A DNA stretch of 64,000 nucleotides from Lachnospiraceae bacterium (GTDB lineage Bacteria > Bacillota > Clostridia > Lachnospirales > Lachnospiraceae). Below the pieces are notes generated by a model. It worked only from the letters and a program-made list of their open reading frames with translations. It was not told the DNA's origin and did not search any database. The position numbers were made by a program, and so were the translations under genes. Shown piece after piece: positions 1 through 64,000 of this stretch (the stretch's first letter is position 1; each line of letters starts with the position of its first letter). The DNA lies in NCBI GenBank assembly GCA_022768745.1, contig JALELK010000033.1:1-64000 (forward strand), read 5' to 3'.

Positions 1-909
1 GAGGTTTTGGGGACCCATGTAGAGCAGTCAGGCTCTTATCAGGATTCTGAGCGTACCAGATTTGACTTTTCTCATTTCTCGGCCATGACACCGGAGGAAT
101 TGCAGAAAGTAGAGGATATGGTCAATGAAAAGATTGCAGAGGCAATTCCGGTACAGACCGATGTGATGTCTGTGGATGAGGCAAAGAAGACCGGGGCTAT
201 GGCTCTCTTTGGTGAAAAATACGGAGAAAAAGTCCGAGTGGTATCTATGGGAGATTTCTCCAAGGAGTTCTGCGGTGGTACTCATGTCAAGAACACATCT
301 GAGATTATCGCCTTTAAGATTATTTCAGAGAGTGGTGTGGCAGCAGGTACGCGTCGTATTGAAGCTTTGACTGGAAACCATGTGTTTGAATATTATGCAA
401 AGATGGAAAAAGAACTTCAGTCAGCAGCAGCTATTGTAAAGAGCACACCGGCAAACCTGATTGAGCGTTTGGAAAAACTTATGGCTGAGGTGAAAGAACT
501 TCAGAGTGAAAATGAGTCATTAAAGGCTAAGGCAGCACAAAGCGCTTTAGGTGATGTTATGGACAATGTGGTAGGGGTAAAGGGAGTGAAACTTCTGGCT
601 ACTTCTGTTGACGGCGTCGATATGAACGGTCTCCGTGATTTGGGAGATGACTTAAAGAACAAATTAGGTGAAGGCGTGGTAGTGTTAGCATCTGCAAATG
701 ATGGCAAGGTCAACCTGGTTGCAATGGCAACAGACGGTGCTATGAAAGCTGGAGCACACGCAGGAAACCTGATTAAATCCATTGCCGGACTTGTTGGCGG
801 TGGCGGCGGCGGTCGCCCGAATATGGCACAGGCCGGTGGTAAGAATCCAGCCGGAATCCCGGATGCAATCGGTGCTGTAGCCGGTGAATTGGAGAAGCAG
901 TTAGGCTAA
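1..909 (+). CDS. alaS: Alanine--tRNA ligase, C-terminal part (5' truncated by window edge)
   Basis: Open reading frame enters from the window edge; KEFCGGTHVKNTSEI motif and C-terminal GGGGGGRPNMAQAGGKNP DHHA1-type segment typical of AlaRS. Confidence 0.97.
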   Translation, partial: EVLGTHVEQSGSYQDSERTRFDFSHFSAMTPEELQKVEDMVNEKIAEAIPVQTDVMSVDEAKKTGAMALFGEKYGEKVRVVSMGDFSKEFCGGTHVKNTSEIIAFKIISESGVAAGTRRIEALTGNHVFEYYAKMEKELQSAAAIVKSTPANLIERLEKLMAEVKELQSENESLKAKAAQSALGDVMDNVVGVKGVKLLATSVDGVDMNGLRDLGDDLKNKLGEGVVVLASANDGKVNLVAMATDGAMKAGAHAGNLIKSIAGLVGGGGGGRPNMAQAGGKNPAGIPDAIGAVAGELEKQLG

Positions 910-923
910 ATAATAAAAAACAG

Positions 924-951
924 TTGACGAGGTAAAATTTTGTGCTATAAT
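924..951 (+). promoter_or_regulatory. Sigma-A-type promoter upstream of rpsU
   Basis: TTGACG (924-929), 16-bp spacer, TATAAT (946-951). Confidence 0.7.
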
Positions 952-1030
952 TATTTGCAGTGCAATGATATATTTACCCAATCAGTTGAATATGCACAAT
1001 ACCCAACTGGAGGGAGGTTAGGTGTAAGAC

Positions 1031-1207
1031 ATGTCAAGTGTAACAGTTAAAGAGAATGAATCTTTAGATAGCGCATTGCGTCGTTTCAAGAGAAACTGTG
1101 CAAAGGCAGGAATCCAGCAGGAGATCCGCAAGAGAGAGCACTATGAGAAGCCAAGCGTAAAGCGTAAGAAAAAGTCTGAAGCTGCTAGAAAACGCAAGTA
1201 CAACTAG
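1031..1207 (+). CDS. rpsU: 30S ribosomal protein S21 (58 aa, below the ORF track cutoff)
   Basis: Translation [58 protein letters not shown]; upstream GGAGGGAGG ribosome-binding site. Confidence 0.97.
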
Positions 1208-1220
1208 GACTGATTCAAAA

Positions 1221-1250
1221 GAGATGCGATATTTCGCATCTCTTTTTTTA
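1221..1250 (+). terminator. Rho-independent terminator of rpsU
   Basis: GAGATGCGATATTTCGCATCTC followed by TTTTTTT. Confidence 0.9.
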
Positions 1251-1276
1251 TGCCCATTTCTGTCTATTTTTCTTTC

Positions 1277-1625
1277 TTTTTCATCTCCCTTTTCCCGCTA
1301 TCCGGACGCTCCACTTCCTCGCGCTCCCTTCTGGCTCCCCCCAACACTACATCCCGGCCCGGCGGTAATCCTCCCCTACGGTGACTTAAAAAGGATTTCG
1401 TAAATTTTATAGTCTCTGTGGTTTCGTATCTTGTTTGTGTCTGAGCCGTAGCCCGACATAAATAATGAGGGATACGAAACGACAGAGACATAAAATTAGG
1501 AATCCTTGTCCGGAACCGTAGGGGAGGATTACCGCCGGGCCGGGATGTAGTGTTGGGGGGGAGCCAGAAGGGAGCGCGAGGGAAGAAAGGTAAAGTCCGG
1601 ATGTTGGAAAAGTGAGGTGAAAAAG
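1277..1625. repeat. Long GC-rich imperfect palindrome (MITE-like or long-hairpin element)
   Basis: Core arms 1317-1381 and 1516-1581 are reverse complements apart from a single G insertion. Inner arms (about 1394-1430 / 1471-1507) and outer arms (about 1277-1307 / 1595-1625) are imperfect inverted matches. Loop 1431-1470. Confidence 0.9.
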
Positions 1626-1661
1626 CAGGCATAAAAGAGAGAGAGGGACATATATTGAAGT

Positions 1662-2615
1662 ATGGAGATTAGACGAGAGGACGAGTTGGTAAAAATATTT
1701 CCGGTGGAGCTGAGAAGGATGTTGGTGAGGCTGGAGTGGTATAGTCGGGGATTGGAAGAAATCCGGGTTCGGGTGGGACAACCGCTGATGTTTGTGTACG
1801 GTGGGGAAAGGAGATATCTGCACAGAAGCGGAAAACAGTTGTGCCGGGATTGGAGAGAGGGGCTTTTTGTAAATACAGAGCAGGTGCAGGAGATGATGAT
1901 GTATCTGTGCGACTATTCCAAGTATGCATATGCCAGACAGTTAAAGGATGGATTTGTTACCTTGCCGGGGGGAATCCGTGTTGGAGTGGCAGGCGAGTGG
2001 CTGGGAGAGGAAAAGAGTCAGTGGGGGGTGGAGAATCCTATGTTTTTGAATATCCGAATTCCGGGAGAAAAAAAAGGATGCGCTGCCTGGGTGCTGCCTT
2101 ATATTTTGCAGGAGGAAAGGGTGCTACACACTTTGATTCTGGCACGGCCGGGAGCAGGAAAAACCACTTTTTTAAGGGACTTGCTCAGAGAGATTTCTAT
2201 GCAGGAGTGGTGCAAAAGTGTGGCTGTGGTGGACGAGAGATATGAGATTGCAGCCTGTCAAAAGGGGGTTCCAACTAATGATATGGGAGTCCATTGTGAT
2301 GTATATTCCGGAGTGGAAAAGGGAAGAGGATGTATGCAGGCCATTCGGACTATGGCTCCACAGGTGATTGGAGTGGACGAGATTGGCGGTGATGAGGAAG
2401 GCGAGGTTTTGGCCTATGCCATGCAATGTGGAGTGAGTATTGTGGCCACCATGCATGGAGGAAGTTTTGGGGAGTATCAGGAGATAATCAGACAAAAGAA
2501 AAAATATGGACAGTTGCATTTTCAAAGAATTATCCGGATAAAAAAGGGTGAGGAGGGAAAACGCAGTTACGCTATTTATGACGGGGAAGGGAAAACATTG
2601 TGTGCAAATACATAG
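1662..2615 (+). CDS. spoIIIAA: Stage III sporulation protein AA (ATPase)
   Basis: P-loop ARPGAGKTTFLRDLLR; GVDEIGGDEE Walker B; first gene of an eight-gene spoIIIA operon. Confidence 0.95.
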   Translation: MEIRREDELVKIFPVELRRMLVRLEWYSRGLEEIRVRVGQPLMFVYGGERRYLHRSGKQLCRDWREGLFVNTEQVQEMMMYLCDYSKYAYARQLKDGFVTLPGGIRVGVAGEWLGEEKSQWGVENPMFLNIRIPGEKKGCAAWVLPYILQEERVLHTLILARPGAGKTTFLRDLLREISMQEWCKSVAVVDERYEIAACQKGVPTNDMGVHCDVYSGVEKGRGCMQAIRTMAPQVIGVDEIGGDEEGEVLAYAMQCGVSIVATMHGGSFGEYQEIIRQKKKYGQLHFQRIIRIKKGEEGKRSYAIYDGEGKTLCANT

Positions 2616-3121
2616 GAGTGATACTTTTTGTGCTGGGAAGTGGAGGACTTTTGTGCCAACAGTTTTTTTCTTCCCAGGAGAGAAGTCGACTTTTGCAGGA
2701 GATGGACCAGTCTCTGTTGCGGCTGCATCAGAGTATCTCCGGGCGAAATCTTCCGGTTATGGCGGCTTTGCACAAAGAGAGTCTGCAATGTGATGACAGA
2801 TTAGGAGTCTATTACAGGAAAGTCTTGGAGAAGCTGAAGGAGAAGGAAAAATTTCTGGTGTTACCGCTGTTTATGAATGAACTGACAGAGGAAAAGGGAA
2901 TCTGCTCCCTTACCAAGAGGGAGGAAAGACTGGCTTTTGTACAAGCATTGTGTTCTTTATTTATGGTGGAAAGTCCGGGGGAGGATGCGGGATTTTTGGT
3001 ATATTATGAGGAGTTCAAGGATATGCTGAAAAAAGATTATAGCACAAAGAAGGAGAGGCAAAAGGTGACAGCCTGTACCACAGGGATGGGGCTTTTGGTG
3101 TTGTTACTGCTTTTGCTGTAG
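2600..3121 (+). CDS. spoIIIAB: Stage III sporulation protein AB
   Basis: Position and size in the spoIIIA operon; N- and C-terminal hydrophobic segments. Confidence 0.9.
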   Translation: MCKYIGVILFVLGSGGLLCQQFFSSQERSRLLQEMDQSLLRLHQSISGRNLPVMAALHKESLQCDDRLGVYYRKVLEKLKEKEKFLVLPLFMNELTEEKGICSLTKREERLAFVQALCSLFMVESPGEDAGFLVYYEEFKDMLKKDYSTKKERQKVTACTTGMGLLVLLLLLL

Positions 3122-3126
3122 AGAGT

Positions 3127-3321
3127 ATGCCCATAAATCTGTTATTTAAAATTGCGGCGGTGGGAATTCTTGTCACCGTGTTAAATCAGGTGCTGAAACA
3201 CAGCGGAAGGGATGAACAGGCTTTTTTTATCACGCTGGGTGGTCTTCTGGTGGTTCTGTTTTGGATTGTACCCTATATTGTGGATTTGTTTGAGATGATG
3301 GAAAAATTGTTTCAAATGTAG
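3127..3321 (+). CDS. spoIIIAC: Stage III sporulation protein AC
   Basis: 64 aa with two TM segments; LLFKIAAVGILVTVLNQVLKHSGRDEQAFF is a typical SpoIIIAC sequence. Confidence 0.95.
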   Translation: MPINLLFKIAAVGILVTVLNQVLKHSGRDEQAFFITLGGLLVVLFWIVPYIVDLFEMMEKLFQM

Positions 3322-3329
3322 GAGGTAAG

Positions 3330-3713
3330 ATGGATATTATAAAAACGGCAACGGTGGGAATCGGCGCAGTGTTGCTGGCTTTGATGTTTAAAAACCAGCG
3401 CCCGGAGTTTGCAACTTTAATTAATCTGGCATGCTGTCTTTTTATTTTCTTTTGTGTTATTTACAAAATGCAGGAAGTGCTTTCTTATATTGAAGAACTG
3501 TCCGGCTATATCAAAATAGAGCAGACCTACATAGTGTCCATTTTGAAGATGATAGGAATTACTTATATCTCAGAGTTTGCCTCTGATATTTGTAGAGACG
3601 TGGGGTATAGCAGTGTGGCGGGGCAGATACAGATATTTGCAAAGATGTCCATTATTCTTTTGAGTATGCCGGTGCTTCTGACCTTTTTGTCCACGGTGGG
3701 TGAGTTCCTGTGA
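3330..3713 (+). CDS. spoIIIAD: Stage III sporulation protein AD
   Basis: Membrane protein in operon order; YISEFASDICRDVGYSSVAGQIQIFAKMSI is typical of SpoIIIAD. Confidence 0.95.
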   Translation: MDIIKTATVGIGAVLLALMFKNQRPEFATLINLACCLFIFFCVIYKMQEVLSYIEELSGYIKIEQTYIVSILKMIGITYISEFASDICRDVGYSSVAGQIQIFAKMSIILLSMPVLLTFLSTVGEFL

Positions 3714-4774
3714 GTGGACAGACAGAGTTGCGGGAACTTTTGGGGTCAGTGGATTTTGGTGGTATAGATGAATCCCTCTCGGAGTTGGATGTGTTTTCAC
3801 AAACAAGCTTTGGGGATTTGGTGTGGAGCCTTATTTCCGGGGAAAAAGGTTTCACGGAAAGTTTGGGACAGTGGGTGTGGAACCTATTTGTGGGGGAATG
3901 GGAGGCAAACAAAAATTACCTGATTTACATATTGCTTTTGGCGGTGGCTTTTTCCCTGCTGAAGAATTTTGCCTTGGTGTTTGAAAAATCCTATGTTTCC
4001 AATGTGTGTTTTCTTCTGGTTTACGGATTGTTGATGGTTCTTTTGATGAAATCGGTGACGGTGTTAAATACGGTGGTGGAACATGCCATAGGAGTGGTGA
4101 TTGATTTTATGACGGCGTTTATACCGGTGTTTGCCACTACAGTGGTGGTGTCCAAGGGGAATGCCACGGCAATGGCTTTTTATGAACTTGGTTTTATTGT
4201 GGTGTATGTGGTGCAGTGGCTTCTCTGTTACGGAATGATGCCTATGGTTCGGATGTATGTGGTGATGGGGCTTTTAAATTATGTGGTGGAAGAGGGGAGA
4301 TTCAGCAAACTTACGGATTTGCTGGACAATCTGATTTCCTGGTCTTTGAAACTGTTAACTTCCGTTGTCCTTGGTCTTAATATTATCAAAAATGCCATTG
4401 CTCCGGTGGGAGATACCTTTGCCAGACAAACCTTGAGAAAATCTTTGGCTTTTGTGCCCGGAATTGGCTCCACGTTAACAGCGGTGTCGGATTTGTTTTT
4501 GGCAGCAGGAGAGGTGATCCGGGGTGGAATTGGTGCGGCTGCATTGATTGCCTTGGTGGCTATTGTGATTGTGCCCATGACAAAAGTGGGAGTGATGGTA
4601 ATCCTGTATCGGATTTTGGCGGTGTTTGTGGAACCTGTGGCGGATAAGCGAATCAGCAATGCAATTTTAATCGCTTCCAAGGGCGGGAATATGCTTTTTA
4701 AAATCTTATCCACCTGTGTGATACTGATTTTTATTACTGTGGCTATGACCACACTGATTGGAGGAATGGGATGA
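3710..4774 (+). CDS. spoIIIAE: Stage III sporulation protein AE
   Basis: 354-aa polytopic membrane protein, operon position. Confidence 0.95.
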   Translation: MSGQTELRELLGSVDFGGIDESLSELDVFSQTSFGDLVWSLISGEKGFTESLGQWVWNLFVGEWEANKNYLIYILLLAVAFSLLKNFALVFEKSYVSNVCFLLVYGLLMVLLMKSVTVLNTVVEHAIGVVIDFMTAFIPVFATTVVVSKGNATAMAFYELGFIVVYVVQWLLCYGMMPMVRMYVVMGLLNYVVEEGRFSKLTDLLDNLISWSLKLLTSVVLGLNIIKNAIAPVGDTFARQTLRKSLAFVPGIGSTLTAVSDLFLAAGEVIRGGIGAAALIALVAIVIVPMTKVGVMVILYRILAVFVEPVADKRISNAILIASKGGNMLFKILSTCVILIFITVAMTTLIGGMG

Positions 4775-5082
4775 GCCAGATTATTCAGTGGGTAAAGGAG
4801 TATGTGGGATTGTTCTTGGGGGTTACCCTGATTCTATATCTGACTCCCACAAAGGAGTATCGGGGGTATCTTCGTTTTTTTTTAGAGATGTTGCTGGTTT
4901 TATTTTGCCTTCGTCCTATGGTGGTTATTTCCGGGTTAAATCTGGAAAAAAATTGGAAGAAAACCTATCAATCCTTTTATGAAGAGATGGAAAAAAGGGA
5001 GCAGGAGGCGGCAGATATGGAATATCTGGATTGGGGATATATCAATGAACTGGAAAAACATACCGAGGAGCAGGAGGAATAA
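4771..5082 (+). CDS. spoIIIAF: Stage III sporulation protein AF
   Basis: Operon position, overlap with spoIIIAE, two N-terminal TM segments. Confidence 0.88.
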   Translation: MSQIIQWVKEYVGLFLGVTLILYLTPTKEYRGYLRFFLEMLLVLFCLRPMVVISGLNLEKNWKKTYQSFYEEMEKREQEAADMEYLDWGYINELEKHTEEQEE

Positions 5083-5642
5083 TGGAGTTAAAAAAATCCT
5101 GGTTTGAAAAGTATAAATCCATATTGAGTCGTATGGATAAACAGAAGTGGACGGTATGTATTTTGCTGGGGGTGTTGCTACTGGTGATTGCCCTGCCCTT
5201 AGATACCGGAAATACGGCTAAAGAAAAAAAGGCAGAGGACACGGAAACTGTATCAGATGGAAGTTATGAACAGCAGATGGAAAAAAGACTGAAACATCTG
5301 ATTGAACAGATGGATGGTGTGGGAGATGTGGAGGTTATGATTATTTTGGAGGACGAAGGAGAGAGCGTGGTGGAAAAGGATGTATCCAGAGAGTCGTCAC
5401 AGGGCAATAAGGGGGAAGAGAAAACTACAGCGAGCAGTTCTGAGACCACAACGGTATTTTCCGGAGAAGAACCCTATGAGACTAAGGTGATAACACCGGA
5501 AATCCGGGGGATTTGTATTGTGGCCCAGGGGGCAGGAGACGATGAAGTCAGAGTGAAAATCTATCAGGCGGTACAGGCATTATTTTCCATAGAAGCTCAT
5601 AAGATATCAATAGTTGAGATGGGAGCACAGGAGGGAAAATGA
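5082..5642 (+). CDS. spoIIIAG: Stage III sporulation protein AG
   Basis: Single TM; LEDEGESVVEKD and PEIRGICIVAQGAGDDEVRVKIYQAVQALFSIEAHKISI motifs. Confidence 0.93.
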   Translation: MELKKSWFEKYKSILSRMDKQKWTVCILLGVLLLVIALPLDTGNTAKEKKAEDTETVSDGSYEQQMEKRLKHLIEQMDGVGDVEVMIILEDEGESVVEKDVSRESSQGNKGEEKTTASSSETTTVFSGEEPYETKVITPEIRGICIVAQGAGDDEVRVKIYQAVQALFSIEAHKISIVEMGAQEGK

Positions 5643-6259
5643 AACGAATTTTTCGGAAAAATCAATGGATAGTTACCGGATTGGCACTTTTAATCGCGGT
5701 GGCAGGATATTTTAATTACACCTACGAGGGGGATGAAAAGCAGATTGCTACCATAGCGGAAAACAGCAATAAACTGGCAAAGGAACAGACAAGTGCAGAC
5801 AAGAGTGCCCAGGTGGAGAAAAAAAGCGAAAAGGCAGAAAGTGTCGATGCTGAGAATGGAGGAGATGAGAGCGCAGGAGAGACCGTACTGACGGAAAGCG
5901 ACAGTATTGCCATTTCCAAGGCAGCTTCTCTGAAAATGAATCGTGAGCAGACCAGAGCGGCAGGAAAGGCCACACTTTTGGAAGTGGTAAACAATAAAGA
6001 TTTGACCGAAAACGAGAGACAAAAGGCAGTGGATGAACTGGCAAAAATGACGGATGTGTCAGAACGGGAGTCTGCATGCGAACTTCTTTTGCAATCCAAG
6101 GGATTTGAAGAGGCCATTGTGAGCATTTCCGGGGACAGTGCAGATGTGATTATTAACAAAAAGGAACTGTCGGATGCAGAGAGGGCACAGGTGGAGGATG
6201 TGATTAACCGCAAGGCGGACATTTCTCCGGACCATATTGTGATTTCTGCAATGAATTAA
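5639..6259 (+). CDS. spoIIIAH: Stage III sporulation protein AH (SpoIIQ-binding channel protein)
   Basis: Last gene of operon; N-terminal TM plus YscJ-like C-terminal region (SKGFEEAIVSISGDSADVIINKKELSDAERAQVEDVI). Confidence 0.93.
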   Translation: MKRIFRKNQWIVTGLALLIAVAGYFNYTYEGDEKQIATIAENSNKLAKEQTSADKSAQVEKKSEKAESVDAENGGDESAGETVLTESDSIAISKAASLKMNREQTRAAGKATLLEVVNNKDLTENERQKAVDELAKMTDVSERESACELLLQSKGFEEAIVSISGDSADVIINKKELSDAERAQVEDVINRKADISPDHIVISAMN

Positions 6260-6344
6260 GGACAAAAGAGGGCTTTTCCTTGACAAGTTCTTCTACAGTG
6301 GGCTAAACTGTATCGGGATTAGCAGTTATTAGGAGGAACCAAGA

Positions 6345-7934
6345 GTGTCAGATTTACAAAAAGAAATAGAAAAGCGTAGAACATTTGCCATTATTTCTCA
6401 CCCGGATGCTGGAAAAACTACATTGACCGAAAAGTTTTTGCTCTATGGAGGAGCCATAAATCTCGCCGGTTCGGTAAAGGGAAAGGCAACAGCCAGACAT
6501 GCGGTGTCAGACTGGATGGAAATCGAGAAGGAGAGAGGTATTTCTGTTACTTCTTCCGTGTTGCAGTTTCATTATGACGGTTATTGCATCAATATTCTGG
6601 ATACACCGGGACATCAGGATTTCTCTGAGGATACCTATCGTACCTTGATGGCAGCGGATTCTGCCGTGATGGTGATTGATGCGTCAAAGGGTGTTGAGGC
6701 ACAGACACGAAAGTTGTTTAAGGTTTGTGTTATGCGTCATATTCCGATTTTTACTTTTATTAACAAGATGGATCGAGATGCCAACGATACCTTTGAACTG
6801 TTGGATGATATTGAAAAGGAATTGGGAATTGCCACCTGTCCGGTAAACTGGCCAATCGGTTCCGGTAAAAACTTTAAGGGCGTGTATGACCGAAATACCA
6901 AGCAGGTGATGACCTTTGCAGATACTCTCAAGGGAACAAAAGAGGGAACGGAAAAGAATATTGATATTGATGATCCGGCGTTGTTAGAGGAAATCGGGGA
7001 AGAACAAAGACAGACCCTTTTGGATGAGATAGAATTGTTGGATGGAGCCAGTGCAGAGTTTGATATGGAGCTGGTTTCCAAGGGAGAACTCTCCCCTGTA
7101 TTTTTTGGTTCGGCTCTTACAAACTTTGGTGTGGAAACCTTTTTGCAGCATTTCTTACAAATGACCACATCTCCACTGCCTAGAATGTCAGATGCAGGAG
7201 AAATTAATCCCTTTTCACCGGATTTTTCTGCCTTTGTATTCAAGATTCAGGCAAATATGAATAAAGCGCACAGAGATCGCGTGGCGTTTATGCGTATCTG
7301 CTCCGGAGAATTTGATGCGGGAATGGAAGTGTTCCATGTTCAGGGAAACCGCTCTATGAAATTATCCCAGCCTCAGCAGATGATGGCCCAGGAGAGAAAA
7401 ATTGTGGACAAGGCTTATGCCGGTGACATTATCGGCGTGTTTGATCCGGGCATCTTTTCCATTGGAGATACCATTGTGGGCGGAAAAAATAAATTTGCTT
7501 TTGAGGGAATTCCAACCTTTGCACCGGAGCATTTTGCCAGAGTGCGCCAGGTGGATACTATGAAGAGAAAGCAGTTTATGAAGGGAATCACACAGATTGC
7601 TCAGGAGGGTGCCATCCAGATATTCCAGGAATACAACACCGGTATGGAAGAAATTATTGTAGGGGTTGTAGGTGTGTTGCAGTTTGATGTGTTAAAATAC
7701 CGCCTGAACAATGAGTACAATGTGGAAATCCGTATGGAGAATCTTCCGTATGAGCATATTCGATGGATTGAAAATAAAGATATTGACTTAGACAAGATTT
7801 CCGGCACATCGGATATGAAGAAAATTAAAGATTTGAAGGATCGTCCGTTACTTCTCTTTGTCAACAGTTGGAGTGTGGGAATGACTCTTGAGAGAAATGA
7901 GGGGTTGATTCTTTCCGAATTTGGACGGGAGTAA
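6345..7934 (+). CDS. prfC: Peptide chain release factor 3
   Basis: GTPase motifs (SHPDAGKTTLTEK, DTPGHQDFSEDTYRTL, NKMDRD); 529 aa; GTG start with AGGAGG ribosome-binding site. Confidence 0.97.
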   Translation: MSDLQKEIEKRRTFAIISHPDAGKTTLTEKFLLYGGAINLAGSVKGKATARHAVSDWMEIEKERGISVTSSVLQFHYDGYCINILDTPGHQDFSEDTYRTLMAADSAVMVIDASKGVEAQTRKLFKVCVMRHIPIFTFINKMDRDANDTFELLDDIEKELGIATCPVNWPIGSGKNFKGVYDRNTKQVMTFADTLKGTKEGTEKNIDIDDPALLEEIGEEQRQTLLDEIELLDGASAEFDMELVSKGELSPVFFGSALTNFGVETFLQHFLQMTTSPLPRMSDAGEINPFSPDFSAFVFKIQANMNKAHRDRVAFMRICSGEFDAGMEVFHVQGNRSMKLSQPQQMMAQERKIVDKAYAGDIIGVFDPGIFSIGDTIVGGKNKFAFEGIPTFAPEHFARVRQVDTMKRKQFMKGITQIAQEGAIQIFQEYNTGMEEIIVGVVGVLQFDVLKYRLNNEYNVEIRMENLPYEHIRWIENKDIDLDKISGTSDMKKIKDLKDRPLLLFVNSWSVGMTLERNEGLILSEFGRE

Positions 7935-7975
7935 CGGATAACTCCTTGACATAAGTAAAAGGTCAGATATAATGA

Positions 7976-8008
7976 AGGCAGTGGAATGATTTCCACTGTC
8001 TTTTTTTC
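7976..8008 (+). terminator. Rho-independent terminator after prfC
   Basis: GGCAGTGGAATGATTTCCACTGTC followed by TTTTTTT. Confidence 0.88.
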
Positions 8009-8097
8009 GTTCGAAAGCTTTTTCACTTTTATGACAAATAGATGAGTGATTTTTGTTGACTTTTATTTTGATTTATAATACTATATTTACAAGAAAA

Positions 8098-8111
8098 CGA
8101 ACAAAGGTTCG
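8098..8111. promoter_or_regulatory. LexA (SOS) box upstream of recA
   Basis: CGAACAAAGGTTCG matches the Gram-positive SOS box CGAACN4GTTCG; lies just upstream of the recA start. Confidence 0.9.
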
Positions 8112-8128
8112 ATTATGGAGGAGAAGAA

Positions 8129-9160
8129 ATGGCAAACGAAGAAAAGTTAAAAGCGCTGGATGCAGCGATTTCCCAGATAGAGAAGCAGTACGGTAAGGGT
8201 TCTGTGATGAAGTTAGGAGACACCAGTAATCAGATGAAGGTGGAGACTGTTCCTACAGGTTCTTTGAGCCTTGATATTGCCTTGGGACAGGGCGGATTGC
8301 CAAAGGGACGTATCATTGAGATTTACGGACCGGAGTCCAGTGGTAAGACCACTGTGGCTTTGCATGCGGTAGCTGAGGTGCAGAAGGCCGGCGGTATTGC
8401 AGGATTTATTGATGCTGAGCATGCCCTTGATCCTGTATATGCAAAAAATATTGGTGTAGACATTGATAATCTTTACATTTCCCAGCCGGACAACGGTGAG
8501 CAGGCTCTTGAGATTACAGAGACTATGGTTCGTTCCGGTGCGGTGGATATTGTGATTGTGGATTCCGTTGCAGCTTTGGTTCCTAAGGCAGAGATTGATG
8601 GGGATATGGGAGATTCCCATGTGGGATTACAGGCCCGTTTGATGTCTCAGGCTTTGCGTAAACTTACTGCAGTTATCAGCAAGTCAAACTGTATTGTTAT
8701 CTTTATCAACCAGCTCCGTGAAAAGGTGGGAGTGATGTTTGGAAATCCGGAGACTACCACAGGTGGTCGTGCTCTGAAATTCTATTCATCTGTGCGCTTG
8801 GATGTCCGCCGTATTGAAGCATTGAAGCAGCAGGGCGAGGTGATTGGTAACCGTACCCGTGTCAAGGTGGTAAAAAACAAAATTGCACCTCCGTTCAGAG
8901 AGGCAGAATTTGACATTATGTTTGGACAGGGGATTTCAAAAGAGGGAGACATCCTGGATATTGCATCCGGTCTTGATATTGTCAATAAATCCGGTGCATG
9001 GTATGCATATCAGGGAGAAAAGATAGGTCAGGGTCGTGAAAATGCAAAGACCTTTTTGAAAGAGCATAAGGATATCTGCGATGAGATCGAGCGTCAGGTA
9101 AGAGCTTACTATGCTCCGGCGGAGGAACCATCGGAGGAGACAGAGACTCCGGAAGAGTAG
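8129..9160 (+). CDS. recA: Recombinase RecA
   Basis: [44 protein letters not shown]. Confidence 0.99.
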
Positions 9161-9164
9161 GATT

Positions 9165-9776
9165 ATGGTTTACATTACATCGATTTGTACAATAAAACAA
9201 TACAAAAGAAAGGTCTGCCTTAGTAATGGGGCAGACTTTGTTCTCTATAAAAAAGAATTGGATCGGTTCGGGCTGAAAGAGGAAATGGATTTATCGGACG
9301 AATTGTATCAGCAGATTGTTGAGGAAATCTTTATTCCAAGGGCAAAACGCAGAGCCATGCATTTACTGGAAAAGATGGATCGTTCTGAAAAGCAACTTCG
9401 TTTGAAATTGAAAGATGACGGTTATCCTCCGGAGGCAGTGGAGACGGCCATTGACTATGTGAAGTCTTATCACTATGTGGATGATGAGAGGCTGGCCAGG
9501 TCATACATCCGGTTTTATCAGACCAGCCGCAGTCGGATGCGCCTGATGCAGGACTTGATGAAAAAAGGCATCGACAAAGAGGTAATCCAGCGTTGTATGG
9601 AGGAGGAGAATGAAACCTCGCAAATTGAGATGATACATCGTCTTATGGAAAAGAAACACTATGACAGTAGCAATGCTACCAGGGAGGAAAAGGCGAAAAT
9701 GTACCGCTTTTTGATGCAGCGTGGCTTTCCGTCTTCTGAGATAACAAGGGCTATGGGAGAACTTTGGGAAAATTAG
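9165..9776 (+). CDS. recX: Regulatory protein RecX
   Basis: Directly downstream of recA; RecX repeats (SEKQLRLKLKDDGYPPEAVETAIDYVKSYHYVDDERLARSYIR); ATG at 9165. Confidence 0.92.
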   Translation: MVYITSICTIKQYKRKVCLSNGADFVLYKKELDRFGLKEEMDLSDELYQQIVEEIFIPRAKRRAMHLLEKMDRSEKQLRLKLKDDGYPPEAVETAIDYVKSYHYVDDERLARSYIRFYQTSRSRMRLMQDLMKKGIDKEVIQRCMEEENETSQIEMIHRLMEKKHYDSSNATREEKAKMYRFLMQRGFPSSEITRAMGELWEN

Positions 9777-9806
9777 ATAGAAACTACAAGATTTGGTGGC
9801 AAGTGC

Positions 9807-9835
9807 TTGACAGAATATACAAAGAACGATAAAAT
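9807..9835 (+). promoter_or_regulatory. Sigma-A-type promoter upstream of rny
   Basis: TTGACA (9807-9812), 17-bp spacer, TAAAAT (9830-9835). Confidence 0.65.
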
Positions 9836-9913
9836 TTATGTGTTGTATTTATATGCAAATTAGTAATTTTTCGTGTTATATATACAATAAAATTTCATAA
9901 AGGAGGTGCTCCT

Positions 9914-11458
9914 GTGCAGGCGATTATAGCTGTGATTGTGACGTTAGTTGTTGCAGTTCCGGTGTCTCTTGCCATTGCCAATGCTTACTATAAGAGCAAT
10001 TCTTCAAAGAAGATTGGTAGTGCTGAGGACAGAGCTCGTGAGATTATTGACGAGGCGGTAAAGACAGCAGAGACAAAGAAGCGCGAAGCTCTCTTGGAGG
10101 CAAAGGAAGAGTCATTAAAGACTAAGAATGAGTTGGACAAAGAGATTCGTGAGCGCAGAGCAGAGATTCAGCGAAATGAGCATCGAGTTCTTCAGAAAGA
10201 AGAAAATCTGGACAAGAAGCTCGACGCATTGGAAAAGAGAGAAGCTGAATACAATGCAAAGGAACAGGCGATTAACAAGCAGAAGGAAGAAGTCGCAAAG
10301 CTTAATCAGCAGAGAGTACAGGAACTAGAAAGAATCTCAGGATTAACCTCCGAACAAGCAAAAGAATTTCTTTTAAAGACTGTTGAAGAAGATGTAAAAC
10401 TTGATACAGCAAAGCTGATCAAGGAATCCGTTGCTCAGGCAAAGGAAGAAGCAAACAAGAAAGCCAGAGACATTGTTGTCACCGCTATTCAGAAGTGTGC
10501 TGCAGACCATGTGGCAGAGACCACCATATCTGTAGTACAGCTTCCAAGTGATGAGATGAAGGGAAGAATTATCGGTCGTGAGGGACGTAATATCCGTACC
10601 CTTGAGACACTGACAGGAGTTGAGTTGATTATTGATGATACTCCGGAAGCTGTAATCCTTTCCGCATTCGATCCGGTGAGACGAGAGGTAGCAAGAATTG
10701 CCTTGGAGAAGCTGATTGTAGACGGACGTATTCATCCGGCTAGAATTGAGGAGATGGTTGAGAAGGCTCAGAAAGAAGTTGAGACTTTGATTCGTGAAGA
10801 AGGTGAGGCAGCTACACTTGAAGTTGGCGTACATGGAATTCACCCTGAGTTGGTAAAACTCTTAGGAAAGATGAGATATCGTACCAGTTATGGTCAAAAC
10901 GTGTTAAAGCATTCTATCGAAGTTGCTCAGTTGGCAGGTTTGCTGGCTGCTGAAATTGGTGTGGATGTGAGAACTGCAAAACGTGCAGGTTTGCTCCACG
11001 ATATTGGTAAAGCAGTTGACCGTGAAATGGAAGGCTCTCATATTCAGTTAGGTGTTGAACTTTGTAAACGATACAAGGAATCACCGATTGTAATTAATGC
11101 GGTGGAAGCTCACCATGGTGACGTGGAACCGGAATCATTGATTGCATGCTTAGTACAGGCTGCTGATACCATCAGCGCAGCCAGACCGGGTGCAAGACGT
11201 GAGACGTTAGAGGCATATTCAAACAGATTACAACAGTTAGAAGAAATCACCGATGGATTTAAAGGTGTTGAAAAATCTTTTGCTATTCAGGCAGGTAGAG
11301 AGGTTCGAGTTATGGTAGTTCCTGAACAGGTTAACGATGCCGAGATGGTATTGTTGGCTAGGGATATTTCAAAGAGGATTGAATCTGAACTTGATTATCC
11401 GGGACAGATTAAGGTTAATGTCATTCGTGAATCACGAGTAACTGACTATGCGAAATAA
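9914..11458 (+). CDS. rny: Ribonuclease Y
   Basis: N-terminal TM, coiled coil, KH domain ([34 protein letters not shown]), HD domain ([10 protein letters not shown]). Confidence 0.98.
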
Positions 11459-11467
11459 CAAGAGACT

Positions 11468-11498
11468 AAGGGGTCAGGCCAAAAGGTCTGGCCCCGTT
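11468..11498. repeat. GGGGTCAG-type hairpin, copy 1 (also terminator-like)
   Basis: AAGGGGTCAGGCC-AAAA-GGTCTGGCCCC; same architecture as the hairpin at 15469-15497. Confidence 0.75.
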
Positions 11499-11519
11499 AT
11501 TATTTTATGAGGAATTATT

Positions 11520-12068
11520 ATGGAACATGTGGAATTAGAAAAAAGAGAACGGGTCTATGAAGGCTCAATATTGGATGTCTACGCGGATACGGTACGTCTC
11601 CCAAACGGAGGAGTGGAACACTGGGATTTCGTAAGTCATAGGAAAGGGGCTGCGGCAGTGTTGCCGGTTTTGCCGGACGGAAAAATAATTTTGGTGAACC
11701 AATACAGACATGCATTAGAGAGGATGACTTGGGAGGTTCCGGCGGGATGTAGAGACAGCGTAGAGGAGTCAACGCTTATTTGTGCCACCAGAGAGTTGGA
11801 GGAGGAAACCGGTTATCGTTCCAATCAGATAACGCCATTGTTATCCTTGAAATCCACAGTGGCTTTTTGCGATGAAATGATAGATGTATACCTGGCCAAG
11901 GATTTGATGCCCGGGGAACAGCATTTGGATGAGGCAGAAAATATTGAGGTGAAGGCATGGAATTTGGAGGACGCCCTGGCAGAAATCTACGCCGGAAGAT
12001 TTCAGGATGCAAAGACTGTTGCAGCGATTTTGGCTTATAAAGTTATGCTTGCAGAGGGACAGGAATAA
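11520..12068 (+). CDS. Nudix hydrolase, ADP-ribose pyrophosphatase type
   Basis: Nudix box GCRDSVEESTLICATRELEEETGY (GX5EX7REUXEEXGU). Confidence 0.92.
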   Translation: MEHVELEKRERVYEGSILDVYADTVRLPNGGVEHWDFVSHRKGAAAVLPVLPDGKIILVNQYRHALERMTWEVPAGCRDSVEESTLICATRELEEETGYRSNQITPLLSLKSTVAFCDEMIDVYLAKDLMPGEQHLDEAENIEVKAWNLEDALAEIYAGRFQDAKTVAAILAYKVMLAEGQE

Positions 12069-12073
12069 TCCTT

Positions 12074-12117
12074 AGGTTCTGTCATAAGATGTTATATAAC
12101 AAGATAGGACAGGACCT
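12074..12117 (+). promoter_or_regulatory. Stem-loop immediately 5' of the 12120 ORF, containing its likely Shine-Dalgarno
   Basis: AGGTTCTGTC (12074-12083) pairs with GACAGGACCT (12108-12117); the loop carries a perfect GTTATATAAC palindrome; ATG at 12120. Confidence 0.6.
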
Positions 12118-12119
12118 CT

Positions 12120-12734
12120 ATGAAAAATTATACTTATTATGATGCATATCACAGACCAAGAAAAGTACCCGGCTATTTTTTTCAGAAATGCTTTGGTGGA
12201 AAAAGTGGTATTTTTCTTGTGTCTTTTTTTATTGCCATTATTTTGGGAAAAATATTTTTGTGGGATGAGATTGGCAAATATGGAAGTTATAACGTGAAGA
12301 GTATCGGAAAGGTAAATGCCGGAACTATGGATATCTGGGGATTGTTCGGGTATCTGGTTTTGCAGAGAGGAGAACTTTTGGGTGTACTGATTCTGGCAGG
12401 ATTTACGAGACTGAAAAAGGCAGTTTATTATTTGTGCAGTGGAGCAGTGGGATGCTTTATGGGGATTTTGATGTTGTCCTTCTTTCGTTCCTTTGGGTGG
12501 AAAGGAATTCCATTGTTGGTGGTTTCACTGATTCCCCAATGGGTGATTTATGTAATGTTATTTGAATTTCTCTGGTGGATTTTTGTGGGAAGTGAAAAAG
12601 AACGAAAACTATCCAGAGGCTGGGCTGTTTTATGTGGGATAGGAGTGGCTTGTCTTTTTCTCTGTGGTATTTATCTGGAATGTTTTGTGAATCCTCTTTT
12701 AATTGGATATACAAAAAGTTTTCTCTCAATATAA
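12120..12734 (+). CDS. Stage II sporulation protein M-like membrane protein
   Basis: Polytopic, about 204 aa; downstream of the Nudix gene, a context I associate with SpoIIM in Clostridia. Family call by eye only. Confidence 0.6.
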   Translation: MKNYTYYDAYHRPRKVPGYFFQKCFGGKSGIFLVSFFIAIILGKIFLWDEIGKYGSYNVKSIGKVNAGTMDIWGLFGYLVLQRGELLGVLILAGFTRLKKAVYYLCSGAVGCFMGILMLSFFRSFGWKGIPLLVVSLIPQWVIYVMLFEFLWWIFVGSEKERKLSRGWAVLCGIGVACLFLCGIYLECFVNPLLIGYTKSFLSI

Positions 12735-12770
12735 AACTCCCCTGAGGGATAAACCGACAAGGGAGTTTGT
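12733..12770. terminator. Bidirectional terminator between convergent genes
   Basis: AACTCCCCTGAGGGATAAACCGACAAGGGAGTT hairpin between the 12120 CDS and aroF. Confidence 0.7.
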
Positions 12771-12804
12771 TGGAAACGTAATATTATATTGTAATTGCTA
12801 TTGG

Positions 12805-13869
12805 CTATTTGTTGAGTTCAGCAATGGTGTAAAGCAACTGTTTGGAATCTTCCCAACCGAGACAAGGGTCGGTAATGGATTTGCCATAAACATGGTGGTC
12901 AGAAATTTTCTGACATCCCTCTTCGATGTAGCTTTCAATCATAACACCTTTTACAAGATTCTTTACATCGGAAGAGAACAGACGGCTGGTCATAACCTCT
13001 CTTACAATACGAATCTGCTGTTTGAACTGCTTGTTTGAGTTAGAGTGGTTGGCATCCACAATGGTTGCCGGATTTACCAACTCCATAGATAGGTACATGT
13101 CTGACAGACGAACCAAATCCTCATAGTGATAATTCTGTACACAGTTGCCATGCTTGCTGACGGCTCCGCGAAGGATTGTGTGGGCAAGAGGATTTCCTGT
13201 GGTGCGAACCTCATAACCTGAAAAGGTAAAGTGATGAGGATGCTGTGCGGCATATACGGAATTTAACATAACAGAGAAATCTCCACTGGTTGGATTTTTC
13301 ATACCGGATGCCACATCAAAACCACTGACGGTAAGACGGTGGTGCTGGTCCTCCACAGAACGTGCTCCGATGGCTACATAGGAGAGAAGGTCCTCTACAT
13401 AGCCCCAGTTTTCAGGGTAGAGCATTTCGTCGGCACAGGTTAACTCCGTCTCTGCAATCGCTCTGAGATGCATTTTTCTCATGGCAATTAAACCTTCCAC
13501 CATATCCGGTGCTTTGGTTGGATCCGGCTGGGATGCAATTCCTTTGTAGCCGGAACCTGTGGTACGAGGCTTGTTTGTGTAAATACGTGGAATGATAAGT
13601 ACCCGGTCTTTGATTTCTTCCTGTATTGGGGCCAGACGGCTTACATAGTCAATAACAGAATCCTCGCTATCAGCGGAACATGGACCGATAATAGCTAACA
13701 CGCGGTTATCCTTTCCACAAATAATATCTGAAATTTGTCGGTCCCTGTCGGCTTTGATGGCTTTCATCTCCGGGGTCATAGCATACTCCTGCTGAATCTC
13801 TTCGGGACTCGGCATTGGTTTTAAGTAAGTGAAACTCATAGTGCTTATTCTCCTTTGTAATTCATACAA
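12805..13869 (-). CDS. aroF: 3-deoxy-7-phosphoheptulonate synthase (AroF/AroG class)
   Basis: IIGPCSADSEDSV, RIYTNKPRTTGSGYKG, DANHSNSNKQFKQQ motifs. Confidence 0.95.
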   Translation of the reverse strand: MYELQRRISTMSFTYLKPMPSPEEIQQEYAMTPEMKAIKADRDRQISDIICGKDNRVLAIIGPCSADSEDSVIDYVSRLAPIQEEIKDRVLIIPRIYTNKPRTTGSGYKGIASQPDPTKAPDMVEGLIAMRKMHLRAIAETELTCADEMLYPENWGYVEDLLSYVAIGARSVEDQHHRLTVSGFDVASGMKNPTSGDFSVMLNSVYAAQHPHHFTFSGYEVRTTGNPLAHTILRGAVSKHGNCVQNYHYEDLVRLSDMYLSMELVNPATIVDANHSNSNKQFKQQIRIVREVMTSRLFSSDVKNLVKGVMIESYIEEGCQKISDHHVYGKSITDPCLGWEDSKQLLYTIAELNK

Positions 13870-14030
13870 CTTTTAATGATATAAGAAATTAAATCCGGTG
13901 TCAAACCTTGAGGGACGGAGACGTTGAAGTTCCCAGACAAAAGGCTTTACCGGTTTAACTGGATAAAATTAGCAGGCACAGAACATTGACTTTGTGTAAG
14001 TTTTTTGGTAACATTTATAGCTGTAGGTTT

Positions 14031-14104
14031 GTAGGCGTAGCGTAGCTGGATAACGCATCGGACTCCGACTCCGAAGATCGCTGGTTCGAATCCAGTCGTC
14101 TACA
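14031..14104 (+). tRNA. tRNA-Arg (anticodon CCG)
   Basis: Acceptor GTAGGCG/CGTCTAC; anticodon arm TCGGA-CTCCGAC-TCCGA; T arm GCTGG-TTCGAAT-CCAGT. Confidence 0.93.
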
Positions 14105-14157
14105 TTTTTTTGATGATATAACGTGATGTTTTGATATATATGGAGGATATTGTAAGT

Positions 14158-15441
14158 ATGGACAAGGTGAAAGACTTTTTTCAGAAGATAAAGATAGATA
14201 AATTATTTGTTTTTTGTAAAAAAAATGTGAGATATTTTGGAGCTGTAGCCGTATTTGTAGCGATTGTTTTGATTTTGGCATTTGGGACAAAGAGCAGTAG
14301 TAGTACTTCTTCTTCAAAGAAGGATCCTACCGCCGGAGCATATCAGAACTATGTGGAAAGCGATGACAAGGAAATCAACGAATTGATTAAGAATTACTTC
14401 AAGTACTATGCCAAGGGTGATACGGATTCGTTGAAAAAGATAGCGACACCGATTTCTGATTCTGAAGTGAGCTATATTCAGTTCTACAGTCAGTATATTG
14501 AAAAGTATCAGAAGTTAAAGGTATACACCAAGGGCGGAACAGAAGAGGGCTCTTATCTCTGCTCTGTTTACTTGCAGCTGAAATTTAAGGATATTGATAC
14601 ACCTGTGGCAGGTTTGGATTTCTTCTATCTGCAGACCAACGAAGACGGAAAACTTTATATTAACAATATCTATAGTTCTTTCAATCAGGCCAATGGTGAA
14701 TTTGATATGGACACAGATGTAGCTTCACTGATTGCGGCTTTTGAACAGCAGGATGACGTGCTGGCATTGCAGGCGAAGGTTCAAAAGGAATGCAATGAGG
14801 CGATGTTGTCCGATGAAAAGCTGAACACATTTGTAAATGGTACCTTACAGCAGGCTATTGCAAAGTGGGCAACGGACTATAAGGATTCTGTAGCAAAGGC
14901 TGCAGAGGAGGCTGAGGCTGCGAAGAAGGCAGAAAAAGAAGAGGCAGCGAAGAAGAAGCAGGAGGCAAAGGCTGCAAAAGAGGCAGAAAAGAAAGCCGAA
15001 GAGGAGAAAGCAAATGCTACTACAAAAGTAGCTAATGATAAAATCAATGTCAGGGATTCCGCATCAGAGGATGGCAATAAATTAGGTCAGCTGGAGAAGG
15101 GGCAGGAAGTGACCTGCTACGCAGTGGAAAATGGTTGGGCTAAAATTGATTATAACGGAACGACAGCATATGTGAAGGCTGATTTCCTTTCGGACAAGGA
15201 TAGCGGAAGTGATGAGACTGCTTCTGATAATCAGGATGACAGCACACAGGCACAGCAGGGAAGTACCATTACCCTTTCAGATACCATTAATGTACGTGAG
15301 AGTATGAGTGAGACAGCATCCAAGGTTGCAGTTGCTTATGCAGGAGAACAGATTACCATTGTGCAGGAATATGCAGAGGGCTGGTCTAAAGTTTCTTATA
15401 ATGGCAAAGAGGGATACTGCAAAACCGAACTTCTTAAATAA
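14158..15441 (+). CDS. Membrane-anchored protein with two C-terminal SH3b domains
   Basis: N-terminal TM (YFGAVAVFVAIVLILAFG), Ala/Glu/Lys-rich linker, two SH3b repeats (KINVRDSASEDGNKLGQLEKGQEVTCYAVENGWAKIDYNGTTAYVK; TINVRESMSETASKVAVAYAGEQITIVQEYAEGWSKVSYNGKEGYCK). Confidence 0.9.
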   Translation: MDKVKDFFQKIKIDKLFVFCKKNVRYFGAVAVFVAIVLILAFGTKSSSSTSSSKKDPTAGAYQNYVESDDKEINELIKNYFKYYAKGDTDSLKKIATPISDSEVSYIQFYSQYIEKYQKLKVYTKGGTEEGSYLCSVYLQLKFKDIDTPVAGLDFFYLQTNEDGKLYINNIYSSFNQANGEFDMDTDVASLIAAFEQQDDVLALQAKVQKECNEAMLSDEKLNTFVNGTLQQAIAKWATDYKDSVAKAAEEAEAAKKAEKEEAAKKKQEAKAAKEAEKKAEEEKANATTKVANDKINVRDSASEDGNKLGQLEKGQEVTCYAVENGWAKIDYNGTTAYVKADFLSDKDSGSDETASDNQDDSTQAQQGSTITLSDTINVRESMSETASKVAVAYAGEQITIVQEYAEGWSKVSYNGKEGYCKTELLK

Positions 15442-15468
15442 AGGACAAACACAAAGCGGATAAGCGTA

Positions 15469-15497
15469 AGGGGTCAGACTGAAAGGTCTGACCCTTT
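15469..15497. repeat. GGGGTCAG-type hairpin, copy 2 (also terminator-like)
   Basis: AAGGGGTCAGAC-TGAAAG-GTCTGACCCTTT; compare 11468-11498. Confidence 0.75.
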
Positions 15498-15514
15498 AGT
15501 GGCTAAGAGGAGAT

Positions 15515-16234
15515 ATGTGTATGGATGCGGAAGGAATTCGCCTGAATAAGTTTTTGAGCGAGGCAGGGGTGTGCTCCAGGAGAGAGGCAGACAGACAGAT
15601 TGAAAATGGTCAGGTCAGGATTAATGGCAAAATTGCTACCATGGGACAACGGGTTTTCCCTACAGATGTGGTGGAATACAAGGAAAAAGAAATCTTTACA
15701 AAACCGAAACCGGTATTACTTCTGTTTAATAAACCAAAGGGGATTGTGTGTACTGCCGAAAAGAGAGAAAAGAATAATATAGTGGACTATATTCATTATC
15801 CCACCAGATTATACCCGGTGGGAAGGTTGGACAAAGATTCCAGGGGATTGATTCTTATGACGAATCAGGGTGATTTAGTCAATAAAATTATGAGGGGCAG
15901 ATATGGCCATGAAAAGGAGTACATTGTCCGGGTGGAAAAACCGGTGACTTCAGACTTTATAGAGGAAATGAAAAAGGGAGTTTACCTTTCAGAATTGAAG
16001 GTTACTACCCGGCCTTGCCAAGTGGAAAAACTCTCTAAATTTACCTTTCGGATTATTCTGACCCAGGGATTAAATCGCCAGATTCGACGTATGTGTCAGG
16101 AGTTTGGTTATCACGTCAGAGATTTGCAACGGGTTCGTATTATGAATCTGTTGGTGGATGGTATTAAAGAAGGGGAGTATCGGGAGATACAACCGGAGGA
16201 ATATGAAAAACTAAATCAATTGTTGGGGGAGTAG
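15515..16234 (+). CDS. Pseudouridine synthase, RluB/RluF family
   Basis: S4 domain (IRLNKFLSEAGVCSRREADRQIENGQVRING) and PVGRLDKDSRGLILMTNQGDL. Confidence 0.93.
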   Translation: MCMDAEGIRLNKFLSEAGVCSRREADRQIENGQVRINGKIATMGQRVFPTDVVEYKEKEIFTKPKPVLLLFNKPKGIVCTAEKREKNNIVDYIHYPTRLYPVGRLDKDSRGLILMTNQGDLVNKIMRGRYGHEKEYIVRVEKPVTSDFIEEMKKGVYLSELKVTTRPCQVEKLSKFTFRIILTQGLNRQIRRMCQEFGYHVRDLQRVRIMNLLVDGIKEGEYREIQPEEYEKLNQLLGE

Positions 16235-19169
<2,935 letters not shown>

Positions 19170-19238
19170 AAAAATCTTTCCCATTTGAAAATATTCTGAT
19201 ATACTAACCTTAGTATTATGGTATAGGAGGCTAATGAA

Positions 19239-19616
19239 ATGGCAGACGATAGAAAAAGTTTTATAATTAAAGAGGATGCAAACGGTGGCGTTAACATTGC
19301 AGACGAAGTAGTGGCAATTATCGCAGGACTGGCAGCTACTGAGGTGGAGGGAGTTGCTTCTTTGGCAGGAAATCTCACCAATGAGGTTATCAGCAAGGCC
19401 GGTGCAAACAAGTTGGCAAAAGGGGTAAAGGTTCTCTCTGTGGACGATGGCAAGTTGGCTGTACGTATGTCAGTAAACATTTCATTTGGATATGAGATTC
19501 CAAAGATTTGCCAGCAGATTCAGGAAAAGGTAAAGTCCTCCATTGAAAACATGACAGGACTTGAGGTGGCAAGTGTGGATATCAAGATTGCCGCTGTCAG
19601 CGTAGATAATGAATAG
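19239..19616 (+). CDS. Asp23/Gls24 family envelope stress-response protein
   Basis: NIADEVVAIIAGLAATEVEGVASLAG...; located before nusB as in many Clostridia. Confidence 0.9.
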   Translation: MADDRKSFIIKEDANGGVNIADEVVAIIAGLAATEVEGVASLAGNLTNEVISKAGANKLAKGVKVLSVDDGKLAVRMSVNISFGYEIPKICQQIQEKVKSSIENMTGLEVASVDIKIAAVSVDNE

Positions 19617-19734
19617 ACCTTTTGTTTTTTGAAAAGATAGAGTATAATGGAGGGTGTCTGTATGGACATCCTCTTTTGTAAATTTTGGAGTTCATACAGG
19701 AATGGTAAATATGAACAGTTAGGTAGGAAAATCA

Positions 19735-20127
19735 ATGACCAGAAGAGAACTTAGAGAAAATGTTTTTAAAATTATATTTCAAGCAGATTTTCATAGCGAG
19801 GATGAATTGAATCAGCAGTTAGATTTGTCTTTGGAAGAAAATGCATGGACTCCGGAACGGAAGGAGCAGATCAGAGAAAAATGTCTTGGTATTTTTTCTC
19901 ACAGAGAGGAATTGGATGCTCAGATTAATGATGTGGTAGAGGGATGGAAAACCACACGTATGAGCAAAGTGGATTTGTCACTGATTCGACTGGCTTTGTA
20001 TGAGTTAAAGTATGAAAAACTTCCAAAAGGTGTTGTGATTAATGAAGCAGTAGAATTGGCAAAACAGTATGGAACCGAGCAGTCATCCGGATTTGTGAAC
20101 GGGGTATTGGCTAAATTTGATGAATAA
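19735..20127 (+). CDS. nusB: Transcription antitermination factor NusB
   Basis: [44 protein letters not shown]. Confidence 0.95.
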
Positions 20128-21340
20128 AAATGTATATTCTGTGGGACAGTTGAACACCTATATCAAGAGAATGTTTGAGGAGGATTTCCTTCTCTCCAAT
20201 ATTTCTGTCCAGGGGGAAGTTTCCAATTACAAATGTCATTCCAGCGGGCATATCTATTTTACCATTAAAGATGGTCAGGGAGCTATGTCAGCTATTATGT
20301 TCAAGGGAAACCGGCCGAGAGGATTGCAATTCCCTATGAAGGATGGAGACCAGGTGGTGGTTACAGGAAGTGTATCTGTCTACGAGCGAGGCGGCACATA
20401 TCAGATTTATGCCAGGGAAATCACTCTTGCAGGTGCGGGAGATTTGTATCTTCGGTTTGAACAGTTAAAAAAAGAACTGGAAGAGATGGGGATGTTCGCC
20501 CCGGAATATAAAAAGACGATTCCTAAATTTGCCACCAGAGTTGGTATTGTGACTGCACCTACAGGGGCGGCAGTTCGGGATATCATACAGATATCCAAAC
20601 GTCGAAATCCCTTTGTGGAATTAATTCTTTGCCCGGCATTGGTGCAGGGGGCGGGCGCGGTAGAGAGTATTGTCTCAGGAATACAGCGCTTGGATGCTAT
20701 GGATTTGGATGTTCTGATTGTGGGACGAGGTGGTGGTTCCATAGAGGATTTATGGGCATTCAATGAGGAAGAGGTGGCAAGGACAATCTTTTCCTGTAAC
20801 ACACCTGTGATTTCAGCGGTGGGACATCAGACAGACACCACCATCAGCGATTATGTGGCTGATTTGCGAGCCCCAACGCCATCTGCAGCAGCAGAGTTGG
20901 CGGTATTTTCTTTTCAGGAGTGGCAGCAGACCACAAATCAATTTGCTTCCCTTTTGTATCGGGGATTAGAAGAAAAGATAGAGGATTGCCAAAATCGCAT
21001 TTTGGCTTTTGAAAAACAGTTTCGTTATCTGAGTCCTGCCAATCGTCTGGATGAAAAGAGACAGTATTGTCTGATGCTGGAACAAAGGCTTGAGAGAGGA
21101 ATGGAAAATCTTATCAAAGACAAAAGGCAGTGCCTTTCCCTATTGGCCGGAAAATTGGATGGTGTTTCACCGGCAAAGAAACTGGCTCAGGGATATTCTT
21201 ATACAGCAGATACGTCAGGCAAAGCCATCACCAGTGTTTCCCAGGTGAAATCCGGAGATGCGTTGACAGTGTATGTCAGTGATGGTCGGATACAGGCAAA
21301 AGTAATGGAAATGAATGAGGATGTAAAATGGAAAATATGA
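20117..21340 (+). CDS. xseA: Exodeoxyribonuclease VII large subunit
   Basis: [63 protein letters not shown]. Confidence 0.97.
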
Positions 21341-21540
21341 CAATGGAAGAAAGCTTTCAGGAGATGGAGCATATTCTGGGACAGTTGGAGTCCAAGGAGG
21401 TTACTCTTGAAGAGTCTTTTCAGTTGTATAAGCAGGGGATGGAATATTTAAAGCACTGCAATGACTTGATAGACCAGGTAGAAAAACAGGTAAAAATGTT
21501 AAGTGACAATGGTGAATTAGAAGAATTTGAAGAGGTGTGA
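21328..21540 (+). CDS. xseB: Exodeoxyribonuclease VII small subunit
   Basis: SFQEMEHILGQLESKEVTLEESFQLYKQGMEYLKHCN; downstream of xseA. Confidence 0.95.
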   Translation: MENMTMEESFQEMEHILGQLESKEVTLEESFQLYKQGMEYLKHCNDLIDQVEKQVKMLSDNGELEEFEEV

Positions 21541-22433
21541 TTATGGATATTAACAAAGAATTAGCTTACAAGGCCAGCGATGTGGATGGTATGATTTACA
21601 AGTATCTTCCGGCAGAGAAGGGATATCAGAAGACCGTACTTCAGGCGATGAATTATAGTATTCTGGCAGGAGGAAAAAGAATTCGTCCGATTTTAATGAC
21701 AGAGACATTTAAGCTTTTTGGAGGAGCCTCAGAGATTTTGGCTCCGTTTGTGGCAGCCATTGAGATGATTCACACTTATTCGTTGGTGCATGATGACTTG
21801 CCTGCTATGGACGATGATGAGCTTCGCCGGGGAAAACCAACCACCCATGCCAAATTTGGAGAGGCAATGGGAATTTTGGCAGGAGATGGTCTTTTAAATT
21901 ACGCATTTGAGACAGCACTTAGCGCCCTTGATATTGAGCCGGGAAATCCGAGAGTGGCAAAGGCATTACAGGTTCTGGCCAATAAGTCAGGTGTCTATGG
22001 AATGATAGGCGGCCAGGTGGTAGATGTGGAATCAGAGAAGCAGTACGGCATTTCAAAAAATCGACTGGATTTCATCTATGAATTGAAAACTGGAGCTTTG
22101 ATTGAGGCCTCTATGATGATTGGTGCGATTTTAGGCGGAGCCTCCTCCGAAGAAGTAGATAAGATTGAACAGGTGGCTAAGAAAATCGGATTGGCATTTC
22201 AGATTCAGGATGATGTTTTGGATGTCATCGGTGACAAGGAGACCTTAGGGAAAAATGTAGGTAGCGATGAAAAAAATCAGAAGCCAACCTATGTGATTTT
22301 TGAGGGATTGGAAAAGTCAAAGCAAGAAGTAAAGACTTTGACAGAGGAAGCCATTACCATTCTTCAGGGGCTTCCTTACGAAAATCCATTCCTCACAGAA
22401 TTGCTTCGATGGATGGTTTTAAGAGACAAATAG
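21537..22433 (+). CDS. ispA: Polyprenyl (farnesyl) diphosphate synthase
   Basis: DDLPAMDDDELRRGKPT and FQIQDDVLDVIGD motifs. Confidence 0.95.
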   Translation: MIMDINKELAYKASDVDGMIYKYLPAEKGYQKTVLQAMNYSILAGGKRIRPILMTETFKLFGGASEILAPFVAAIEMIHTYSLVHDDLPAMDDDELRRGKPTTHAKFGEAMGILAGDGLLNYAFETALSALDIEPGNPRVAKALQVLANKSGVYGMIGGQVVDVESEKQYGISKNRLDFIYELKTGALIEASMMIGAILGGASSEEVDKIEQVAKKIGLAFQIQDDVLDVIGDKETLGKNVGSDEKNQKPTYVIFEGLEKSKQEVKTLTEEAITILQGLPYENPFLTELLRWMVLRDK

Positions 22434-22445
22434 GATAACAGAGCT

Positions 22446-24302
22446 ATGGTGTTAGATAAAATAAAAAAAGAAAATGATATAAAAAAATTAACACCTGCAG
22501 AATTGGCACAGTTGCCGGGAGAGATACGGGAGTTTTTGATACAGTCCCTGTCTTCGACCGGGGGACATTTAGCATCAAACCTTGGGGTGGTGGAGCTTAC
22601 TATGGCATTACATTTAGCCTTTGATTTACCCAAGGATAAAATTATCTGGGATGTGGGACATCAGTCCTACACTCACAAGATTCTTACAGGACGAAAAGAT
22701 GGTTTTGATCATCTGAGACAGTTTGGTGGAATGAGTGGATTCCCCAAGACATCAGAGAGTGATTGTGACTGTTTTGACACAGGACATAGTTCTACCTCTA
22801 TTTCTGCAGGATTGGGATTTGCCTGGGCCAGGGAATTAAAGGGCGAAGACTTTCATGTGGTTTCTGTGATAGGTGATGGTGCCTTGACCGGCGGTATGGC
22901 CTATGAGGCTATGAATAATGCGGCGTCTTTAAAAAAGAATTTTATTATTGTATTAAATGACAATAATATGTCCATTTCAGAAAATGTGGGCGGAATGTCA
23001 AAGCATTTGAGCAAACTTCGTACCAGTGCCAATTACACCGGTTTGAAAGAAGGAGTTCAGACCACTTTAGAAAATATCCCGGTGATAGGTAAGCATCTGG
23101 TAAGCGGCATCCGAAAGACCAAGAGCAGTATCAAACAGATGTTGATACCCGGAATGTTTTTTGAAGAGATGGGAATCATGTATCTGGGACCGGTGGATGG
23201 TCACGATGTTTCTGCTATGGTGCGGGTTTTGAAAGAGGCTTCCAAAGTTCAGGGACCGGTGCTGGTTCATGTGATAACCAAAAAAGGAAATGGTTATGAG
23301 CCCGCAGAGAGACACCCGGCCAGATTTCACGGGACGGCGCCCTTTGATATTGATACAGGGGTTCCAAAGGGAAAGACCAGGGCTACTTACACCGATATTT
23401 TTTCCACGGTTATGCGAAAGATGGGTGGAAGAGATGAACGGGTGGTGGCAATTTCTGCCGCCATGTCCGACGGCACGGGGCTAAAGAGATTCCGAAACAA
23501 ATATCCGGAGAGATTTTTTGATGTGGGAATTGCAGAGGGACATGCAGTTACCTTTGCGGCAGGTCTGGCGGCAGGAGGAATGAAACCTGTGTTTGCCGTG
23601 TATTCCTCTTTTTTACAAAGGGGATATGACCAGTTGATACATGATGTATGCTTGCAGAATCTTCCAGTGGTATTTGCCATAGATAGGGCTGGTTTAGTTG
23701 GAAGCGACGGGGAGACCCATCAAGGAGTTTTTGACATCTCATTTTTAAGCGGTATGCCCAATATGACATTGATGGCTCCTAAAAATATCTGGGAACTTTC
23801 CGATATGGTTAAGTTTGCTATTGCTTACGATGGTCCTATTGCTCTTCGCTATCCGAGAGGAGAGGCATATGCAAGATTAAAGGAGCACAGAGCAGAGATT
23901 GTTTATGGCAAATGCGAGGAATTGTTTGCCGGAGAAGAGGTGCTTTTGTTTGCCCTTGGAAGTATGGTGGACACTGCTGTACAGGTGAGAGAGCAGTTGC
24001 AGGCTCATGGAGTGATGCCTACTGTGGTGAATGCCAGGTTTGCAAAACCCTTTGATGAGGAATATCTTTTGCAGACTATGGGACGATATTCACTCATTGT
24101 TACTATGGAAGAGGGAATTGCTCTGGGCGGTATGGGAGAGCACGTTGGTTGTTTCCTATATGAGCATGGATATCAAAATAAGATGGTTTCCGTGGCAATT
24201 CCGGATGAATTCGTTCAGCATGGTAGTGTAGGACAGTTAAAGCATATGTTGAAAATGGATGCAGAGGGTATTACAGAAAAAATATTAAAAGAGATTAGAT
24301 AG
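22446..24302 (+). CDS. dxs: 1-deoxy-D-xylulose-5-phosphate synthase
   Basis: HQSYTHKILTGR, GDGALTGGMAYEAMNNA, DRAGLVGSDGETHQGVFD. Confidence 0.98.
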   Translation: MVLDKIKKENDIKKLTPAELAQLPGEIREFLIQSLSSTGGHLASNLGVVELTMALHLAFDLPKDKIIWDVGHQSYTHKILTGRKDGFDHLRQFGGMSGFPKTSESDCDCFDTGHSSTSISAGLGFAWARELKGEDFHVVSVIGDGALTGGMAYEAMNNAASLKKNFIIVLNDNNMSISENVGGMSKHLSKLRTSANYTGLKEGVQTTLENIPVIGKHLVSGIRKTKSSIKQMLIPGMFFEEMGIMYLGPVDGHDVSAMVRVLKEASKVQGPVLVHVITKKGNGYEPAERHPARFHGTAPFDIDTGVPKGKTRATYTDIFSTVMRKMGGRDERVVAISAAMSDGTGLKRFRNKYPERFFDVGIAEGHAVTFAAGLAAGGMKPVFAVYSSFLQRGYDQLIHDVCLQNLPVVFAIDRAGLVGSDGETHQGVFDISFLSGMPNMTLMAPKNIWELSDMVKFAIAYDGPIALRYPRGEAYARLKEHRAEIVYGKCEELFAGEEVLLFALGSMVDTAVQVREQLQAHGVMPTVVNARFAKPFDEEYLLQTMGRYSLIVTMEEGIALGGMGEHVGCFLYEHGYQNKMVSVAIPDEFVQHGSVGQLKHMLKMDAEGITEKILKEIR

Positions 24303-24310
24303 GTTGTTTT

Positions 24311-25111
24311 ATGAAAGAACGTTTGGATGTATTACTGGTTCAAAGAGGATTGGCACCTTCCAGAGAGAAGGCGAAAACCATGATTATGGAAGGCAATGTA
24401 TTTGTGGCCAACCAGAGAGAGGATAAAGCCGGAACATTCTTTGATGATAAGGTGGAAATTGAGGTTCGTGGAACCACGTTGAAATATGTCAGTCGAGGAG
24501 GCTTAAAACTGGAGAAAGCTATGAACCAGTTTGGGCTGAGTCTTCAGGGAAAGATTTGTATGGATATTGGAGCATCTACCGGAGGCTTTACAGACTGTAT
24601 GTTACAAAATGGGGCAGTTAAAGTTTATTCCGTGGATGTAGGCTATGGTCAATTTGCTTGGAAACTGCGTCAGGATGAGCGAGTGGTTTGTATGGAAAAG
24701 ACCAATATCCGTTATGTGACCCCGGAGGACATTGAGGATGTGTTGGATTTTGCTTCCGTGGATGTGTCTTTTATCTCTCTTACAAAAGTATTGACTCCGG
24801 CAAGGGAATTGTTGCGGGAGGGCGGTGAGATGGTATGTCTCATCAAACCTCAGTTTGAAGCGGGAAAGGACAAGGTTGGAAAAAAGGGTGTTGTCCGTGA
24901 CCCACAGGTACATAAAGAAGTGATTGAAAGCGTGATTGCTTACGCCAAATCCATTGGATTTGATATTTTACATTTGGAGTATTCCCCTATCAAAGGACCG
25001 GAAGGCAACATTGAATATCTGGTGCATATAAAAAAGAGTGGGAAAACAATGGGAGAGGGAGAGATGGATGTGGATGCAGTGGTAAATGCGGCACACCAGT
25101 CTCTGGACTAA
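24311..25111 (+). CDS. tlyA: TlyA family rRNA (cytidine-2'-O)-methyltransferase
   Basis: S4 domain plus SAM motif MDIGASTGGFTDCMLQNGA; dxs-tlyA-nadK-argR-recN order. Confidence 0.93.
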   Translation: MKERLDVLLVQRGLAPSREKAKTMIMEGNVFVANQREDKAGTFFDDKVEIEVRGTTLKYVSRGGLKLEKAMNQFGLSLQGKICMDIGASTGGFTDCMLQNGAVKVYSVDVGYGQFAWKLRQDERVVCMEKTNIRYVTPEDIEDVLDFASVDVSFISLTKVLTPARELLREGGEMVCLIKPQFEAGKDKVGKKGVVRDPQVHKEVIESVIAYAKSIGFDILHLEYSPIKGPEGNIEYLVHIKKSGKTMGEGEMDVDAVVNAAHQSLD

Positions 25112-25115
25112 GTCT

Positions 25116-25964
25116 ATGAAACATTTTTTTATTGTTGCAAGAGAAGACAAAGACCCAACATTAACTTTGATACAGAGTATTGTGGATTATATAGGACTTC
25201 ACGGTGGCATTTGTTCTTATGGTGTAAATCCGGATGATTCCCTGGAAGAAGATTTGGTTGTTCCGCCGGAGACAGAGTGTATTCTTACTTTGGGTGGAGA
25301 TGGTACGGTGATTCGCGCCGCCCAGAATATTTTTGGGAAAAATATTCCCATTATTGGTATCAACAGAGGACATTTGGGGTATCTGTGTGATCTGGATGAG
25401 GAATCTGTTTTTGAAGGAATTGACGCCCTGATGTCGGGGGATTATTCCATCGAGGAGAGAATGATGGTTACCGGACATCTCATAGATGCCGATGGAAAAG
25501 TGGGAAAAGACATTCAGGCATTGAATGATATTGTAGTCTGCTCCAGTGCAGGACTTCAGGTGATGCATATGACGGTGTATGTCAACGGACAATATCTATA
25601 TGCATATAACTGTGACGGAATTATTTTTTCCACACCTACAGGTTCTACAGCCTACAATCTGTCGGCCAACGGACCTATTGTAAATCCCCAGACAAACCTT
25701 ATTTTACTGACACCTATCAATCCTCATACCTTAAATGCCAGAAGCATTGTTTTGGATCCCTATGATGAACTGGTTTTGGAAATTGGCGTCAGAAGAGAGG
25801 ATGTGCCGGAGGAGGCAGAGGTGAGTTTTGACGGGAATCACAAGCGATTGTTGAGACCGGGAGAAAAGCTGGTGGTTCACCGGGCAAAGGAAACCACAAA
25901 AATGATTCACTTAAAGGATATTAGTTTTCTGGATCGAATCCGTAGAAAATTACAGGCGGATTAG
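25116..25964 (+). CDS. nadK: NAD kinase
   Basis: LTLGGDGTVIRAAQ; TPTGSTAYNLSANGPIV; ATG at 25116 preferred over the ORF-track start 25086. Confidence 0.95.
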   Translation: MKHFFIVAREDKDPTLTLIQSIVDYIGLHGGICSYGVNPDDSLEEDLVVPPETECILTLGGDGTVIRAAQNIFGKNIPIIGINRGHLGYLCDLDEESVFEGIDALMSGDYSIEERMMVTGHLIDADGKVGKDIQALNDIVVCSSAGLQVMHMTVYVNGQYLYAYNCDGIIFSTPTGSTAYNLSANGPIVNPQTNLILLTPINPHTLNARSIVLDPYDELVLEIGVRREDVPEEAEVSFDGNHKRLLRPGEKLVVHRAKETTKMIHLKDISFLDRIRRKLQAD

Positions 25965-25977
25965 GAAGGATAAAAAG

Positions 25978-26439
25978 ATGAAGGCAGAACGCCAGGCAAA
26001 GATATTGGACTTGATTGTAAAAAAAGAGATTGGAACCCAGGAGGAGCTTACTACCGAGCTTGAGAGAGCCGGATTTATTGTCACACAGGCCACAGTTTCC
26101 AGAGATATCAGGGAAATGAAGTTGACCAAGGTGGCTATGAGCGATGGGAAGCTTCGCTATGTAGCATATCGTAAGACCGAAGAGGATATGCGGGAAAAAT
26201 TTATCCGTATTTTCAGAGACGGATATGTTTCCATGGATAACGCTCAAAATATATTGGTGATTCGGACAGTTGCCGGAATGGCAATGGCGGTGGCGGCTGC
26301 ACTGGATAATATGGAACTGCCGGAAATTGTAGGGTGCATTGCCGGGGATGATACCATTATGTGTGCCGTCAGAAGTGTGGACGACACCATTGTGATTATG
26401 AATCGGCTGAGAAAGATAGTGGAGGACAAAACCAATTAG
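25978..26439 (+). CDS. argR: Arginine repressor
   Basis: ATVSRDIREMKLTKV; C-terminal IAGDDTIMCAVRS. Confidence 0.96.
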   Translation: MKAERQAKILDLIVKKEIGTQEELTTELERAGFIVTQATVSRDIREMKLTKVAMSDGKLRYVAYRKTEEDMREKFIRIFRDGYVSMDNAQNILVIRTVAGMAMAVAAALDNMELPEIVGCIAGDDTIMCAVRSVDDTIVIMNRLRKIVEDKTN

Positions 26440-26464
26440 TTAAGAGGAGGGCGAAAGGAGTCAT

Positions 26465-28141
26465 ATGCTGGAAAATTTACACGTGAAAAACTTAGCTCTC
26501 ATTGAGGAGGAGAACATTACTTTTCTGGATGGATTGCATATCCTGTCCGGAGAAACGGGAGCGGGAAAGTCAATCATTTTAGGGGCTCTCAATTTAGCGT
26601 TGGGGGCAAAGGCAGATAAGGAGATGCTTCGGGACAGCAGTTCAGAAGGCTTGGTGGAGGCCATTTTTCGTGTGACGAAAGAGGAACAGAAAAAAGAACT
26701 GGAAGCTTTGGATATTGTGCCCTATGATGACCAGGTGATTCTCACCAGAAAAATTACGGAGAATCGCAGTGTGGCCAAGATTAACGGGGAAGCAGTTCCC
26801 GCTTTGCGAATGAAGGAAGTGGGGGCTGTCTTTTTGGATATCTACGGCCAGCACGAGCATCAGTCGTTACTTCAGAAACGGAAGCATCTGGAACTTTTGG
26901 ACCAGTATGCAAAGAAAGAAGCCCAGCCCATAAAGGAACAGTTAAAACTTGCCTATCAGACCTATGTGGAAAAACAAAAGGAGTGGGAGAACGCAAATAC
27001 AGATGAAACCCAGAGAGCCAGAGAACTCTCCTTTTTGGAACATGAGGTAAATGAGATTTTAGGGGCGAATCTAAAGCCAAATGAAGACGAAGAATTAGAG
27101 GCATCATACCGGAAGCTTTCCAACAACAAAAAAATTATGGAGTCTTTGAGTGCCGCTTATGAGGAGACCGGAAGCAGAGGAGCATCCGACGGAATCGGTC
27201 GGGCAATCAGGGAGCTTCGTATGGTGGCAGAGTATGATGAATCCATTCAAGAAATGGTGACTGTTTTAGATGATGTGGATGCTCTTTTGAATGATTTTAA
27301 CAGGGATTTATCCCAGTATATGGCAGATGCGGAGTTTGATGCCGGAAGTTTTGCAGAAATTGAGGATAGGTTAAACGAGATTAATCGTCTTAAGGATAAA
27401 TATGGTGCCACAGTGGAGGATATCCTGTCCAGCTGTCAGGAAAAGCAAAAGCGGATGGAGCAGTTGCAGGGATATGAATCCTATCTGGAGCAGTTGAAAA
27501 GAGATTTGGATGTTGCAAAAAACGAGGTGGAGAACCTTTCAAGCCAATTGTCAGATGTGAGAAAAAAATATGCATTACAGCTGTCTGAGCAGGTGAGAGA
27601 TAATCTGATGGATTTAAATTTTTTGGATGTGTCCTTTGATATGTCATTCTCTCCTTTAGGTCGGTTTACACCGGATGGATTTGATGATGCAGAGTTTATG
27701 ATATGTCTGAATCCGGGAGAGCCTATGCGCCCCCTTAAGGATGTGGCCTCCGGTGGTGAAATGTCCAGAGTGATGCTGGCCATCAAAACGGTTCTGGCTG
27801 AAAATGATGCCATTGATACCTTAGTTTTTGACGAGATTGATGCGGGTATCAGTGGCCGGACAGCCCAAGCAGTATCCGAAAAACTCAGCCTTGTGGCAAA
27901 GAATCATCAGGTGATTTGTATTACACATCTGCCCCAGATTGCAGCTATGGCAGACCAGCATTACCTGATTGAAAAAGATGTGGTAAACGGAAGTACGGTA
28001 TCATCCATTCAAGCCCTGTCTTATCACGACAGTGTCAAGGAACTGGCCAGAATGTTGGGCGGTAGCTCCATTACCCAGGCGGTGATAGATAACGCGAAAG
28101 AAATGAAAGAATTGGCTATGAGTCAAAAAAATAATGATTAA
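26465..28141 (+). CDS. recN: DNA repair protein RecN
   Basis: GETGAGKSIILGALNLALG; DVASGGEMSRVMLAIK; LVFDEIDAGISGRTAQAV. Confidence 0.97.
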   Translation: MLENLHVKNLALIEEENITFLDGLHILSGETGAGKSIILGALNLALGAKADKEMLRDSSSEGLVEAIFRVTKEEQKKELEALDIVPYDDQVILTRKITENRSVAKINGEAVPALRMKEVGAVFLDIYGQHEHQSLLQKRKHLELLDQYAKKEAQPIKEQLKLAYQTYVEKQKEWENANTDETQRARELSFLEHEVNEILGANLKPNEDEELEASYRKLSNNKKIMESLSAAYEETGSRGASDGIGRAIRELRMVAEYDESIQEMVTVLDDVDALLNDFNRDLSQYMADAEFDAGSFAEIEDRLNEINRLKDKYGATVEDILSSCQEKQKRMEQLQGYESYLEQLKRDLDVAKNEVENLSSQLSDVRKKYALQLSEQVRDNLMDLNFLDVSFDMSFSPLGRFTPDGFDDAEFMICLNPGEPMRPLKDVASGGEMSRVMLAIKTVLAENDAIDTLVFDEIDAGISGRTAQAVSEKLSLVAKNHQVICITHLPQIAAMADQHYLIEKDVVNGSTVSSIQALSYHDSVKELARMLGGSSITQAVIDNAKEMKELAMSQKNND

Positions 28142-28226
28142 AATGAAAGCAATCTCTGCATACTAAGGGAGGACGAAAAGTCCTTCCTTTTTTGTCTTTA
28201 AAATACAAATGCAAGGGGCGGCTAAT

Positions 28227-29441
28227 ATGCAACAGTGGTATCAGAAGCATAGAAAAAATGCGGCAATATTGTATGGAATTATCTATGTGATTTCCGGTTA
28301 TATGATGTTGCTTTCTTATATTCCCAGAGAGATTACGATAACGGGAGAAGAACAAAAAATTTCTCTGGCAGCACCTGTTTCGGTGGAACAGGTTCATCAA
28401 AAACAGACGGTGGCAGTGGGACAGGAAAAAAGCGGCGTCGGTTCTGTTCAAAAATATCACTGTAAGTTGTTTGGAATCATTCCCCTTGGAACGATTGAGG
28501 CTACAGTAAAGGAGAACCAGTGTGTGAATGCAGTGGGGGTTCCCGTGGGCATTTATTTAAAGATGCAAAGTGTGTATGTGGCAGGAACCAAGGAGATAAA
28601 AAATACTGCCGGAGACATGGTGAATCCCGGAGCATATGTGGTAAAAGAGGGAGATTATGTGGTGGCTGCCCAGGGGAAAAAGGTGTCTACCAAAGAGCAG
28701 TTGCAGGAGATGGTTACAAACTGTCAGGGGCAGTCCATGGTTTTGACTTTGCTTCGGAATCATGAATATATGGATGTTCGGCTGCAACCGGTGAAAACCA
28801 GTGACGGAAGTTATAAACTGGGATTGTGGGTAAAGGATGATATGGCAGGAGTGGGTACAGTGACATATACAAAATCCGATGGGAGTTATGGAGCACTAGG
28901 TCATGGAATCAGTGACAGCGGAACCGGAAAATTGCTTTTATTGGAACATGGATTTTTATATCATGCCAGTATCACCAATATCACTCCCAGCAGTATCGGT
29001 TCTCCCGGAGAACTGACCGGATTGATTTCCTATGGAACCCAGTCCAGATTTGGAGATGTGACAGAGAATAGTGAGGTGGGAATTTACGGAGAAATGGCCG
29101 CTACCGGAGAGAAGGTTTTAAGAAAGCGAAGTTATCCGGTGGGATATAAACAGGAAATAAAAAGAGCACCTGCTACCATGCTTTTCGGAGAAGAGGGAAA
29201 TGTGAAGTCCTACGGAATTGAAATTCAACAAATCAATTATTCCCCCAAAGAGAAGAATAAGGCATTTGTATTTCAGGTGACGGACAAGGAACTGATAGAA
29301 AAGACCGGAGGAATTATCCAGGGAATGAGCGGCTCCCCTATTGTTCAGGATGGAAAAATCATAGGCGCAGTAACCCATGTGTTTGTGAATGACCCCACCA
29401 GAGGGTATGGCATCTTTATTGAAAGTATGTTGGAAAGGTAA
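28227..29441 (+). CDS. spoIVB: SpoIVB serine peptidase (PDZ + S55 peptidase)
   Basis: GALGHGISDSGTGKLL; GMSGSPIVQDGKIIGAVTHVFVNDPTRGYGIFIE; upstream of spo0A. ATG at 28227 preferred over 28209. Confidence 0.95.
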   Translation: MQQWYQKHRKNAAILYGIIYVISGYMMLLSYIPREITITGEEQKISLAAPVSVEQVHQKQTVAVGQEKSGVGSVQKYHCKLFGIIPLGTIEATVKENQCVNAVGVPVGIYLKMQSVYVAGTKEIKNTAGDMVNPGAYVVKEGDYVVAAQGKKVSTKEQLQEMVTNCQGQSMVLTLLRNHEYMDVRLQPVKTSDGSYKLGLWVKDDMAGVGTVTYTKSDGSYGALGHGISDSGTGKLLLLEHGFLYHASITNITPSSIGSPGELTGLISYGTQSRFGDVTENSEVGIYGEMAATGEKVLRKRSYPVGYKQEIKRAPATMLFGEEGNVKSYGIEIQQINYSPKEKNKAFVFQVTDKELIEKTGGIIQGMSGSPIVQDGKIIGAVTHVFVNDPTRGYGIFIESMLER

Positions 29442-29479
29442 AAACAGGATAGTAGAAAAGAAGATTCCTTGTGACGGCT

Positions 29480-29486
29480 TTCGACA
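29480..29486. promoter_or_regulatory. Candidate Spo0A-box upstream of spo0A
   Basis: TTCGACA, the reverse complement of core TGTCGAA, about 90 bp 5' of the spo0A start. Confidence 0.5.
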
Positions 29487-29517
29487 GAAAGCATAGCAGG
29501 ATTTATAAATAATAGTT

Positions 29518-29552
29518 GAGAAGCCACGAAATATGTGACTTCTCATTATTTT
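29518..29552 (+). terminator. Hairpin/terminator between spoIVB and spo0A
   Basis: GAGAAGCCACGAAATATGTGACTTCTC followed by a T-rich run. Confidence 0.65.
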
Positions 29553-29571
29553 TATAAGGCAGGAGAATAGA

Positions 29572-30357
29572 ATGGAAAAATTGAACGTGGTAATTGCCGA
29601 TGACGATGATGTGATGAGACAATTACTGGGAGCCATTGTACAATCCGATGAAGAACTTACTGTTGTTGGTGTTGCCAAGGATGGTGAGGAAGCAGTACAG
29701 CTGATAAAAGAAAAAGAACCGGATGTTATGCTTTTGGATGTGGTTATGCCAAAACTGGACGGACTGGGAGTCTTAGAGAGTGTAAGTAAAGATGATAGCA
29801 TTCGGAAGGTGCCCAGCTTTATTATGGTCAGTGCCGTGGGACGACAGGAAATTACGGAGGATGCGTTTGCTCTGGGCGCAGACTATTTTATTCGAAAACC
29901 TTTTGATCGTAGAACTGTCATTCAAAGAATTAAAAGAACCAGGGCACCAAAGAGTCTGATTACCATTCAAAAACCTGTGGTTTCCAGCAGGGAGAAAAGT
30001 GAGGCGGCGTTGGAGGCGGATGTGACTAACATTATTCATGAAATCGGCGTGCCTGCACATATTAAGGGATATCAGTATTTGAGGGATGCCATTGTTATGT
30101 CTGTCAATGATATGGAGATGTTAAATTCCATTACCAAGGTGTTATATCCCACCATTGCCAAGAAATATGACACCACCACCAGCCGAGTGGAAAGAGCCAT
30201 CCGTCACGCCATAGAGGTAGCATGGAGCAGAGGAAAGATGGATACCATTGATGAGTTGTTTGGATACACCATTAATCACGGAAAGGGAAAACCAACAAAT
30301 TCCGAATTTATCGCGTTAATTACAGATAAAATACGTTTGGATTATAAGTTGAGATAG
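29572..30357 (+). CDS. spo0A: Sporulation transcription factor Spo0A
   Basis: Receiver domain ([27 protein letters not shown]) and C-terminal [20 protein letters not shown]...[20 protein letters not shown]. Confidence 0.98.
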
Positions 30358-30449
30358 TCAACTTCTAAAGGGCTGAAATCTTGAATATAAGCTGATTTCA
30401 TAGTATAATCTTTGAGATTAAAGTAGCCATTTAGGAGTATTACAAATAT

Positions 30450-31097
30450 ATGAAGATAGAAATCTTGATTGAGGTTATGAATTTAATTGGTGACGTGGCG
30501 TTTGCAGTGTCCGGAGCCATGACAGCAGTACAAAAAAGAATGGATATATTCGGGGTTTGTATCTTGAGTATTGTCACTACAGTAGGCGGAGGGATGACCA
30601 GAGATGTACTTCTTGGAATTCTGCCCCCCATTGCCTTGGTGAATCCCAGGGATATTCTGGTGGCAACTGTGGTGGCCTGTATCGTTTTTATCTGGGCCAT
30701 ACGAAGAAGTCAGGAAAATCAGAATCAGAATCCCATTACGGCGAATATGTTAAATGTCTCCGATGCCATTGGTCTTGGTGTTTTTACTATTATCGGAATT
30801 AACGTGGCAAAGGGCCAGGTAGAGAATGCAGGAGCCTTTATTCTGATTGTGGTAGGGGTGATTACCGGTGTAGGTGGGGGAGTTTTGCGAGATGTATTAA
30901 GCGGCTCTATTCCCTATATTTTTCAAAAGCATGTGTACGCTTTGGCGTCGGCGGTGGGGGCCATTACTTACGTGTTACTGCTTCGGTTTACAGAGGAAGC
31001 GGTGGCGACGATTTTGGGGTCAGTGATTGTCATTGCCATTCGACTTTTGGCGTCCCGTTACAGATGGAATCTACCCAGGATTCGAGAACAGGAATAG
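30450..31097 (+). CDS. Trimeric intracellular cation (TRIC) channel / UPF0126 family membrane protein
   Basis: Two-fold repeat GDVAFAVSGAMTAVQKRMDIFGVCILSIVTTVGGGMTRDVLLG / DAIGLGVFTIIGINVAKG...VITGVGGGVLRDVLSG. Confidence 0.93.
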   Translation: MKIEILIEVMNLIGDVAFAVSGAMTAVQKRMDIFGVCILSIVTTVGGGMTRDVLLGILPPIALVNPRDILVATVVACIVFIWAIRRSQENQNQNPITANMLNVSDAIGLGVFTIIGINVAKGQVENAGAFILIVVGVITGVGGGVLRDVLSGSIPYIFQKHVYALASAVGAITYVLLLRFTEEAVATILGSVIVIAIRLLASRYRWNLPRIREQE

Positions 31098-31124
31098 TTG
31101 TTTCAATTCACAGGGAGGACAAAG

Positions 31125-31898
31125 ATGAAAAAACAGAGAAAAACCGTATGGATTACCGGGGCAAGCTCGGGGATTGGTCTGGCTTTTGCCCATGCATATG
31201 CCCAAAAGGGGTATCGCTTGATTTTGACAGCCAGACGAGAGGAACGGTTAAAAAAGATAGCCGCCAGGCTGGATGTGCCCTGCCGGATTGTTGCGGCAGA
31301 CTTATCCAGCGAGGCAGAGTGTAAAAAAGTCTGTGAAGTGTTAAAGCAGGAGCAGATTGACATTTTTATTAACAATGCCGGATACGGAACCTGCGGAGAT
31401 TTTTTGGAAACAGATTTGGATAAAGAACTGGGGATGATTCGTGTCAATGTGGAGGCAATGCACATTTTGTGCAAAGAGGTGCTTCGCCAGATGGAATTTC
31501 GGGGACATGGAACGATTCTAAATGTGGCATCCTCTGCCGGACTTTTGCCGGGAGGTCCCTATATGGCTACCTATTATGCCACGAAATCCTATGTGGTCAG
31601 CTTGACAAAAAGCATTCATGAGGAACTGCGGAGAAAGAAGTGCAAGGTATATGTGTGTGCTCTTTGTCCGGGACCTGTGGACACAGAATTTAATCAGCGG
31701 GCGGATGTGGAGTTTGCTCTTCCTGGTATTACACCGCAGGAATGTGTGGCAGAAGCTCTAAGGGGGATGTTTTTACACAGGACCATTATTGTGCCCACGT
31801 TGATGGTACGTCTGGGGTGTAGTTTACAGAAACTTGTTCCGGATAGTATCTTGCTTCCTGTGATTGGTTCCAAACAGAAGTCTAAAATAGCAAGGTAA
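31125..31898 (+). CDS. Short-chain dehydrogenase/reductase
   Basis: TGASSGIGLAFAHAYA; NNAGYGT; YYATKSYV. Confidence 0.93.
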   Translation: MKKQRKTVWITGASSGIGLAFAHAYAQKGYRLILTARREERLKKIAARLDVPCRIVAADLSSEAECKKVCEVLKQEQIDIFINNAGYGTCGDFLETDLDKELGMIRVNVEAMHILCKEVLRQMEFRGHGTILNVASSAGLLPGGPYMATYYATKSYVVSLTKSIHEELRRKKCKVYVCALCPGPVDTEFNQRADVEFALPGITPQECVAEALRGMFLHRTIIVPTLMVRLGCSLQKLVPDSILLPVIGSKQKSKIAR

Positions 31899-31910
31899 AT
31901 AGGAGAACAT

Positions 31911-31956
31911 AAAAAAGAGAGGCATACCATAGTATCCTATGGTCATGCCTCTTTTT
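31911..31956. terminator. Bidirectional terminator between SDR and DUF5688-like genes
   Basis: AAAAAAGAGAGGCATACCATAGTATCCTATGGTCATGCCTCTTTTT. Confidence 0.92.
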
Positions 31957-31968
31957 GGTTAGAGCAGA

Positions 31969-32862
31969 TTACTGTAATTGTCCGGTGGAATAGTTATAGA
32001 AGTAGAAGTGATCTGATAAAATTTCCTCCGGTGCAACGTGTTCCCGGTTTACCTCCTGTATCAGCGCATTTAAATTTTCCCGGGAACTGACTAATTCCTT
32101 CGGCAGCGCAATGACTTCATGAATGCTGCTGGGAATCAGGTAGAAATCGTCTTTGAAAAGATCGCTGCATTTCTTTAAAATATCCCGGTATAAAAGGACG
32201 GAGGCTCCGAAGAATTTTAACTGGTTGGTAAGAACGTAAATAGGAGGTTCCAAGGTATCACAGGGAACGTCTTCTTCCAACTCTAAAAGCAACTGGCTCA
32301 TAGGCACAATTCTCCCCGGAAAAATGCGGGGCGTGTTTTCCATTGCCAGATGAAACAAATCATCTGTGGTTATGTCCCAGAGTTTCAGATGATTATGATG
32401 GATGAGAATGGTGGCATTCACATCCTCCGAGGCCAGTTCATTTTTTTCCCCGGGGATAAAGTAGCAGAAAACAATGGCCAGATCCAAATAAGCAATGTAG
32501 GGAACTTGTTTTAAAAGGGTCCGGTTTAAATCTACATTAATCAGTTTACATACAATGTGTTCTTTTACTTGGGAAAAATCTTCAAAGAAAGAGGTGTCAA
32601 CACTGTCATCAATTTTTGAATCCTTATAGCACTCAGCAATCATTTCACAGATTTCCGACAGGGTAAAGCCATCCTGATATAATTCGTAATATGGGTTTAG
32701 ATAAATAGTTGGGGATATGTTTACCGATGGGGTGGTAATTAACAAGCCCTCAAAAACCAGATTGTTGTTTTTAAGGACGGGTCGTACTTTGAGGGTAGTA
32801 TCCTCAGGTAAGTACTTTGTAAGGAGAATAGGGATCTCCTGAATAAATTTTTCGTATGTCAT
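31969..32862 (-). CDS. DUF5688-like protein of unknown function
   Basis: 297 aa; MTYEKFIQEIPILLTKYLPEDTTLKVRPVLKNNN...; resembles proteins common in Lachnospiraceae. Family call from memory. Confidence 0.65.
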   Translation of the reverse strand: MTYEKFIQEIPILLTKYLPEDTTLKVRPVLKNNNLVFEGLLITTPSVNISPTIYLNPYYELYQDGFTLSEICEMIAECYKDSKIDDSVDTSFFEDFSQVKEHIVCKLINVDLNRTLLKQVPYIAYLDLAIVFCYFIPGEKNELASEDVNATILIHHNHLKLWDITTDDLFHLAMENTPRIFPGRIVPMSQLLLELEEDVPCDTLEPPIYVLTNQLKFFGASVLLYRDILKKCSDLFKDDFYLIPSSIHEVIALPKELVSSRENLNALIQEVNREHVAPEEILSDHFYFYNYSTGQLQ

Positions 32863-32896
32863 AAATCCTCCGATTCTGACATGGGCAAACGAAAAG

Positions 32897-32969
32897 AGCT
32901 CCGAATCAGACTCGAACTGACGACCCCTTCATTACGAGTGAAGTGCTCTACCAACTGAGCTATCGGAGC
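32897..32969 (-). tRNA. tRNA-Thr (anticodon CGT)
   Basis: Minus strand GCTCCGATAGCTCAGTTGGTAGAGCACTTCACTCGTAATGAAGGGGTCGTCAGTTCGAGTCTGATTCGGAGCT; cloverleaf with anticodon CGT. Confidence 0.95.
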
Positions 32970-33108
32970 AACAAAATGATTATACTTGAAAAAAGAGTCA
33001 TTGACAACAATTTTTTTCAAAAGATAGGACACTTGGCATTGACGGAGAGAAGAGGCAATCGTATGATGTAAAGAGTGTATTGTAAGTAAGAAAAGGGACA
33101 AGAGATAA

Positions 33109-35463
33109 ATGACAACAATTAAAGATTTAAAAATCGGACAATCAGGAAAAATCATTACTGTTGGCGGCCAGGGAGCCCTCCGCCAGCATTTTCTGGATAT
33201 GGGATTAATTCCCGGGGCAGATGTAAAATTAGTAAAATATGCACCTATGGGAGATCCTCTGGAGTTGAGGATTCACGGATACGAGCTGACCCTTCGGGTA
33301 GCAGATGCCGGACGGATAGAGATAGAGCCGAAAGAGGAAGTTCTATCGGAAAATGGTAAGCAGGATAAATTGATAAAAAAGAACATTCCCCATCCAGGTT
33401 TGGGTGAAGGGGGAAATTATCATGACAAGAAACATGAAAATCCTCTGCCTGAAAATGAAACCATTACCTTTGCTTTGGCCGGAAACCAAAATTGCGGAAA
33501 GACCACACTTTTTAATCGGCTGACAGGGTCTAACCAGCACGTGGGAAATTTCCCGGGAGTAACCGTAGACAGAAAAGATGGTGTTATCAAAGACCACGAT
33601 AATACTTTGATTACCGACTTGCCGGGGATTTATTCTATGTCTCCCTACAGTAATGAGGAACTGGTGACAAGAGCCTATATATTAAATGAAAAGCCAAAGG
33701 GAATTATCAATATTGTGGATGCGTCAAACATTGAGAGAAATCTCTATCTGACCATGCAATTATTGGAGTTGGATATTCCTATGGTGGTGGCCTTAAATAT
33801 GATGGATGAGGTCAGGGAAAACGGTGGCTCCATACATATCAATGAGATGGAGGAAATGCTGGGAGTTCCGGTGGTTCCAATTTCTGCGGCAAAAAACGAA
33901 GGTATCGACGAGTTGATTGAGCATGCGGTACATGTGGCAAAATATCAGGAAAGACCGGTGCGGAAAGATTTTTGCTGTCCGGATGACGAGACCAGTCCGC
34001 TGCATCGCTGTATCCACGGAATTATGCATCTGATTGAAGACCACGCCAAGACGGCAGGAATCCCTCTTCGTTTTGCGGCGGCAAAAGTGGTGGAAGGGGA
34101 TAAGGATATCTTAGGACAGCTTCATCTGGAACAAAACGAGACGGAGATGCTGGAACACATTATTTTGCAGATGGAAAAAGAGAGAGGGTTGGATGCGGCA
34201 GCAGCAGTGGCGGATATGAGATTTCACTTTATCCAGCAGGTGAGCGATGCCACAGTGATTAAGCCCAAGGAGAGCAAAGAACATGCCAGAAGCCGCAGGA
34301 TTGACCGAATTTTGACCGGAAAATATACGGCGATTCCCGCCTTTGCCATTATTATGGCACTGGTATTCTGGCTGACCTTTGGAGTGATTGGTGCAGGATT
34401 GCAAAACCTTTTGGAAATCGGCATTGATCAATTGACAGGAGCACTGGAAAAGGTCTTGGTACAAGCCCATGTAAATCCAGTGTTAAAGTCTTTGGTGCTA
34501 GATGGAATCTGTAGCGGTGTGGGAAGTGTCTTAAGCTTTCTTCCCATTATTGTTACCTTGTTTTTCTTCCTGTCTATTCTGGAAGACACAGGCTATATGG
34601 CGAGAGTTGCCTTTGTAATGGATAAACTGCTTCGTAAAATCGGACTTTCCGGACGAAGCATCGTTCCGATGCTGGTAGGATTCGGATGTACGGTTCCTGG
34701 GGTGATGGCAAGCCGAACTCTCTCCTCTGAGCGAGACCGAAAGATGACCATACTTTTGACACCTTTTATGAGCTGTTCTGCAAAGCTCCCAATTTATGCC
34801 TTCTTTACGGTAGCATTTTTCCCGGAGCATGGGACACTGGTTATGGTTTTGTTGTATTTTGGCGGAATGGCAGTGGGAGTTTTGGCGGCGCTTCTTATGA
34901 AGGGAACTTTCTTTAGAGGTGAGGCGGTACCTTTTGTGATGGAACTGCCCAACTATCGGTTGCCGGGAGCAAAGAATGTATTACAGTTGCTCTGGGATAA
35001 GGCAAAAGACTTTTTACAAAGAGCATTTACGGTTATATTTTTGGCATCCATTGTGATATGGTTGCTTCAGACCTTTGATTTACACTTTAATATGGTTACG
35101 GATTCCTCAGACAGTATGCTGGCTCTCTTGGCAGGGGGACTGGCACCGCTGTTTAAACCATTGGGATTTGGGGACTGGCGAATTTCCACAGCACTAATCA
35201 CAGGATTTATGGCAAAGGAAAGTGTGGTGGCTACTCTGTCTGTACTGATTCCTTCTACAGCAGTACTTAAGAGTATGTTACCGGTACCGGCGGCAGCAGC
35301 GCTTTTGGTATTCTGTCTGCTGTACACCCCATGTGTGGCGGCCATTGCAGCGGTAAAGCGGGAGCTGGGGGGCAAATGGGCCACTATTGTAGTGATTAAC
35401 CAATGCCTCATCGCCTGGGTGGCGGCATGGGGCGTGTATCTGGTGGCAGGGCTGTTTTGCTAA
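33109..35463 (+). CDS. feoB: Ferrous iron transporter B with fused N-terminal FeoA domain
   Basis: FeoA-like N-terminus (LRQHFLDMGLIPGADVKLVKYAPMGDPLELRIHGYELTLR) followed by G domain (AGNQNCGKTTLFNRLTGSNQHVGNFPGVTVD) and FeoB membrane domain. Confidence 0.95.
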   Translation: MTTIKDLKIGQSGKIITVGGQGALRQHFLDMGLIPGADVKLVKYAPMGDPLELRIHGYELTLRVADAGRIEIEPKEEVLSENGKQDKLIKKNIPHPGLGEGGNYHDKKHENPLPENETITFALAGNQNCGKTTLFNRLTGSNQHVGNFPGVTVDRKDGVIKDHDNTLITDLPGIYSMSPYSNEELVTRAYILNEKPKGIINIVDASNIERNLYLTMQLLELDIPMVVALNMMDEVRENGGSIHINEMEEMLGVPVVPISAAKNEGIDELIEHAVHVAKYQERPVRKDFCCPDDETSPLHRCIHGIMHLIEDHAKTAGIPLRFAAAKVVEGDKDILGQLHLEQNETEMLEHIILQMEKERGLDAAAAVADMRFHFIQQVSDATVIKPKESKEHARSRRIDRILTGKYTAIPAFAIIMALVFWLTFGVIGAGLQNLLEIGIDQLTGALEKVLVQAHVNPVLKSLVLDGICSGVGSVLSFLPIIVTLFFFLSILEDTGYMARVAFVMDKLLRKIGLSGRSIVPMLVGFGCTVPGVMASRTLSSERDRKMTILLTPFMSCSAKLPIYAFFTVAFFPEHGTLVMVLLYFGGMAVGVLAALLMKGTFFRGEAVPFVMELPNYRLPGAKNVLQLLWDKAKDFLQRAFTVIFLASIVIWLLQTFDLHFNMVTDSSDSMLALLAGGLAPLFKPLGFGDWRISTALITGFMAKESVVATLSVLIPSTAVLKSMLPVPAAAALLVFCLLYTPCVAAIAAVKRELGGKWATIVVINQCLIAWVAAWGVYLVAGLFC

Positions 35464-35536
35464 AGATTGGTTGTCTCCTGAAAAAATAATTGCTATAATG
35501 GGCTAAGCAAACCATAGAAAAGAGAGGAAATACGAT

Positions 35537-35854
35537 ATGGCTCAGAAAATAATAAATTGGATGAAAAAACCTATAGTGGAGATTGCTATTTTTGTAGTGG
35601 TAGCTGTGGCAATGATTTTAGTCAGCTTTTTGGTGCTTCACATTCCATTGGTTGCAGTGTGTACCATTGTGATTTTAGAGGGAGCCTTGGCGGCACTTTT
35701 AAACAGAATCCCTATTTGGATACATGGTCTTATTGTAATTGCACAGATTGTGGCAGGAATTTTGTTTGGAAAAATTGTCTTTATGGTATTGATGGCGGTT
35801 GTTTATGTGGCAGCAGTGGCGCTCCTTTACCTTTGGACATCAAAGGATAATTAG
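35537..35854 (+). CDS. Small polytopic membrane protein of unknown function
   Basis: 105 aa, four hydrophobic segments; GAGAGGAAATACGATATG start context; downstream of feoB. Confidence 0.75.
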   Translation: MAQKIINWMKKPIVEIAIFVVVAVAMILVSFLVLHIPLVAVCTIVILEGALAALLNRIPIWIHGLIVIAQIVAGILFGKIVFMVLMAVVYVAAVALLYLWTSKDN

Positions 35855-35859
35855 TACAT

Positions 35860-36495
35860 ATGAAACAGAATTATCAGCTTGTTTTGGATCAGACGATTCA
35901 AAAACTGCAGGGTGAAAACAGGGTGCCCAGATTACTTTTGCACAGTTGTTGTGCACCCTGCAGTAGTTATGTGTTGGAATATCTTTCCAACTATTTTTAT
36001 ATTACTGTCTTTTATTACAATCCCAACATCTACCCGGATGAGGAGTATCAAAAGAGAGTGTGGGAACAGCAGAGATTTATCGAAAGTCTCCCTACGAAAT
36101 ATCCTATTGATTTTGTAGAGGGGGATTTTGAAAAAGACCTCTTTTTTGAAAAGATAAAGGGATTGGAGCAGGAGCCGGAAGGGGGCAGACGATGTGAGGT
36201 TTGTTTCCGACTGCGCTTGGAAAAGACAGCGGCATTGGCAAAGGAGATGGGGATGGATTATTTTACCACCACCTTATCCATCAGCCCCTTAAAAAATGCA
36301 AAATTGCTTAACGAGATTGGACAGAAACTTGCAGAAGAATACCGGGTAGATTATCTGGTATCAGACTTTAAAAAGAGAAACGGATATAAGCGTTCTGTGG
36401 AACTATCTGGTGAGTATGGAATGTATCGCCAGGATTACTGCGGATGTGTATTTTCGTATCAGGAGAGACAAAGACAAAAGGAAGAGAGGAAATAG
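35860..36495 (+). CDS. queH: Epoxyqueuosine reductase QueH
   Basis: LLLHSCCAPCSSYVLEYL; YYNPNIYPDEEYQKR; GGRRCEVCFRLRL; YRQDYCGCVFS. Confidence 0.93.
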   Translation: MKQNYQLVLDQTIQKLQGENRVPRLLLHSCCAPCSSYVLEYLSNYFYITVFYYNPNIYPDEEYQKRVWEQQRFIESLPTKYPIDFVEGDFEKDLFFEKIKGLEQEPEGGRRCEVCFRLRLEKTAALAKEMGMDYFTTTLSISPLKNAKLLNEIGQKLAEEYRVDYLVSDFKKRNGYKRSVELSGEYGMYRQDYCGCVFSYQERQRQKEERK

Positions 36496-36497
36496 AA

Positions 36498-37889
36498 ATG
36501 GCTCAGTTATGGGGAGGTCGTTTTACTAAGGCGACGGATCAGTTGGTTTATGATTTTAATGCATCCATTGGTTTTGACCAGAGATTTTTTGCGGAGGATA
36601 TTGCAGGAAGCAAGGCTCACGTGAAGATGCTGGCGAAGCAGGGGATTCTCACAGAAAAGGAGCGGGATGACATTCTTGCCGGTTTAGAGGGAATCCAAAG
36701 GGACGTGGAAGAGGGAACTTTAGAGATTACCAAAGAATATGAGGATATTCACAGCTTTGTGGAGGCAAATCTTATTGACCGGATTGGTGATGCAGGTAAA
36801 AAGCTCCACACCGGCCGTAGCCGAAACGACCAGGTGGCTTTGGATATGCGACTTTACACCAGAAGTCAGGTGCAGCATACACAAAAGTTATTGCATCATT
36901 TATTGGAGACCATTTTGCATATTATGGAGGAAAACACCACCACCATTATGCCGGGATTTACCCATTTGCAGAAAGCACAGCCGATTACTCTGGCACATCA
37001 TATGGGAGCCTATTTTGAAATGTTTAGAAGAGATGAGCAGAGACTTGGAGATATTTACAAGAGAATGAATTACTGCCCTCTTGGCTCCGGTGCTCTGGCC
37101 GGAACCACCTATCCTTTGGACAGGGAGTACACAGCAGAACTTTTGGATTTTTTTGGACCTACACAAAACAGTATGGATGGTGTCAGTGACAGGGATTATT
37201 TGATTGAATATCTCAGTGCACTTTCCACCATTATGATGCATTTAAGCAGATTCTCAGAGGAAGTGATTATCTGGAACAGCAACGAATATCAATTTATTGA
37301 GATTGATGATGCCTATAGTACAGGAAGCAGTATTATGCCTCAAAAGAAGAACCCGGACATTGCAGAACTGGTGCGAGGAAAGACCGGCCGTGTATACGGA
37401 GCATTGATGTCTTTACTTACCACTATGAAGGGGATTCCTCTTGCCTATAATAAGGATATGCAGGAGGACAAGGAACTTTCCTTTGATGCTATGGATACAG
37501 CTAACGGATGCATTCAGTTGTTTGATGGTATGCTTGAAACTATGTCTTTTAACAAAGACAGGATGGAAGCCAGTGCAAAGCATGGATTTACCAATGCCAC
37601 AGACGCAGCAGATTACCTGGTAAATCACGGAGTCCCTTTCAGGGATGCCCATGGCATTATCGGTCGTGTGGTTTTGTACTGTATCGAAAAGAATATTGCC
37701 ATTGATGATATGTCCTTAGAAGAATTAAAGCAGATGAGTCCTGTGTTTGAGGAGGACATTTATGATGCTATTTCTATGGATACCTGTGTGAATAAGCGTT
37801 TGACCATAGGTGCTCCGGGAAAAGAAGCAATGGAAAAGGTGATTGAGAGCTATAAAGAATATGTTCAGAATTGCCAAAATGTTTTTTAA
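36498..37889 (+). CDS. argH: Argininosuccinate lyase
   Basis: MAQLWGGRFTKATD; TGRSRNDQVALDMRLY; GSSIMPQKKNPDIAELVRGKTGR; ATG at 36498. Confidence 0.98.
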   Translation: MAQLWGGRFTKATDQLVYDFNASIGFDQRFFAEDIAGSKAHVKMLAKQGILTEKERDDILAGLEGIQRDVEEGTLEITKEYEDIHSFVEANLIDRIGDAGKKLHTGRSRNDQVALDMRLYTRSQVQHTQKLLHHLLETILHIMEENTTTIMPGFTHLQKAQPITLAHHMGAYFEMFRRDEQRLGDIYKRMNYCPLGSGALAGTTYPLDREYTAELLDFFGPTQNSMDGVSDRDYLIEYLSALSTIMMHLSRFSEEVIIWNSNEYQFIEIDDAYSTGSSIMPQKKNPDIAELVRGKTGRVYGALMSLLTTMKGIPLAYNKDMQEDKELSFDAMDTANGCIQLFDGMLETMSFNKDRMEASAKHGFTNATDAADYLVNHGVPFRDAHGIIGRVVLYCIEKNIAIDDMSLEELKQMSPVFEEDIYDAISMDTCVNKRLTIGAPGKEAMEKVIESYKEYVQNCQNVF

Positions 37890-38017
37890 AATAAAATTTC
37901 CTTTGTGAAAATTGTTGGAAATGGGAAATGGACTTGCATTTTTCTTTGAAATCCCATAATATATACCTTATGTGAAAGACAAGTGTTCGCGAAAGACGGA
38001 CAGTAAGGAGATTTAAG

Positions 38018-39109
38018 ATGAGCGAGAAGTTGAGAGTAGGTATTTTAGGTGGAACAGGTATGGTTGGACAGAGATTTATCTCTCTGTTGGAAAACCATCC
38101 ATGGTTTGAGGTGACAACCATTGCAGCCAGCCCAAGAAGTGCAGGAATGAGATATGAGGATGCCGTTGGCGGTCGTTGGAAAATGGACACACCAATGCCG
38201 GAAGCCGTTAAAGATATTGTGGTAAAAAATGTAAACGAAGTGGAAGCTGTGGCATCAGAGGTTGACTTTGTATTTTCTGCGGTAGATATGACCAAGGATG
38301 AAATCAAAGCAATTGAGGAAGCTTATGCAAAGACAGAGACTCCTGTAGTTTCCAACAACAGTGCTCACAGATGGACACCGGATGTTCCTATGGTTGTGCC
38401 GGAGATTAATCCGGAACATATGAACGTGATTGAATATCAGAAGAAGAGATTAGGAACAACCAGAGGTTTTGTGGCAGTAAAGCCAAACTGCTCAATTCAG
38501 TCCTATGCACCTGTTTTGACAGCCTGGAAAGAGTTTGAGCCATATGAGGTAGTGGCAACTACTTATCAGGCAATTTCCGGAGCAGGAAAGACCTTTAAGG
38601 ATTGGCCGGAGATGGAAGGAAATATTATCCCATTTATCGGTGGCGAAGAAGAAAAGAGTGAAAAGGAGCCTCTTCGTATTTGGGGTCACATTGATGAGGA
38701 AAAGGGAGAGATTGTTCCGGCAACAAGCCCTGTTATCACCTGCCAGTGTATTCGTGTTCCCGTTCTGAACGGACATACCGCTGCTGTATTTGTTAAATTC
38801 AAAAAGAATCCAACCAAAGAGCAGTTAATTGAAGCACTTGAAAAATTCTCAGGTGTTCCTCAGGAATTACAACTGCCAAGCGCTCCAAAGCAGTTCATCC
38901 GCTATATGGAAGAGGACAATCGTCCACAAGTTCAGCTGGATGTTAATTACGAAAATGGAATGGGTATCAGCGTGGGACGTCTCCGTGAGGATACCGTTTA
39001 TGATTGGAAGTTTGTTGGCCTTTCCCACAACACCGTTCGTGGTGCAGCAGGCGGAGCAGTTCTCTGCGCAGAACTTTTGAAGGCTCAGGGCTACATCACT
39101 AAGAAATAG
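38018..39109 (+). CDS. asd: Aspartate-semialdehyde dehydrogenase
   Basis: GILGGTGMVGQRFISLLENHPWFEV; VAVKPNCSIQSYAPVL. Confidence 0.96.
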   Translation: MSEKLRVGILGGTGMVGQRFISLLENHPWFEVTTIAASPRSAGMRYEDAVGGRWKMDTPMPEAVKDIVVKNVNEVEAVASEVDFVFSAVDMTKDEIKAIEEAYAKTETPVVSNNSAHRWTPDVPMVVPEINPEHMNVIEYQKKRLGTTRGFVAVKPNCSIQSYAPVLTAWKEFEPYEVVATTYQAISGAGKTFKDWPEMEGNIIPFIGGEEEKSEKEPLRIWGHIDEEKGEIVPATSPVITCQCIRVPVLNGHTAAVFVKFKKNPTKEQLIEALEKFSGVPQELQLPSAPKQFIRYMEEDNRPQVQLDVNYENGMGISVGRLREDTVYDWKFVGLSHNTVRGAAGGAVLCAELLKAQGYITKK

Positions 39110-39113
39110 TCCA

Positions 39114-39156
39114 TTAGGGACGGATACCAATGGATCGCAGAACTGTCCCTATTGGC
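39114..39156. repeat. REP-like hairpin (AGGGAC...GTCCCT)
   Basis: AGGGACGGATACCAATGGATCGCAGAACTGTCCCTATTGG; two mutually exclusive stems are possible (AGGGAC/GTCCCT and CCAAT/ATTGG). Confidence 0.55.
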
Positions 39157-39179
39157 CCGGAGAAGGTAGTAAATATGAA

Positions 39180-39219
39180 GGAGACTTTTAACACAAGTTG
39201 TTAGAAGTCTCCTTTTTTG
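39180..39219 (+). terminator. Rho-independent terminator after asd
   Basis: GGAGACTTTTAACACAAGTTGTTAGAAGTCTCC followed by TTTTTT. Confidence 0.92.
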
Positions 39220-39316
39220 TTGTTACATTCTTGTACTTTTAGCAAAATTTGACTATAATAAAAGTTACGACTTCTTAAATGAAGATTTAGCAAATGAAAG
39301 GTTTTGGTTGCTACAT

Positions 39317-40678
39317 ATGATATTCAGGGGAAATGAATTAAAGAGATTGGAAAGCCTATACAGGGAGAGCGGAAATCAGCTGTACATTATGTATGGCAGG
39401 AGCGGTTGCGGTATGGAACTTTTGTTGAAGCTTTTTTGCAAAGATAAAAAGTCCTTTTATTATCGTGCCCGCAATGCATCTCCAAAGGAACAATTGCGAC
39501 AGATGCAGATGGAGATTGAAAAACAGTTTTCTGCAAACCTGACAAAAGACAATTATGAGGAGTGCTTCAACCGGATTAAAAGTGGAGATGCCTCCAAACT
39601 TGTAGTAGTAATCGATGCCTTTGATTTGATTGCAAAAAAGGATCCGGAATTCTTCGAGAGTATCGTAAAATTGCGTTTGAAAAAATTGTATCCGGGACCG
39701 GTGATGATACTTCTTTGCAATCACACCATACCCTGGAGTGAAAAGGAGATGGAGACCTGCCTTGGAGAAAAATATCACAAGGTGGACGGTGTGATTAAAT
39801 TAGACGATATGGGATTTTTGGATGTGGTTCGGGCTTTTCCTGAGTACAGCGTGGCTCAGTGTGTGGAAACCTATGGAATCATCGGTGGTGTTCCGGAATA
39901 TTTGAATCGTTGGAATGGGAAAAAATCCATCAAAGAGAACATATGTAATTACATTTTGTCTCCCCAGGGATATCTCTTCTCAGAGGCAGAGGACTTTATC
40001 CGGGGAGAGTTAAGAGAGTTGTCTGTGTATGATACCATTTTAGCCTCTATTGCCGCCGGAAATGAAAAGCTAAATGACCTGTTTTTGAGTACTGGGTATT
40101 CCAGAGCAAAAATCAGTGTGTACATAAAGAATCTGGCAGCATTTGATGTGGTGGAAAAGGTGGTGTCCTTTGAAACCGGCGGATGGGATAACTCAAAAAA
40201 AGGTGTTTATCACATCAAAAATCATTTTGTTAATTTTTGGTTTACCTTTATCTATCCCCACTTATCTGATTTGTACATACTTAGTCCGGAGGAGTTCTAC
40301 GAGGCTTATATACAGGAGGACTTGGATGATTATCTGAGTCAGTACTTTGTCAGTGTCTGCACCGAATACCTTCAGCTTTTAAATCAGGTCAATCAGGTGC
40401 CTATTAAGCTTGTCAAGATGGGAACCTGGGTGGGAAAGATGGGAACCATCGATATTATCGGTCAGAACGAGCAGAGGGAAAATGTTGTGGGAATCTGTAA
40501 CTGGAAGGATGCCCAGCTCACCTATGCCAGCTACGAAAATCTATTGGTGCAGATGAAAAAAGCAAAGATTTCCGCAAAAGTGATTTATTTGTTTTCTGCG
40601 AAAAAATTTGAGCCTGCGTTGGTGGAATTTGCAGAGAACAACAGCCAGTTGATACTGGTGGATATGACAGAATTATAA
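39317..40678 (+). CDS. AAA_14/DUF234-type ATPase-like protein with degenerate catalytic motifs
   Basis: Archaeal-ATPase/DUF234 architecture; P-loop position reads YGRSGCGMELL, Walker B position reads VVVIDAFD, C-terminal motif reads GTIDIIG...VVGICNW. Confidence 0.75.
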   Translation: MIFRGNELKRLESLYRESGNQLYIMYGRSGCGMELLLKLFCKDKKSFYYRARNASPKEQLRQMQMEIEKQFSANLTKDNYEECFNRIKSGDASKLVVVIDAFDLIAKKDPEFFESIVKLRLKKLYPGPVMILLCNHTIPWSEKEMETCLGEKYHKVDGVIKLDDMGFLDVVRAFPEYSVAQCVETYGIIGGVPEYLNRWNGKKSIKENICNYILSPQGYLFSEAEDFIRGELRELSVYDTILASIAAGNEKLNDLFLSTGYSRAKISVYIKNLAAFDVVEKVVSFETGGWDNSKKGVYHIKNHFVNFWFTFIYPHLSDLYILSPEEFYEAYIQEDLDDYLSQYFVSVCTEYLQLLNQVNQVPIKLVKMGTWVGKMGTIDIIGQNEQRENVVGICNWKDAQLTYASYENLLVQMKKAKISAKVIYLFSAKKFEPALVEFAENNSQLILVDMTEL

Positions 40679-40689
40679 AGGAAGATTTT

Positions 40690-42756
40690 ATGGGAAAATC
40701 CTTATTTATCGCCGAAAAACCCAGTGTTGCCAGGGAATTCGGCAAGGCGTTAAAAGAGAATATGCAAAACCGGGACGGGTATATGGAAAGTGAAAACATG
40801 ATTGTCACCTGGTGTGTAGGTCATTTGGTTACCATGAGTTACCCGGAGGTTTATGATGAAAAGTATAAAAAATGGCGGCTGGACACTTTGCCCTTTCTCC
40901 CTAAGGAGTTTAAATATGAGGTGATTGAGAGTGCAGCCAAGCAGTATCAGATTGTGGCAGGGCTTTTGAACCGACAGGATGTGACCACGATTTATGTGTG
41001 TACCGACTCCGGGCGAGAGGGAGAATACATCTACCGACTGGTGGAACAGATGGCGGGAGTTACCGGTAAAGAGAGAAAAAGAGTTTGGATTGACTCTCAG
41101 ACAGAGGAGGAAATCCAAAGAGGAGTCAGAGAGGCAAAGGATTTATCGGAATACGATAATCTTGCAAATGCCGCATATCTGAGAGCAAAAGAAGATTACC
41201 TGATGGGTATCAACTTTTCCAGATTGCTGGCACTGCGCTACGGGAACTCTATGGCAAACTTTTTGAATATGAAGTACTGTAAAGTTTCTGTGGGACGGGT
41301 GATGACCTGTGTCCTTGGTATGGTAGTGCGCAGGGAGAGAGAGATTCGTGAGTTTGTGAAGACTCCCTTTTACCGGGTGCTTTCCCAGACCCAGGTGGGA
41401 GCAGCTACCTTAAATATGGAATGGAAAGCAGTGGTGGGTTCAAAATACGAAAACTCACCTCTTCTGTACAAGGAAAACGGATTCAAGGAAAAGACGTCGG
41501 CCCTTCATCTCATAGAGGAGACATTGGGGCTGGAGCCGGACAGTGCGCCCTTGGATGAAAATGATATGGTTACGGGAACGGCTACAGCTACTATTGAAAA
41601 GATAGAAAAGAAGGCAGAAAAGAAAAATCCGCCTATGCTGTATAACTTGGCTGAATTGCAAAATGACTGTTCCAAGTTTTTTAAAATCAGTCCAGATGAG
41701 ACCCTTGCCATTGTTCAGGAGTTATATGAGAAGAAACTGGTGACTTATCCCAGAACCGATGCCAGAGTGCTCTCTAGCGCGGTGGCAAAAGAAATTGATA
41801 AAAACATCCGAGGAATGCTTGGAATACCGGGATTAAAACCCTTTGCAGAGGAAATTCTCTCCGGGGATTCCTATAAAAAAATCGGAAAGACAAAATATAC
41901 CAATGACAAGCAGATTACAGACCATTATGCCATTATTCCTACAGGACAGGGCTTAGGTGCCTTAAGGGGATTAAACGGAAGAGCGGTCAATGTATACGAG
42001 GCCATCTGCAGAAGATTTCTGGCAATCTTTTTTACACCGGCGGTTTATGAAAAGTTGAACCTGTCCACTAAGTCCGGCAGTGAATATTTTTTCGCCACGG
42101 AAAAATATTTAAAAGACCCGGGATACTTGAAGGTGATGGAGTATTCCTTTAAAAAGAAAAAGACAGAGAATAAAGAAGAGGATGCGTCAGGAGCAGAGGA
42201 AAATACCGGGGAGGAAGACGACAATGCCAACGTGAACATGGCAGAGGTGATTGCTTCCATCAAAAAGGGAGACGAAGTCCAAATCCAGAGTATGCAGATT
42301 AAGGAAGGGGAGACATCTCCGCCGAAGCGATACAATTCCGGTGCCATGATTCTTGCCATGGAAAATGCAGGTCAGTTAATTGAGGACGAGGAACTCCGTG
42401 CCCAGATAAAGGGGAGCGGAATCGGTACTTCCGCCACCAGAGCAGAGATATTGAAAAAACTGGTAAACAACGAATATATTGCCCTGAATAAAAAGACCCA
42501 GATATATACGCCCACTTTGCAGGGGGAGATGCTCTATGATGTGGTGAGCTGTTCCATTCCGGCACTTCTTAACCCAGAGCTTACTGCCAGTTGGGAAAAG
42601 GGGCTTACCTATGTGGCGGAGGGCAGTATTACCGCGGATGAATACATGGAAAAACTGGAGAATTTCATCAAACAAAAGACGGCAAGAGTGTTGGCAAATA
42701 ACAACCAGTACGCTATGCAGCAGTTTTATCGAAGAGACGCGCAGTTCTATAAATAG
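40690..42756 (+). CDS. topB: DNA topoisomerase III
   Basis: Toprim MGKSLFIAEKPSVAREF / CTDSGREGEYIYRL; active-site KKLVTYPRTDARVLS. Confidence 0.96.
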   Translation: MGKSLFIAEKPSVAREFGKALKENMQNRDGYMESENMIVTWCVGHLVTMSYPEVYDEKYKKWRLDTLPFLPKEFKYEVIESAAKQYQIVAGLLNRQDVTTIYVCTDSGREGEYIYRLVEQMAGVTGKERKRVWIDSQTEEEIQRGVREAKDLSEYDNLANAAYLRAKEDYLMGINFSRLLALRYGNSMANFLNMKYCKVSVGRVMTCVLGMVVRREREIREFVKTPFYRVLSQTQVGAATLNMEWKAVVGSKYENSPLLYKENGFKEKTSALHLIEETLGLEPDSAPLDENDMVTGTATATIEKIEKKAEKKNPPMLYNLAELQNDCSKFFKISPDETLAIVQELYEKKLVTYPRTDARVLSSAVAKEIDKNIRGMLGIPGLKPFAEEILSGDSYKKIGKTKYTNDKQITDHYAIIPTGQGLGALRGLNGRAVNVYEAICRRFLAIFFTPAVYEKLNLSTKSGSEYFFATEKYLKDPGYLKVMEYSFKKKKTENKEEDASGAEENTGEEDDNANVNMAEVIASIKKGDEVQIQSMQIKEGETSPPKRYNSGAMILAMENAGQLIEDEELRAQIKGSGIGTSATRAEILKKLVNNEYIALNKKTQIYTPTLQGEMLYDVVSCSIPALLNPELTASWEKGLTYVAEGSITADEYMEKLENFIKQKTARVLANNNQYAMQQFYRRDAQFYK

Positions 42757-42767
42757 GAGGCAAAAAA

Positions 42768-43445
42768 ATGGAACATTGTAAGATTAAAAATATGTACGAC
42801 TTAACCCAGACGCTGGCGGCACCACTGCTGGAGACTGTGACCTATCCGTGGGAGGCGTTGCCAAAGATTGGTGATTTCATTATGGAAATCGGGTCAACCT
42901 TAGATCAGGAGAAATTTGAAAAAAGAGGGGAAAACATTTGGATTGCAAAGTCTGTTTCCATTGCGGCTACAGCTACATTAAACGGACCTTTGATTATTGA
43001 TGAAGATACGGAGGTGCGTCCCGGTGCCTTTATCAGAGGAAATGTAATTGTTGGTAAAAACTGTGTGGTTGGAAATTCCACGGAACTGAAAAATGTGATT
43101 CTCTTTAATGTGGTTCAGGTGCCTCATTACAATTATGTAGGGGATTCCGTTCTGGGATTTCATTCCCATATGGGAGCCGGTTCCATCACATCCAATGTAA
43201 AAAGTGACAAGACCCTGGTTGTGGTAAAGGATTGCTATGACACCAAAGAGGAGATTGCCACCGGTTTGAAAAAATTTGGAGCAATGCTGGGGGACTATGT
43301 GGAAGTAGGATGCAACAGTGTGTTAAACCCGGGAACTGTGGTTTGCCCGCATTCTAATATTTATCCGGTTTCCTGTGTCAGAGGAGTGATACCTGCCAAT
43401 TCTATTTTCAAAGATAAGGATCACGTAGTGAGTAAAAATGTGTAA
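42768..43445 (+). CDS. Left-handed beta-helix nucleotidyltransferase/acyltransferase-like protein (GlmU C-terminal-like)
   Basis: Hexapeptide repeats (IAATATLNGPLIIDEDTEVRPGAFIRGNVIVGKNCVVGNSTELKNVI). Confidence 0.85.
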   Translation: MEHCKIKNMYDLTQTLAAPLLETVTYPWEALPKIGDFIMEIGSTLDQEKFEKRGENIWIAKSVSIAATATLNGPLIIDEDTEVRPGAFIRGNVIVGKNCVVGNSTELKNVILFNVVQVPHYNYVGDSVLGFHSHMGAGSITSNVKSDKTLVVVKDCYDTKEEIATGLKKFGAMLGDYVEVGCNSVLNPGTVVCPHSNIYPVSCVRGVIPANSIFKDKDHVVSKNV

Positions 43446-43599
43446 TTTTTCTAGCAAAATCTAGGAAAATGGACTAGACGAATTGTCAAAAATATGCGAA
43501 AATACTCACTGTGTGACGATGAGTGTTTTGGATATTCCCGGTTTCTTGCCGGAATAAATATAACATACATCTTTTATGTATTATGAAAGGAGTCTTAAA

Positions 43600-44301
43600 A
43601 TGATTTACACAAAGGAAGTTGAAAACATGTGTCCTGTTGCTAAGGGCGCAAAACATGACCCAGCTCCAATTCCTGAAGAAGGAAAATGGGTACATTCAAA
43701 GAAGATTGAGGATATTTCAGGCTTTACACATGGTGTGGGCTGGTGTGCTCCACAGCAGGGTGCTTGTAAGTTATCTTTAAATGTTAAAGAAGGTGTAATC
43801 GAAGAAGCATTGGTTGAGACAATCGGATGCTCAGGTATGACACATTCCGCAGCTATGGCAGCTGAAATTTTGCAGGGTAAGACAATTCTTGAAGCATTAA
43901 ATACAGACCTTGTATGTGATGCTATCAACACAGCTATGAGAGAGTTGTTCTTACAGATTGTATACGGACGTACACAGTCAGCATTCTCTGATGACGGACT
44001 TGCTATTGGTGCCGGTCTTGAAGATTTAGGAAAGGGACTTCGTTCTCAGGTTGGTACAATGTATGCTACCAAGGCTAAGGGCGTTCGTTACCTTGAGATG
44101 GCTGAAGGATATGTTACAGGTATTGCTTTGGATGAAAACAACGAAGTTATCGGATACCAGTTCGTTTCCCTTGGCAAGATGACAGACTTCATCAAGAAGG
44201 GTGATGATGCAAACACTGCATGGGAGAAGGCTTCAGGTTCTTATGGACGTGTAACTCCGGAGCAGGGTGCTGTTAAGATCATCGACCCAAGAGCAGAGTA
44301 G
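43600..44301 (+). CDS. Iron-sulfur-cluster-scaffold-like protein partnered with GGGtGRT protein
   Basis: Cys-containing NifU/IscU-like core (GWCAPQQGACKLSLNVKEGVIEEALVETIGCSGMTHSAAMAAEIL); AAGGAG ribosome-binding site before ATG 43600. Confidence 0.8.
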   Translation: MIYTKEVENMCPVAKGAKHDPAPIPEEGKWVHSKKIEDISGFTHGVGWCAPQQGACKLSLNVKEGVIEEALVETIGCSGMTHSAAMAAEILQGKTILEALNTDLVCDAINTAMRELFLQIVYGRTQSAFSDDGLAIGAGLEDLGKGLRSQVGTMYATKAKGVRYLEMAEGYVTGIALDENNEVIGYQFVSLGKMTDFIKKGDDANTAWEKASGSYGRVTPEQGAVKIIDPRAE

Positions 44302-44319
44302 GAAAGGAGACGAAAGAAA

Positions 44320-45330
44320 ATGGCATTATTTGAATCATATGAAAGAAGAATTGACCAGATTAACGCTGTATTAAATCAGTATGGCATCAGCTCTATCGAA
44401 GAAGCTGAAAAGATTACAAAGGACGCTGGTCTTGATGTTTATGAGCAGGTAAAAAAGATTCAGCCTATCTGTTTTGAAAATGCTTGTTGGGCATATACAG
44501 TTGGTGCTGCAATCGCAATCAAGAAGGGTTGTCGCAGAGCAGCTGACGCAGCTGCAGCAACCGGTGAAGGACTTCAGGCTTTCTGTATTCCTGGTTCCGT
44601 TGCTGATCACCGTAAGGTAGGTCTTGGACATGGTAACTTAGGAAAGATGTTACTTGAGGAAGAGACAGAGTGCTTCTGCTTCTTAGCAGGACATGAGTCA
44701 TTCGCAGCAGCCGAAGGTGCTATCGGTATCGCTGAGAAGGCAAACAAGGTTCGTAAGAAACCTCTTCGTGTTATCTTGAACGGTCTTGGAAAGGACGCAG
44801 CTCAGATTATCTCACGTATCAACGGATTTACATATGTTGAGACAAAGTATGACTATAAAGAAGCTAAGGTTAACGTAGTATATGAGAAGGCATACTCTGA
44901 TGGACTTCGTGCAACAGTTAAGTGTTACGGTGCTGACGATGTTCAGGAAGGTGTTGCAATCATGCATATGGAGAACGTTGGTGTATCTATCACAGGTAAC
45001 TCAACAAACCCAACACGTTTCCAGCATCCTGTAGCAGGTACATACAAGAAGGAATGTATCGAGCAGGGTAAGAAGTACTTCTCAGTAGCATCCGGCGGTG
45101 GTACAGGACGTACACTTCACCCAGACAATATGGCAGCAGGTCCTGCTTCTTATGGTATGACAGATACTTTAGGACGTATGCACTCTGATGCACAGTTTGC
45201 AGGTTCTTCTTCTGTACCGGCTCACGTAGAAATGATGGGTCTTATCGGAATGGGTAACAACCCAATGGTAGGTGCTACCGTTGCAGTTGCCGTTTCTGTA
45301 CAGGAAGCAGCAGACGCTGGTAAGTTCTAA
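44320..45330 (+). CDS. GGGtGRT family protein
   Basis: Contains the family-defining VASGGGTGRTLHPDN; immediately downstream of the scaffold-like gene. Confidence 0.9.
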   Translation: MALFESYERRIDQINAVLNQYGISSIEEAEKITKDAGLDVYEQVKKIQPICFENACWAYTVGAAIAIKKGCRRAADAAAATGEGLQAFCIPGSVADHRKVGLGHGNLGKMLLEEETECFCFLAGHESFAAAEGAIGIAEKANKVRKKPLRVILNGLGKDAAQIISRINGFTYVETKYDYKEAKVNVVYEKAYSDGLRATVKCYGADDVQEGVAIMHMENVGVSITGNSTNPTRFQHPVAGTYKKECIEQGKKYFSVASGGGTGRTLHPDNMAAGPASYGMTDTLGRMHSDAQFAGSSSVPAHVEMMGLIGMGNNPMVGATVAVAVSVQEAADAGKF

Positions 45331-45354
45331 GAAGTTTTAGACTGATATTTAAAA

Positions 45355-45392
45355 AGGCGAATTAAACTGCGGTTTGATTCGCCTTTATTTTT
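45355..45392 (+). terminator. Rho-independent terminator after the GGGtGRT pair
   Basis: AGGCGAATTAAACTGCGGTTTGATTCGCCT followed by a T-rich tract. Confidence 0.88.
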
Positions 45393-45474
45393 GAGAATAC
45401 TTTTCGAAGAAAAAATTGTATGTTAATCTATAAAAAGATAGATGTACAATGGATGAAAACAAATGGAGGGACTT

Positions 45475-47133
45475 ATGAGAAAAAGATTTTATGCACTGTT
45501 GTGTATGATGACATTGATGCTTACATCCGTAGGTGTGATGATGCCAGTTGATAGCATACATGCAGAGGGCGAAATGCAGGAAGAAAAGGTATCGGAAGAA
45601 AGTGGATTTTCATGGATGGATGGAGAACCAACTGTAGTTGCCGGATATAGGGACAACGAGATAACAAAATTAGTCATCCCTGAGAAAACAACAGGAATTG
45701 GCTTTCAAGCTTTTAATTCTTTTAAAAAACTGACAAGTGTTGTCTTTCCCGAAAACCTAACTATGATTGGAAGATATGCTTTTTTTCAGTGTACGAATTT
45801 GGATAATATTGAAATTCCTAAATCTGTGACGGATATACAAGAGGGAGCTTTTAAAAATACAGGGATAAAGAATATTACAATTCCTACGAATGTGACCAGT
45901 ATAGGTGTTGCCGCTTTCGCAGATTGTAAAAATATGGAGAGTATTTCGGTAGAACAAGAAAATCCAAACTATGATAGTAGAAATGATTGCAATGGAATTA
46001 TAGAGACAAAGACAAATACCCTGATTGCCGGATGCGACAATACCGTGATTCCCGAAGGTGTAACAGGTATTGAAAAGTATACCTTTATGAGATGCAAAAC
46101 TTTAAAAAATATGAAACTTCCAAGCAATCTGACCACCATTGGGGATTATGCTTTTTGGCTTAGTGATTGTTGGGAAAATGTTAAACTTCCGGAAAAGTTG
46201 GAAAATTTAGGGGCTTATGCATTTTTAGAGTGTAGTAGTTTAAAAGAAATTACTATTCCGGCAAAAGTGAAGGTAATCAAAGAGCATACATTTGATGAAT
46301 GTGAAAATTTAGAGACTATTCATTTGTCTAATGGTTTAGAGAAAATTGAAAAATTTGCCTTCCGGAATTGTAGGAAAATGGACAATGTTGTTATTCCAAA
46401 TACTGTAAATACTATTGATGGTAATGCATTTATTACATGTGACAACTTAAAAAATATTACGATACCATCAAGTGTGACAAAAATTGGGGATGGAGCATTT
46501 GCCTATTGCGATAAATTGACTATTAACTGCGAAAAGGGAAGTTACGCAGAACAGTATGCAAAGAAAAATGGCATAGCGGTTAAATATGTTAATGAGGGTT
46601 CAACAACTCCCACCAAGCCGGAGAATAAACCGGAGACAAAACCGGAGACAAAACCGGAAGTAAAACCAGCTGATATGAGTACGGTGATACAGCCGGTGAG
46701 GGATACAAAAAGATCAGACGCAGCTTCCTATGTGGTTTCGAAGACAAAGAAGACGGTAGAGTATAAAAAAGTTAAAACAAAATCCAATACAGCAAAGGTG
46801 CCAGATACCATTAAAGTTAAGGGTAAGAAGTATAAGGTTACTTCTATTGCGAAGGGCGCATTTAAGAACAATAAAAAGATTCAGACAGTAGTGGTTGGAA
46901 AAAATGTTACTACCATAGGAAATGATGCTTTTAGTGGGGCAAAAAAGGTAAAGAGCATTACTTTGAATGGAAACAATATCAAAAAGGTTGGAAAAAATGC
47001 ATTCAAGGGTGTAAAGAAAAATTGTAAAATTACAATTCAGGCGAAAAATAAAAAGCAGTATAATAAGATCGTCAAGATGATAAAGAAGTCTGGAGCTAAG
47101 AATGTAAAGTATAGGTACAAGAAAAAGAAGTGA
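45475..47133 (+). CDS. Secreted BspA-type leucine-rich repeat (LRR_5) protein
   Basis: Signal peptide (MRKRFYALLCMMTLMLTSVGVMMPVDSIHAEG); repeated IPxxVTxIGxxAFxxCxxLxxIxIP units; KPENKPETKPETKPEVKP linker. Confidence 0.92.
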   Translation: MRKRFYALLCMMTLMLTSVGVMMPVDSIHAEGEMQEEKVSEESGFSWMDGEPTVVAGYRDNEITKLVIPEKTTGIGFQAFNSFKKLTSVVFPENLTMIGRYAFFQCTNLDNIEIPKSVTDIQEGAFKNTGIKNITIPTNVTSIGVAAFADCKNMESISVEQENPNYDSRNDCNGIIETKTNTLIAGCDNTVIPEGVTGIEKYTFMRCKTLKNMKLPSNLTTIGDYAFWLSDCWENVKLPEKLENLGAYAFLECSSLKEITIPAKVKVIKEHTFDECENLETIHLSNGLEKIEKFAFRNCRKMDNVVIPNTVNTIDGNAFITCDNLKNITIPSSVTKIGDGAFAYCDKLTINCEKGSYAEQYAKKNGIAVKYVNEGSTTPTKPENKPETKPETKPEVKPADMSTVIQPVRDTKRSDAASYVVSKTKKTVEYKKVKTKSNTAKVPDTIKVKGKKYKVTSIAKGAFKNNKKIQTVVVGKNVTTIGNDAFSGAKKVKSITLNGNNIKKVGKNAFKGVKKNCKITIQAKNKKQYNKIVKMIKKSGAKNVKYRYKKKK

Positions 47134-47159
47134 CAGGATAGATAAAGAGAGGAACATAT

Positions 47160-47912
47160 ATGAAATTTATTTCATGGAATGTAAATGGTCTGAGAGCCTG
47201 TGTAGGAAAAAATTTTATGGAGGACTTTGAAAAACTGGACGCAGATTTTTTCTGTTTACAGGAGACAAAACTTCAGGAGGGGCAGATAGAACTGGATTTA
47301 CCCGGATACGAGCAGTATTGGAACTATGCGAAAAAGAAGGGGTATTCCGGCACAGCTATTTTTACCAGACACCACCCGACCTCGGTTTCTTATGGGCTTG
47401 GCATAGAGGAACACGACCAGGAAGGCCGTGTGATTACCCTGGAATATGAGGATTATTATCTGATTACGGTATATACACCTAATTCACAGAATGAATTAAA
47501 GAGATTGGATTACCGTATGACCTGGGAAGACGCATTTCGGGAATACCTCTGTGGTCTGGCGGAGAAAAAAGGTGTGATTGTCTGTGGAGATATGAATGTG
47601 GCCCATCAGGAGATTGATTTGAAAAATCCAAAGACGAACCGGAAGAATGCAGGCTTTACCGATGAGGAGAGAGCCAAGATGACGGAGCTGTTACAGTCCG
47701 GCTTTGTGGATAGTTTCCGCTATTATTATCCGGATAAGGAAGGCATCTACAGCTGGTGGTCCTATCGTTTTCATGCCAGAGAGAAGAACGCCGGATGGCG
47801 TATCGACTATTTTTTGGTGTCAGAAAATATAAAGGATCGAATGAAGTCGGCAGAAATCCACACGGAAATTATGGGTTCGGATCATTGCCCGGTGGAACTT
47901 TGCCTGGAATAA
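47160..47912 (+). CDS. xth: Exodeoxyribonuclease III
   Basis: MKFISWNVNGLRACVGKNF; FCLQETKLQ; GDMNVAHQEIDL; GSDHCPVEL. Confidence 0.97.
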   Translation: MKFISWNVNGLRACVGKNFMEDFEKLDADFFCLQETKLQEGQIELDLPGYEQYWNYAKKKGYSGTAIFTRHHPTSVSYGLGIEEHDQEGRVITLEYEDYYLITVYTPNSQNELKRLDYRMTWEDAFREYLCGLAEKKGVIVCGDMNVAHQEIDLKNPKTNRKNAGFTDEERAKMTELLQSGFVDSFRYYYPDKEGIYSWWSYRFHAREKNAGWRIDYFLVSENIKDRMKSAEIHTEIMGSDHCPVELCLE

Positions 47913-47955
47913 ATAAGCAGTTAGATTGATTTTGTGACAGTACGAGGTGACTGAA

Positions 47956-49152
47956 ATGAAAGACAAGCAAACGAAAAAAAAGAAAAGAAGAGGATGGATT
48001 ATCCTATTGGTTTGTCTCCTGCTCTTAATCGGAACAGGATTTTATCAGAGCCGCACAAACCCCAGAGTGAGGATACTTTTATCCATTATGAAGTTTTCTG
48101 AGTCCACCTTAAAAAGTGAGGATTATCTTCTTCACAATATTGATATTATGGAACTGTGCAGAACCTACATCAATGGAGACACTCATGTGGTGGGAGACGC
48201 AGGCTTTTCTCATATGAAGAACCTGGCTTCTTCCATATCTATGGATATTGACAGAACCCGATCTTTTGCCAGCCGTCGGATGGTAAATAAGATGCAGATG
48301 AATTTTCTTTGGATGGAAGCCGGAGAAATTGATGTGTATGGCGAAAATGAGACCATATATCTGGATGCTCCGCTTTTGGGAGATGATATAGGATATGCTT
48401 TTCCCACAGGCATAGATTTGTTTATGAAGGCACCGGATTTGACCTCAGACATCAATCAAAAATGGTTTCGGTCCAACGCCAAAAATATCGTCCAGCTGAT
48501 GGGTGAAATCGAAATCAAAAAGACGGGAAAGATCTATACAGATAAGGACGGATTAAAGGGCGAAGAATTTGTGGTTACTATCCCAAAGGGGAGCGGAGCC
48601 TTTGTGTGGAAATTGTTTGGAATGGAGATGCCGGATTATGATGTGGTGTGCTCTGTTTACCTCACAAAAAATAACCGGTTGATTCGGATGGAAGTGGATG
48701 CGTCCCACGTAATCGATGGAGTATCTATGGTGATGCAGGGAAAAAATCTGGGCACCGCGTATATGTATTATCAGTTGCCGGACAATGAAAAGGCAGTGAT
48801 GCGGATGAAGCGCAATGCCAAGGAGGATTGTCTGGATTGTACTATGGTTTATTATGCCAATACAGGACAAAACATTAAGATGAAATCCAGCATCAGTTGG
48901 ACGAAAAGGGATAAGGGATTTTCCATTAAAATCAACAACATCCATATGTGGTCCGGGGAGGAGGAAATGGCCCAGGGATTTTTCAAGGGAGAAGTGACAC
49001 CTTTAAAGGATGCGGGAGATGTCTTTGAGGGCAAGGATGAACGCTTGTATGGCTTTGAAGTGTTGGATTGGAAGGCAATCCGAAAGGATACCAAGGGATT
49101 TGTCAATGATGTTCTGTCTAAAACTTCCTTTGGAGCCTTTGTAGCAGATTGA
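47956..49152 (+). CDS. Membrane-anchored extracytoplasmic protein of unknown function
   Basis: Lys-rich N-terminus and one TM (GWIILLVCLLLLIGTGFY); no family recognised. Confidence 0.75.
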   Translation: MKDKQTKKKKRRGWIILLVCLLLLIGTGFYQSRTNPRVRILLSIMKFSESTLKSEDYLLHNIDIMELCRTYINGDTHVVGDAGFSHMKNLASSISMDIDRTRSFASRRMVNKMQMNFLWMEAGEIDVYGENETIYLDAPLLGDDIGYAFPTGIDLFMKAPDLTSDINQKWFRSNAKNIVQLMGEIEIKKTGKIYTDKDGLKGEEFVVTIPKGSGAFVWKLFGMEMPDYDVVCSVYLTKNNRLIRMEVDASHVIDGVSMVMQGKNLGTAYMYYQLPDNEKAVMRMKRNAKEDCLDCTMVYYANTGQNIKMKSSISWTKRDKGFSIKINNIHMWSGEEEMAQGFFKGEVTPLKDAGDVFEGKDERLYGFEVLDWKAIRKDTKGFVNDVLSKTSFGAFVAD

Positions 49153-49208
49153 TGATGGGTAAATATAGACAAAAAAACCTTCCTTGTGGATTTTTTTGAA
49201 GAAATACA

Positions 49209-49238
49209 TTGTAAAATCTATGTAAGAAGAGATATAAT
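49209..49238 (+). promoter_or_regulatory. Sigma-A-type promoter of the Na/Pi transporter gene
   Basis: TTGTAA (49209-49214), 18-bp spacer, TATAAT (49233-49238). Confidence 0.55.
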
Positions 49239-49305
49239 TTATAGGCAGTAGTTTGGGTAATTATGCTACTGCCTATTTTATGCAGAGAGTAAAGGAGCAA
49301 GTCAA

Positions 49306-51090
49306 ATGGGATTCACAATTGTTTTGTCACTACTTAGCGGTGTGGCGCTCTTTTTGTTTGGAATGTCTCTTATGGGAGATGGCTTAAAGAAAGCGGCAGG
49401 AGAAAAACTGGAACTGATTCTTTATAAATTGACCAATACGCCATTAAAGGGTGTATTGCTTGGCGCTGCGGTTACAGCGGTAATCCAGTCTTCCTCAGCC
49501 ACCTCTGTTATGGTGGTAGGTTTTGTTAACTCCGGTATGATGAAGGTTATTCAGGCAATCGGTATTATCATGGGTGCAAATATCGGTACCAGTATTACCG
49601 GATGGATTCTTTGTTTGTCTTACATTGACGGAAGTAGCGGAGTGGCACAGATTTTATCCACAGCTACCATTTCCGGTGTGGTTGCCATTATTGGTATTTT
49701 ATTTAAGATGGTCTCAAAGAAGATGTCCCTAAAGAATGTGGGAGATATTATGTTGGGATTTGCCATTTTGATGGTGGGTATGCAGACCATGAGTGGAGCC
49801 ATGTCACCTTTAAAAGAGAATCCGCATTTTGTGAATCTTTTGACTGCATTTACAAACCCAGCCTTAGGAATTTTGGTTGGTATCGTATTTACTGCAGTGT
49901 TGCAGAGTGCATCGGCTTCTATCGGTATTTTACAGGCTCTTTCCGTTATGGGGGCAATCACCTTTGCTTCCGCATTCCCAATCACTATGGGTGTTGGTGT
50001 CGGTGCGGCAGTACCGGTGTTGCTTTCTTCCATCGGAACCAATAAAAACGGAAAGAGAACCGCTCTGATTTATCTGTTAAATGATTTGTTTGGTATGATT
50101 TTTTGGTCCATTGTATTTTACAGTGTCAATGCATTTGTACACTTTGACTTTTTGGATATGGTTATGAGTCCTATCAGCATTGCCATATTAAATACAGTGT
50201 TCCGTCTGGCAACGGTTATGATTCTTTTCCCATTTATCAAGTGGATTGAAAAACTTGTCTTCTGGCTGGTAAAGGATGATCCTGAGGAGATGGAGGACCA
50301 GGCAGACTTTGATTTGCTGGAAGAGAGATTCCTGGCATATCCAGCTCTCGCTATCGGACAGAGCCATATGGCTATGAATGGCATGGCAAAGAAGGCAAAG
50401 AAAAACGTATATCGTGCCGTAGGACTTCTTTCTGATTTCTCAGATAATAAGTATCAAAAGGTACAGGAAAAGGAAAACCTCATTGATAAGTATGAGGATA
50501 AACTGGGTACATATCTGATGCAGCTCACCGGTAAGGAAATGACAGAGTCACAGATGCAGCAGGTGTCTGTTTTGCTTCATGTGGTATCGGATTTTGAGCG
50601 ACTCAGTGACCATGCGGTAAACATTTCTGAGACTGCCAAGGAAATCAGTGAAAAAAAGATACATTTCTCTGAGGATGCCACAAAGGAATTGGAAATCCTT
50701 GAGTCTGCAGTATGTGAGATTTTACAGGCAACGGTTACTTCCTTTGAAAAGAAGGACAACGATTTAGCTGTTACTGTAGAACCTTTAAGAGAGTTGATTA
50801 TCTCTTTGTGTGATGAATTAAAATCCAGACATATTGTGCGTTTGAGAAGTGGTGTGTGTGAGTGGAAGCAGGGATTCCCATTTAACAATCTTTTGACAGA
50901 TTTTGAGAGAATCGCAGCTCACTGCTCTAACATTGCTCTGGCCATGATTGAGGCGGAGAGCTCTGCCTTTGATGTGCACGAGTATGAGAGAAGTATTCGT
51001 GAAAAGAGCAATGCCCAGTATGTGAAACTCTATGAAGAGTTTGAACAGCAATATAAGCTGCCAAAACCGGTGAAGGTGAAAAAAGCATAG
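49306..51090 (+). CDS. Na/Pi cotransporter family protein with C-terminal PhoU-like domain
   Basis: GMSLMGDGLKKAAGEKLE; VIQSSSATSVMVVGFVNSG; second inverted repeat VFTAVLQSASASIGILQ; helical PhoU-like tail. Confidence 0.95.
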   Translation: MGFTIVLSLLSGVALFLFGMSLMGDGLKKAAGEKLELILYKLTNTPLKGVLLGAAVTAVIQSSSATSVMVVGFVNSGMMKVIQAIGIIMGANIGTSITGWILCLSYIDGSSGVAQILSTATISGVVAIIGILFKMVSKKMSLKNVGDIMLGFAILMVGMQTMSGAMSPLKENPHFVNLLTAFTNPALGILVGIVFTAVLQSASASIGILQALSVMGAITFASAFPITMGVGVGAAVPVLLSSIGTNKNGKRTALIYLLNDLFGMIFWSIVFYSVNAFVHFDFLDMVMSPISIAILNTVFRLATVMILFPFIKWIEKLVFWLVKDDPEEMEDQADFDLLEERFLAYPALAIGQSHMAMNGMAKKAKKNVYRAVGLLSDFSDNKYQKVQEKENLIDKYEDKLGTYLMQLTGKEMTESQMQQVSVLLHVVSDFERLSDHAVNISETAKEISEKKIHFSEDATKELEILESAVCEILQATVTSFEKKDNDLAVTVEPLRELIISLCDELKSRHIVRLRSGVCEWKQGFPFNNLLTDFERIAAHCSNIALAMIEAESSAFDVHEYERSIREKSNAQYVKLYEEFEQQYKLPKPVKVKKA

Positions 51091-51107
51091 TTTAATTGGA
51101 AAAATCG

Positions 51108-51758
51108 ATGATAGAAATATATTACGGTTACAATGATTTCCCGGAGGATGAACAGAGGATTTATCAGTCTCTTAGTGAGTATCGCCGGAGGAAGGCAGAT
51201 GCCTGTGGCACAATAGAGACCAGACGTCAGAGCCTGATGGCGGGATACCTGCTGGAAGGTCAGTTGAGGGATGCAGGAGTACAGGGCGAACTCTGCTATG
51301 TGGAATCCCAAAGAAAGAAACCTCAGTTAAAAAATCAGACGCTTCAGTTTTCCATTTCTCACTGTAAAAAGATTTCTACCAGTGTGGTGGCACCCTGGCA
51401 GGTGGGAATCGATGCGGAACAGGTGGGCAGAGGAAAAATGGAGATTGCCGAGAGATTTTTTCATCCTATGGAAATCTCCTTGTTACAAAACCAGACGGAT
51501 GAAATATTTCAAAGATTCTTTTGTATCTTATGGACATTAAAGGAGGCTGGGGCAAAATGCCTGGATGTGCCATTGACTGAGATATGCAGAAAGTTCGACT
51601 GCTCAGGGGTAGTTTCCCCATTAAATGATGGAAAAACGGTTAGAATCGAGATTGCAAATCAGGAGATTTTTTTCCACAGTTATCCGTTGGATGACGTGGT
51701 TATTACTTGCGGAAGTACAAAAGAAGAAGGTTTTTCCCTGAAAAGAATTGACAAATAA
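51108..51758 (+). CDS. 4'-phosphopantetheinyl transferase superfamily protein
   Basis: QFSISHCKK; VGIDAEQVGRGKMEIAERFFHPMEI; LWTLKEAGAKCL. Confidence 0.9.
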   Translation: MIEIYYGYNDFPEDEQRIYQSLSEYRRRKADACGTIETRRQSLMAGYLLEGQLRDAGVQGELCYVESQRKKPQLKNQTLQFSISHCKKISTSVVAPWQVGIDAEQVGRGKMEIAERFFHPMEISLLQNQTDEIFQRFFCILWTLKEAGAKCLDVPLTEICRKFDCSGVVSPLNDGKTVRIEIANQEIFFHSYPLDDVVITCGSTKEEGFSLKRIDK

Positions 51759-51765
51759 GAGGGGT

Positions 51766-51787
51766 GTGCTAAAATTAGTTTTAGCAC
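51766..51787. promoter_or_regulatory. Perfect inverted repeat overlapping the -10 of the ilvN promoter
   Basis: GTGCTAAAA-TTAG-TTTTAGCAC; preceded by TTGACA (51748-51753). Confidence 0.65.
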
Positions 51788-51833
51788 TTTAAAGTATTGG
51801 TGTAAATGCCATACGGGGAGCGAGGACAAGTTT

Positions 51834-52337
51834 ATGAGAAGAAAAGTAATGTCTATTTTAGTAGAGAATACACCGGGACTTTTAAGCCATGTATCCGGTT
51901 TGTTTAGCCGCAGAGGTTACAATATAGACAGTTTTTCAGCCGGAGTCACAGCAGATCCCAGATTTACCAGAGCAACCATTGTTGCCAGTGGGGATGAGTT
52001 GATTTTGGAGCAGATTGAGAAACAATTGGCAAAGCTCGAAGATGTTGTTGATATCAAGATTTTAGAGCCGGAGGCATCGGTTACCAGAGAGATGATGCTG
52101 GTTAAGATTGCCGTCACAAAAGGAGAACGCCAGGCTGTGGATACCTTGACAGGATTTTTCCACGGAAAAGTGGTGGATGTTACACACGATTCTATGGTTA
52201 TTGAAATTTCAGGCCATCAGGATAAATTACAATCATTCTTGGACGTGATTGCTGACGATTATCAGATTTTAGAGTTGGCAAGAACCGGACTTACGGGACT
52301 TACAAGGGGTTCTGAAGACGTTTTTATGATTGAGTGA
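51834..52337 (+). CDS. ilvN: Acetolactate synthase small subunit
   Basis: ACT domain MSILVENTPGLLSHVSGLFSRRGYNIDSFSAGVTADPRFTRATIV. Confidence 0.95.
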   Translation: MRRKVMSILVENTPGLLSHVSGLFSRRGYNIDSFSAGVTADPRFTRATIVASGDELILEQIEKQLAKLEDVVDIKILEPEASVTREMMLVKIAVTKGERQAVDTLTGFFHGKVVDVTHDSMVIEISGHQDKLQSFLDVIADDYQILELARTGLTGLTRGSEDVFMIE

Positions 52338-52359
52338 TAATTTTAAAGGAGGATAATAA

Positions 52360-53391
<1,032 letters not shown>

Positions 53392-53418
53392 TTTGTTTTT
53401 CATTGATGAAGTGATACA

Positions 53419-53456
53419 TAAAAGCAGTAATTTCCTCAGGGGAGTTACTGCTTTTC
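53419..53456 (+). terminator. Terminator after ilvC
   Basis: AAAAGCAGTAATTTCCTCAGGGGAGTTACTGCTTTTC. Confidence 0.85.
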
Positions 53457-53475
53457 TTCATAGAAGGAGAAAGGA

Positions 53476-53844
53476 ATGGATAAATTTTTTAAAAGTATTG
53501 TAGATGAGGATAAATGCGCGGTGGTGATATGTGATACCAAGCATCAGATTATTTATATGAACCCCGCTGCTCAGGAAAATTATAAGAAATATGGCGGAAA
53601 GGATTTGGTGGGAAAGAGCATTATGGATTGCCATAATGAAAAGTCCTGTGAGATGATAAAAAAAGTGGTAAACTGGTTTGCTGTGGATACAGAACACGGA
53701 AGAGTCCACACCTTTTACAATGAAAAGCAAAAAAAGGACGTCTATATGGTTCCCTTACGGGATGATAGCGGTCTTCTCATAGGTTACTATGAAAAGCACG
53801 AGTATCGAGAACCGGATGAGACATCCTTGTATGATCTGTATTAA
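53476..53844 (+). CDS. Stand-alone PAS domain protein
   Basis: CAVVICDTKHQIIYMNPAAQENYKKYGGKDLVGKSIMDCHNEKSCEMI. Confidence 0.85.
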   Translation: MDKFFKSIVDEDKCAVVICDTKHQIIYMNPAAQENYKKYGGKDLVGKSIMDCHNEKSCEMIKKVVNWFAVDTEHGRVHTFYNEKQKKDVYMVPLRDDSGLLIGYYEKHEYREPDETSLYDLY

Positions 53845-55550
53845 TACATAGGGGAATCTATGCGCTGGGCATGCATTTTCTTTTTGCTTTCATACATATT
53901 TGCATCTGCTTCCCTGAAAATATCGATTTCTGTGGCGTCTGTTGTCAATGGCAACGGACGTTTTGCATATCCGATGGCAATGGATAGAGTCAATGTGCTG
54001 ACATTGTTATACTCCCTCATATTTTTATCTAATCGATTAAGAAACTCTGATACAGACCCCCGAGGGTTGATGAGGGGGATAGCAAATTCATCTCCTCCCA
54101 GACGATAAACGGTGGCATGTCCCTGAAAGGTTTTTACCAGACACCGGGCAGCCTGCTGAATTAGTTTGTCACCCATGTGGTGACCCATTTCGTCATTGGT
54201 TTTCTTCAGATAATTTAAATCACAGATAAACAAAATCACTTCCCCGGAAGGAGTGTCCTTCTTTTCCAATGCGTCCAAGGCCCGGTCAAAGGCGGCGCGA
54301 TTTGGTATATTGGTCAGCTGATCTGTAAAGGCCATATGCTCATACATATCACTTTGCACGGAGTTGCGGATAATCTTTACGGATTCCTTTGCTATAATCA
54401 TAAACAGGCAGGTGATATAGATGGCAAAAGATAAGGTAAAGGCAATTACCGCACGGGTGCCGGAAGGATCTTGAAAGAATTGAACCGCTGTGACACACAC
54501 GCCAATAAACAAAATGAAAATTCCCAGAATTAAGAATTTGGAAAAATCATATTCTTTGTAGTGGCGTAAAAAACTGATGGTAGATATTGCAAGGTACGCT
54601 ATGGCGTAGACCACTACCCCTAAAATAAAGAAGGTGGAGTTAAAGTGGTTCATCAGGTACAGGACGATTTGGAACAGAACCAAAGCATAGCCAATCAATT
54701 CAAGAGCGCGAAAGATCCGATGTTGTTTTGGCATAAAGCATGCACAGAGCCCCATGTAGCTGGAACCGATAAACAGCAGACTAAACAGGGACAGAAATTG
54801 CACAATGGCGGAGTCAGCTGTGTAAAACTGCATAATGGACGGATCACAAAAAATCCAGATTCCCATGGAAAAAACCAACACGGAAAAATAGACAAAGGAA
54901 ATGCCAAGGTTTACTAATAGTTTATTCAGTAGTATGTAAATACCAAAAATCAAGGAAGTCAGGGCAATAAAGGAAAACAGATGAAAAATAGCATAGCGCC
55001 ACATACTGTTTCTGAGCAATGCAAATTTAAATTCTCCTTTGTCACCAAAATAAATCCCTGTCATATCATAGGAAAGTTCATCATAAGGGCTTGTCATTTG
55101 GATGGTTAAAGTTTTGCCGGCATATTCCGGGAGCAAATCAACCAATGCATAGGCAGATCCGAAGGTATTGCTAAAAGGCAATTGGGGTGTGTCTGCAAAG
55201 TGATAGATTTCTTCGCCGTCCACATAAACTTTCTGACTACAATAGGAGGCATTAAAAAAAAGAGCATCGTTTTCGGATATGTCCTCCGGTAGCTTGCAGG
55301 AAAGCACCAGGGGCTCACCTTTTTTGGCCGTCAATTCTGCGGGGAAGGATATGGTCTGGGTGCCGTTTAACATCCACGCATCCGAGAGCTGGGTTTGTTT
55401 TTCCGGCTCAAACTGAATGTCCTGTGTGACACTGATAAAATGAAACAGGATGACACAGGCAAAAACCGCCAGCAGGCATATGAAAAACATATTGCGAATC
55501 CATTTATGATTACGGGGTGACTTCATTTTTATACTCCAATCTACATCCAA
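53841..55550 (-). CDS. Diguanylate cyclase with 7TM-type sensor region
   Basis: LTNIPNRAAFDRAL; FICDLNYLKKTNDEMGHHMGDKLI; YRLGGDEFAIPL; N-terminal extracytoplasmic region plus about 7 TM segments. Confidence 0.93.
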   Translation of the reverse strand: MDVDWSIKMKSPRNHKWIRNMFFICLLAVFACVILFHFISVTQDIQFEPEKQTQLSDAWMLNGTQTISFPAELTAKKGEPLVLSCKLPEDISENDALFFNASYCSQKVYVDGEEIYHFADTPQLPFSNTFGSAYALVDLLPEYAGKTLTIQMTSPYDELSYDMTGIYFGDKGEFKFALLRNSMWRYAIFHLFSFIALTSLIFGIYILLNKLLVNLGISFVYFSVLVFSMGIWIFCDPSIMQFYTADSAIVQFLSLFSLLFIGSSYMGLCACFMPKQHRIFRALELIGYALVLFQIVLYLMNHFNSTFFILGVVVYAIAYLAISTISFLRHYKEYDFSKFLILGIFILFIGVCVTAVQFFQDPSGTRAVIAFTLSFAIYITCLFMIIAKESVKIIRNSVQSDMYEHMAFTDQLTNIPNRAAFDRALDALEKKDTPSGEVILFICDLNYLKKTNDEMGHHMGDKLIQQAARCLVKTFQGHATVYRLGGDEFAIPLINPRGSVSEFLNRLDKNMREYNNVSTLTLSIAIGYAKRPLPLTTDATEIDIFREADANMYESKKKMHAQRIDSPMY

Positions 55551-55645
55551 ACATTATTGCCTCCATTATAGCATAAGGAATTGAAAATCACACTTTAATG
55601 TGCTAAACTAAAGGGCAACGTGAGAAGAAAGGTAGGGATAGAAGT

Positions 55646-56908
55646 ATGGGAATGACAATGACCCAAAAAATCTTAGCTGCCCATGCGGGCTTGGAGTCTG
55701 TAGAAGCAGGACAATTGATTGAGGCGGATCTTGACTTGGTGTTGGGAAATGATATCACATCACCGGTAGCCATTCATGAGATTGAAAAAATGAAAGTGGA
55801 CGGTGTATTCCATAAGGACAAGATTGCCCTGGTTATGGATCATTTTATTCCAAATAAAGATATAAAATCAGCAGAGCATTGCAAGTGCGTCAGAGAGTTT
55901 GCCTGCAAAAATGATATTACCAATTATTTTGATGTGGGACAGATGGGAATTGAGCACGCACTGCTTCCGGAGAAAGGTCTGACCGTAGCCGGAGATGTGA
56001 TTATCGGTGCAGATTCACACACATGTACATACGGAGCTCTCGGTGCATTTTCTACAGGTGTGGGAAGTACCGATATGGCTGCAGGTATGGCTACAGGTAA
56101 GGCATGGTTTAAGGTGCCTTCTGCCATCAAGTTTAATATTGTAGGAAAGCCTTCCGAGTACATCAGTGGTAAGGATTTGATTTTACATATCATTGGTATG
56201 ATTGGGGTGGATGGAGCTCTTTATAAGTCTATGGAATTTTGTGGAGAGGGAATCAAAAATCTTTCTATGGATGATAGACTTTGTATTTCAAATATGGCTA
56301 TTGAGGCCGGTGCCAAGAATGGTATTTTCCCGGTAGACGATATTACCATTGACTATATGAAAGAGCATTCAAAGAGAGAATACAAGGTGTTTGAGGCAGA
56401 TGAAGATGCGGTATATGATGAGGAGTACACCATTGATCTTTCCACATTGAAGTCTACGGTTTCTTTCCCTCATTTACCGGAAAATACAAAGACCATTGAT
56501 GAAGTGGGAGATGTGAAAATCGACCAGGTAGTGATTGGTTCTTGTACCAACGGCAGATTCGAGGATTTGGCTATGGCAGACAAAATACTGAAGGGTAAAA
56601 AGGTAAAGAAGGGGCTTCGTGTTATCATTATTCCGGGAACCCAGCAGATTTATCTGGATGCTATGGAAGCCGGATTTATCCGTGATTTCATTGAGGCTGG
56701 ATGCGTGGTTTCTACACCTACCTGCGGACCATGTCTCGGCGGTTATATGGGAGTTTTGGCGGCAGGAGAGCGTTGCGTTTCCACTACCAACAGAAACTTC
56801 GTAGGAAGAATGGGACACGTTGACTCAGAAGTATATTTGGCTTCTCCGGCGGTGGCAGCAGCCAGTGCATTAACCGGAAAGATTTCAGGACCAAAGGAGG
56901 TAATGTAA
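55646..56908 (+). CDS. leuC: 3-isopropylmalate dehydratase large subunit
   Basis: [55 protein letters not shown]. Confidence 0.96.
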
Positions 56909-57396
56909 TGAAGGCAGCACAGGGAAAAGTATTTAAATTTGGAGATAATGTGGATACAGACGTTATCATTCCGGCACGTTATTTGAACTCATCAGATCCT
57001 AAGGAATTGGCGACGCACTGTATGGAAGATATTGATAATCAGTTTGTAAACAAGGTGTCTGTGGGAGACATTATGGTGGCAAACAAAAACTTTGGCTGTG
57101 GTTCATCCAGAGAACATGCACCTATTGCCATTAAGGCTTGTGGTGTCAGCTGTGTAATCGCAGAGACCTTTGCCAGAATTTTTTATCGAAATGCTATCAA
57201 TATCGGCTTACCGATTATTGAGTGCCCGGAGGCAGCAAAGGCCATTGGGGAGGGTGACGAAGTGAAGGTTGACTTTGACAGCGGTGTGATTACTGATATT
57301 ACCACCGGAGAGCAGTTCAAGGGTCAGGCGTTCCCACCGTTTATGCAAAAGATTATTGATTGCGAAGGATTGGTAAACTATATTAACCAGAAATAG
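56908..57396 (+). CDS. leuD: 3-isopropylmalate dehydratase small subunit
   Basis: [34 protein letters not shown]. Confidence 0.96.
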
Positions 57397-57398
57397 AA

Positions 57399-57448
57399 AA
57401 TAAGAGTCTGTGAGTTATCCGGAAAATGGATACCCACAGGCTTATTTT
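57399..57448. terminator. Bidirectional terminator between leuD and the AP2-like gene
   Basis: AATAAGAGTCTGTGAGTTATCCGGAAAATGGATACCCACAGGCTTATTTTTTT. Confidence 0.85.
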
Positions 57449-58236
57449 TTTAGTATGTATTCTTTGAATTTATTGGACAGGGGCAACCTTGTATAAAGGT
57501 CTGCATATTCTTTTGGGGATAACTCGGAAACAAAGTTTTCAATATAATTTTTTTCGATACCCTGGTCTCTGGCAAAGTCCACACCCTTGTTGTAGGCCAC
57601 GGCAGCCTTGACCTCGGAGGAGTACTTCCCGATAATCACATCCCCATTCAGATGCAGTTTCGCCACATACCAGGTTTTATTATTGTGTACTTCCTGGGTG
57701 ATGCCGTGGTATTTGTTGATAATGATAATATTGGAATAGCGGAAATCAGAGGAATCTCCGTTGGCAAATCGAAAGTCCCGACCTTCCACTCCGTAATTTT
57801 TTATGCCGTACCGGTTGGCAATGTTGTATTGCATACCGTAATCATTTACAAACAGATGTCCGTTTCTGCGAATAATCTTGTGACTGGAATAATAAAACAA
57901 ATCGTCATTGTCAAATTTTAACGGGGAACCGGGTTCTATATAGTATAGAAAAAATCCGGTTTGTAAGTAGATGGGGGTTTTTATATAAATTCCGTGATCC
58001 CGATAGTTCAAAAGGCATATGGCCTTCTCAAAGGAGAGAGCATGAATGTGGGAGAAATAATCCGTGAGAGTGATGGAAAAGTCGGTCAAAAGATTTTTTG
58101 CCTCCCGATACATCTCTGCGGCAGTCAGTTGACTTGGGGAGCTGCCAAGGCTGATGTGTTTGTTTTTGAAGTTTATTCCGGCACGATAATAGATGGTGCC
58201 ATCTTTTTTTGTGGTCTTGTAAACTCCGGTTAGCAT
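57442..58236 (-). CDS. AP2-domain protein with decayed HNH-like central region
   Basis: N-terminal AP2-like (GVYKTTKKDGTIYYRAGINFKNKHISLGSSPSQLTAAEMYREA); C-terminal AP2-like (KYHGITQEVHNNKTWYVAKLHLNGDVIIGKYSSEVKAAVAYNKGVDFA); centre RFANGDSSDFRYSNI resembles HNH homing-endonuclease NGDxxDNRxxNL. Confidence 0.65.
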   Translation of the reverse strand: MLTGVYKTTKKDGTIYYRAGINFKNKHISLGSSPSQLTAAEMYREAKNLLTDFSITLTDYFSHIHALSFEKAICLLNYRDHGIYIKTPIYLQTGFFLYYIEPGSPLKFDNDDLFYYSSHKIIRRNGHLFVNDYGMQYNIANRYGIKNYGVEGRDFRFANGDSSDFRYSNIIIINKYHGITQEVHNNKTWYVAKLHLNGDVIIGKYSSEVKAAVAYNKGVDFARDQGIEKNYIENFVSELSPKEYADLYTRLPLSNKFKEYILKK

Positions 58237-58323
58237 AGGGGCTCCTTCTCGAGAATTTCTTTCCGTTATTTGTTTCTACTATAACATATTCCCATAAAAA
58301 TAGGAAAACAAAGGTTGGTTACA

Positions 58324-58353
58324 TTGACATATCTTTTATTAATACTTTATAAT
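58324..58353 (+). promoter_or_regulatory. Consensus sigma-A promoter of thrC
   Basis: TTGACA (58324-58329), 18-bp spacer, TATAAT (58348-58353). Confidence 0.8.
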
Positions 58354-58401
58354 GGTAAAGTGAATGTTTTAATTTAACAGATGAATTAAGAGGTAAAGAT
58401 T

Positions 58402-59889
58402 ATGAAATTACAGTATGTAAGCACGAGAGATGCATCAGAGGTAGTGAGTGCGTCACAGGCAATTTTAAAAGGACTGGCAAATGGCGGCGGGTTGTTTGTC
58501 CCTACACAGATTCCACAGCTTTCCGTTAGTTTGCAGGAATTAAGTAAAATGAGTTATCAGGAAATCGCTTATGAAGTGATGAAACTCTATCTTACAGATT
58601 TTACGGAAGAGGAATTAAAGGGATGTATCAATAGAGCTTACGATGATAAATTTGATACAGAGGAGATTGCTCCTATGGTTTATGCAGATGGTGCATATTA
58701 TTTGGAATTGTTCCACGGTTCCACCATCGCATTTAAGGATATGGCACTTTCCATTTTGCCACATCTTATGATTACATCTGCCAGAAAGAATAATGTTTCC
58801 AATGATATCGTAATTCTTACCGCTACATCCGGTGATACAGGAAAGGCTGCATTGGCAGGTTTCGCCGGAGTAGAGGGCACAAAGATTATTGTATTTTATC
58901 CAAAGGACGGGGTGAGCCCGATTCAGAAAAAGCAGATGGTTACTCAGGTGGGAGATAATACTCTTGTGGTTGGAATCAATGGTAACTTTGACCAGGCCCA
59001 GACCGGAGTAAAGAAGATGTTTGCAGACAAAGAATTGGCAGAGGAACTTGACAAGGCGCATTATCAGTTCTCCTCAGCAAATTCCATTAATATCGGTCGC
59101 CTGGTACCTCAGATTGTCTATTATGTTTATGCTTACAGCAAGCTGTTGGCAAATGAGAGAATTAAAGAGGGCGAAAAGATTAATGTGGTAGTTCCTACCG
59201 GAAACTTTGGTAACATTTTAGCGGCATTTTATGCAAAGAATATGGGACTTCCAATCGATAAGTTAATCTGTGCTTCCAATGAAAATAAAGTGTTGTATGA
59301 CTTCTTCCAGACCGGTGTCTATGACAAAAATCGTGAATTTGTACTGACAAATTCTCCATCTATGGATATTTTGATTTCCAGCAATCTGGAGCGATTGATT
59401 TATCGTATCGCCGGAGAAGATGCAGAGAAGAATGCAGCACTTATGAATCAGCTTGTCTCAGAAGGAAAATATGAGATTACAGATGAGATGAGAGAGAAGC
59501 TAGGTGACTTCTATGGAAATTATACCGACGAAGACGAGACCGGCAAGGTAATTCACGACTTATATGAAGATACCGGATATGTCATTGATACTCACACGGC
59601 TGTTGCTGCCGGAGTTTATGAGAAGTATAAAAAAGATACCGGAGATACAAAGGCAACAGTGATTGCATCTACAGCCAGCCCATTTAAGTTTGCCAGAAGC
59701 GTTATGGGAGCCATTGATTCTGCTTATGATGATATGGATGACTTTGCACTGGTAGACAAGCTCAGCGAGATTGCAAATGTAAAGGTTCCAAAGGCAGTAG
59801 AGGAAATAAGAAACGCTGAAATTCGTCACAAGACCATTTGTGAGGTGGATGAGATGCCACAGGTAGTCAGAGATTTTTTGAAGGCGTAA
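58402..59889 (+). CDS. thrC: Threonine synthase
   Basis: MKLQYVSTRD; LFHGSTIAFKDMALSILPHLM; TATSGDTGKAALAGFAGVEG. Confidence 0.97.
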   Translation: MKLQYVSTRDASEVVSASQAILKGLANGGGLFVPTQIPQLSVSLQELSKMSYQEIAYEVMKLYLTDFTEEELKGCINRAYDDKFDTEEIAPMVYADGAYYLELFHGSTIAFKDMALSILPHLMITSARKNNVSNDIVILTATSGDTGKAALAGFAGVEGTKIIVFYPKDGVSPIQKKQMVTQVGDNTLVVGINGNFDQAQTGVKKMFADKELAEELDKAHYQFSSANSINIGRLVPQIVYYVYAYSKLLANERIKEGEKINVVVPTGNFGNILAAFYAKNMGLPIDKLICASNENKVLYDFFQTGVYDKNREFVLTNSPSMDILISSNLERLIYRIAGEDAEKNAALMNQLVSEGKYEITDEMREKLGDFYGNYTDEDETGKVIHDLYEDTGYVIDTHTAVAAGVYEKYKKDTGDTKATVIASTASPFKFARSVMGAIDSAYDDMDDFALVDKLSEIANVKVPKAVEEIRNAEIRHKTICEVDEMPQVVRDFLKA

Positions 59890-59934
59890 CAGAAGGCGAA
59901 AAGCGTAGTATAAAATAATTGGTTTTGAGAACAT

Positions 59935-59969
59935 AAAAAAGCGGCAACCCATAAGGATGCCGCTTTTTG
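59935..59969. terminator. Bidirectional terminator downstream of thrC
   Basis: AAAAAAGCGGCAACCCATAAGGATGCCGCTTTTT. Confidence 0.93.
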
Positions 59970-59984
59970 AGTTTATTAAAAATT

Positions 59985-60875
59985 TTATTCTCCATAAAGG
60001 CTGACGATTAAATGAATGGTGCCAAAAGGATAAATAATCGGAATCACAAAGGATGCCTCGGAGAGGGTGAGTGTTTCATCGCTTTCCACCATCGGCGGAT
60101 CCAAAGTCAATTCTACGGAATATTCGTTGGAGATGTTTACGATAAACAATCCGTTATGTAAGTTGATGAAATCCTCTAAGGAAGCCTGGACATATTCATC
60201 AAACTCTGTGAATTCCTGATTCGCATATCTGGATGCAAATGCAATGGCAGATTCCTTTGGCATATCAATTCTGGAAATGCAGTTTACTTTGCCGTGGAGT
60301 GCCTGGGATACACAGTAGTTTACCGGATATTCGCTACAAGGCACCGGTGCCAGTGGGGTGAAATCATCTCCGATAAAACGAATCAGGTTGTTGAACATCA
60401 ACTCCATATACATAACGCTGTATTCTGTGACAGGAATTTCGGCAACCAGGAAAAATCGCTCGATTAACTTGGTAATTTTCTCCTTGTTTTCTACATTCAT
60501 GTCCATATCATACATTTCATTTTCTGTCTGATAGTCTACCATCAAGGTCTCTAAGTCAGCGTTGGAAAAAGCACCGCTTTCTACCAAACACTGTCCCAAG
60601 AGCAGGTAATCCGGGATTTGAGATTTTAAGAGGTCTCGCACCTGGTCCTCTGTAAGATAACCACGGTCAATGGCAATTTCACCAAAACGCTTGTCCTCTC
60701 TGGTCTGTAAGAAACAAACTTCGTCTACTTCGGATGCTACCATCAATCCCTGGTGTATTGCCAGAGTCCCCAATTTGATATGGGCATCCCCAACCTTCGC
60801 AATGGCATCGGCCAACTGTTCAGGTGTGACTGCTTCTTTGCGAAGCAGATAACTTCCAAAAAGCTGTGAATACAT
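59985..60875 (-). CDS. Protein with tandem MshEN/GspE-N-like repeats and a CheX-like C-terminal domain
   Basis: Four 24-residue-like units (FGSYLLRKEAVTPEQLADAI; KLGTLAIHQGLMVASEVDEVCFLQ; RFGEIAIDRGYLTEDQVRDLLKSQ; LLGQCLVESGAFSNADLETLMVDYQ), then a CheX-like region. Confidence 0.7.
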   Translation of the reverse strand: MYSQLFGSYLLRKEAVTPEQLADAIAKVGDAHIKLGTLAIHQGLMVASEVDEVCFLQTREDKRFGEIAIDRGYLTEDQVRDLLKSQIPDYLLLGQCLVESGAFSNADLETLMVDYQTENEMYDMDMNVENKEKITKLIERFFLVAEIPVTEYSVMYMELMFNNLIRFIGDDFTPLAPVPCSEYPVNYCVSQALHGKVNCISRIDMPKESAIAFASRYANQEFTEFDEYVQASLEDFINLHNGLFIVNISNEYSVELTLDPPMVESDETLTLSEASFVIPIIYPFGTIHLIVSLYGE

Positions 60876-60878
60876 AGA

Positions 60879-61259
60879 TTATTCTCCCCCTAAATGTGTT
60901 TTGATAAGATTGTGTACCTGAGAAATGTCGATTGGCTTCTGTATAAAATCCTTTGCCCCGGCTGTGATGGCTTTCTTTAACTGGAGCTGAGTACCTACAG
61001 AAGAAACAATCACGACAGTAGCATTAGGGTCTGAAGCAATGATTTTTTCTACAGCGGTAGTTCCGTCCATCTCTGGCATAACAATGTCCAAAAGAACCAG
61101 ATCAGGAGTGTGCTCCTGGTACAAATCAACGGCTTCCTGACCGTTTTTTCCTTCATAAATGGTAATTCCATCACAGAACTCGCAGATGGCATCTTTTAAC
61201 TGCTTTCTGGCAAGGATGGAATCGTCACAAATTAAAACTGATTTGTCTGAATAACTCAT
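60879..61259 (-). CDS. Single-domain CheY-like response regulator
   Basis: LICDDSILARKQLK; DLVLLDIVMPEMDGTTAVEKI; VSSVGTQ; KDFIQKPID; start ATG at 61259 after GAGGTG. Confidence 0.93.
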   Translation of the reverse strand: MSYSDKSVLICDDSILARKQLKDAICEFCDGITIYEGKNGQEAVDLYQEHTPDLVLLDIVMPEMDGTTAVEKIIASDPNATVVIVSSVGTQLQLKKAITAGAKDFIQKPIDISQVHNLIKTHLGGE

Positions 61260-61418
61260 AATCGTCACCTCATAATTTATAATATAATAACATAGTACAC
61301 TAAAAAATCTTATTTATCAAACCATATTTGGTAAAAAAGCACAGAAAAATGGCATCTGTTGTCATACCAAAGCAGAGGACAGCAGATGCCGGATATTTGT
61401 GTTATTTTTTCGTTAAAT

Positions 61419-62786
61419 CTATGGTCTCTCGTCCATAGGAATAAAGTCCTTGTGAGGACAGACAGTCATGTAGGCAGGACGCATAATCTTGCCGTTGTGA
61501 CAAATTTCTTCCATACGGTGAGCACTCCAGCCTGCAATACGCGCGATGGCAAAAATAGGAGTGTAGAGTTCCATTGGAAGACCAAGCATGTCATAAACAA
61601 ATCCACTGTAGAAATCCACGTTGGGGCTAACACCTTTGTAAATCTTACGCTTGTCTGCAATGACTTCAGGTGCTAAGCGTTCTACCAACGAGTAAAGAGC
61701 AAATTCTTCCTGACGACCTTTTTCTTCGGAAAGGGCCTCCACATAAGAGCGGAAGGTAACAGCTCTTGGATCGGAAAGGGAGTAAACGGCATGTCCCATA
61801 CCATAAATAAGTCCGGCACGGTCAAAGGCTTCCTTGTTCAGAAGAGCAATCAGATAGTTTCTGACCTCTTCTTCGTTGGTCCAATCCTTAACATTTTTCT
61901 TTAAATCAGAAAACATCTTCATTACTTTGATGTTGGCACCACCGTGTTTCGGTCCCTTCAAAGAGCCGATAGCGGCAGCGATTGCTGAGTAAGTATCTGT
62001 TCCGGAAGAAGAAACCAAGTGTGTGGTAAAGGTGGAATTGTTACCACCACCGTGCTCCATATGAAGAATCAGAGCTACATCCAAAAGCTTTGCCTCCAAA
62101 GGAGTAAATTTGCTGTCATCCCTCAGACAATGAAGGATGTTCTCTGCGGTAGAGTACTCCTTTTTTGGTGGATGAATAATCAGACTTTCCTCATTGTAGT
62201 AGTGACGATAGGTCTGATAGCTGTATACGGACAAAAGCGGAAACATACTGATTAACTGCAGACACTGACGCAACACGTTAGGCGCTGAAGTGTCATCCGG
62301 TCTCTCATCATAGGAATATAAGGTGAGAACACCTCTGGCCAATGCGTTCATCATATCTTTGCTTGGCTTTTTCATAATGACATCCCGGACGAAGTTTTGC
62401 GGAAGAGAGCGATAGTGGCTCAACAGCTCACAAAATTCATCTAATTCCGTGCGTGTAGGCAATTTTCCGAACAGTAATAAATAGGTACACTCCTCAAAGC
62501 CAAAATGGGAATCCTTGGCTTGGTTCTTGATGATTTCCCGAACGTTGTATCCACGGTAGAAAAGTTCACCATCGCAGGGAACGGATTTTCCGTCTACGAT
62601 TTTTGTGGAATTGACTTCGGAAATTTCAGTGATTCCCACCAATACACCTTTACCGTTTAGATCACGAAGTCCTCTTTTAACATCATACTCCGTGTATAAG
62701 TCCGGATTTATATATGAGGATTTCTTTGACATCTCAGATAGTTTAATCAACTGAGGCGTAATTTCGCTGAATGTATAATCTGCCAT
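61419..62786 (-). CDS. gltA: Citrate synthase
   Basis: LILHMEHGGGNNSTFTTHLVSSSGTDTYSAIAAAIGSLKGPKHGGAN; GMGHAVYSLSDPRA; start ATG at 62786 after GGAGGT. Confidence 0.93.
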   Translation of the reverse strand: MADYTFSEITPQLIKLSEMSKKSSYINPDLYTEYDVKRGLRDLNGKGVLVGITEISEVNSTKIVDGKSVPCDGELFYRGYNVREIIKNQAKDSHFGFEECTYLLLFGKLPTRTELDEFCELLSHYRSLPQNFVRDVIMKKPSKDMMNALARGVLTLYSYDERPDDTSAPNVLRQCLQLISMFPLLSVYSYQTYRHYYNEESLIIHPPKKEYSTAENILHCLRDDSKFTPLEAKLLDVALILHMEHGGGNNSTFTTHLVSSSGTDTYSAIAAAIGSLKGPKHGGANIKVMKMFSDLKKNVKDWTNEEEVRNYLIALLNKEAFDRAGLIYGMGHAVYSLSDPRAVTFRSYVEALSEEKGRQEEFALYSLVERLAPEVIADKRKIYKGVSPNVDFYSGFVYDMLGLPMELYTPIFAIARIAGWSAHRMEEICHNGKIMRPAYMTVCPHKDFIPMDERP

Positions 62787-63021
62787 AGTTCTATTACCTC
62801 CTAGTTTCACATATATTATCCCATTTTACCATTTTTTTGCCCTAAAAAGCAAGAAAATAAAAAATAAGGAAGAGTGGTGAAAATATTACCAAAAGAAGAT
62901 GGAAACTTATGTGGTTTTTTAGGAGAAATATTTTACAAAAATGATTGACAAAAAAATAACAGATATACTATATTGTAGTTAGCAAAATTTGATTTTAAAA
63001 GCAAAGGAAGGGAAGAAAACT

Positions 63022-64000
63022 ATGGCAAAAATTGATTTGACAAAGTATGGAATCAAAGATACTACAGAAGTAGTATACAATCCTTCATATGAAGAGTTGT
63101 ACAAAGAGGAAATGGATCCTTCATTGGAGGGATATGAAAAAGGTCAGGAGACAGAATTAGGGGCTGTCAATGTTATGACAGGTATCTACACAGGACGTTC
63201 TCCAAAAGACAAATATATTGTGGATGATGCAAACTCACATGACACCGTTTGGTGGACAAGCGATGAGTACAAAAATGATAACCATCCAATGTCTGAAGAA
63301 GTTTGGTCAAAGGTAAAAGAAATCGCAATCAACGAGTTGGCCGGAAAGAAGCTTTTCGTTGTTGATGCATTCTGTGGTGCAAACAAGGATACACGTATGG
63401 CAGTTCGTTTCATCGTGGAAGTTGCTTGGCAGGCACATTTCGTAGAGAATATGTTCATCTTACCTACAGCAGAAGAACTTGAAAACTTTGAGCCTGACTT
63501 TATTGTTTACAATGCCTCAAAGGCAAAGGTAGAAAACTACAAGGAGTTGGGATTAAACTCTGAGACATGTGTTGCATTTAATACAACTTCTAAAGAGCAG
63601 GTTATCATTAATACATGGTACGGCGGAGAGATGAAGAAGGGTATGTTCTCTATGATGAACTACTATCTTCCACTTAAGGGAATTGCTTCTATGCACTGCT
63701 CAGCAAACACAGACTTAAACGGAGAGAACACAGCAGTATTCTTCGGTTTGTCAGGCACAGGTAAGACAACACTTTCTACTGATCCAAAGCGTCTTTTAAT
63801 TGGTGATGATGAGCACGGTTGGGATGACAACGGTGTATTTAACTTTGAAGGTGGTTGCTACGCAAAGGTTATCAACCTTGATAAGGAATCAGAGCCGGAC
63901 ATCTACAATGCAATCAGAAGAGATGCATTGCTTGAGAACGTTACTGTTGATGCAAACGGCAAGATTGATTTTGGTGACAAGAGCGTTACAGAAAACACTC
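63022..64000 (+). CDS. pckA: Phosphoenolpyruvate carboxykinase (ATP), 5' part (runs off the window; absent from the ORF track)
   Basis: Open from ATG 63022; [64 protein letters not shown]. Confidence 0.97.

Follow-up and report, generated by a model that had tools for sequence, protein, structure and literature searches.

A giant hairpin between rpsU and the spoIIIA operon as a probable copy of a non-coding mobile element in Lachnospiraceae

The DNA analyzed here, referred to as the window, is a 64,000-nucleotide stretch of a contig from a Lachnospiraceae bacterium (genome G000). Between rpsU and the first gene of the spoIIIA operon it contains a quasi-palindrome, the parts and surroundings of which are listed below; gene names, here and throughout, are readings of translations made without a family search.

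1031..1207, + strand: rpsU, the upstream gene; a 58-aa open reading frame for protein S21, syntenic in four congeners
1217..1248, + strand: intrinsic terminator of rpsU; stem 1217-1229/1234-1246 followed by a T-run, the same in the congeners
1249..1652, + strand: the whole giant quasi-palindrome, comprising the element copy and native bases at its right edge; missing at the orthologous site of G001-G004
1249..1316, + strand: outer 5′ arm, decayed (from the palindromic alignment); its outermost ~27 nt are similar to the reverse complement of the native right flank, from which they may have been copied
1317..1379, + strand: 5′ arm, near-perfect and pyrimidine-rich, with a sequence unique to the window copy (from inverted repeats)
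1380..1517, + strand: conserved core, GGTGACTTAAAAAGG ... TCCTTGTCCGGAACC, 138 nt as against ~375 nt in full copies (from copy comparison)
1455..1460, + strand: junction of an apical deletion, ~235 nt lost; of the full core, the 5′ half extends as far as 1460 and the 3′ half starts from 1455
1518..1581, + strand: 3′ arm, near-perfect and purine-rich, the partner of 1317-1379 (from inverted repeats)
1582..1628, + strand: outer 3′ arm, decayed (from the palindromic alignment)
1629..1657, + strand: native flank with a sigma-E-like promoter for spoIIIAA, GGCATAA - 14 nt - CATATATT (from congener comparison)
1662..2615, + strand: spoIIIAA, the downstream gene; orthologues in four congeners are 53-62% identical

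A palindromic alignment (207 columns, 79% identical) places the quasi-palindrome at 1249-1652, so that the palindrome proposed at 1277-1625 in the sequence-only reading is real but slightly longer than was thought. Its inverted arms pair at 1337-1382/1515-1560 (46 nt, 100%), 1317-1342/1556-1581 (26 nt, 100%) and 1412-1430/1471-1489 (19 nt, 95%). The arms 1317-1381/1516-1581 had been described as 65-66 bp long and perfect except for one G, and this description holds, a run of six versus seven G being the single discontinuity. The AT-rich loop of 40 nt also lies where it was reported, at 1431-1470, but itself folds as a small hairpin. The right end, which had been placed within about 40 bp of spoIIIAA, lies ~10 bp before the start codon and overlaps the promoter-like sequence. 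The palindrome is far beyond chance: a perfect 46-nt pair within 2 kb has a chance of ~1e-20, the RNA fold reaches -278 kcal/mol (z -25) on the + strand and -254.5 kcal/mol (z -21) on the - strand, and no other comparable palindrome is found in the 64-kb window. The arms are indeed GC-rich (0.69, compared with 0.43 for the window), whereas the core has a GC content of 0.38; GC-richness is therefore limited to the arms.

The rpsU terminator precedes the window copy, and the motif GGCATAA-N14-CATATATT follows it; this motif is kept at the right edge of the hairpin, has a conserved counterpart in the congeners and resembles a sigma-E promoter. Since this sigma-E-like promoter separates most of the hairpin from spoIIIAA, the hairpin probably lies outside the spoIIIA transcript and has no role for spoIIIA. 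The earlier suggestions that the hairpin shapes transcription of the operon, or forms an RNase III substrate in its mRNA, both run against this promoter position. A cis-regulatory hairpin of the spoIIIA operon (an attenuator, a dsRNA or an RNase III site) would account for a location directly upstream of spoIIIAA; however, four congeners share this gene order and lack the hairpin, and the other copies described below adjoin unrelated genes (pckA, gntR/gerKA, spoVAD, a greA-like gene and purE), which, together with the promoter at its downstream edge, makes such a regulatory role very unlikely.

Searches of G000, initially with the palindrome and next with the first relative detected, matched the inner part at three other places and left the arms unmatched. 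Two of these places hold full copies of ~490-540 bp and the third a fragment of the 3′ half:

G000 C113:64690-65165, just beyond the window end: full copy between pckA and spoIID
G000 C7, ~9690-10215: full copy between gntR and gerKA
G000 C90: 3′ half only, ahead of a spoVAD-like gene

Both full copies are also giant hairpins and are longer than the window copy, which is short of ~235 nt of apex; positions 1373-1460 and 1455-1524 of the window align to a full copy as two separate pieces. Beyond copy 2 and the window end, a conserved non-coding stretch, CAACCTGTTGTTTTGAACCTACATTTACTTTAAACGGGATTC (L008:4227-4420), precedes spoIID; it is likewise present in G001 and, in part, in G002. Its weak match to 6S RNA runs off the searched stretch, and it is possibly a 6S RNA gene.

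To survey other genomes, the covariance model R1, which represents the 148 nt of the apex, was run against 397 genomes from the family and 392 from the order; this apical model and a further one (R3) replaced a basal model (R2), which was insensitive to full copies because of their apical insert. R1 matched only in G000 and in G316, a member of a different genus of the family, and both carriers are incomplete metagenome-assembled genomes (MAGs). A refined covariance model identified 10 full copies (E 8e-51 to 3e-41) and two partial ones in G316, and none in G717, which belongs to the same genus as G316. No element was found in plasmid and phage collections, nor, among the matches listed (compared with the copies by blastn and, for part of them, by pairing and inspection), in exact-motif scans of genome and viral contigs, of which the genome-contig scan used a single exact motif. 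Like the window copy, one G316 copy (L322) lacks the apex. Two copies, L310:950-1152 (in minus-strand orientation) and the apical copy of L306, consist of the apical domain alone with short locus-specific arms (GGTACCCGACCCG and GGTCCCTTCCCGGAA), as if the element could exist in nested sizes. The hairpin copies L305 and L308 lie at contig ends (C82 and C103 of G316), which suggests that such palindromes break short-read assemblies and hence are under-counted in metagenome assemblies. It was also observed that L307 and L308 each adjoin the start of a gene from one and the same family (N-termini MKKxxxNPYLPSYEYxPDGEP), and that the two genes face opposite ways with respect to the element. A ~57-bp intergenic repeat, GGATGRGCAAAAAAGATGACTTTTCAAAAATCCTTGTCCTGAACCGAACTTACG, in an uncultured member of the Clostridiales (L091:949-1018 and 3393-3462) has AATCCTTGTCCTGAACCG in common with the 3′ core border; it forms no giant hairpin and was set aside as a copy, and may be an unrelated small hairpin repeat.

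Comparison with relatives of the host indicates that these sites can be empty. In all four congeners (G001-G004), spoIIIAA follows soon after the rpsU terminator with no palindrome between them, and in G001 and G003 the sequence GTCATAA...CATATATTGAACTATG comes directly after this terminator. The gntR-gerKA gap is likewise empty in all four, the pckA-spoIID gap lacks the element in G001, and the regions upstream of spoVAD in the congeners are without it. In G717, one clear orthologue beside an element site was found; the site is empty, and the upstream sequence is too diverged to align. From the empty rpsU-spoIIIA site in four congeners, the window palindrome is therefore judged to be an insertion, and the copies in G000 are taken as gained in this lineage, unless every other one has lost them. 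Mobility of the element is well supported. An assembly artefact or chimera is scarcely conceivable as the source of the palindrome: the MAG does consist of 116 contigs and two G316 copies do lie at contig ends, but both flanks are syntenic with the congeners, and homologous cores of equal length occur in two independently assembled genomes.

The proposal of a non-autonomous palindromic element, made in the sequence-only reading, thus gains from the copies at other loci in G000 and in a second genus and from the empty orthologous sites in the congeners. Its expectation of several copies with target-site duplications was borne out only as regards the copies, because no direct duplication is apparent against the empty sites, and four copies show an inverted flank duplication instead. 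Arms that are not reproduced anywhere else had been named as grounds for abandoning the idea; taken literally, this is the case for the arms of the window copy, but the inner core is reproduced.

A full copy is one giant imperfect hairpin, in which a ~375-nt core with conserved internal loops is enclosed by fast-evolving paired arms; the whole hairpin measures 500-660 bases in the family. The core is 372-382 nt long in all eight full copies measured. Its identity is 60% between the two full copies of G000, 48-54% between these and the G316 copies, and 73-86% within G316. Some of the best-conserved core segments, such as CAAGCGTC and CCGTTCGGTGGA, are unpaired or bulged. In the apical domain, 35 of the 61 pairs are changed on both sides with pairing kept, compared with 14.2 in shuffles and 4-9 in slid structures, and covariation extends to 84 of the 139 pairs of the full core. 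This covariation supports a conserved fold, and template switching at the level of DNA can yield the same signal. Mismatches in the core, read on the + strand, are G-T in 69 cases and A-C in 41, an excess that is only suggestive of selection at the RNA level (G-U pairs), because the copies are related and mismatches are hence counted repeatedly.

Alternatively, these features might belong to a large non-coding RNA, structured and functional in the host, similar to OLE, ROOL or GOLLD, which was duplicated in a few genomes and of which the arms are the closing stem. Conserved unpaired loops, the constant core length and strong covariation are what such an RNA would show, as is the slight G-U excess on the + strand (69:41, in related copies), and six of seven copies located between tandem genes are oriented with transcription. 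However, neither G717 nor any of the four congeners of G000 would have this RNA, there is no synteny between its copies, and the deleted copies (the window copy and L322) and the half copy on C90 look like the decay of a mobile element. In addition, the arms show no G-U preference. Searches against Rfam returned only two tRNAs in the window at the gathering score and no credible match for a full copy at E<=10. A host RNA is therefore considered unlikely.

Outside the core, each copy has long arms (50-110 bp around the core in full copies) that are paired with each other, yet unrelated in sequence between most copies. A subgroup of four G316 copies (L305, L308, L311 and L316) has the first ~65-110 nt of the arm in common, and the inner arm therefore appears to travel with the element and then to drift. 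Selection on a + strand RNA would favor G-T mismatches, which can pair as G-U; in the arms, however, G-T and A-C mismatches are about equal (47 and 50). This balance fits homogenization at the DNA level by template switching, and it agrees with the gene-conversion-like process that had been put forward for the arms, which stay paired. Template switching during replication is a known mutation mechanism of quasi-palindromes (PMC8794818). Among the copies examined, none formed a recent pair whose arms are identical. The possibility that the arms derive entirely from copied host flanks was considered and rejected, because the arms of the G000 copies are missing from the short intergenic regions of the congeners and the inner arm is common to a subgroup of copies.

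The palindromic similarity does not stop at the inner arm in four of the G316 copies but runs on into the region where the downstream gene starts. When the left arm was compared with the reverse complement of the ribosome-binding site, the start codon and the following 60 nt, the scores were 30.0 for L320, 22.0 for L321, 18.5 for L307 and 15.5 for L309, as against a mean of 9.4 and a maximum of 14.5 for mispaired-locus controls. In L320 (GreA-like) and L321 the similarity covers the ribosome-binding site and extends a good way into the coding sequence; it reaches the first codons in L307 and lies mainly just before the start in L309. Since the start of the gene is native, the left side must be the inverted copy. 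Among the three copies of G000, the pattern is weak in one (c1) and absent from the others (c2 and c3). The match of c3 to an inverted gene start (14.5) was rejected because it overlaps a native terminator, and that of L306 was attributed to chance, as it is not the best of its column.

The inverted flank copies at four loci suggest snap-back copying from the free 3′ end of the hairpin during insertion. In the mechanism that we propose, the element, copied into a single strand (cDNA or ssDNA), would be joined by its 3′ side to an intergenic target; its free end would then snap back and copy the adjacent host DNA, whereby a stretch of the right flank would reappear inverted on the left. Later template switching across the hairpin during replication may keep the arms complementary while their sequence drifts, and the window copy would subsequently have lost its apex. 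The 3′ half on C90 would fit synthesis from the 3′ side, and deletion would explain it equally. Because the element contains no gene, it would have to be moved by another enzyme, and we infer mobilization in trans by a partner enzyme. It is tempting to speculate that a giant-hairpin body, snap-back insertion, an inverted flank duplication and arms rewritten by the hairpin, leading to copy-specific ends, together define a new class of mobile element, although we advance this only tentatively. A conventional miniature element (MITE) or insertion-sequence derivative, moved by a DDE or Y1 transposase and having terminal repeats that went unrecognized, would equally be small, non-coding, multi-copy, intergenic and palindromic with empty sites, as in ERIC, RUP and BOX. 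Nevertheless, its pattern of conservation would be reversed here, with variable ends and a conserved interior, and the flank duplication is inverted with no direct target-site duplication seen; we regard this origin as rather unlikely. Our preferred reading, to which we assign a probability of roughly 0.62, is that the palindrome is an internally deleted insertion of an undescribed non-coding hairpin mobile element of Clostridia-like spore formers. Searches of the open-access literature yielded no description of an element of this kind.

The element resembles MITEs in being non-coding, multi-copy and present or absent at orthologous sites, but it lacks terminal inverted repeats common to the copies; its arms are paired within each copy and differ between most copies, and it is the core that is shared instead. 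HEARO and omega RNAs, group II introns and the msr-msd of retrons are structured RNAs linked to mobility, and GTGA stands at the 5′ ends of the cores in G000, presumably as at HEARO borders. However, the element has a different fold, no Rfam match and no associated open reading frame seen; in a reading of the neighbors, no gene of the group II intron, retron or HEARO type was recognized beside the copies examined. Closer in kind are ERIC (RU-1), RUP and BOX, which are small, non-coding, multi-copy and intergenic, form long hairpins and are thought to be mobilized in trans (PMC10969869, PMC2229807, PMC3049150); intergenic palindromic repeat units of 103-168 bp have also been described (PMC2759123). 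ERIC, RUP and BOX are shorter and have conserved ends, whereas the element described here is 500-660 bp long with copy-specific ends and a conserved interior, and shows an inverted rather than a direct flank duplication. With OLE, ROOL and GOLLD it has in common a length of several hundred nucleotides, a strongly structured and covarying sequence and the absence of a protein (PMC12286853). By contrast with these RNAs, it is an unbranched hairpin without multi-way junctions, is multi-copy per genome and has no Rfam match. Template switching (PMC8794818) accounts for arms that are near-perfect and for double changes that bypass G-U intermediates, but it is a mutation mechanism and leaves the conserved core and the copies at other loci unexplained. 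We place the element among the small non-autonomous mobile elements as a variant, and there is a fair chance that it forms a class of its own. A seemingly unique palindrome thereby joins a family of related hairpin elements of 500-660 bases. These offer natural material for asking by what means non-coding palindromic elements that lack conserved ends can move, and how complementarity between the arms of a long hairpin survives sequence turnover.
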